A DNA stretch of 37,649 nucleotides. It comes from Myxococcales bacterium. Lineage in GTDB: Bacteria; Myxococcota_A; Polyangia; Polyangiales; Houyiibacteriaceae. The stretch covers positions 1 through 37,649 of the forward strand of contig JAHBWH010000070.1 in NCBI GenBank assembly GCA_019637115.1, given 5' to 3'. Position numbers and translations under genes: made by a program. The notes under the pieces were generated by a model. It did not search any database. It had not been told where the DNA came from and worked only from the letters and a program-made list of their open reading frames with translations. Below, in pieces: positions 1 through 37,649 of the stretch. Numbering within the stretch: the stretch's first letter is position 1; the number at the start of each line of letters is the position of its first letter.

Positions 1-177
1 GAAGCGCCGCCATACGCCCCCGCACCCGCGAAATGGTGGCCAGCGCCCCGAGCTCGCTCCCGGGCCTCCTCGAGTCGGCCCCGTAGCGACGTCGCGGCGA
101 TCCCATCCACGAGTCGGAGGCACCAGCGCCCCGCCGCGCTCGTGGCTTTTGCGCGAGGCCGGCGATATACCCCCTCC

Positions 178-1068
178 GTGAGCGACGAGACCGCGGCGCC
201 GGCCCCTCCGGGCTCGGCGGGGCCTCCCCCCTCGAAGCGGCCGAAGAAGGCGCCCGAGGCGGGCGAGGAGGCCCCGTTCTCGCTCGTCGAGCTCGCCGAC
301 CGCGGGGCGAAGGCGGCCCTCGGCCCCTTCGCCGAGCTCGGGATGCTCGCGCGCACGCTCTACGAGACGATCTTCTGGCTCCTTCGGCCACCCTACCGCT
401 TCCGCCTCCTCGTGGAGCAGCTGGAGTTCATCGGCGTCGGCTCGATCTTCCTCGTCACCCTCACGGGCTTCTTCGTCGGCGCCGTCCTCGGGCTGCAGCT
501 CGTCGACGGCTTCCGGCAGTTCGGGGCCGAGAACCAGACGGGCGCGGTCGTCGGGATCGCGATGGCGCGCGAGATGGGCCCGGTCTTCACGGCGCTGATG
601 GTCAGCTCCCGCGCGGGCTCCGCGATGACCACCGAGCTCGGCTCGATGCGCGTGAGCGATCAGATCAACGCGCTCGTCGTGCTCGCGGTCAACCCCGTCC
701 AGTACCTCATCGTCCCGCGCGTGCTCGCCGGAGTGATCGCGGTGCCGATCCTGACGGTGCTCTTCAACGTCGTCGGCATGACGGGCGCGTACCTGCTCTG
801 CGTCGAGGTGCTCGGCATCGATCCCGGGATCTTCCTCGGGCGAATGCAGTGGCTCGTGGACTGGCCCGACGTCCGCCAGGGCCTGATCAAGGCCGCCATC
901 TTCGGGGGGACGGTCTCGCTCATCGCGTGCCGCCAGGGCTTCCACGCGACCGGCGGTGCGGCGGGGGTGGGGCGCGCGACGAACCGATCGGTCGTGCACA
1001 ACGCCATCGCGATCCTCGTGCTCGACTACCTCATCACCGCGATCATCCTCGGGCAGGGGCTCTTCTGA
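178..1068 (+). CDS. mlaE: MlaE-type lipid ABC transporter permease
   Basis: Inner-membrane permease of an MCE/Mla-type ABC transporter, a family that moves phospholipid between inner and outer membranes. The first roughly 45 residues are Pro/Ala/Lys-rich and soluble. They are followed by about five hydrophobic segments and the family's conserved central stretch (AREMGPVFTALMVSSRAGSAMTTELG, split here as AREMGPV and GSAMTTELGSM). The MlaF-like ATPase gene overlaps the stop (TGATG), as expected for translational coupling. I take GTG at 178 (Ser-Asp-Glu start) as the start; an in-frame GTG at 142 adds 12 residues, and neither has a good Shine-Dalgarno. The substrate-binding MlaD partner is not next to it in the window. 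Family assignment is firm; the lipid substrate is inferred from the family. Confidence 0.88.
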   Translation: MSDETAAPAPPGSAGPPPSKRPKKAPEAGEEAPFSLVELADRGAKAALGPFAELGMLARTLYETIFWLLRPPYRFRLLVEQLEFIGVGSIFLVTLTGFFVGAVLGLQLVDGFRQFGAENQTGAVVGIAMAREMGPVFTALMVSSRAGSAMTTELGSMRVSDQINALVVLAVNPVQYLIVPRVLAGVIAVPILTVLFNVVGMTGAYLLCVEVLGIDPGIFLGRMQWLVDWPDVRQGLIKAAIFGGTVSLIACRQGFHATGGAAGVGRATNRSVVHNAIAILVLDYLITAIILGQGLF

Positions 1069-1907
1069 TGCGCCTCTTCTCCGGTCGCGGCCCGAGCGAG
1101 GCCGAGCGCGCTGCCGCGGACGCAGCCAAGGACGATCCGGTGCACATCCGGGTGCGCGATCTCCACAAGACCTACGGCGATCACCACGTCCTCAAGGGGA
1201 TCTCGTTCGACATCCTCCGCCGCCGCACGAACGTCGTCATCGGGCCCTCGGGATCGGGCAAGTCGGTGCTGATGCGGCAGATCATCCGCCTCGAGAAGCC
1301 CGACTCCGGGCAAGTCCTCGTCGACGGCGTCGACTACGCTCAGCTCCGCGGCATGGCGCTCGAAGAGCGCCGTCGAGGCATGGGCATGGTCTTCCAGATG
1401 TCCGCGCTCTTCGACTCGATGACCGTCTTCGACAACGTCGCGTTCCCGCTGCGCGAGCACACGAAGCTCTCGCGCAAGGAGATCCGCGAGCGCGTGATGG
1501 AGCGCCTCGAAGGTCTCGGCATCGCGGCGGCCCACGCGAAGTGGCCGGCCGAGCTCTCGGGCGGCATGCAGCGCCGCGTCGCCGTGGCGCGCGCGGTCGT
1601 GCTCGAGACCGAGGTGCTCATCTACGACGAGCCGACGACCGGGCTCGACCCGCTCACCGTGCGCACCGTCGACGAGCTCATCGCGGAGACCGAAGAGAAG
1701 TTCGGCGTGACGTCGATCGTGATCAGCCACGACATGGCGAGCGTCTTCCGCATCGCCGACCGGCTCACCTTCCTCAACTTCGGCGAGGTCGTCGTGAGCG
1801 ACGCGCCCGCGCGGGTGCTCGATCAGCTCGACGACTCGCTGCGCGAGTTCGTCGACGCGAGCGGGGTCAGCCGAGAGTTCATCGAGTCGCACGCGCGCGC
1901 GCGTTGA
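1068..1907 (+). CDS. mlaF: MlaF-type ABC transporter ATPase
   Basis: Cytoplasmic ATPase of the same lipid transporter, 279 aa, close to the family size of about 270. After a short 25-residue N-terminal extension it shows Walker A GPSGSGKS, a Q-loop in MVFQMSALFDSMTVFDNV, signature LSGGMQRR, Walker B VLIYDEPTTGLDP and a switch histidine in ISHDM. The Gln-Met-Ser-Ala-Leu-Phe-Asp-Ser string is typical of the MlaF branch. The ATG at 1068 overlaps the permease stop by one base; longer in-frame reading upstream lies inside the permease gene and is rejected. The next gene is convergent, so the pair is probably the end of its operon. Confidence 0.92.
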   Translation: MRLFSGRGPSEAERAAADAAKDDPVHIRVRDLHKTYGDHHVLKGISFDILRRRTNVVIGPSGSGKSVLMRQIIRLEKPDSGQVLVDGVDYAQLRGMALEERRRGMGMVFQMSALFDSMTVFDNVAFPLREHTKLSRKEIRERVMERLEGLGIAAAHAKWPAELSGGMQRRVAVARAVVLETEVLIYDEPTTGLDPLTVRTVDELIAETEEKFGVTSIVISHDMASVFRIADRLTFLNFGEVVVSDAPARVLDQLDDSLREFVDASGVSREFIESHARAR

Positions 1908-1934
1908 GGCTGCTCCGGGTTCGCACGGCCTGAC

Positions 1935-1969
1935 GGGCTCTCGCTCGCATCGGGGACGGTGCCGAGCCC
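1935..1969. terminator. weak hairpin between convergent mlaF and bfd
   Basis: GGGCTC at 1935-1940 can pair with GAGCCC at 1964-1969 across a 23-nt loop, in the 114-bp gap between the convergent mlaF and bfd genes. There is no T-tract on either strand. The placement fits a bidirectional terminator but the stem is short. Confidence 0.25.
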
Positions 1970-2021
1970 CTGCCGCTCGCACCAGGCCTGCCGACGGACG
2001 CTGTCGCGCTTCCGATTTGGC

Positions 2022-2225
2022 TCAGGCCGCCACGTCGTTGGAGGGCGGCGGCGCGGACACCGCGCTGGCCTCGCGCTCGACGAGCTTCTGGACCATCGGC
2101 TTGCATCCACCGCAGCCGGTGCCCGCGCCGCAGCGCGCGCCCACGGAATCGGCGTCGAGGGCGCCCTCGCGGACGCAGTCGCGGATGACTCGGCAGTGCA
2201 CGCGCTTGCAGTGGCAGACGAGCAT
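2022..2225 (-). CDS. bfd: bacterioferritin-associated ferredoxin (Bfd-like [2Fe-2S] protein)
   Basis: 67-aa protein with cysteines at 4, 6, 38 and 41 (VCHC near the start, CGGC later), the same positions that bind the [2Fe-2S] cluster in E. coli Bfd. The family passes electrons to bacterioferritin to reduce and release stored iron. Extra cysteines at 11, 17 and 32 are not part of the core motif. The last about 15 residues are a Ser/Pro/Ala tail. A bacterioferritin gene lies 5.5 kb away on the other strand, so the pair is unlinked but probably functionally connected. An AT-rich palindrome lies 25 bp upstream of the ATG (see regulatory entry). Confidence 0.88.
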   Translation of the reverse strand: MLVCHCKRVHCRVIRDCVREGALDADSVGARCGAGTGCGGCKPMVQKLVEREASAVSAPPPSNDVAA

Positions 2226-2249
2226 GAACGAAGGATGATACCGGCTAGT

Positions 2250-2264
2250 TGAAAGTCAATTTCA
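2250..2264 (-). promoter_or_regulatory. candidate Fur-type operator upstream of bfd
   Basis: TGAAAGTCAATTTCA is a near-perfect 7-1-7 inverted repeat in an AT-rich patch within GC-rich DNA, 25 bp upstream of the bfd start. It matches the classical Fur half-site pattern (TGATAAT-N-ATTATCA) at 10 of 14 arm positions. A second inverted repeat, TTTCG-tg-CGAAA, follows at 2266-2277. Fur control of bfd is well known in other proteobacteria; here it is inferred. The dam gene starts divergently at 2432, so the site could also affect it. Confidence 0.45.
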
Positions 2265-2431
2265 TTTTCGTGCGAAACGACACGCACCGGATCGAGCGCG
2301 ACACCTCCCAGGCGGTTGGCGCCAGTGGCGGGAGCCCGATGCGCAACCGGATTGGGCACCGCTCGAGGGAAATTTCGTCGTAATTCCGTGCCCGGACGTC
2401 GATCTGCGCCGAAAACTTCGGAGGTGCGCGG

Positions 2432-3415
2432 ATGTGGGATATCAACGCACCCATGGCCAACCCTGCCGCCGTCCTCGCCAAGGTCGCCCTCGTGCCCGCC
2501 CCGACGTCCTCCCCTTCGGTGCGACGAGCCGAGACGACCCGGCGGACGGGACTCGGAGCTCGCCCGCTCCACGTTCCGTCCTCCACCCCGGCGCGTCGCC
2601 CCGCGCCGTTCGTGAAGTGGGTCGGCGGCAAGGGTCGCCTCCTCTCCCAGCTCGCCCCCCTGATGCCTCCCGGGGTCGAGCGCATGCGCCACGTCGAGCC
2701 CTTCGTCGGCGGCGGCGCGCTCTTCTTCGCCCGCGCCCCGAAGCGCGCGCTCCTCGCCGACGTGAACCCGGATCTCGTCGGAACGTACGAGGCCATCCGC
2801 GACGAGGTCGAGACGGTCCTCCGTGCGCTCGCGCGTCTGGCCGCCCTGCCGCACGAGAGCGAGCAGTTCTACGAGCTCCGCGAGCGCTACAACGCGGGGG
2901 GGCAGTCCAAAGCCGAGCGCGCCGCGCTCTTCATCTATCTCAACAAGACCTGCTTCAACGGGCTCCACCGCGTCAACCGGGCCGGCCACTTCAACGTGCC
3001 CTTCGGTCGCTACAAGAACCCGCGCATCCTCGACGCGGACGGCTTGCGCGTCGCCAGTCACGCGCTGAAGGGTGCGAAGATCGTGCGCGACTCCTTCGAG
3101 GGGCTGCTCCGCAACGCGCGCCCGGGCGACTTCGTCTACTTCGACCCGCCCTACGAGCCCGTCTCGCGGACCGCGAGCTTCACGGGCTACGCGCAGGACG
3201 GCTTCTCGCAGGCGGATCAGGAGCGCCTCCGCGACGTCTTCGCCGCGCTCGATCGCCGTGGATGCAAGCTGATGCTCTCCAACAGCGACGTCCCGTTCAT
3301 CCGCGAGCTCTACGGTCGCTGGAACATCGACGTCATCCACGCGGCGCGCGCGATCAACTGCGACCCGAGCGGCCGCGGCAAGGTCGCCGAGGTCGTCGTC
3401 CGCAACTACTGCTGA
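2432..3415 (+). CDS. dam: Dam-type DNA adenine N6-methyltransferase
   Basis: D12-class adenine methylase, 327 aa; the family methylates the adenine of GATC using S-adenosylmethionine. Visible motifs are FVKWVGGKGRLL near residue 60, the AdoMet-binding EPFVGGGALFF near residue 90, the NKTCFNGLHRVN region and catalytic DPPY at 238-241. GGAGG seven bases before ATG 2432 supports this start. That leaves a roughly 58-residue Ser/Pro/Arg/Ala-rich extension not found in E. coli Dam (278 aa). An ATG at 2453 is possible but has no such ribosome site. No restriction endonuclease gene adjoins it, so it looks like a solitary methylase. GATC specificity is inferred from the family. Confidence 0.88.
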   Translation: MWDINAPMANPAAVLAKVALVPAPTSSPSVRRAETTRRTGLGARPLHVPSSTPARRPAPFVKWVGGKGRLLSQLAPLMPPGVERMRHVEPFVGGGALFFARAPKRALLADVNPDLVGTYEAIRDEVETVLRALARLAALPHESEQFYELRERYNAGGQSKAERAALFIYLNKTCFNGLHRVNRAGHFNVPFGRYKNPRILDADGLRVASHALKGAKIVRDSFEGLLRNARPGDFVYFDPPYEPVSRTASFTGYAQDGFSQADQERLRDVFAALDRRGCKLMLSNSDVPFIRELYGRWNIDVIHAARAINCDPSGRGKVAEVVVRNYC

Positions 3416-3425
3416 ATCCCGAAGC

Positions 3426-4433
3426 TCAAGGGATCGTGATCGTGTGCAAGACCGTCACGAGCTGCGTGCTGCCCCCCACGACCATCGGATCCTCGGGCAG
3501 CGTCTGATCGCTGTCGAAGGCGTCGCCCGTCGCGTTCGTGATCCGCACGAAGAGCCCGAGCTGATCACCGCTCGTGACGCCGAGGGTGGTCAGCAAGATG
3601 CTGGTCTCGCAGGCGCCCACGCCGCAGACCATCGGTGCTTCGGTGCCGACGATCCAGGGGAAGTCCGCGGCGTTCATCGCGATGTGCCGCCAGCCGACCC
3701 GCTCGTCGAACGCGGCGCCGTTGGTCACGGGCGTGCCCGCCGTCCCCATCGCGCGCGTGCCGAAGCCGAAGTGCAGGCGGAAACCCGCCGGAGGGGCGAA
3801 GGCCGCATTGAGCGCCCGGTCGAGTGAGCCCGTGACGTCCGACATCGCGGAGAAGGTGGTCCCGCTCGTCGTATCCGGCAGGTCGACGTCGAGGTAGGCC
3901 ACGATCCCGTTCATCGAATCCATGCTGCCCGCAGGGGGCGGCTCCACGCGGCCCTCGATCGCGATCCATAGCCGCCCGTCTCGGACCACCGTGCGCAGCC
4001 CGTCGAGCTCGTTCTCGCCGGGCCCCCACCGTGTGATTCGGGTGTTCACTACGTGGGCAGCGCCCATCCACTCGGCGTCGCTGACCACGCCGTCGAGGGT
4101 GATCATCGGCGGCATCGTGCCAGCGTCGGTGCCGGCGTCGGTGCCTGCGTCGGTGCCGGCGTCGGTGCCTGCGTCCGCGCCGGCGTCCGCGCCCGCGTCG
4201 TCCCCCGCGTCCGGCTCGACGTCCGCGTCCGAGCCCGCGTCGAGCTCGGTGGAGGCGTCGTCTCCGCCCCCGTCGCGCTCCCCCGCGTCCCGGAAATCCC
4301 CTGCGTCGCCCGGCCCCGCGTCGGCGCCGCCGGCGTCGCGCCCCGCGTCGGCGTTGCCGCCGGCTGCCGCGCAACCCTGGACCCCGAGCCCCAACAGCGC
4401 CATGAGCGCAACCCGTTCCACCCAGCGCTTCAT
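3426..4433 (-). CDS. DAG-repeat-linker lipoprotein with possible CBM9/DOMON-like domain
   Basis: 335-aa predicted lipoprotein. The start MKRWVERVALMALLGLGVQGC gives a clear signal peptide with a lipobox Cys at about residue 21, so ATG 4433 is preferred over a longer upstream reading. Residues about 22-105 are an Asp/Ala/Gly/Thr linker with TDAG and ADAG repeats, a style common on myxobacterial surface lipoproteins. The C-terminal about 220 residues begin LDGVVSDAEWMGAA and later read DGRLWIAIEGRVE, resembling carbohydrate-binding family 9 or DOMON-like beta-sandwich domains. That resemblance is by eye and uncertain. It ends 10 bp from the convergent dam gene. Function unknown. Confidence 0.75.
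   Translation of the reverse strand: MKRWVERVALMALLGLGVQGCAAAGGNADAGRDAGGADAGPGDAGDFRDAGERDGGGDDASTELDAGSDADVEPDAGDDAGADAGADAGTDAGTDAGTDAGTDAGTMPPMITLDGVVSDAEWMGAAHVVNTRITRWGPGENELDGLRTVVRDGRLWIAIEGRVEPPPAGSMDSMNGIVAYLDVDLPDTTSGTTFSAMSDVTGSLDRALNAAFAPPAGFRLHFGFGTRAMGTAGTPVTNGAAFDERVGWRHIAMNAADFPWIVGTEAPMVCGVGACETSILLTTLGVTSGDQLGLFVRITNATGDAFDSDQTLPEDPMVVGGSTQLVTVLHTITIP
4123..4194 (-). repeat. 12-bp tandem repeat coding the TDAG/ADAG linker
   Basis: Six consecutive 12-bp units, four of type GCGTCGGTGCC(G/T) and two of type GCGTCCGCGCC(G/C), read on the plus strand. On the minus strand each codes four residues of the lipoprotein linker. Divergent Ala/Asp/Gly codons continue to about 4350. Copy number changes would alter linker length without a frameshift. 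Confidence 0.8.
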
Positions 4434-4599
4434 CGTTCGACCCCAGCCGCTTTTCGCGGCACCTTTCGTCCCCGCGCGTCGATGAGCTCCGGCCACCCCT
4501 GACCTCGGCTCCGCGGCGACACTACCCACAGAGTCACGAAGTCTAGCGCCTTCGAGCGCGGACGGCACCCCGAACCCCCCCCTGACGAGCAGAGAGCCG

Positions 4600-5922
<1,323 letters not shown>

Positions 5923-5924
5923 GC

Positions 5925-6707
5925 GTGATACCCGACGCGCCGCGAGCGGAGATCAGCCGAGGGCGCGTCGTCGTGACGGGCGCGAGCCGCGGCATCGGCG
6001 CGGCGATCGTGCGCGCGCTGCGAGAGCGCGGCGCGCAGGTGCTCGCGGTGGGCCGCGACGCCGACGCGCTCGATCGGCTCGCGCACGAGACCGGCGCGTG
6101 GATCGCGGCGGTGGACCTGCGCGCGCCCGGGGCGCCGGCCCGCGTGGTCGAGGTCGCGCGCGACGCGCTCGGCGGCGTCGACGGGCTGGTGCAATCGGCG
6201 GGCGTCATCCGCTATCAGGGCGTCGGCGCGATCGACGCGGCGGCGGTCGACGAGCAGGTCGGCGTGAACCTCGTCGCGCCGCTGATGCTCGCGCAGGCGC
6301 TCGCGCCCGAGCTGCGCGCGACGCGCGGCGCGATCGTGAACGTGGCCAGCACGCTCGCGACGCGGCCGGCCCCGCTCACGGCGGTCTACTCGGCGACCAA
6401 GGCCGCGATGCTCGCGTGGACCCGCGTCTTCGCGGTGGAGCTCGCCCCGGACGTGCGCGTGAACGCCATCGCGCCCGGCGTGGTCGACACGGCGATGGTC
6501 CGTCAGCCCCGCCTCGCGCCCGGCGAGCCGCTCCCGGACGCGCCCGAGCGCCTCGTCGAGGCGCAGCTCGAGGCGCTGCGCGCGCTCCATCCGCTGGGCA
6601 GGCTCGGCGCGCCGGAGGACGTCGCCGCGGCGGTGGTCTTCCTCCTCGACGCGTCGTGGGTCACGGGCGCGGTGCTGAACGTCGACGGCGGCCTGACGGC
6701 CTGCTGA
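5925..6707 (+). CDS. short-chain dehydrogenase/reductase (SDR)
   Basis: Classical SDR, 260 aa, NAD(P)-dependent oxidoreductase. The Rossmann glycine motif TGASRGIG is near residues 18-25, NVAS carries the catalytic Ser region, and YSATK is the Tyr/Lys pair. The C-terminal DASWVTGAVLNVDGG is the usual SDR ending. The usual NNAG motif appears as QSAG, a common variant. An Arg in the GRD segment after strand 2 favours NADP(H) but this is weak evidence. It starts at GTG 5925, two bases after the aminotransferase stop. Its substrate is unknown; the context suggests an amine or keto-acid-derived compound. Confidence 0.87.
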   Translation: MIPDAPRAEISRGRVVVTGASRGIGAAIVRALRERGAQVLAVGRDADALDRLAHETGAWIAAVDLRAPGAPARVVEVARDALGGVDGLVQSAGVIRYQGVGAIDAAAVDEQVGVNLVAPLMLAQALAPELRATRGAIVNVASTLATRPAPLTAVYSATKAAMLAWTRVFAVELAPDVRVNAIAPGVVDTAMVRQPRLAPGEPLPDAPERLVEAQLEALRALHPLGRLGAPEDVAAAVVFLLDASWVTGAVLNVDGGLTAC

Positions 6708-6715
6708 CGCCAGAC

Positions 6716-6806
6716 GCTCTGCGTGACGGCTCTGCGTGACGGCTCTGCGTGACGGCTCTGCGTGACGGCTCTGCGTGACGGCTCTGCGTGACGGCGCCGC
6801 GTGACG
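6716..6806 (+). repeat. 13-bp tandem repeat array (six exact copies plus one variant)
   Basis: GCTCTGCGTGACG is repeated exactly six times in direct tandem from 6716 to 6793. A seventh, divergent unit (GCGCCGCGTGACG) ends at 6806, and a related GGCGCCGCGTGA recurs at 6811. The 13-bp period is incompatible with an in-frame coding repeat. The array fills the gap between the SDR stop (6707) and the folB-cupin start (6859), so it is in that gene's 5' region. Confidence 0.95.
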
Positions 6807-6858
6807 TGGCGGCGCCGCGTGATCGCTCCACGCGACTCCTCTCCACCTGGGGCCTCGC

Positions 6859-7656
6859 ATGACGCACCTTCCCTTCCGTCGCCGCCCGCCTCAGAGTCCG
6901 GCCATGCGCCGTCGCGACGTCGTTCGGATCGAGAAGCTCGCGGTCGACTGCGTCGTCGGCCTCTACCCCCACGAGCGCCACGCCTCGCAGCCGCTGCGGG
7001 TCGACCTCGCGCTCTACCTCGACACCGAGGAGGCCGCGCGCCGCGAGAGCGTCGCGCACACCGCCGACTACGCGGCGACGGCCTCGCAGGTCGTCTTCCT
7101 CTTGCGGAGCGGGCGCTTTCGGCTGCTCGAGACGGCCGCGCACGCCATCGCGAAGCTCGTCCTCGCTCCCCCGCCCCCCGGGGAGACGAGCGCGCGCGTG
7201 GAGGAGGTCACGGTGCGTCTGACCAAGCCCGGCGCGCTCAAGGGCTTCGCGACCCCCTCGCTCGAGATCCACCGAGACGCGGCGTGGTGCGAGCTCGGCG
7301 TCGAGGAGAAGCCCTGGGGGACGGTCGACGTCGTGCACGAGACGCGCGACGCGGGCATCTACCGGCTCAACGTCGCGCCTGGCCAGGGCATCCCGCTGCA
7401 CGTGCACCGCGTGATGCGCGAGAGTGAGATGGTCCTGACGAAGGGGCTGCTCTGTCAGAACGAGGCGGTGCCGCCGGGCACCGTCCACCGCTGGCCGCGG
7501 GGCGCGGCGCATCGCTACGACAACCCGACCGAACGTTGGCAGAGCATCCTCTGCGTCGACTTGCCGCGCTTCATCCCCGAGGACGAGGTCGAGGTCGAGG
7601 GCGAGCCGGCGGACGTCCCCCCCGAGCCCCCGTGGGGTCCGATCGTCGGCGGCTGA
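6859..7656 (+). CDS. folB: dihydroneopterin aldolase (FolB)-cupin fusion protein
   Basis: 265 aa with two domains. Residues about 20-128 match FolB, which converts 7,8-dihydroneopterin to hydroxymethyl-dihydropterin plus glycolaldehyde in folate synthesis: VVGLYPHERHASQPLRVDLAL, HTADYAAT and VTVRLTKPGAL keep the catalytic-type Glu39, Tyr71 and Lys123. Residues about 150-240 form a cupin with KPWGTVDVV, GQGIPLHVHRVMRE (metal ligands H181, H183 and E188) and PPGTVHRWPRGAAHRYDN. This resembles the C-terminal cupin of type II phosphomannose isomerases. FolB is usually about 120 aa and stands alone. An internal ATG at 6904 is an alternative start. The cupin's role is unknown. Confidence 0.82.
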   Translation: MTHLPFRRRPPQSPAMRRRDVVRIEKLAVDCVVGLYPHERHASQPLRVDLALYLDTEEAARRESVAHTADYAATASQVVFLLRSGRFRLLETAAHAIAKLVLAPPPPGETSARVEEVTVRLTKPGALKGFATPSLEIHRDAAWCELGVEEKPWGTVDVVHETRDAGIYRLNVAPGQGIPLHVHRVMRESEMVLTKGLLCQNEAVPPGTVHRWPRGAAHRYDNPTERWQSILCVDLPRFIPEDEVEVEGEPADVPPEPPWGPIVGG

Positions 7657-7675
7657 GTCGTCACTCGATGCGATA

Positions 7676-7692
7676 TCGAAAATCGCTTTCGA
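7676..7692 (+). promoter_or_regulatory. palindromic candidate operator upstream of bacterioferritin
   Basis: TCGAAA-ATCGC-TTTCGA is a perfect 6-bp inverted repeat with a 5-bp spacer, in an AT-rich patch 53 bp before the bfr ATG. Its core GAAAATCGCTTTC agrees at 10 of 13 positions with GAAAGTCAATTTC upstream of bfd. An iron-responsive regulator is a reasonable guess. Confidence 0.42.
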
Positions 7693-7745
7693 ACTTCGAG
7701 ATCTTTCGGCTTTGCGGTGCTCCAACGCGGCGCTAGGTTCCCCTC

Positions 7746-8216
7746 ATGAAGGGTGATCCCGCCGTCCTCGACGTCCTCAACGATCTGCTCACGCACGAGC
7801 TGACCGCCATCAACCAGTACTTCATCCACCACAAGATGTTGAAGGACTGGGGCTACGAGCGGCTCTCCGCGAAGAAGCGCGCCGAGTCGATCGAGGAGAT
7901 GACGCACGCGGATGAGGTCATCGACCGCATCCTCTTCCTCGACGGCGTCCCGAACATGCAGCGGCTCAACCCGGTGCAGGTGGGAGAGGACCCGATCGAG
8001 CAGCACGAGCTCGATCTCGCGCTCGAGCTCGAGGCGCTCACGCGCCTCAAGGCGGGGATCGCGCTCTGCTGGGACAAGGCGGACCACAAGACGCGCGAGC
8101 TGCTCGAGAAGATCCTCGCCGACGAGGAGGAGGCCGTCGATTGGCTCGAGACGCAGCTCCACCTGGTCAAGGAGCTGGGCAAGGAGAACTACCTCGCCCA
8201 GCAGCTCCGCGACTGA
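7746..8216 (+). CDS. bfr: bacterioferritin
   Basis: 156-aa iron-storage protein of the 24-subunit haem-containing bacterioferritin family. It aligns without gaps to E. coli and mycobacterial Bfr. Haem ligand Met52 (EEMTHAD) and ferroxidase ligands Glu18, Glu51, His54, Glu94 and Glu127 are all present. The sixth, His130, is Ala (DEEEAVDWLETQ, where relatives have DEEEHIDW or DEEGHIDW). It may therefore oxidise Fe(II) differently or depend on a partner subunit; this is inference. There is no strong ribosome site before ATG 7746, but the MKGDP start is family-typical. The partner ferredoxin gene bfd is at 2.0 kb. Confidence 0.93.
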   Translation: MKGDPAVLDVLNDLLTHELTAINQYFIHHKMLKDWGYERLSAKKRAESIEEMTHADEVIDRILFLDGVPNMQRLNPVQVGEDPIEQHELDLALELEALTRLKAGIALCWDKADHKTRELLEKILADEEEAVDWLETQLHLVKELGKENYLAQQLRD

Positions 8217-8312
8217 GCGGCGCACGCGACCGACGAGAGCTGAAAAAGCTGGGCCGATTTCGCAAGCCGCCCAACCGGACGGCGCGCAGCGAGCGTAGGC
8301 TCGTGGCAGGGG

Positions 8313-8366
8313 CCCACGGCGCATGAGGCCCCGTGGGGGAGGGGCTGGCGACCTGCCGACAGCCCC
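8313..8366 (+). other. paired GC-rich hairpins between bfr and a lipoprotein gene
   Basis: CCCACGG (8313-8319) pairs with CCGTGGG (8331-8337), and GGGGCTG (8341-8347) pairs with CAGCCCC (8360-8366). An alternative stem, GGGGCC/GGCCCC at 8309-8332, competes with the first. No T-tract follows. This could be a bfr transcript terminator or a structured leader for the next gene. Confidence 0.35.
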
Positions 8367-8411
8367 TCATCGGAAGCTGACGTGAGCGGGCGCGTCGACT
8401 ACAACCCCCTC

Positions 8412-9059
8412 ATGCGACCTCTCTCGATCCTCGCGATTCTCCTGGCGGCGGCCTGCAACCGTGGCCCCGAGCCTCCGCCCGGGCCGGTCACCGAGGCGCC
8501 CGAGGTGCCAGAAGCGCCCTCGACCCCGCCCGGCCACCCGCCGACGGACCACCCGCCGGTCGCGCCCGCGGCGCGTGGCGGCGCGAGCGTCGATCCCGCC
8601 AACCCCGCGCTCGCGGGCGTGCGCTGGCAGGCTCACGAGCCGCTCACGTGGCGCCAGCCCTCGAGCGCGATGCGCGCCGCCGAGTACGTCGTCACGGGCG
8701 AGGCGGGCGAGGCGACGATGACGGTCTTCCACTTCCCCGGCATGGGCGGCTCCGTGCGCGAGAACATCGACCGCTGGGTCGGCCAGTTCCGCACCCCCGA
8801 GGGCGGGCCCGTCGAGGATTCGTCGATCGAGACGAAGACGATCGCAGGCCTCGAGGTGACGGTCCTCGACGTCCGCGGGACCTTCTCGGACGGAATGATG
8901 GGCGGCGGCGCGCCGCAGCCGGACACCCGCATGCTCGGCGCGATCGTCGCCGGCCCGCACGGGCCCATCTTCTTCAAGCTCACCGGCCCCGCCGCGACGG
9001 TCGAGTCCGCCAAGGGGGCGTTCGACGAGCTCGTCGGGAGCTTCGAGCCCGCGGGCTGA
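8412..9059 (+). CDS. hypothetical lipoprotein
   Basis: 215-aa predicted lipoprotein: MRPLSILAILLAAAC gives a short signal peptide and lipobox Cys at about residue 15. Residues 16-60 are Pro/Glu/Ala-rich linker. The remaining globular part (TMTVFHFPGMGGSVRENIDRWVGQF; KTIAGLEVTVLDVRGTF; MLGAIVAGPHGPIFFKLTGP) has alternating strands and a closing helix, and I do not recognise a named domain. An in-frame GTG at 8382 has GGAAG five bases upstream and would add ten residues before the signal sequence; I prefer ATG 8412 because it gives a normal signal peptide. It is 61 bp upstream of the DUF255 lipoprotein gene, same strand. Function unknown. Confidence 0.7.
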   Translation: MRPLSILAILLAAACNRGPEPPPGPVTEAPEVPEAPSTPPGHPPTDHPPVAPAARGGASVDPANPALAGVRWQAHEPLTWRQPSSAMRAAEYVVTGEAGEATMTVFHFPGMGGSVRENIDRWVGQFRTPEGGPVEDSSIETKTIAGLEVTVLDVRGTFSDGMMGGGAPQPDTRMLGAIVAGPHGPIFFKLTGPAATVESAKGAFDELVGSFEPAG

Positions 9060-9120
9060 AGGAGCGCGGCGAGGAGCCGACGACCGAACCGGTCGGGCGT
9101 CTCGCGCGTACCGGAGGCGC

Positions 9121-11079
9121 ATGAAGCGTCGTGTCCTCGCCCACCCCGCGCGCGTCGTCCGCGGGCCCCGAAGGTCGCCACGCGACCCTGCCTCGGTCGG
9201 TGTGGCGGGCGTCCGTCGCGCCGCCTATCGGCTCGCGACGCTCACGACGCTCACGACGCTCACGGCGCTCACGGCGCTCATGGCGCTCACGGTCTTCCTC
9301 GGCGCTTGCGGGCACACCTCGACGCCCAGCCCCGCGCGCGTCTCCGTCGCGCCGCCCGTCGACTGGCGGCCGTGGAACGCCGAGACCTTCGAGCGCGCGG
9401 CGCGCGAGGGCAAGCACCTGCTCGTGAGCGTGCAGGCGCATTGGTGCCATTGGTGTCACGTCATGAACGAGCGGACCTTCGGTGACGTCGACATCCGACG
9501 CCGGCTCGACGAGGGCTTCGTCGCGATCGCGGTCGACGCGGACGCGCGTCCGGACCTGGCCGAGCGCTTCCGCGACTTCGCCTGGCCCGCGACCGCGCTC
9601 TTCACCCCGGACGGCACCCTCGTCGTCGCCCTGCGGGGCTTCCGCGCGCCGCGCGCCTTCGCGGAGATCCTCGACGACGTCCGCGCGGGTCGGGTCGCGC
9701 GCGTCGCCTCGGCGTCGGAGGGCCCGCCGCTCGCGCTCGAGGCGCTCCGCCAGCAGGCGTCGGCGCAGCTCGACGGCTTCTACGATGCCGCCGCCGGAGG
9801 TTGGGGGCGGCCGCAGAAGTACCCGCTCGGGGCGCCGGTCGAGCACCTGCTCTTCCGCGCGAGCGCGCGGTGCCGCGACGAGGCCGCGGGCGAAGCCACC
9901 GAGCCGCAGCGCGAGTGCGAGGCCCGCGGCCTCGCGCGCGTCACGCAGACGCTCGAGGGGTACGCGCGCCTGCTCGATCCCGTCGACGGCGGCGTCTACC
10001 AATACTCGCTGCGCGGCGACTGGGGGCACCCCCACTTCGAGCGCATCGCCCTCGTTCAGGCGGACGTGCTCGCTTCGTTCGCGCACGCCGCGCGTGTGTA
10101 CGACGCGCGCTGGCTCGAGCCCGCCGCGCGCGTGGAGGCGTTCCTCGCGGGCACGTTCCGGTCGGAGGACGGCACCTTCGCGTCGAGCCAGGACGCCGAT
10201 CTCGACGCGCGCGTGACCGGGGACCACTACTTCTCGTGGGACGCCACGGGGCGCGCCGAGGCCGGCGTGCCCCGCGTCGATCGCGCCCCCTACGCCGATC
10301 GGAACGGACGCCTGATCGAGGCGCTCGTCGCGCTCCACGTCGCCCGGATCGCCGCGGACGCGCCCGTCGGAGGCGCGCTGCAGCTCGCGCTCGACGCGGC
10401 CAGCCGCTTCGAGCGGACGCATCGAGACGAGGACGGCGGTTTTCGACACGGAGCCGTCGACGATGGCCTGCGCCACCTCGCGGATCAGGTGTGGATGCTG
10501 AGGGCCGAGCTCGCGCTCTATGAAGCGACGGGCGACGCGCGCTGGAAGGAGCACGCGCTCACGACCGCGCGCTTCCTGCTCGATCACCTCGCGCTGCCGG
10601 AGGGCGGCTTCGCCGCGCACACGGAGGATCCCGCCGCGGTCGGCGAGCTCGCGCGACGACGGCGCCCGCTGGTCGAGAACGCCGTCGCCGCGCGCGCGCT
10701 CTTGCGCCTCCACCGCCTCGACGGGGAGGCGCATTGGCGCGAAGCCGCCGAGGGCGCGCTCGCGCACGACGAGCACGCGCTGCGGCAGGCGGGGCGCACG
10801 ATCGGCGAGCTCGCGCTCGCGCTCGACGAGCTCGCCGCGCCCTACGTCCTCGTCAGCGTGGTGGGCCCGGCGGGCGACGCGCGCGCCGACGCGCTCCATC
10901 GCGCCGCGCTCGCGCTCCCACCGCCGCGCCTCGTCGAGCTGGGGCGGCCCGGCGCGAGCCGCTATCCCTACCCCGACGTCCCTGCTGCGTACCTCTGCGA
11001 CGCCGTCTCGTGCTCGGTCCCGGTGGGTGACGGCGGCGAGCTCCGCGCGGCCGCCGCGCGTTTCTTGAACTCGCGCTGA
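9121..11079 (+). CDS. DUF255 (YyaL/SSP411) thioredoxin-like lipoprotein
   Basis: 652 aa. The N-terminal domain (about residues 80-200) is the DUF255 thioredoxin-like fold with its hallmark AHWCHWCHVMNERTF, containing a CxxC pair. The rest resembles the (alpha/alpha)6 toroid of the YyaL/SPATA20 family (GGWGRPQKYPLG; DPVDGGVYQYSLRGDW; FASSQDADLDAR). Relatives are mostly cytosolic; here a hydrophobic segment ending VFLGAC with Cys63 predicts a lipoprotein. GGAGG three bases before ATG 9121 supports that start, but it gives a long 37-residue n-region; an in-frame GTG at 9202 would give a shorter signal peptide. Biochemical function of the family is unsettled. Confidence 0.83.
   Translation: MKRRVLAHPARVVRGPRRSPRDPASVGVAGVRRAAYRLATLTTLTTLTALTALMALTVFLGACGHTSTPSPARVSVAPPVDWRPWNAETFERAAREGKHLLVSVQAHWCHWCHVMNERTFGDVDIRRRLDEGFVAIAVDADARPDLAERFRDFAWPATALFTPDGTLVVALRGFRAPRAFAEILDDVRAGRVARVASASEGPPLALEALRQQASAQLDGFYDAAAGGWGRPQKYPLGAPVEHLLFRASARCRDEAAGEATEPQRECEARGLARVTQTLEGYARLLDPVDGGVYQYSLRGDWGHPHFERIALVQADVLASFAHAARVYDARWLEPAARVEAFLAGTFRSEDGTFASSQDADLDARVTGDHYFSWDATGRAEAGVPRVDRAPYADRNGRLIEALVALHVARIAADAPVGGALQLALDAASRFERTHRDEDGGFRHGAVDDGLRHLADQVWMLRAELALYEATGDARWKEHALTTARFLLDHLALPEGGFAAHTEDPAAVGELARRRRPLVENAVAARALLRLHRLDGEAHWREAAEGALAHDEHALRQAGRTIGELALALDELAAPYVLVSVVGPAGDARADALHRAALALPPPRLVELGRPGASRYPYPDVPAAYLCDAVSCSVPVGDGGELRAAAARFLNSR
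9232..9294 (+). repeat. 9-bp tandem repeat coding the signal-peptide core
   Basis: Seven 9-bp units of the form CTC-RYG-RYG (for example CTCACGACG and CTCACGGCG) run in phase with the reading frame. They code a Leu-Thr/Ala-Thr/Ala hydrophobic core just before the lipobox of the DUF255 protein. Confidence 0.85.
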
Positions 11080-11093
11080 CGAGCGTTCCGTTG

Positions 11094-11108
11094 CCCCCGA
11101 AGAGGGGG
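11094..11108 (+). terminator. small hairpin after the DUF255 gene
   Basis: CCCCC-gaaga-GGGGG lies 15 bp after the DUF255 stop, with no T-tract. It is a possible terminator in the 212-bp gap before recA. I saw no CTG-N10-CAG LexA box in that gap. Confidence 0.3.
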
Positions 11109-11291
11109 TAATGGCCGAGGGGGGCACCTGGCGGCCGCCACCCCCTCCGCCGCCAATCCGCCGCCAGAGGCCGAATTCGTGACCCAAAAACCTCGTGATT
11201 CCGCGAGCGGATGGCCGGTACGGGGTTTGCGTTGGGCTCCTCGCGTTCGCCTCCTCGACATGTCGTCAGGGGCGGCGCCGAGGAGGAGCGA

Positions 11292-12341
11292 ATGGTCAAT
11301 CAGAAGACGAAGGCGATGGACGACGCGGTGCGTGCCATCGAGAAGCAATACGGCAAGGGCGCGATCATGCGGCTCGGCGATCGCATGGTGGAGAGCGTGC
11401 CGGTGATCCCGACGGGGTGCCCGTCGCTCGATCGCGCGCTCGGCATCGGGGGTTATCCGCGCGGCCGGGTCATCGAGATCTTCGGCCCCGAGTCGAGCGG
11501 CAAGACGACGCTCACGCTGCACGCGATCGCCGAGTGCCAACGCGCGGGCGGCGTGACGGCCTTCATCGACGCCGAGCACGCGCTCGACGTGCAATACGCG
11601 CAGGCGCTCGGGGTCGACGCGACGTCGCTGCTCGTCAGCCAGCCGGACACCGGCGAGCAGGCGCTCGAGATCGCGGAGACGCTCGTGCGGAGCGGCGCGA
11701 TCGACCTCGTCGTCGTGGACTCCGTCGCGGCGCTCGTGCCGCAGGCGGAGATCGACGGCGAGATGGGCGACCTCCACGTCGGCCTGCAGGCCCGCCTCAT
11801 GAGCCAAGCGCTCCGCAAGCTCACGGGCATCGCGAGCCGCACGAACACGACGCTCTACTTCATCAACCAGCTCCGCATGAAGATCGGCGTGACCTTCGGC
11901 TCGCCGGAGACGACGACGGGCGGCAACGCGCTGAAGTTCTACTCCTCGGTCCGCCTCGACGTGCGGCGCATCGGCGCCGTCAAGCACGGGGAAGAGGTCG
12001 TCGGCAACCGCACGAAGGTGAAGATCGTGAAGAACAAATGCGCGCCGCCCTTCCAGCGCGCGGAGTTCGACATCCGCTACGGCACCGGGGTCGACGTCGT
12101 CGGCGATCTCTTGGACACCGCCGTGGCAGCCGACGTCGTCGAGAAGAACGGCGCGTTCTATCGCTTCGACGGCCAGAGCATCGGGCAGGGTCGCGAGAAG
12201 GCGCGCGTCACCCTCATGGAGGACCCGAAGCTCCGCGCGGCCATCGCCGCGAAGCTCGCCCCGGCGCTGCCCGCCGCCGCGCCCGCCGCCGAGGAGCGCG
12301 GCGCGAAGGAGCCGACGAAGGAGCCCGCGAAGGCAGCCTGA
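11292..12341 (+). CDS. recA: RecA recombinase
   Basis: 349-aa ATP-dependent strand-exchange protein for homologous recombination and the SOS response. Walker [10 protein letters not shown] is at 65-73, with IDAEHALD, Walker [13 protein letters not shown], the L1/L2 region with [15 protein letters not shown], and NKCAPPF downstream. Length and order are normal for RecA. AGGAGG at 11281-11286, five bases before ATG 11292, fixes the start; an upstream in-frame ATG at 11211 is rejected. The C-terminus is Ala/Pro/Lys/Glu-rich rather than the very acidic E. coli tail. It is monocistronic: a strong hairpin follows and the next gene is convergent. Confidence 0.97.
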
Positions 12342-12348
12342 GCGCGTC

Positions 12349-12380
12349 GCGCAGCCCGTCGAGCGCGCGACGGGCTGCGC
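12349..12380. terminator. perfect 13-bp stem bidirectional terminator after recA
   Basis: GCGCAGCCCGTCG (12349-12361) and CGACGGGCTGCGC (12368-12380) form a perfect 13-bp stem with a 6-nt loop, seven bases after the recA stop and 51 bp from the stop of the convergent lipoprotein gene. There is no U-tract, as is common in very GC-rich genomes. Confidence 0.72.
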
Positions 12381-12431
12381 CGAGCCCGCATGCGCCCGCG
12401 CCGTTCGCAGCGCGTCGTGGGCGACGATGCC

Positions 12432-14360
12432 TCAGTCCGGGCCGGGGCACGACTCCTCGAGCCCGACGCGGCGGACGCGGGGGGCCCCGAGGGGGCCGTC
12501 GACCTCGAGCGTGAGCCGCACCTCGACGAGGCCGCCGCGGGGCAGGTCGAGGGTCATCGGCGAGGGGTCGTCGGGGCGGACGCCGACGCGCACGAAGGGC
12601 GCGTCGGCGAGCTCGACCTCGGTCGGCGCGTGCCGCGCGTCGACGATCACGCGCCCGAAGGGGCTGACGTCGGCGGTGACGTGCAGGCGCTGCCAGACCG
12701 TGTCCGGCGAGACGCGCGCGTCACCGGTCGCGCAGCCGCGGAAGACGTAGGAGGCGCTGCCGGACGGGACGAAGCGCTCCGCGCGCTTGGCGCCGGTGAG
12801 ATCCCCTTGGGTGTGCGGGCCGACGCCGACCGACACCTGCGCGCCCACGGCGCCGGTGGCGGGATCGAGCCGCGTGGCGACGCCGCGCCCTCCGGCCGCG
12901 CCGCTCGTGGACGCGACCCAGACGTGCCCGAACGCGTCGAGGCCGATCCCGATCGCCTCGCGCGGGACGACGCCGAGGCCCGCGAGCTCCCACGTCGCCT
13001 CGACGCTCAGCGGGGCGACGCGGAGCTGCGAGACGCGGCCGTCGGTGTGCGCCACGAACGCGAGCTCGCGCGCGTCGTCGACGACCGCACCTCGGACGCT
13101 GGGCGGCGTCCCGAGCGTCGACCAGCGCTCGGTCGCCGGATCGAAGGTGCTCACGCGATCGCAGCCGAAGCCCGTGACGAAGATCCGACCCTCGCGGTCG
13201 AGGTCGAGGCCGTAGAGGAGGTAGCAGGGGAGGGGGACTTCGCGGACGTTCACCGTCGGCGTCGCGCCGCCGACGCCCTCGACGCTGAGCAGGTAGCCGT
13301 CGCGAGAGATCATCCAGAGCGTGCCCCACGGATCGAAGCCCGCCGCGTAGGGCTCGAAGCCGGGCGTCTCGATCCGCTCGCGCTCGAGCCCCGTCTCCCC
13401 ATCGAGCCGGACGACGGCGCCCTCGTCGTGCAGGCCCACCCAGACGTCGCCGCCTCCTCCCCCATCGGGGCCGACGTGGCCGTCGACCGCGAGCGCCCGC
13501 GGCACGCCCGCGCGTCCGCCGACCTCCCGCGTGAAGAGTACGCACTCGTCACCCGCGACGGGCGTCGAGCCCGTGGAGGTGTCGAGCCCGTCGCCGTCGC
13601 GATCGACGCAGCGGGCGGGATCGCTCGCGATCTTCGTCACCGAGCCGACGCCGTCGAAGGCGCGGTTGGCGATCCACGCGTCACCTCGCCAATCGACCGC
13701 GACGCGGCTCGGCTCCGCGCCCCCCGAGAAGTACCGGGCCACCTCGCGCGCCGACGCGGCGTCGAGGCGTGAGACCGTGTCCTCGGCGCCGTTCGCGATC
13801 CAGACGTCGCCCACGACCACCGGTTCGCGCCGGAGCGTCAGCGCGCCCTGCGACGTCACCTCGAGCGCGTCCGTCGGCGCGAAGGGCGCGGCCCCCTCGC
13901 CCCAGACCTCGCCGCCGCAGCCGGCCATGCAGCCACCGCACGGGCTCAGGGTGCCTTCATCGACGCGCCCGTCGCAGTCGTCGTCTACCCCGCTGCAGAG
14001 CTCGGGCCGCGGGACGATGGCGCCCTGGCAGAGGCCGCGGTGCCCGTGGATGCAGAGCGAGCGCCCCGCGCGGCACGGGCCCACGTCCCGCGTGTCGGCG
14101 GGGCCGGGGTAACACTCTGCGACCCCGGGCAGGCAGGGGCAGCCCGTCGCGAAGGGGGTGGCCTCGCAATCGGGCGGCGGCACGAGGTCGCAGTTCACGT
14201 GACGCAGCGGGTTCGTGTCGTCGCAGTCGGGGCCCGCGGGGCAACCCTCGCCATAGCCGTCGAGGTCGAGGTCGACACAGCCCCCCTCCCGGCTGCCGCA
14301 CGCGGGCAGCAGCGAGGCCGAGAGCACGACGCACGCGCCGAGGATGCCGAGCGGACGCAC
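12432..14360 (-). CDS. MopE-like metal-binding, beta-propeller lipoprotein
   Basis: 642 aa. Signal peptide MRPLGILGACVVLSASLLPAC ends in a lipobox Cys at 21. Residues about 25-55 (DLDLDGYGEGC; GPDCDDTNP) and about 120-135 (CSGVDDDCDGRVDEG) match the Asp/Cys-rich putative metal-binding repeats of MopE-type proteins common in myxobacteria. Residues about 180-540 hold repeated GDVWIANGAEDTVSRLDA-type blades (DAWIANRAFDGV; GDVWVGLHDEGAVVRLD; GHVWVASTSG), an NHL/Vgb-like beta-propeller. The last about 90 residues are another beta domain. GTG 14360 is the start. It is surface-anchored by prediction; ligand unknown. It may be the last gene of the operon starting at 15568. Confidence 0.8.
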   Translation of the reverse strand: MRPLGILGACVVLSASLLPACGSREGGCVDLDLDGYGEGCPAGPDCDDTNPLRHVNCDLVPPPDCEATPFATGCPCLPGVAECYPGPADTRDVGPCRAGRSLCIHGHRGLCQGAIVPRPELCSGVDDDCDGRVDEGTLSPCGGCMAGCGGEVWGEGAAPFAPTDALEVTSQGALTLRREPVVVGDVWIANGAEDTVSRLDAASAREVARYFSGGAEPSRVAVDWRGDAWIANRAFDGVGSVTKIASDPARCVDRDGDGLDTSTGSTPVAGDECVLFTREVGGRAGVPRALAVDGHVGPDGGGGGDVWVGLHDEGAVVRLDGETGLERERIETPGFEPYAAGFDPWGTLWMISRDGYLLSVEGVGGATPTVNVREVPLPCYLLYGLDLDREGRIFVTGFGCDRVSTFDPATERWSTLGTPPSVRGAVVDDARELAFVAHTDGRVSQLRVAPLSVEATWELAGLGVVPREAIGIGLDAFGHVWVASTSGAAGGRGVATRLDPATGAVGAQVSVGVGPHTQGDLTGAKRAERFVPSGSASYVFRGCATGDARVSPDTVWQRLHVTADVSPFGRVIVDARHAPTEVELADAPFVRVGVRPDDPSPMTLDLPRGGLVEVRLTLEVDGPLGAPRVRRVGLEESCPGPD

Positions 14361-14415
14361 GGGCGCAGCGTAGCAGCCCGGTCACGTGGTCCGCGCGCCT
14401 CGCGACCTCTCGCGC

Positions 14416-14922
14416 TCAGCGCGGCTCGCGGGAGAGCAGCGCCTCGAGCTGCGGCCCGTGCCGGCCGGCGAGTGAGAGCACCACCCGCACGAGGTTGCGG
14501 AAGGCACGTCGGTCGAAGCTCGAGTCCGTGTGCAGTACGGCGCTGAGGCGCACCTCGCCGTCGCTCGGGTTCCACTCGAGCTTGGTGGTGAGCATCGACC
14601 AGTTCAGCTCCGCGATGCGCCGGAGGACGGCCGGGGTGGCGGGGTCCTCGGGGGGCGCGACGACGAGGCGCGGCACCCAGACGTAGACCGTGTCGCTCTC
14701 GTCGCTGTAGAGCGTGAACGCGCGCAATTCGTGGCGTGCGTCGGGGCTGACGTGGCGGAGCTCGCACCGGGCGCGGATGGCGCTCTCCGGCTCGCAGAGG
14801 GGCGCGAGGCCCATGGCGTCGAGCTCCTCGCGCATGGCCGCGAGGTAGCGAGGCTCGGGGGCCTGCGCGGTGGCCGCGGGGAGCGCGGCGAGGAGGAGCA
14901 GCAGCGAGAAGGTGACGCGCAC
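14416..14922 (-). CDS. secreted YbjN-like protein
   Basis: 168 aa. GTG 14922 opens a signal peptide ([21 protein letters not shown], cleavage near residue 19-20) with no lipobox, so it is probably periplasmic. The mature part, especially [28 protein letters not shown] and the closing [12 protein letters not shown] helix, resembles the YbjN/type III secretion chaperone-like fold, in which such domains mediate protein-protein contacts. Finding that fold behind a signal peptide is notable. It starts 7 bp after the stop of the signal-peptidase-like gene, so the two are surely co-transcribed. The domain call is by eye and moderate; partner unknown. Confidence 0.68.
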
Positions 14923-14929
14923 GACAGGC

Positions 14930-15568
14930 TCAGGGGTCGAGGAAGTCGAGCCATCCGTGGCCGAGGTCGGCGCTGCGGGTCTCGGCGGGGCTGAAGCGCA
15001 TGAAGAGCCGGCCGAGGCAGTGGTCGAGCGGCACGGTGCCGAAGCTCCGGCTGTCGAGCTCGGCGGCGGCGCGGTTGTCGGCCATCAGGAAGACGCGCCC
15101 CGGCTCGACCGTCGTGTCCCGCATCCGCAGCGTGTAGCGCTCGCGCTCGAACGCCCAGTGGCTCGTGTTGCCGAGCTTCTCGAGCACGCGCGCGTAGCTC
15201 GCCTCGCGGTTGATGGTGTGGTCGTAGAAGCGGACCTCGCCCTGAATGTCGCGGTCGGGGCGCGTGCCCGAGACCTCGAGCTGGCCCCGGACCTCCTTGA
15301 GCGTCATCCCCGCCTTGCCGACCACGCGGCCCATGACCATCTGGCCCTGGTTCACCGGGTGTCGGCACACGAGGATCTGGCCCATCTCGGGGTCGCTGAC
15401 GCCCCGCCACATCAGCACGCGCTCACCTGCGATCATGGTCGGCGCCATTCCGTCGTGCCCGACCTCGACGACGTCGACGAAGAAGAGCCGGAAGACGCCG
15501 GCGATGACGAGCAAGATCCCGCCGATCCACAACGTGGCCTTGAAGGCGATCCGCCAGAACGCGCGCAC
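14930..15568 (-). CDS. S26 signal-peptidase-like protein lacking catalytic Ser and Lys
   Basis: 212 aa. One N-terminal membrane helix (about residues 10-31) is followed by a periplasmic domain that keeps S26 box order. Box B reads GHDGMAPTM where active enzymes have (S/P)SGSM.PT, so the nucleophile Ser is Gly40. Box D reads [11 protein letters not shown] where active enzymes have KRVVGxPG, so the general-base Lys is Gly80. Box [15 protein letters not shown] (about 164-177) and VPLDHCLGR are well kept. The codons for both glycines were read directly. It is probably a catalytically dead relative of LepB. GTG 15568 is the start. It heads a minus-strand operon and diverges from thiG. Confidence 0.8.
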
Positions 15569-15611
15569 GCCCCTTCGTCGCGCGCCCCCGATCGGGTGTC
15601 AAGCGGGAACA

Positions 15612-15628
15612 CCGGGGGGAAACCCCGG
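15612..15628 (+). promoter_or_regulatory. strong hairpin in the thiG / signal-peptidase-like divergent gap
   Basis: CCGGGG-GGAAA-CCCCGG is a perfect 6-bp stem 58 bp upstream of the thiG start. I looked for the conserved TPP-riboswitch segments (CUGAGA; ACCUGAU...) in the 117-bp gap and did not see them. The hairpin may be an unrelated leader structure. Confidence 0.35.
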
Positions 15629-15685
15629 CGCGGGCCCCCCTCCGGTGGCTCGAACCTACGGGTGGGTGTGCTAGTCCGGGGCCCG

Positions 15686-16471
15686 ATGAGTGACGACCTC
15701 CTCCGCATCGGTGAGCACACCTTCCGCTCTCGGCTCTTCACCGGCACCGGCAAGTACCCGAGCCTCGACGTGATGCGTCAGGCGCTCGCGGCGTCGGGCA
15801 GCGAGGTCGTGACCGTCGCGGTGCGCCGCGTGAACCTCGACGAGCGCGGCGAGGGCTCGGTCTTCGACGTGATGGCCCAGGCGGGCTGCACCGTCCTGCC
15901 GAACACGGCGGGCTGCTACACCGCCAAGGACGCGGTCCGGACGGCGCGGCTCGCCCGCGAGATGCTCGGCACGAACCTCGTCAAGCTCGAGGTCATCGGC
16001 GACGAGCGCACGCTCTTTCCGGACGTCGCGGCGACCCTCGAGTCGGCCAAGCTGCTCGTCGAGGACGGCTTCACCGTCTTGCCCTACGTCACAGACGACC
16101 CCGTCGCGTGCAAGCGCCTCGAGGACCTCGGCTGCGCGGCCGTGATGCCGCTCGCGGCGCCCATCGGCAGCGGCCTCGGCGTCCGCAACCCCTACAACCT
16201 CGAGATCATCGTGGCGCACGCGAACGTGCCGGTGATCGTGGACGCCGGGGTCGGCACCGCGAGCGACGCTGCCTTCGCGATGGAGCTCGGCGTCGACGCG
16301 CTGCTCATGAACACCGCGATCGCGAGCGCCGCCGACCCGGTGGCGATGGCGCGCGCGATGAAGCTCGCCGTCGAGGCGGGCCGGCTCGCGTCTCGCGCCG
16401 GCCGCATCCCGCGCAAGCTCTACGCGACCGCCTCGAGCCCGCTCGAGGGGGTCATCGGCAGCCAGCAGTGA
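15686..16471 (+). CDS. thiG: thiazole synthase ThiG
   Basis: 261-aa TIM-barrel enzyme that builds the thiazole phosphate moiety of thiamine from deoxyxylulose 5-phosphate, dehydroglycine and ThiS thiocarboxylate. [31 protein letters not shown], Schiff-base Lys100 in [26 protein letters not shown] and [12 protein letters not shown] are all present. The start is ATG 15686 with a weak GGGGC upstream. The next gene overlaps its stop by four bases (GTGA). The sulfur carrier gene thiS lies 4.2 kb downstream instead of adjacent. Confidence 0.95.
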
Positions 16472-16839
16472 GCGGGCCGCTCGCGACCGTCGTCCTCGTC
16501 CTCGCGCTCGCGCGCGCGCCCTTCCAGTGCGCGAGCGACCCCGACCCGAACCGGCGCCGCGAGGACACCCCGTCCGAGGCGCTCTGGGAGCTCGCGGAGC
16601 GCTTCCACGAGCGCGGCGACGACGACGCGCGGCGGGTCACGCTCGAGGCGCTCGTCGAGCGCTACCCGACCTCGCGCGAGGCGGAGCGCGCGCGCCTCGC
16701 GCTCGGCGGGCGGGAGGCAGACGACGAGGCCGCGTCCGAGGCGTCCGAGGCGTCCGAGGCGCCTCGGCCCGAGCGAGAGACCGAGCCCGAGGCGCCCACG
16801 CGCCAGCCGCTCGCGCCGGAGACGCCCGAGGGCTCGTGA
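16468..16839 (+). CDS. small TPR-like protein between thiG and thiE
   Basis: 123 aa. GTG 16468 overlaps the thiG stop, and its own stop overlaps the thiE start, so it is translationally coupled on both sides. Residues 1-16 are hydrophobic and a Cys follows in APFQCASD, suggesting export; the lipobox is not canonical. Residues about 35-78 ([42 protein letters not shown]) form one or two TPR-like helical hairpins like those of outer-membrane assembly lipoproteins. The tail is Glu/Ala/Ser/Pro-rich and includes three 9-bp units (GCGTCCGAG, 16732-16758). Role in thiamine synthesis is not evident. Confidence 0.68.
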
Positions 16840-17462
16840 GCGCGAGGCTCGTGAGCGGGAGGTCTCCGCGGTTGCTCTGGATCACGCCCGCCGAAGGCTC
16901 GCTCGCGGCGATGCGGCAGGCGCTGGAGCGCGAGCTCCTCGCCCTGGGAGACGACAAGGACACGCGCGAGCTCGTCGTGCTGCTTCGCCGCCCCGCCGCG
17001 AGCACACGCGGGCTCCTCGAGGAGGGGAGGGCGCTCTCGGCCACGGGCGCGCCGCTCCTCGTCAGCCGCCGCGTCGACGTCGCGCTGGCGCTCGGGGCGC
17101 TCGGCGTGCACCTGCCCGAGCGCGGCGTGTCTGTGGGCGACGCGCGCGCGCTCCTCGGTCCGGCCAAATGGATCGGCGTGTCTCGGCACGACCGCGCGGG
17201 CCTCACGGCCGCCGCGGCGGAGGGCGCCGACTACGCGACCCTCTCGCCCTTCGCGGCGACGCCTGGCAAGGGCACGCCGCTCGGGGCGGCCGCGTTCGCG
17301 CGAGCGCGCGCCGGGATCGCGATGCCCGTGCTGGCGCTCGGCGGGATCGACGCCGCCGTGGGCCGAGAGGCGCTCGCAGCAGGCGCCGACGGCCTCGCGT
17401 TCATCCGCGCCGGCGCGGAGCTCGCGGCGCTGCGCGCGCTCCTCCAGCCGAAGCGTGCGTAG
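16836..17462 (+). CDS. thiE: thiamine phosphate synthase / TenI-like protein
   Basis: 208 aa, ThiE/TenI TIM-barrel family. ThiE joins hydroxymethylpyrimidine diphosphate to thiazole phosphate. VHLPERGVSVGDAR, KWIGVSRHD, EGADYATLSPFAATPGKGTPLG and PVLALGGIDA follow the family order. The usual N-terminal QLRxK pyrimidine-diphosphate motif appears as LLRRPAAS, so a TenI-type (thiazole tautomerase) role cannot be excluded. Coupling to thiG supports a thiamine role either way. GTG 16836 overlaps the previous stop; GTG 16851 is an alternative. Confidence 0.8.
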   Translation: MSARLVSGRSPRLLWITPAEGSLAAMRQALERELLALGDDKDTRELVVLLRRPAASTRGLLEEGRALSATGAPLLVSRRVDVALALGALGVHLPERGVSVGDARALLGPAKWIGVSRHDRAGLTAAAAEGADYATLSPFAATPGKGTPLGAAAFARARAGIAMPVLALGGIDAAVGREALAAGADGLAFIRAGAELAALRALLQPKRA

Positions 17463-17515
17463 ACCCCGCCGCGCCCGGAAGCGCCGAACGAGAGGCGAAC
17501 CGGCTGAGGTCGAAC

Positions 17516-17740
17516 CATCACGAGCGAGCGGCGCCGTGTGGACGCTGCGGCGCGCCTCCTGCGTGCCGGTCGCAGCTCAGTGCATGACGAGCGCGCGGCG
17601 CGACGCGGGGCCTCCGACGTGCGGGCGCAGCAGAGCATCACGAGCGCGCGGCGCGACGCGGGCCGGGCCCGCCTAGCGCGGGCCCTGCTGCGTGCGGGAC
17701 GCCGCAGCTCAGAGCATCACGAGCGCGTTGCGGGGACGTC
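17516..17740. repeat. four degenerate direct repeats including the ftsZ-like 3' end
   Basis: CATCACGAGCG-type cores occur at 17516, 17583 (CATGACGAGCG), 17636 and 17715. Each is followed by a similar GCGGCGCGACGCGG stretch, and most are preceded by a (TCG/CCG)CAGCTCAG-like string. The last copy lies in the 3' end of the ftsZ-like gene and codes its final Ala-Leu-Val-Met-Leu. Spacing is 67, 53 and 79 bp. They look like decayed tandem duplications of the gene's end, filling the gap to thiE. Confidence 0.65.
17665..17685. terminator. 8-bp stem hairpin between thiE and the ftsZ-like gene
   Basis: GGGCCCGC-CTAGC-GCGGGCCC is a perfect 8-bp stem with a 5-nt loop in the gap between the convergent thiE and ftsZ-like genes. 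It lies 24 bp past the ftsZ-like stop on the minus strand. It is probably a bidirectional terminator without a U-tract. Confidence 0.55.
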
Positions 17741-18728
17741 GCACGCCGCTCGCGGCGACCGGAGGACGGACCTCCGCTTCGGGCGCGAAGCGCGTCGCCA
17801 CGACGGTGGCCCGCACGCGGCCGACCATCGTTGGATCCGTCACGACACCGAACGAGACGTCGGCGTCGGGGTGCGCCGCGCGCTCGAGGAGCTGCGCGGC
17901 CGCCTCGATCTCGCGGAGCTTCAGGTCCGGGCCCGCCGTCAGGTTCAGCAGCCACGCGCGCGCGCCGTCGATGGCGTCGCTGCTGAGCAGCGGGCTCTGC
18001 ACCGCGCGCGCGACCGCGAGGTCTGCGCCGCCTTCTCGAGCGGTACACTCGCCGAGGCCGAGCACCGCCCGGCCCCCGCCGGTGAGCGTCGAGCGGAGGT
18101 CGGCGAGGTCGAGGTTCACGAGGCCCGGCCGCGTGACGAGCTCGGCGATGCCGCGCACGCCGTCCGAGAGCACCCGGTCGGCTCGCCGGAACGCGTCGCT
18201 GAGCTCCAGGTCCGCGCCGTCACCCTCGAGCAGGCGATCGTTGGCGATGACGAGGAGGGCGTCCACGCGCGGGGTGAGCGCGGCGAGCCCCTGCGCGGCG
18301 AGCTGCGCGCGCTTGCGGCCCTCGAAGCGGAAGGGCGTGGTCACGACGCCGACGGTGAGGGCGCCGCGCTCGCGCGCGACCTCCGCGACCACGGGGGCGG
18401 CGCCGGTCCCCGTGCCGCCGCCCATGCCGGCCGTGACGAAGACCAGGTCCGCGTCCGTCAGCACACGGTGCAGCTCTCGGCTCGACGCCTCCGCGGCCTC
18501 CGCCCCGACGCTCGGGCGCCCGCCGGCGCCGAGCCCTCGCGTCAGCGACTCGCCGAGCCGGACCGTCTGCGCCCCCGTCGCGCCCCCGACGTGGGCGAGC
18601 GCTTGCGCGTCGGTGTTGGCCGCGACGAGCCCGACGCCCGCGACCTCGCTCTGGGCCATCGCGACGAGCGCGTTGCCGCCCGCGCCGCCCACGCCGACCA
18701 CCGCCAATCGTGCCTCGAACCGTTTCAC
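17709..18728 (-). CDS. FtsZ-family tubulin-like GTPase, no C-terminal peptide
   Basis: 339 aa. FtsZ polymerises with GTP to form the division ring. The nucleotide-binding start VVGVGGAGGNA, tubulin signature GMGGGTGTGAAP (about 101-112) and synergy-loop NLDLADLR (N205, D207, D210) are intact, so GTP hydrolysis at the dimer interface is expected. The body ends at VRATVVATRF. Only about 24 residues follow, ending RPRNALVML, with no long linker and no conserved (D/E)xPxFLR-type peptide for FtsA or other anchors. It stands alone between thiE and a permease, away from any division cluster. It could be a second FtsZ with a specialised role. GTG 18728 is the start. Confidence 0.87.
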   Translation of the reverse strand: MKRFEARLAVVGVGGAGGNALVAMAQSEVAGVGLVAANTDAQALAHVGGATGAQTVRLGESLTRGLGAGGRPSVGAEAAEASSRELHRVLTDADLVFVTAGMGGGTGTGAAPVVAEVARERGALTVGVVTTPFRFEGRKRAQLAAQGLAALTPRVDALLVIANDRLLEGDGADLELSDAFRRADRVLSDGVRGIAELVTRPGLVNLDLADLRSTLTGGGRAVLGLGECTAREGGADLAVARAVQSPLLSSDAIDGARAWLLNLTAGPDLKLREIEAAAQLLERAAHPDADVSFGVVTDPTMVGRVRATVVATRFAPEAEVRPPVAASGVRRPRNALVML

Positions 18729-18832
18729 ACGTCCGCCCTATCACGGCGTGCTCGGGGGGCGCGAGAAAGCGGCAACCGCCGCCGGGACGGCCGCGAGTCG
18801 CCGCGGGCCATGCTTCGTGGTAGCTCCCGGCC

Positions 18833-20587
18833 GTGTCGAACGACGCGTGGATCACCGCCGCGGTGCTCGTCTCCGTGCTCACGGGGCTCGCGCTCAACCT
18901 CGCGTCGACCGAGCTCTTGCTCTTCGGGGGCCTCATCGTGCTCTTGGTCGGCGGCGTGCTCACCCCGGCCGAGGCCTTCGCGGGCTTCGCGAACCCCGGC
19001 GTGATCACCATCGCCGCCCTCTTCGTCGTCGCGTCGTCGCTCGACCACACCGGCGTGACCGCCCGCGTCTCCCGCCGCCTGCTCGGGGAGAGCGCGAGCC
19101 CCCGCGGTGTCCTCGCGCGCCTCACCTTCCCGGTGATGGGGCTGAGCGGCTTCTTGAACAACACGCCGCTCGTCGCCGGGCTCATCCCGGGGCTGCTCGG
19201 GTGGTGTCGGAGCCGCGGCATCGCCCCCTCGCGCGTGCTCTTGCCGATGAGCTACGCCGCGACCCTCGGCGGCACCCTCACGCTCATCGGGACGAGCACG
19301 AACCTCATCGTGCAAGGCATGGTGCTGCGCTCCGACCGCGCCGACCTCGCGCCCTTCGGCCTCTTCGACATCACCGTGATCGGGTTGCCGGTGGCCACCC
19401 TCGGCGTGCTGCTGCTCATCGCCCTCGCGCCGAAGCTCCTGCCCGAGCGCCGCGCGCCGCTCGCGAACGCCGAGGGGCAGAGCTACACGGGCGAGCTCCG
19501 CGTCCCCGAGCGTTCGGCGCTCGCGGGACGGACGATCGCCGAGGCCGGCTTGCGCGGCCTCGAGGGCGTCTACCTCGCGGACATCCTCCGCGACGGTCGG
19601 CGCATCGCGGCCGTCGGTCCGGAGCAGATCCTGCGGGCGGGAGACCGTCTGATCTTCGTCGGGCGCATCGAGGCCCTGGTGGAGCTGCGCAAGAGCCACG
19701 GGCTCGAGCCGGGGCTGGACAGCGGCGGCGCGGCGTCTCCTCGTCGAATCGTCGAGGCGGTCGTCGCCCCGGGCAACGCGCTCGTCGGCAAGACCATCCG
19801 CGATGGAAATTTTCGCGGGCTCTACGACGCGGTCATCCTCGCCGTGGCGCGGCACGGCGAGCGCATCGCGGGCCGCATCGGCGACCACGAGCTCGCGCCC
19901 GGAGACGTGCTCCTGCTCGAGGCGGCGCACGATCCCGATCGTCTGCCGCGCACGGACTTCTACCTGGTCAGCGAGGTCGACGGAGCCGAGCCGCCCCGCA
20001 CCGATCGCGCCGGGCGCGCCGTGCTCGTGCTCGTCTCTTTGGTCGTCGCGGTGGTCGGCTTCGGCGTCGAGATGCTCGAGGCCGCGCTCGTCGCCGCCGC
20101 CGCCGCGCTCGCGCTCGGCTGCATCCAGCTGCACCAGGCCCGTCGGGCGCTCCAGGGCTCGCTCCTGCTGGCCATCGCCGCGGCGTTCTCGCTCGGCGCG
20201 GCGATGCAGGCCTCCGGCCTCGACGGTGAGCTCGCGAAGCTCGCGCTCGCCGCGGGCGCGACGAGCCCGATGTCGGCCCTCGTCGTGCTCTTCGTCGTCA
20301 TCTCGCTCCTCACCGAGCTCGTCACCAACAACGCGGCGGCCGTCCTGGGCTTTCCGCTCGCGCTCCAGCTCGCCGACCGCTTGGAAGCGAGCCCGGTGCC
20401 CTTCGTCGTGATCGTGATGATGGCCGCCTCGGCGAGCTTCCTGACGCCCATCGGCTACCAGACGAACCTGATGGTCTACGGTCCCGGCGGCTATCGCCTG
20501 CGCGACTACCTCGTGCTCGGCGCGCCGCTCTCGCTCGTCGCGCTGCTCGTCACGGTGCTGCTCGTGCCGGTCTTCTTCCCGTTCTGA
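18833..20587 (+). CDS. SLC13/DASS-type anion permease with two TrkA-C domains
   Basis: 584-aa inner-membrane transporter with about ten or more hydrophobic segments. Two inverted repeats carry the hallmark Asn-Asn/Thr clusters: SGFLNNTPLVAG and LIGTSTNLIVQG in the first half, TELVTNNAAAVLGFP and TPIGYQTNLMV in the second. Between the halves (about 205-375) are two soluble TrkA-C/RCK-C-like domains (AGRTIAEAGLRGLEGVYLADILRDGR; VGKTIRDGNFRGLYDAVILAVARHG) that may sense a ligand. The family moves dicarboxylates, sulfate or other anions with sodium; the exact substrate is not readable. GTG 18833 starts 104 bp from the divergent ftsZ-like gene. Confidence 0.87.
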   Translation: MSNDAWITAAVLVSVLTGLALNLASTELLLFGGLIVLLVGGVLTPAEAFAGFANPGVITIAALFVVASSLDHTGVTARVSRRLLGESASPRGVLARLTFPVMGLSGFLNNTPLVAGLIPGLLGWCRSRGIAPSRVLLPMSYAATLGGTLTLIGTSTNLIVQGMVLRSDRADLAPFGLFDITVIGLPVATLGVLLLIALAPKLLPERRAPLANAEGQSYTGELRVPERSALAGRTIAEAGLRGLEGVYLADILRDGRRIAAVGPEQILRAGDRLIFVGRIEALVELRKSHGLEPGLDSGGAASPRRIVEAVVAPGNALVGKTIRDGNFRGLYDAVILAVARHGERIAGRIGDHELAPGDVLLLEAAHDPDRLPRTDFYLVSEVDGAEPPRTDRAGRAVLVLVSLVVAVVGFGVEMLEAALVAAAAALALGCIQLHQARRALQGSLLLAIAAAFSLGAAMQASGLDGELAKLALAAGATSPMSALVVLFVVISLLTELVTNNAAAVLGFPLALQLADRLEASPVPFVVIVMMAASASFLTPIGYQTNLMVYGPGGYRLRDYLVLGAPLSLVALLVTVLLVPVFFPF

Positions 20588-20662
20588 TGCGCCGAGGTGG
20601 TGAAGGGCGCGTTCGTACCAACTGGCTCGAACTTCCGGGGAGAGCGGCTAAGCTGCCGCGGC

Positions 20663-20863
20663 ATGCGCATCGTGCTCAACGGCGAGCCCCGCGAGGTCGC
20701 CGACGCCATGACGATCCGAGAGCTGCTGGTCGAGCTCGGGCTCGGCGACACGCTCGTCGCCGTGGAGAGGAACGAGGACATCGTGCCGCGAGCCGCGCAC
20801 GCGACGACGTCGCTCGCGGAGGGCGACGCGGTCGAAGTCGTGCACTTCGTCGGCGGGGGCTGA
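20663..20863 (+). CDS. thiS: sulfur carrier protein ThiS
   Basis: 66-aa ubiquitin-like protein: [25 protein letters not shown], a [12 protein letters not shown] turn and a C-terminal VHFVGGG. The terminal Gly-Gly is adenylated and turned into the thiocarboxylate that ThiG uses. ATG 20663 is chosen because it gives the normal family length; an upstream ATG at 20597 would add 22 unrelated residues. It follows the permease by 75 bp and is separated from thiG by 4 kb and four genes. No adenylating ThiF was seen in the window. Confidence 0.88.
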
Positions 20864-20873
20864 CGGCGCGCGT

Positions 20874-20914
20874 CGAGTCCCCAATCCGGCGCTCCGCGCT
20901 CGCTTGGGGCCTCG
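20874..20914. terminator. imperfect long hairpin between thiS and the TPR gene
   Basis: CGAG-t-CCCCAA (20874-20884) pairs with TTGGGG-c-CTCG (20904-20914), with an inner GCGC/GCGC stem. It begins 10 bp after the thiS stop, between convergent genes, so it is a likely bidirectional terminator. The rest of the gap to 21038 shows nothing else clear. Confidence 0.5.
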
Positions 20915-21038
20915 ACCTTCTCTCAGGGGCTTCCAAAACGCCCCCTCGGCTGCAGGAGCAAGCTCCCTCCGCCTTCTCCCCACAACGCGCGCCTCTGGCG
21001 CGTCTACGGCGCCTCCCTCACCGGGGCGCTCGTTCGCG

Positions 21039-23918
<2,880 letters not shown>

Positions 23919-23940
23919 TCGGGCGGGGATCCTTGCCGCC

Positions 23941-24014
23941 CCGGGGAACCCGCCGGTCCCCGGTTCAGGGGTCAGGGGTCAGGGGTGAGGGGATGAAGTG
24001 AACGGAAGTTCCGT
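23941..24014 (-). promoter_or_regulatory. hairpin, 7-bp repeats and palindrome upstream of the TPR gene
   Basis: The 294-bp gap between the TPR gene and accC holds CCGGGGA (23941-23947) pairing with TCCCCGG (23957-23963), a run of AGGGGTC-type 7-bp repeats (23964-23992) and a palindrome ACGGAA-g-TTCCGT (24002-24014). All lie 23-96 bp upstream of the TPR start on the minus strand. The palindrome is a plausible repressor site. The remainder up to 24212, downstream of accC, shows only short direct repeats (CCTCGCCCT; CGTTCACC). Confidence 0.4.
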
Positions 24015-24212
24015 GATTTCGGGCCTCCGGGGTGGGTGCAGCATACGAGCGCCGAGGGGAGGGGGTCAACCGGCACGAAGCCTGCCTGTGCGCTTTGGCG
24101 AGGTGGCTTCACGGAGCGCGGGCGCCCTCCGGCGTCGGGGCCGCGGGCTCGTCCTCGCCCTGGGTCCTCGCCCTCGGGTCGCGGACCGAGGATGACTCCC
24201 CGTTCACCCCGT

Positions 24213-26038
<1,826 letters not shown>

Positions 26039-26061
26039 GACTCTCTCGTGGCGCGGGGGGC

Positions 26062-26079
26062 GTCACCTCCCGTGGTGAC
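26062..26079 (-). other. small hairpin between aroQ and accB
   Basis: GTCACC-TCCCGT-GGTGAC is a perfect 6-bp stem directly abutting the aroQ stop codon and 23 bp before accB. It could set relative expression or mark processing in the operon; no U-tract follows. Confidence 0.35.
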
Positions 26080-26535
26080 TCACTCCGTCCCGTCGCGGTC
26101 GGTGAGATAGTCGAGGAGCGCCCGCAAGCCAAGCCCGTAGCTGCGGGCCCCGAACCCGCTGACCTGCCCGACGCAGCGGGGGGCCGTCAGGCTCCGTCGC
26201 CGGATGGGCTCGCGGGCGTGGAGGTTGGAGAGGTGGACCTCGACGCAAGGCAGAGAGACGCCGCCGAGCGCGTCGGCGAGCGCCAGGCTCGTGTGCGTGA
26301 AGGCGCCGGGGTTGAAGACGAGGCCGGCGAAGCCGGCCGCGCTGGCGTCGTGGATCCAATCGAGCAGCACGCCCTCGTGGTTCGACTGACGGCACTCGAC
26401 CTCGGCCCCGAGCGTGCGACCGAGCTCGACGAGGCCCGCGTCGATCGACGCGAGCGTGTCGCGCCCGTAGATCGCGGGCTCTCGGGTGCCGAGCAGGTTC
26501 AGGTTCGGCCCGTGCAGGACGAGGACGCGGCGCAT
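26080..26535 (-). CDS. aroQ: type II 3-dehydroquinate dehydratase
   Basis: 151-aa dodecameric-family enzyme that dehydrates 3-dehydroquinate to 3-dehydroshikimate in the shikimate pathway. [19 protein letters not shown] with the catalytic Tyr, [25 protein letters not shown], and [15 protein letters not shown] with the catalytic His region are present. The aroQ-accB-accC order is common in bacteria. ATG 26535 lies 16 bp after the Roadblock gene. Confidence 0.95.
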
Positions 26536-26551
26536 CGCGCGGGCACTCGGG

Positions 26552-26911
26552 TCAGACGAGGTCTGCGAGCAGCTTCTGGCTGCGCGTGCGCAGGAGGAAG
26601 CGGGCCTTGCCGAGGTTCCCGCTGGGCTTCAGCGAGACGGCCACGAAGTACTCGTCGTTGAGCAGGCGGATCACCGTGACCATCCGCTCGGCCTTGATCG
26701 CGACCTCGACCGCCTCGCCCGCCTCGAGCATCTCCGCCGCTTGGCGGATGCTCTTGAGGATCACGCTGTACTCCATGCCGATCGTCTCGACGTCCATGAC
26801 GGCGTCGTCGCGGACGTATTGGTCGACCGGGATTCCGTCGAAGCCCATCAGCAGCCCCGCGACGCCTCCGTCGGTGTTGTCCACGACCTCTTGCAAGACT
26901 TCTCGGAACAT
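26552..26911 (-). CDS. Roadblock/LC7 domain protein
   Basis: 119 aa, cytoplasmic. One Roadblock/LC7 (MglB-like) domain: [32 protein letters not shown] opens the fold, and [42 protein letters not shown] closes it. Such dimers act as GTPase-activating or scaffold partners of small Ras-like GTPases; MglB controls polarity in Myxococcus. No mglA-like GTPase adjoins. GGAGG five bases before ATG 26911 fixes the start; an ATG at 26932 lacks this. It leads the aroQ-accB-accC operon with 16 bp to aroQ. Confidence 0.85.
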
Positions 26912-27048
26912 GGGGCCTCCGCGACGGATCACCGCATGGACCGGCGGCTCGCGTCAAGACTTCGGACGCCTCGCCCGCCCAATCCCGACGGGAGGTCGAG
27001 CCGACGAGCGCTTGCCGGGACCCCGCGCCCGCGATAAGCGCGCCCGCG

Positions 27049-27477
27049 ATGTCGCATTCTTTCCCGTCCGAAGCTTGGACCGCGGCCTTCGCCGACGCGG
27101 TGAACGCCAACGAGGTCTACCGCACCCACGGCAAACCTTGGACTCACGGCGCGGTCGCGATGGTCTGCTCCAAGGACGAGTCGCTCGGGCTCGACGACGA
27201 CGTCGGGATGATCCTCGACGTCCACGAGGGCGTGTGCCGCGGCGCCTCGCTCGTCCGAGGGATGGACGCGGTCGCCGAGACCCCCTTCGTGATCGTCGCG
27301 CCCTACGCGCGCTGGAAGCAGGTCATCCGCGGCGAGGTCGACCCCATCAAGGCGATGATGGAGGGCAAGCTCAAGATGACGAAGGGCCACCTGCCGACGA
27401 TGCTCCGCTTCGTCGAGTCGTCTCGCGCGCTCGTCACGAGCGCGACCGCCGTGCCCACGACCTTCCTGGACGAGTGA
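27049..27477 (+). CDS. SCP2 sterol/lipid-binding domain protein
   Basis: 142 aa, no signal peptide. DVGMILDVHEGVCRGASLV, the APYARWKQVIRGEVDPIKAMMEGKLKM segment and the following helices match the SCP2 (sterol carrier protein 2) fold, a cytosolic hydrophobic-ligand binder; the 'xxGKLKxxGD'-like turn appears here as EGKLKMTKGH. It starts divergently from the Roadblock operon, 137 bp away. Its stop overlaps the ATG of the next gene, also 142 aa and SCP2-like. Ligand unknown. Confidence 0.8.
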   Translation: MSHSFPSEAWTAAFADAVNANEVYRTHGKPWTHGAVAMVCSKDESLGLDDDVGMILDVHEGVCRGASLVRGMDAVAETPFVIVAPYARWKQVIRGEVDPIKAMMEGKLKMTKGHLPTMLRFVESSRALVTSATAVPTTFLDE

Positions 27478-27905
27478 TGGAGCCCGCCGTCCACCTCGCC
27501 CCCGGCGCCGAGAACAACGGCTACGCGACGATGGTCGCGCAGCTCCTCCGGCAGGGCCTCGACGAGAGGCCGGAGAAGAAGCCCACGCTCGCGCGCATGA
27601 CCGGGCGCGTCGCGCTGGTCGTCACCGATCTCGGTCTGGTCGTCACGCTCGCGTTCGACCGCGGCCACGTGACCGTCCACGACGGCTTCGCGGGCATCCC
27701 CGACGCCACGGTGCGCGCGTCGAGCGAGTGGCACACCAAGATGAGCCTCGTCGAGCTCGAGCCGCGCTTCGGGCTCCCCGACCCCCGCGGCGCGGTCGCG
27801 CGCGAGGTCTTCGAGGCGTCGAGGAAGGGAGAGATCCAGGTGCATGGCCTGCTCGGCGCGCTCCCCCTCGTCCTCCGGATGACCAAGGTCTTGAGCGTCG
27901 CCTGA
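27477..27905 (+). CDS. second SCP2-like lipid-binding protein
   Basis: 142 aa, beginning at an ATG that overlaps the previous stop (TGATG). ALVVTDLGLVVTLAFDRGHVTVHDGFAGIPDATVRAS is the beta-sheet part of an SCP2-like fold, and ASRKGEIQVHGLLGALPLVLRMTKVL the ligand-pocket helix. It is more divergent than its upstream neighbour. The tight coupling and equal length suggest that the two proteins work as a pair, perhaps a heterodimer; that is inference. It ends at the start of a 12-bp repeat array. Confidence 0.72.
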   Translation: MEPAVHLAPGAENNGYATMVAQLLRQGLDERPEKKPTLARMTGRVALVVTDLGLVVTLAFDRGHVTVHDGFAGIPDATVRASSEWHTKMSLVELEPRFGLPDPRGAVAREVFEASRKGEIQVHGLLGALPLVLRMTKVLSVA

Positions 27906-27911
27906 CCTGGG

Positions 27912-28012
27912 CCCGGACCCGGACCCGGACGCGAACCCGGACGCGAACCCGGACGCGAACCCGGACGCGAACCCGGACGCGAACCCGGACGCGGACCCGG
28001 ACCCGGACGGAC
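27912..28012 (+). repeat. 12-bp/6-bp tandem repeat after the SCP2 pair
   Basis: GACGCGAACCCG occurs five times exactly (27928-27987) and once as GACGCGGACCCG. Hexameric CGGACC-type units flank it on both sides. It lies just downstream of the second SCP2 stop and 70 bp upstream of the lipoprotein start. Confidence 0.9.
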
Positions 28013-28082
28013 GTGGACCCCGGTCCTCAGGCCCACCACGCCGGTGAGCTGATTCCCGTCCGCCGTGGCACCTACGCCCCGG

Positions 28083-29324
28083 ATGCGCACCCGCACGGCC
28101 CTCTCGTCGCTCGTCACCCTCACCCTCTCGGTCGCGCTCGCTTGCTCGGGCTCGCTCTCGTCGAGTGACCGCGGCGACGCGGGTGACCAGGAGCTGGATC
28201 CCCCGGGCGCACGCGACGCCAGCGTGACCGCGGACGGGGAGGCGAGCCCTCTGGACGCGGACGTCGCATCGCCCGACGCCAGCCCAGAGAGCGACGCGGC
28301 GGCGCCACCGCCCGACGCTGGGGGCGCGCCAGACGGACGCGTGCCCGTCTTCGTCGCCCAGGGTCACGCCGGGCGGCTCGTTCGGAGCTGCGACGGGGGC
28401 CGGTCGTGGATCGACGACCAGAGCCACGACGACGCCATCCGTTGTTTCTCTGGCGGCTTCGACTGTGACCACCACCCCGGCGCTGGCAAGGGCATCACCT
28501 ACGGCCGGGAGCGCTTCTACGCGACGTTCGGTTGGGGGCCGGCGGGGGGTGTCTTTCGCAGCGAGCACGGGGCGCGCTGGTCACCGCTGCTCGAGGGCAC
28601 GACCTTCGGAGGCATCGCGTTCGGCCGCGACACGGTGCTCCTCGGGGCCCGAGACGCGCGTCGGTCGGCCGATCGCGGCGACTCGTGGTCGAGCCCGATC
28701 TCGACGAGCTTGCAGGGCTGGAACGTCCGGCGCGTTGGCTGGGTCGACGCAGGAGAGCCGGGCGACGAGGGCCGCTTCGTCGTCATCGGCGACGGCGACG
28801 GCGGCCCCGACATGGTCGTGAGCGGCGACGGCGGCCGCAGCTGGTGGCGGCCGACCTTCCCCCGAGGGACCTGCGGCAATGGTGTGCAGAGCGACGGCGG
28901 CGTGGCCTTCGGCAACGGCGTCCTCGTGGTCGTCGGCAGCGACGGCAACGTCTGTCGCTCGACGGACGCGGGCCGCACCTTCACGGCGGCCCGGGTCGGC
29001 GCGGGCATCGGCAGCCAACTCGTCTTCGACGGGACGCGCTTCTTCGTCTGGGCGCAGGGCCGCGCGTTCCACAGCCCCGACGGCGCGACCTGGACCGAGC
29101 AGGCGACCACCCCGAGCGTCGCGCCCGGCCCCGTCGCGTACCACCCGACGCTCCGGCGCTTCGTCGCCGTCCGAGGAGGCTGGCAGACCTGGTACGATCA
29201 GCAGGTCTTCTGGCACAGCGAGGACGGCGTCCGCTGGAGCGTCGCGGAGGCCCGAGGCGGCCACCCGATCCGCTTCGTCGCGGCGGGCTTCGCGCCGCCG
29301 AGCGAGCGCTGCCCGCTTCCCTGA
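28083..29324 (+). CDS. Asp-box (BNR) beta-propeller lipoprotein
   Basis: 413 aa. MRTRTALSSLVTLTLSVALAC is a lipoprotein signal peptide, which fixes ATG 28083 over an upstream ATG at 28065. Residues about 22-85 are an Asp/Ala/Ser/Pro linker. The rest carries six Asp-box motifs of the S-x-D-x-G-x-x-W/F type: SCDGGRSW, SADRGDSW, SGDGGRSW, STDAGRTF, SPDGATW, SEDGVRW. This is the sialidase/VPS10-like propeller architecture. I see no sialidase FRIP motif, so enzymatic sialidase activity is not supported. Surface anchored; ligand unknown. Confidence 0.8.
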   Translation: MRTRTALSSLVTLTLSVALACSGSLSSSDRGDAGDQELDPPGARDASVTADGEASPLDADVASPDASPESDAAAPPPDAGGAPDGRVPVFVAQGHAGRLVRSCDGGRSWIDDQSHDDAIRCFSGGFDCDHHPGAGKGITYGRERFYATFGWGPAGGVFRSEHGARWSPLLEGTTFGGIAFGRDTVLLGARDARRSADRGDSWSSPISTSLQGWNVRRVGWVDAGEPGDEGRFVVIGDGDGGPDMVVSGDGGRSWWRPTFPRGTCGNGVQSDGGVAFGNGVLVVVGSDGNVCRSTDAGRTFTAARVGAGIGSQLVFDGTRFFVWAQGRAFHSPDGATWTEQATTPSVAPGPVAYHPTLRRFVAVRGGWQTWYDQQVFWHSEDGVRWSVAEARGGHPIRFVAAGFAPPSERCPLP

Positions 29325-29411
29325 CCCGCGCGCGAGGCTGCGCGGCGTCTGCTTGTTGGCCTCGGAGGGAAGGTCGGTCCAAGCTCGCGCCGTTGCTCGA
29401 GAAGGCCGTCG

Positions 29412-31031
29412 ATGCGTGAAGAACCCCGAGACCCGGAGCCAGCGTCGCGCGAAGGCGCCGCGGAAGGGAGCAAGCTCGCGCGACGGGCAGGCCTCGTCGC
29501 TGCCGGGACGCTCGCCTCGCGCGTGCTCGGGGCCGTTCGCGACGCGGTCATCGCGGCGTCGTTCAACGTCGCCGCGACCGACGCCTTCTGGCTCGCCTTC
29601 ACCATCCCGAACGCCCTGCGCGGTTTGCTCGGCGAAGGCGCGGCGAGCGGCGCGTTCATCCCCGTCCTGAGCGACGTGCGCGAGCGCGAGGGCGTCGAAG
29701 CCGCGCGCCTCTACTACGCCCGCCTGCAAGGGACGATGCTGCTCCTCCTCGGCGGCGTCAGCCTCGTCGGCGTGCTCGCCGCGCCGCTGCTCGTCGACGT
29801 GTACGCCTCCGGCTTCCGGTCCGACCTCGAGCTCTACGAGACCACCATCCGCCTGACGCGCTGGGTCTTCCCCTACATCGCGTTCATGGGCGTCGCCGCG
29901 ATCCTCACGGGCGCGCTCCACGCCCACCGCCAGTTCCTCGCGCCCGCGTTCGCCCCGCTCTGGCTGAACGTCGCGTTCATCGTCGCCGCGGTCGCGTTGC
30001 CTGGCGCGCTCGCGGTCTGGCTCGGCCTCGATCCGGTCTTCGCGCTGGCGATCGGCGCGCTCGCGGGTGGCGTACTGCAGATCCTCGCGCTCGTCCCTGC
30101 CTACCGTCGGCTCGGTTACCCGCTCCGTCCACGCTTCGGCCGCGACGCCCACGTGCGCCGCTCGCTGCGTCTGCTCGTGCCGCTCGTCGCGGGCCTCGGC
30201 GTCTACCAGCTCAACCTCGTGCTCAGCCGGCAGCTCGCGAGCTATCTGCCGACCGGCGCGCTCAGCTACCTCTTCTACGGCCAGCGCCTCGTCGAGATCC
30301 CGCAAGGCGTCTTCGCGATCGCGATCGGCGTCGCGTCGCTGCCGACGCTCGCGGCCCTCGCGGCCCGCGGCGACGTGGAGGGCGCCAAGAGCGTCTTCCG
30401 CCGAGGCCTGCGCCTCTCACTCTTCGTCGCCATCCCGGCCACCGTGCTGCTCGTCGTGCTCGCGGAGCCGTCCGTCGCGGCGGTGCTCGGGCGTGGCCGC
30501 TTCGGCGCCGCGCAGATCGAGGAGACGACGCGCGCGCTCGTCGGGCTCGCGGTCGGGATCTGGGCGGTCGCGTCGGTGCGCACCTGCGTGCCGATGTTCC
30601 ACGCGCTCGGCGACACCCGCACACCCGTGCTCGCGAGCCTCCTCAACTTGGTCACCTTCCTGACGGCGGGGCTCTCGCTCTCGGGGCCCTTCGGGGTCGC
30701 GGGGATCGCGATCGCGATCAGCCTCGCGGCTGCGGTGCAGCTCGTCGCGCTCGTCGTCCTGCTGCGCTTCAAGATCGGCCCGCTCGGCCTCGGCGAGGTC
30801 GCCGGGAGCGCCGCGCGGGTGGTCGGCGCGAGCGCGTTCATGGGGGCCGTGATCTGGCCGACCCGCGGGCTCGTCGCCTGGCGCGACGGCGGCACGCTCA
30901 CGGCGATCGCCGTCTTCGCCGGCGCGCTCGTGGCAGCTGGCGTGGTCTTCGTGGGCGCGGCGAGGCTGCTGCGCTGCGCGGAGCTGACGGACCTCGTCGC
31001 CGCGCTGCGGCGCCGCCGCGCCCGTCCATGA
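29412..31031 (+). CDS. murJ: lipid II flippase MurJ (MviN)
   Basis: 539-aa inner-membrane protein of the MOP superfamily with about 14 transmembrane segments; it flips lipid II for peptidoglycan synthesis. SRVLGAVRDAVIAASFNVAATDAFWLAFTIPNALRGLLGEGAASGAFIPVL is the classic N-terminal signature, with further Arg residues in the first helices. YLFYGQRLVEIPQGVFAIAIGVASLPTLA is the second conserved block. ATG 29412 follows GAGAAGG. It is an essential gene in most bacteria; here it stands alone on the plus strand. Confidence 0.94.
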   Translation: MREEPRDPEPASREGAAEGSKLARRAGLVAAGTLASRVLGAVRDAVIAASFNVAATDAFWLAFTIPNALRGLLGEGAASGAFIPVLSDVREREGVEAARLYYARLQGTMLLLLGGVSLVGVLAAPLLVDVYASGFRSDLELYETTIRLTRWVFPYIAFMGVAAILTGALHAHRQFLAPAFAPLWLNVAFIVAAVALPGALAVWLGLDPVFALAIGALAGGVLQILALVPAYRRLGYPLRPRFGRDAHVRRSLRLLVPLVAGLGVYQLNLVLSRQLASYLPTGALSYLFYGQRLVEIPQGVFAIAIGVASLPTLAALAARGDVEGAKSVFRRGLRLSLFVAIPATVLLVVLAEPSVAAVLGRGRFGAAQIEETTRALVGLAVGIWAVASVRTCVPMFHALGDTRTPVLASLLNLVTFLTAGLSLSGPFGVAGIAIAISLAAAVQLVALVVLLRFKIGPLGLGEVAGSAARVVGASAFMGAVIWPTRGLVAWRDGGTLTAIAVFAGALVAAGVVFVGAARLLRCAELTDLVAALRRRRARP

Positions 31032-31124
31032 GGTCGGCGCCGAGCGACGAGCGCGCGATCACGAGCGACGGGGCGGGACGACGACGACGGCACCGGACGA
31101 CGGACACGCGCGTGCCCGGCCCCG

Positions 31125-31607
31125 TCATGAGGCGAGTCGTCGAAGGTAGCGCGGCGGCAAGAGCGCGTGCAGCGCGCAGCCACCGGGGCGCGGGTCTCCA
31201 CGGAGCCAGGCCACGCCGGCTTTCTTGAGCGCGAAGTGAGCGCCCTGCGCCCGATCGCCGAGCACGAGCCAGGCGACCAGCTCTCCCATCCAGGGCTCGT
31301 GTCCGACGAGCGCGGCGCGTCCACCGTCGAGCTCGGCGAGCAAGGCCTCGCGTGGGCTGCGCGCGAGCTCGGGCGTCGCGCGGACGACGGCGCCCCGCCG
31401 CAGCAGCGGACCGAGGCCCGCGGCCGTCTCCACCGCGCGGCGCCACGGGCTGTGGAGCACCTGGTCGAGCTCGACGTCGAGCCGAGCCAGGCCCGCTACG
31501 ACCTTGCCGAGCTTGGCGTGCCCTTCGGGCGTGAGCGCTCGCTCGGCGTCGGGGACGGTCTCGCTGCGGAGCGCCGCGATGGCGTGACGGATCACGAAGA
31601 TGTCCAC
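31125..31607 (-). CDS. SixA-like histidine phosphatase
   Basis: 160 aa, single histidine-phosphatase domain. FVIRHAIA carries the catalytic RH pair at the N-terminus. DQVLHSPWRRAVETAA gives the Arg pocket, and ALVGHEPWMGELVAWL the second His. Small length and the VGHEP motif fit the SixA phosphohistidine phosphatase branch, which strips phosphate from His-containing phosphotransfer domains. The minus-strand frame is open further upstream to 31796, but GTG 31607 gives the family-typical start directly before DIFVIRHA. It is convergent with murJ. Confidence 0.82.
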   Translation of the reverse strand: MDIFVIRHAIAALRSETVPDAERALTPEGHAKLGKVVAGLARLDVELDQVLHSPWRRAVETAAGLGPLLRRGAVVRATPELARSPREALLAELDGGRAALVGHEPWMGELVAWLVLGDRAQGAHFALKKAGVAWLRGDPRPGGCALHALLPPRYLRRLAS

Positions 31608-31954
31608 GACGGATCGGTCCTCCCGTGAGTCGCTCGTCGGGAGCGACGTGCCCTCGAGCGAAGCGCTCGCGCCTTCGGCGAGCACTCGACACCTTGCGCG
31701 AGCCGGGGCGTCCGTGTACACAGAAAAGCAGGCGCGCGAGCGCCTCCCGTCGAGCATGGCTCCAGCCCCACGGACGACCCAGTTGCCGTGAGCCATGCCT
31801 CCCGCTGGTGACGACGACCGGATGGTTCCGAACGTCCCGCGAGAGAGGGTCCCGGCCGTGAGGCCGGCTGGAAACGACCCAGAGATCCGATTCTCATGCG
31901 CCCGACGAGGCGCACGCGCCGCGAGGCGGCGCCGTGGCAGGAGGGCTCAGCCCG
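31608..31954. other. 347-bp intergenic region with nested inverted repeats
   Basis: This is the divergent promoter region between the SixA-like gene and the Snf2 gene. It holds CGAGCG-aag-CGCTCG (31655-31669). A 9-bp inverted repeat GCATGGCTC...GAGCCATGC (31754-31762 and 31790-31798) has an inner ACGG/CCGT stem. CCGGCC-gtga-GGCCGG lies at 31852-31867. I see no convincing gene on either strand. An in-frame extension of the SixA-like protein to 31796 is open but unlike the family. Confidence 0.5.
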
Positions 31955-34900
31955 ATGGAAGAGAGCGTGGTCGACGTCAGGTCGTCGGAGCCGAAGATGA
32001 GCCCGACCGGTCGAGGGGAAGTGGACGAGAGCGAGCGCGCAGACGTCGAGTCGACGGGCCCGAAGCCGCCGATCGTCCAACGGGTGGTCGAGATGTCCGA
32101 TCGCGCGATCCAGCGCGTCACCGGGGGCAACGCGTTCCTGCGGGGACGGCTCTACGCGCGACGGAAGTCGGTCGAGGCGCTCGACGCCGAGGGCGACGAG
32201 GTGCACGGCGAGATCCACATCCGCTCGGCGGAGGAGCCGTACCGCACGTCGGTGAAGCTGGACGAAGAAGGGGGCTTCCTCTCGCAGTGCAACTGTCCCG
32301 GATGGCGAGGCCCTTCGCAGCACTGCAAGCACGTGGCGGCGATCCTGGTCGCCCTGCGCGATCGCGAGCGGCCGCCCAAGCCTCGCGCCGAGTCCGAGCC
32401 GGCCGAGGCGCTCGACGACGGCGGCGAGAGCGCCGAGGGCGGCGGCAAGAAGAAGCGCAAGAAGAAGAACAAGGACAAGGAGAAGCTCGAGCCGGTGCAC
32501 GTGCCGCAGACCGTGAGCGTCGGCGGCAAGCGGCGGACGCGGCGCCGGCGCCGCCGCGGCGCGAACGGCGACGGGCTCGAGGTGATCAGCACCCGCGATC
32601 TCTCCGCGCCGCTCGGCGAGTCGCGCGGCGCCCTCGACGCCTGGCTCCCGCCCGACGCGCGCCCGCGCCCCGTCGAGCTCGAGTATCGCCTCGTCGTGCG
32701 GCCCGCGTCGCTCCAGGTCACGCCGGTGCTCGCGGGCACGCGGAACGCGGTGCCCATCGCGGACTCGCTCGCGGCGTTCAACACCATCGGCACGAACGAT
32801 CGCCCGCTGATGCGCGCGCTGGCGCGCCACGCGCAGCGCGGCGCCACCGCGACGGCGGAGATCCGTGGCGAAGAGGCGGCGGAGATCCTCTCGATGATGC
32901 GGGGCCAGCGCGTGCTCCTCGAGCCTCAATCGATGGAGCTGCGCTTCAGCGAGGAGAAGCTCAAGCCGCGCATCGAGCTCGACCTCGTCAACAACGAGAC
33001 CCTCCGCACGCGCGTCGTCTTCGTCGGCGACACGTACCAGCGACGCTTCCTGCTCTCCGCGGGCGCCTGGTTCGAGGGCACCCCCGGTTGGCACATCGAC
33101 GCCTCCGACGGGGTCGCGCGGGCCATCGACGACTCCGTGACGCCTGGCTGGGCGCAGCGCCTCTACCGCTCGCCCTCGCTCGTGCACCCGATCTCGGATC
33201 TCCCGCGTCTGCTTGGCGATCACATCCCGCGCATCGCGGTCGCGCTCAAGGCCGACCTCCCGGACCTCTCGAGCGTGGCGGACCTCGTGGACGCGACGCC
33301 GAAGCTCCAGCTCTGGGCCGACGGCGACATCGTCGAGGCGGAGATCCGCCTGAAGGTCCAGTACGACCAACAGGTCTTCGAGGTGCCGTCTCAGGGCTTC
33401 CCCTCGCCGCTCGCCTTCTTGCCCTCGGCCCGCGCGGACGGGCGGCCGCGGGTCGTGCGTCGCGACGTCGGCGCCGAGATGAGCGCAGTCCAGAAGCTCC
33501 TCGACCTCGGCTTCGAGCCCGACGACGAGGGCGACGGGCTGCTCGCGTTCGGGCAGGACGCGATCGCCTTCTGGAGCAAGGGGATCACGACCCTGCCGGG
33601 CGAGTGGGAGCGATTCGTCCCCGACGATCTCGCCGGCGTGACCATCCGCAAGGAGACCGTGACCTCCCAGATGCGCGTGTCGAGCGGCGTCGACTGGCTC
33701 AGCCTCGACCTCGTCTTCGGCACCGGCGACGCGGTGGTGGACGAGGACGAGCTGCGGGCCGCGCTCGAAGGGGGACGCAACATCGTCCGCCTCAGCGACG
33801 GCACCTACGCGCCCGTCGACCCGGACCGCATCGGCGAGGTGCTCGCCCGCGCGGCCGAGATCTACGCGACGAGCGGCCAAGCCCAGAAGCTCCCGCTCTC
33901 CCAAGCCGGGCGCATCCAGGACCTCGTCAGCCTCGTGGACGGGGCCGAGATCAAGCCAAAGGCGCGAGAGCTCTTCGACAAGCTCGGTCACATCGAGGAG
34001 GTCCCGAGCGTCCCGAAGCCGCGTGGGCTGAAGGCCACGCTGCGCCCGTACCAGAAGCAAGGCTACAGCTGGCTCGTCTTCCTCCACGAGCTCGCGAGCG
34101 GCGGCATCCTGGCCGACGACATGGGTCTCGGTAAGACGCTGCAGACGATCGCGCTGCTCGTCTGGGCGCAGCAGAAGGAGAAGAAGAAGAAGCCGAGCCT
34201 CGTCGTCGCGCCGACCTCCGTCGTGCCCAACTGGCAGCGAGAGATCGAGAAGTTCGCGCCCGCGCTCGAGGCGGTGGTCTGGCAAGGACCGAATCGCTTC
34301 GAGAACGAGGCGAAGCTCGCGACGGCCGACGTCATCATCACCTCGTACGCGCTCATGCGGCGCGACGAGGAGACCTTGCAGAAGCTCGGCCTCCGCTACG
34401 CCATCCTCGACGAGGCGCAGCACATCAAGAACCCGCTCTCGCAGACCGCGCGGGCGGCCAAGAAGCTCCAGAGCGAGCGCCGCCTCGCGCTGACGGGCAC
34501 GCCCATCGAGAACCGCCTCAGCGAGATGTGGTCGATCATGGACTTCGTCTCTCCGGGGCTGCTCGGGGACCTTCGCCGCTTCGAGGAGCACGTCGCCCGG
34601 CCGATCGATCGCGGGAACGAAGAGGTGGCGAGCAAGCTGCGCAACACCATCAAGCCCTTCGTGCTCCGTCGCCTGAAGGTCGACGTCGCGCAGGATCTCC
34701 CCGAGAAGATCGAGCAGGAGATCGTGGTGCCGATGGAGGACGCGCAGGCCGCGCTCTACAAGCAGGTCCTGCAAGAGATCCGCAAGAGCGTGCTCTCCGA
34801 GGTCGAGAAGAACGGCGTACAGAAGTCGCAGATCCAGATCCTCGCGGCGCTCACGCGGTTGCGGCAGGTCGCCTGCGACCCGCGCCTCGTCAAGGAGTTC

Positions 34901-35437
34901 GAGACGAAGCAGTTCGCGGCCGCCGACAGCGGCAAGCTCGGGGCGCTCCGCGAGATCCTGCAGAACGCGGTCAGCGGTGGGCACCGCGTCCTGATCTTCA
35001 GCCAGTTCGTCACGATGCTGCAGCACATCCGGGCGGCGATCGAAGAAGACGGGATCACCTACGAGTACCTCGACGGGTCGACGAAGGACCGAATCGAGCG
35101 CGTGGAGCGCTTCAACGCGGATCCCTCGATCGGCGTCTTCCTCATCTCGCTCAAGGCGGGCGGCACGGGCCTCAACCTCGTCGGCGCAGACACCGTCGTG
35201 CACTTCGATCCGTGGTGGAACCCGGCGGTCGAGGACCAGGCGACCGACCGCGCGCACCGCATTGGCCAGACGCGGAACGTCAACGTCTACAAGCTGATCG
35301 CGCAGGGGAGCGTCGAGGAGAAGATCCTGCAGCTCTCGTCGAAGAAGCGCGAGCTGATGGAGAGCGTGCTCTCGACCGAGGGCAGCCCGCTGAAGGGGCT
35401 GACGAAGAAGGACGTCGACCAGCTCTTCAGCGACTGA
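31955..35437 (+). CDS. SWIM zinc-finger Snf2/Rad54-family ATPase
   Basis: 1160 aa, cytoplasmic. An N-terminal SWIM zinc motif ([21 protein letters not shown]; Cys-x-Cys...Cys-x-His, about 105-125) is followed by a very basic stretch ([20 protein letters not shown]), a bacterial Snf2-associated middle region (about 220-680) and a complete Snf2 motor. The motor shows [11 protein letters not shown] (Walker A), [24 protein letters not shown], then helicase [35 protein letters not shown] and [12 protein letters not shown] 31955 has AGGAGGG about ten bases upstream; GTG 31934 is an alternative. Likely a DNA translocase remodelling DNA- or RNA-polymerase-bound complexes; target unknown. Confidence 0.92.
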
Positions 35438-35442
35438 CGAGG

Positions 35443-35456
35443 GCGCGCCGGCGCGC
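35443..35456. other. 14-bp GC palindrome after the Snf2 gene
   Basis: GCGCGCCGGCGCGC is a perfect palindrome starting six bases after the Snf2 stop. It could act as a terminator stem if a few central bases unpair; weak evidence. Confidence 0.25.
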
Positions 35457-35510
35457 GCACCTTCGTCGGGACGGCGTCGTCGCGCGTGCGTGACACGGCC
35501 ACGTGTGGGC

Positions 35511-35745
<235 letters not shown>

Positions 35746-35786
35746 CCGTGTCCGCGCTTACGTTGCGAGTCGAGCGGCCTCGAGCG

Positions 35787-35808
35787 CCGCGAGCGCGGGA
35801 TCTCGCGG
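35787..35808 (-). terminator. 7-bp stem hairpin after the phosphatase gene
   Basis: CCGCGAG (35787-35793) pairs with CTCGCGG (35802-35808) over an 8-nt loop, 19 bp past the stop of the minus-strand histidine-phosphatase gene. No U-tract. It is a plausible terminator. Confidence 0.45.
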
Positions 35809-35826
35809 ACGACGCGGACCTTGGGG

Positions 35827-36768
35827 TTACTTCGACTCGGGTCCGCCGCTGCTCAGGTCCGCGAGCGTGTAGCCGCGCTCGCTCGCCACGACGTGGGTCA
35901 CGCCGCGGATGGGGGCGAAGCGGCTCGGGCCGAGCGCCGCGCTGACCCAGGCGGTGGCGCGCTCGGGGGTGGCGCGCAGGGCGACGCGCTCGCCGGCGTG
36001 GGAGCTCGCGAGGTGGCCGAAGGGGTCGTCGTCGAGCTCATCGGCGTCGTAGGCGATCGGCGGCTGCGTGTAGCCGTGAAGCTCGTCGGTCAGCACGGAG
36101 ATGAGCGCGGCTCCCCCTTCACGCCGCTCCTCCGACCACCCGCGCGGGCCCCCGAGGTGCAGGTGATCGTTGAATCGGACGAGGAGCGGCGCGTTCGCCT
36201 CGAAGCGGATCGTCGTCACGCCGGTGTTCGTCACGTTCCCGAGCGCGCGCGGGCGCCGACGGACGCCGAGGAGCGTCGTGAGGAGCGCCGCGATGACGCC
36301 GCCGTGGGTGAAGACGACGGCGCGCTCCCCTGGCCGCATCGACCCGCGGAGCGCCTCGAACGCGCGGTGCGCTCGGGCCGCCAGGTCGGCCCAGCTCTCG
36401 CCGCCTCCGACCGGGACCTGCTCGCCCTTCGAGATGGCCGCGAGCTCTTCGGGGAATCGTGCCTCGACCTCTGCGTTCGTCAGGCCCTCCCACGCGCCGA
36501 CGTCGATCTCGCGCCACGTCGGGTCGACCTCGAGCGTGGCGCCGAGCCGGGCCGCCGAGGCGAGGCCCGTGTCGTGTGCTCGCTGGAGATCGCTCGACAG
36601 CCAGCGATCGAACGCCGCCCCTTCGCGGACGAGCCGCGCGGCGAGGGAGAAGGCCTGCTCTCGCCCGTGCTCGCTGAGCGCCGAGTCACCCTGGCCCTGC
36701 CAACGTCCCGTGACGTTCGACTCGGACTGCCCGTGGCGGACGAGGGTGATCTCGACGAACGCGCTCAT
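35827..36768 (-). CDS. histidine phosphatase (phosphoglycerate mutase-like) with C-terminal extension
   Basis: 313 aa. [12 protein letters not shown] holds the catalytic His and RHG motif; [37 protein letters not shown] and [14 protein letters not shown] complete the family pattern. The phosphatase domain ends near residue 205. About 105 more residues follow (from [20 protein letters not shown] to SSGGPESK), including an acidic [11 protein letters not shown] patch, with no domain I recognise; typical relatives are about 200 aa. ATG 36768 overlaps the clpP stop by four bases, so translation is coupled to clpP. Substrate unknown. Confidence 0.85.
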
Positions 36769-37397
36769 TCGTCGTGGGTGACGCCGCCCTTGGTCGGCTG
36801 GATCACGGTGTCGATGAGCCCGTAGTCCCGCGCCTCGGCGGCGCTCAGGAATTTGTCGCGCTCCGTGTCCGTGGCGATGCGGTCGTAGGGCTGGCCGGTG
36901 TGGTGGGCGAGCAGCTCGTTGAGCCGGCGCTTGATCGCGAGGATCTCCTTGGCGTGGATCTCGATATCCGTCGCCTGGCCACGGTACCCGCCGAGGGGCT
37001 GGTGGATCATGATGCGGCTGTGCGGGAGGGCGCGGCGCATGCCCTTCTCGCCGGCCGCGAGGAGGAACGCGCCCATGCTCGCGGCCTGCCCGACGCAGAG
37101 CGTCGCGACGGGGCAGCGGATGTGCTGCATCGTGTCGTAGATCGCGAGCCCCGCGGTGACCACGCCGCCCGGGCTGTTGATGTAGAGCGTGACCTCCTTG
37201 TCGGGGTCCTCGCTCTCGAGGAAGAGCAGCTGGGCGATGATCGTGTTGGCCACGAAGTCGTCGACCGGTGTCCCGAGGAAGACGATGCGGTCCTTGAGCA
37301 GCCGCGTGTAGATGTCCCACTCGCGCTCGCCGCGGTGGGTGCTCTCGACGATGCGGGGGATGATCATCGCGTGGGGACGGTCGGACTCGTGCGCCAT
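36765..37397 (-). CDS. clpP: ATP-dependent Clp protease proteolytic subunit
   Basis: 210-aa serine protease that forms the 14-mer degradation chamber used with ClpX/Clp[19 protein letters not shown], the catalytic Ser107 in GQAASMGA, His132 in MIHQPLGG and Asp181 in TERDKF are all in place, and the remainder tracks E. coli ClpP closely. It is not next to tig or clpX, the usual arrangement, and instead overlaps a histidine-phosphatase gene. It may thus be a secondary ClpP copy; the rest of the genome would decide. ATG 37397. Confidence 0.95.
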
Positions 37398-37471
37398 ACG
37401 GGGACGATAGTCGCCGCCAGCCCGTGGTCAACGGGCGTTATTTGTTCGCGTTGCTTGTTCGCTGCGCGCTT

Positions 37472-37649
37472 CGCGCTTCGCTCACGAGGCGGGGAGAGGG
37501 CTCCCCGCACCCCTCCTCCTTGGAAGCTTCCCTGCGCTTCGCTCCGGTCAGCGTCCTGCGGCTCACGGTCTTTGTTCGCTACGCGCTGCGCGCTTCGCTC
37601 ACGAGGCGGGGAGAGGGCTCCCCGCACCCCTCCTCCTTGGAAGCTTCCC
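37472..37649. repeat. 61-bp exact direct repeats carrying a 8-bp-stem hairpin
   Basis: An identical 61-bp sequence occurs at 37472-37532 and 37589-37649, starting CGCGCTTCGCTCACGAGG and ending CTTGGAAGCTTCCC. The offset is 117 bp, and a less exact TTGTTCGCT(G/A)CGCGCT string precedes both. Each copy contains GCGGGGAG-aggg-CTCCCCGC (37489-37508 and 37606-37625), a terminator-like hairpin. The second copy ends at the last base of the window, so the element may continue. It lies upstream of clpP on the minus strand. The DNA has no convincing gene. Confidence 0.92.

What the first reader, a model, noticed from the sequence alone, without database searches (positions are those of the whole stretch)
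14930..15568. Signal-peptidase fold with both catalytic residues replaced by glycine
The sequence keeps the S26 membrane anchor, box B context (GMAPTM), box D context (RVVGKAG) and the DNR...DSRSFG box E. The nucleophile Ser is Gly40 and the general-base Lys is Gly80; I read both codons directly (GGA, GGC). Loss of both with the scaffold kept suggests selection for a non-catalytic role, such as binding signal peptides, regulating an active LepB, or acting as an assembly factor. Such pseudo-signal-peptidases are little described in bacteria as far as I know.
Basis: partly seen in the sequence, partly recalled or inferred. Interest (0 to 1): 0.72.

Follow-up and report, generated by a model that had tools for sequence, protein, structure and literature searches.

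The report
Conserved catalytically dead signal peptidase
In a large group of myxobacteria-like bacteria, a second copy of the enzyme that trims exported proteins has lost its cutting residues but is still kept, usually beside a gene for a small exported chaperone-like protein; it probably now grips exported peptides instead of cutting them, a trick known before only from some Gram-positive bacteria.

Summary
The gene lies on the minus strand (14930-15568): Gly40 (GGA) and Gly80 (GGC) replace the Ser and Lys of type I signal peptidase. It is not an error or isolated decay. 33 of 34 genomes of the same family carry an orthologue. In 83 aligned relatives from the class, Lys is never present at position 80. 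Position 40 is Gly or Ala in the window's subclade (45 of 48), but Ser is kept in two sister lineages. No other Lys or His is invariant. The gene is under purifying selection, forms its own clade beside intact LepB, and carries two clade-specific invariant cysteines. AlphaFold gives a confident LepB fold; SipA of Streptococcus pyogenes, a known dead signal peptidase needed for pilus assembly, is among the nearest solved structures. New here: the gene belongs to a conserved thiS-thiG-thiE-pseudoLepB-YbjN operon, and the pseudoLepB/YbjN pair also occurs in another order without thi genes. The YbjN-like partner has a predicted export signal and a type III secretion chaperone fold. Best reading: a membrane-anchored, non-cutting peptide-binding protein working with a chaperone-like partner. 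Catalytic loss is strongly supported; the role is inferred. New variant of a known kind.

The parts
14930..15568 (-). pseudo-signal-peptidase (S26/LepB homologue without the Ser/Lys dyad), 212 aa, GTG start
15482..15565 (-). N-terminal membrane anchor helix (residues 2-29)
   Evidence: secondary structure of the model
15449..15451 (-). codon 40, GGA (Gly) in place of the nucleophile Ser (E. coli Ser90)
   Evidence: alignment
15329..15331 (-). codon 80, GGC (Gly) in place of the general-base Lys (E. coli Lys145)
   Evidence: alignment
15365..15367 (-). codon 68, Cys, invariant in the clade and absent from canonical LepB
   Evidence: 83 of 83
15017..15019 (-). codon 184, Cys, invariant in the clade; possible disulphide partner of Cys68 (not measured)
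   Evidence: 83 of 83
14416..14922 (-). YbjN/CesT-like protein with a signal-peptide-like N-terminus, next gene downstream (about 7-10 nt gap); conserved partner
   Evidence: Pfam YbjN 7.4e-05, CesT 4e-06 for an orthologue; fold; adjacency
15686..16471 (+). thiG, divergent from the pseudo-signal-peptidase here; upstream on the same strand in most relatives
   Evidence: Pfam ThiG 1.3e-113
16839..17462 (+). thiE; in relatives it lies directly before the pseudo-signal-peptidase
   Evidence: Pfam TMP-TENI 2.1e-30

Best explanation
A vertically inherited, non-catalytic paralogue of type I signal peptidase (a pseudo-LepB). One N-terminal helix anchors it in the inner membrane with the LepB-fold domain in the periplasm. 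The catalytic Lys is missing in the whole clade, so it was most likely lost at its base, and in this branch the Ser became Gly or Ala. The hydrophobic cleft that holds signal-peptide c-regions is largely kept, so the protein most likely binds the signal peptide or another extended segment of exported proteins without cutting, and hands it to, or shields it together with, the chaperone-like YbjN protein encoded next to it. Shown computationally: fold, loss of the dyad, conservation, selection, separate clade, intact LepB in the same genome, conserved gene pair. Inferred: periplasmic topology, peptide binding, physical contact with the YbjN protein, the role in export, and a Cys68-Cys184 disulphide.
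For: LepB fold at pLDDT 90; best solved matches E. coli LepB (VIA Z 21.3, 179 aligned, 2.6 A) and SipA 4n31 (Z 16.3). 33 of 34 family genomes carry it. Lys absent in 83 of 83; position 80 is Gly 69, Ala 10, Leu 4. Position 40 is G or A in 45 of 48 of the subclade. The Gly272 column, which must be Gly where Lys145 is present (PMC4049620), is Ser, Ala or Asn in 36 of 83 but Gly in 30 of 30 canonical paralogues. Seven of eight cleft positions compared are at least 86% hydrophobic and the eighth 80%, against a 40% column mean (the list of cleft positions is from memory). dN/dS 0.08-0.48. Tree: the clade is separate from canonical LepB (69 rows, SH-aLRT 86), the window's subclade 99. YbjN partner within about 250 bp in 28 of 33 genomes that have both, in two orders. 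Partner fold like type III secretion chaperones.
Against: No binding or activity data exist for this protein. The pair is not obligate: genus g11 and others have the pseudo-LepB without YbjN, and families f3 and part of f6 have YbjN without it. The Polyangiaceae-like lineage (f10) has other neighbours. Linkage to thi genes may be only operon inertia. For SipA, pull-downs with the unprocessed major pilin failed to show an interaction in vitro.
Confidence: 0.6

Rival explanations
1. It is a non-catalytic partner or regulator of the active LepB, for example a decoy that occupies LepB's substrates or a subunit that changes its specificity.
For: Intact LepB is found in 31 of 34 family genomes by profile score, and 30 of 30 checked have the full dyad. 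Pseudoenzymes often regulate active paralogues (general knowledge). The cleft is largely kept.
Against: No linkage to lepB seen in the loci studied; the conserved neighbours are thi genes and YbjN. No interaction evidence.
Confidence: 0.18
2. It has a different catalytic activity with relocated residues, for example Cys68 or His38 chemistry, or Ser40 with an unusual base in the f10 and f26 lineages.
For: Cys68 and Cys184 are invariant (83 of 83); Ser is kept in 19 of 19 f10 and 10 of 12 f26 members; His38 is 88% in the subclade.
Against: No Lys column of the exported domain exceeds 40% in the clade or in the window's subclade, and no His is invariant. Asp164, Asp172, Ser173 and the Arg residues belong to the box E motif shared with active S26 proteins. 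His38 is absent from the sister lineages, and Ser40 from the window's branch.
Confidence: 0.08
3. It assembles a surface structure such as a pilus, as SipA does in streptococci.
For: SipA is the closest solved non-catalytic relative and carries the same kind of change, Asp48 and Gly85.
Against: No pilin, sortase or pilus gene was seen among the conserved neighbours; sortase pili belong to Gram-positives (general knowledge).
Confidence: 0.08
4. It is a decaying relic without function.
For: Both catalytic residues are gone, and dN/dS of the window pair is fairly high (0.48).
Against: Kept in nearly all genomes of a family and across the class, full length without stops; dN/dS 0.08-0.27 in most close pairs; invariant non-catalytic residues.
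Confidence: 0.03

Closest known systems
SipA (LepA) of Streptococcus pyogenes, PDB 4n31, PMC4049620
   Same: Signal peptidase fold, Ser and Lys replaced (Asp48, Gly85), cleft kept, relaxed Gly272 position, no detectable peptidase activity
   Different: Gram-positive, within a pilus locus; the one here is chromosomal and vertically inherited in Myxococcota, next to thi genes and a YbjN-like chaperone, with two extra invariant Cys
SpsA of Staphylococcus aureus (PMC12445088)
   Different: Another lineage; no partner known from the paper read here
E. coli LepB (type I signal peptidase, S26A)
   Same: Fold (VIA Z 21.3), boxes B, D and E, membrane anchor, hydrophobic cleft
   Different: Ser90, Lys145 and Ser278 equivalents missing; two new invariant Cys; one predicted membrane helix
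YbjN family / type III secretion class I chaperones (AmyR PMC5398634; CesT, ExsC) - for the partner protein
   Same: Fold of the partner (2plg, VecA 9ux0, ExsC 3kxy as best matches); Pfam YbjN and CesT matches
   Different: The partner carries a signal-peptide-like N-terminus and two invariant Cys; type III secretion chaperones work in the cytosol (general knowledge)

Membership tests
Type I signal peptidase fold family (Peptidase S26, PF10502) | Profile match above the curated cut-off and the LepB fold | tested here: met
   70.4 bits against 22.9; VIA Z 21.3 to 1b12
Active type I signal peptidase (S26A, TIGR02227 equivalog) | Catalytic Ser in box B | tested here: not met
   Gly40; the profile still passes its cut-off at 71 against 47 bits, so automatic annotation would call it signal peptidase I
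Active type I signal peptidase (S26A, TIGR02227 equivalog) | General-base Lys in box D | tested here: not met
   Gly80; no Lys in 83 of 83 clade members
ER/archaeal type signal peptidase (S26B, Ser/His) | His in place of Lys | tested here: not met
   Position 80 is G, A or L only
Pseudo-signal-peptidase (works like SipA/SpsA) | Signal peptidase fold without Ser and Lys, beside an intact enzyme in the same genome | tested here: met
Pseudo-signal-peptidase (works like SipA/SpsA) | No peptidase activity | not testable with these tools
   needs an enzyme assay
SipA pilus assembly factor | Located in a sortase pilus gene cluster | tested here: not met
   Neighbours are thiS, thiG, thiE, YbjN, purQ/purL, murC, secD, proB (several named from their sequence)
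YbjN family (partner protein) | YbjN profile match and type III secretion chaperone fold | tested here: met
   Pfam YbjN 23.4 bits against 22; Foldseek 2plg 2.6e-05, type III secretion chaperones prob 1.00

The most novel reading that the evidence does not exclude
A previously undescribed two-protein device of Myxococcota: a membrane-anchored dead signal peptidase that captures signal peptides or unfolded exported segments, and a dedicated periplasmic chaperone of the type III secretion fold that works with it, forming an export quality-control or hand-over step separate from LepB.
Probability: 0.3. Interest if true: 0.75.

Novelty: new variant of a known kind. Interest (0 to 1): 0.5.

Why it matters
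Dead signal peptidases appear in the papers found here as Gram-positive oddities. This is an old, vertically inherited clade in a Gram-negative phylum, kept beside the active enzyme, with a conserved partner gene. It gives a testable case of a protease fold reused as a peptide-binding module in protein export. It is also a warning for annotation: the standard equivalog profile would name it signal peptidase I.

Tried and rejected
Sequencing error or isolated decay: rejected by orthologues in independent genomes. Replacement catalytic pair: no conserved Lys or invariant His. Pilus context: none among the conserved neighbours. The first neighbourhood clustering drowned in shadow ORFs of GC-rich DNA, and the second failed; replaced. 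The first protein extraction ignored strand and was redone. Cys68-Cys184 distance could not be measured because model coordinates are not exposed. Two family scans failed on a frame error of mine. Literature search for such proteins in myxobacteria found none in the held library, which lacks most subscription journals. An interaction model of the two proteins was not possible with single-chain prediction.

Full report
OBSERVATION. The ORF is on the minus strand, 15568 down to 14930, 212 aa with a GTG start. Codon 40 is GGA and codon 80 is GGC. The protein matches Peptidase_S26 with 70.4 bits and the signal peptidase I equivalog with 71 bits against a cut-off of 47, so automatic annotation would name it an active enzyme.

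CONSERVATION. A search of the 34 held genomes of the window's family finds an orthologue in 33. In the alignment none has Lys at position 80. A class-wide search and an alignment of 83 clade members give: position 80 Gly 69, Ala 10, Leu 4, never Lys or His; position 40 Gly or Ala in 45 of 48 members of the subclade that holds the window (families f1, f2, f6, f7, f8, f12), Ala in 3 of 3 of f4, Ser in 19 of 19 of f10 and 10 of 12 of f26. So Lys was most simply lost once at the base, and the Ser hydroxyl is free to drift, as expected when catalysis is gone. Three subclade members carry Ser (L009, L093, L105), again without Lys. Other phylum members hit by the same profile can be ordinary LepBs with intact Ser and Lys (L195, L196, L198). 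Only the better-scoring members of f10 were read; weaker hits there may be other S26 proteins.

SUPPORTING SIGNS OF A DEAD SITE. In LepB, Gly272 must be Gly because a side chain would clash with Lys145, and SipA relaxes it (PMC4049620). In this clade the column is Ser, Ala or Asn in 36 of 83; in the window it is Ala163. The Ser278 equivalent is not conserved. In 30 of 30 canonical paralogues checked, Ser, Lys and this Gly are all present. No Lys column of the exported domain exceeds 40% in the clade, and no His is invariant.

SELECTION AND HISTORY. Nei-Gojobori dN/dS for eleven close pairs is 0.08 to 0.48, most of them 0.08 to 0.27. These are rough values for GC-rich genes, but they show purifying selection. 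The tree puts the clade apart from canonical LepB (support 86 for 69 rows; 99 for the window's 37-row subclade), and families group largely together, so it is an old, mainly vertically inherited paralogue. Two Cys, 68 and 184, are invariant in 83 of 83 and missing together in all five other S26 rows of that alignment. They may form a disulphide; this was not measured.

STRUCTURE. AlphaFold2 with 23 rows gives mean pLDDT 90.4. Foldseek and VIA-align place E. coli LepB first (Z 21.3 over 179 residues, 2.6 A), then SipA 4n31 (Z 16.3) and SpsB. The eight positions that match the S1 and S3 pockets of LepB (pocket list from memory) are 80-100% hydrophobic in the clade, against a mean of 40%. The cleft is therefore likely to be kept.

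SURROUNDINGS. In most relatives in families f1, f6, f7 and f12 the order is thiS, thiG, often a small exported-looking ORF, thiE, pseudo-LepB, often followed by YbjN, on one strand with short gaps. In the window the thi genes are divergent (+), and pseudo-LepB with YbjN (-) is the remaining unit. The pseudo-LepB/YbjN pair also occurs in family f26, outside the order, without thi genes. Of 33 genomes with both genes (strong YbjN match), 28 have them within about 250 bp (counted by hand). It is not obligate: genus g11 lacks YbjN, and f3 has thi plus YbjN without pseudo-LepB. The f10 lineage has proB, a trypsin-like protease and an FHA protein instead. The YbjN protein starts with a signal-peptide-like sequence, has two invariant Cys, and its model (pLDDT 92) matches YbjN-like and type III secretion chaperone structures. 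YbjN proteins are thought to act by protein-protein contact without enzymatic action (PMC5398634), and the superfamily is described as peptide-binding chaperones (PMC9503650).

MECHANISM. Most likely a membrane-anchored peptide-binding pseudoprotease in the periplasm that holds signal peptides or other extended parts of exported proteins, with the YbjN protein as chaperone partner. Fold, loss of dyad, conservation and gene pairing are shown by computation; topology, binding, contact and purpose are inferred. Rivals are a regulator of the intact LepB, a new chemistry, a surface-assembly factor like SipA, and decay; only decay is close to excluded.

COMPARISON AND NOVELTY. Dead signal peptidases are known: SipA in streptococci and SpsA in Staphylococcus aureus. 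The papers found here did not describe one in Myxococcota (the library is incomplete). New are the Gram-negative, class-wide, vertical distribution, the apparent stepwise loss, the extra Cys pair and the operon with a YbjN-type chaperone that is predicted to be exported. Hence a new variant of a known kind.

Noticed in passing
L197 (G518), L143 (G060), L146 (G059): Other S26 proteins in the phylum with Gly or Asp at the Ser position and Arg at the Lys position, outside the clade described here: probably independent losses of the dyad.
   Followed up: partly
window 17709-18728 (-): An FtsZ/tubulin-family protein (Pfam Tubulin 3.5e-42, FtsZ_C 7.5e-21) of 339 aa near the thi genes; whether it is the main FtsZ or an extra copy was not checked.
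   Followed up: no
window 14870-16471 (+): The thiG frame stays open far upstream and fully overlaps the pseudo-signal-peptidase on the other strand, a trap for gene callers in GC-rich DNA; the real thiG start is near 15686.
   Followed up: yes
window 12432-14360 (-): A secreted or lipoprotein-like protein with a MopE-type metal-binding repeat and a beta-propeller region (weak Pfam matches) downstream of the YbjN gene.
   Followed up: no
L009 (G033): Ser is present at position 40 (YDSMAPT) while Lys is still missing; its nearest relative L008 has Gly, so Ser either returned or was kept here.
   Followed up: partly
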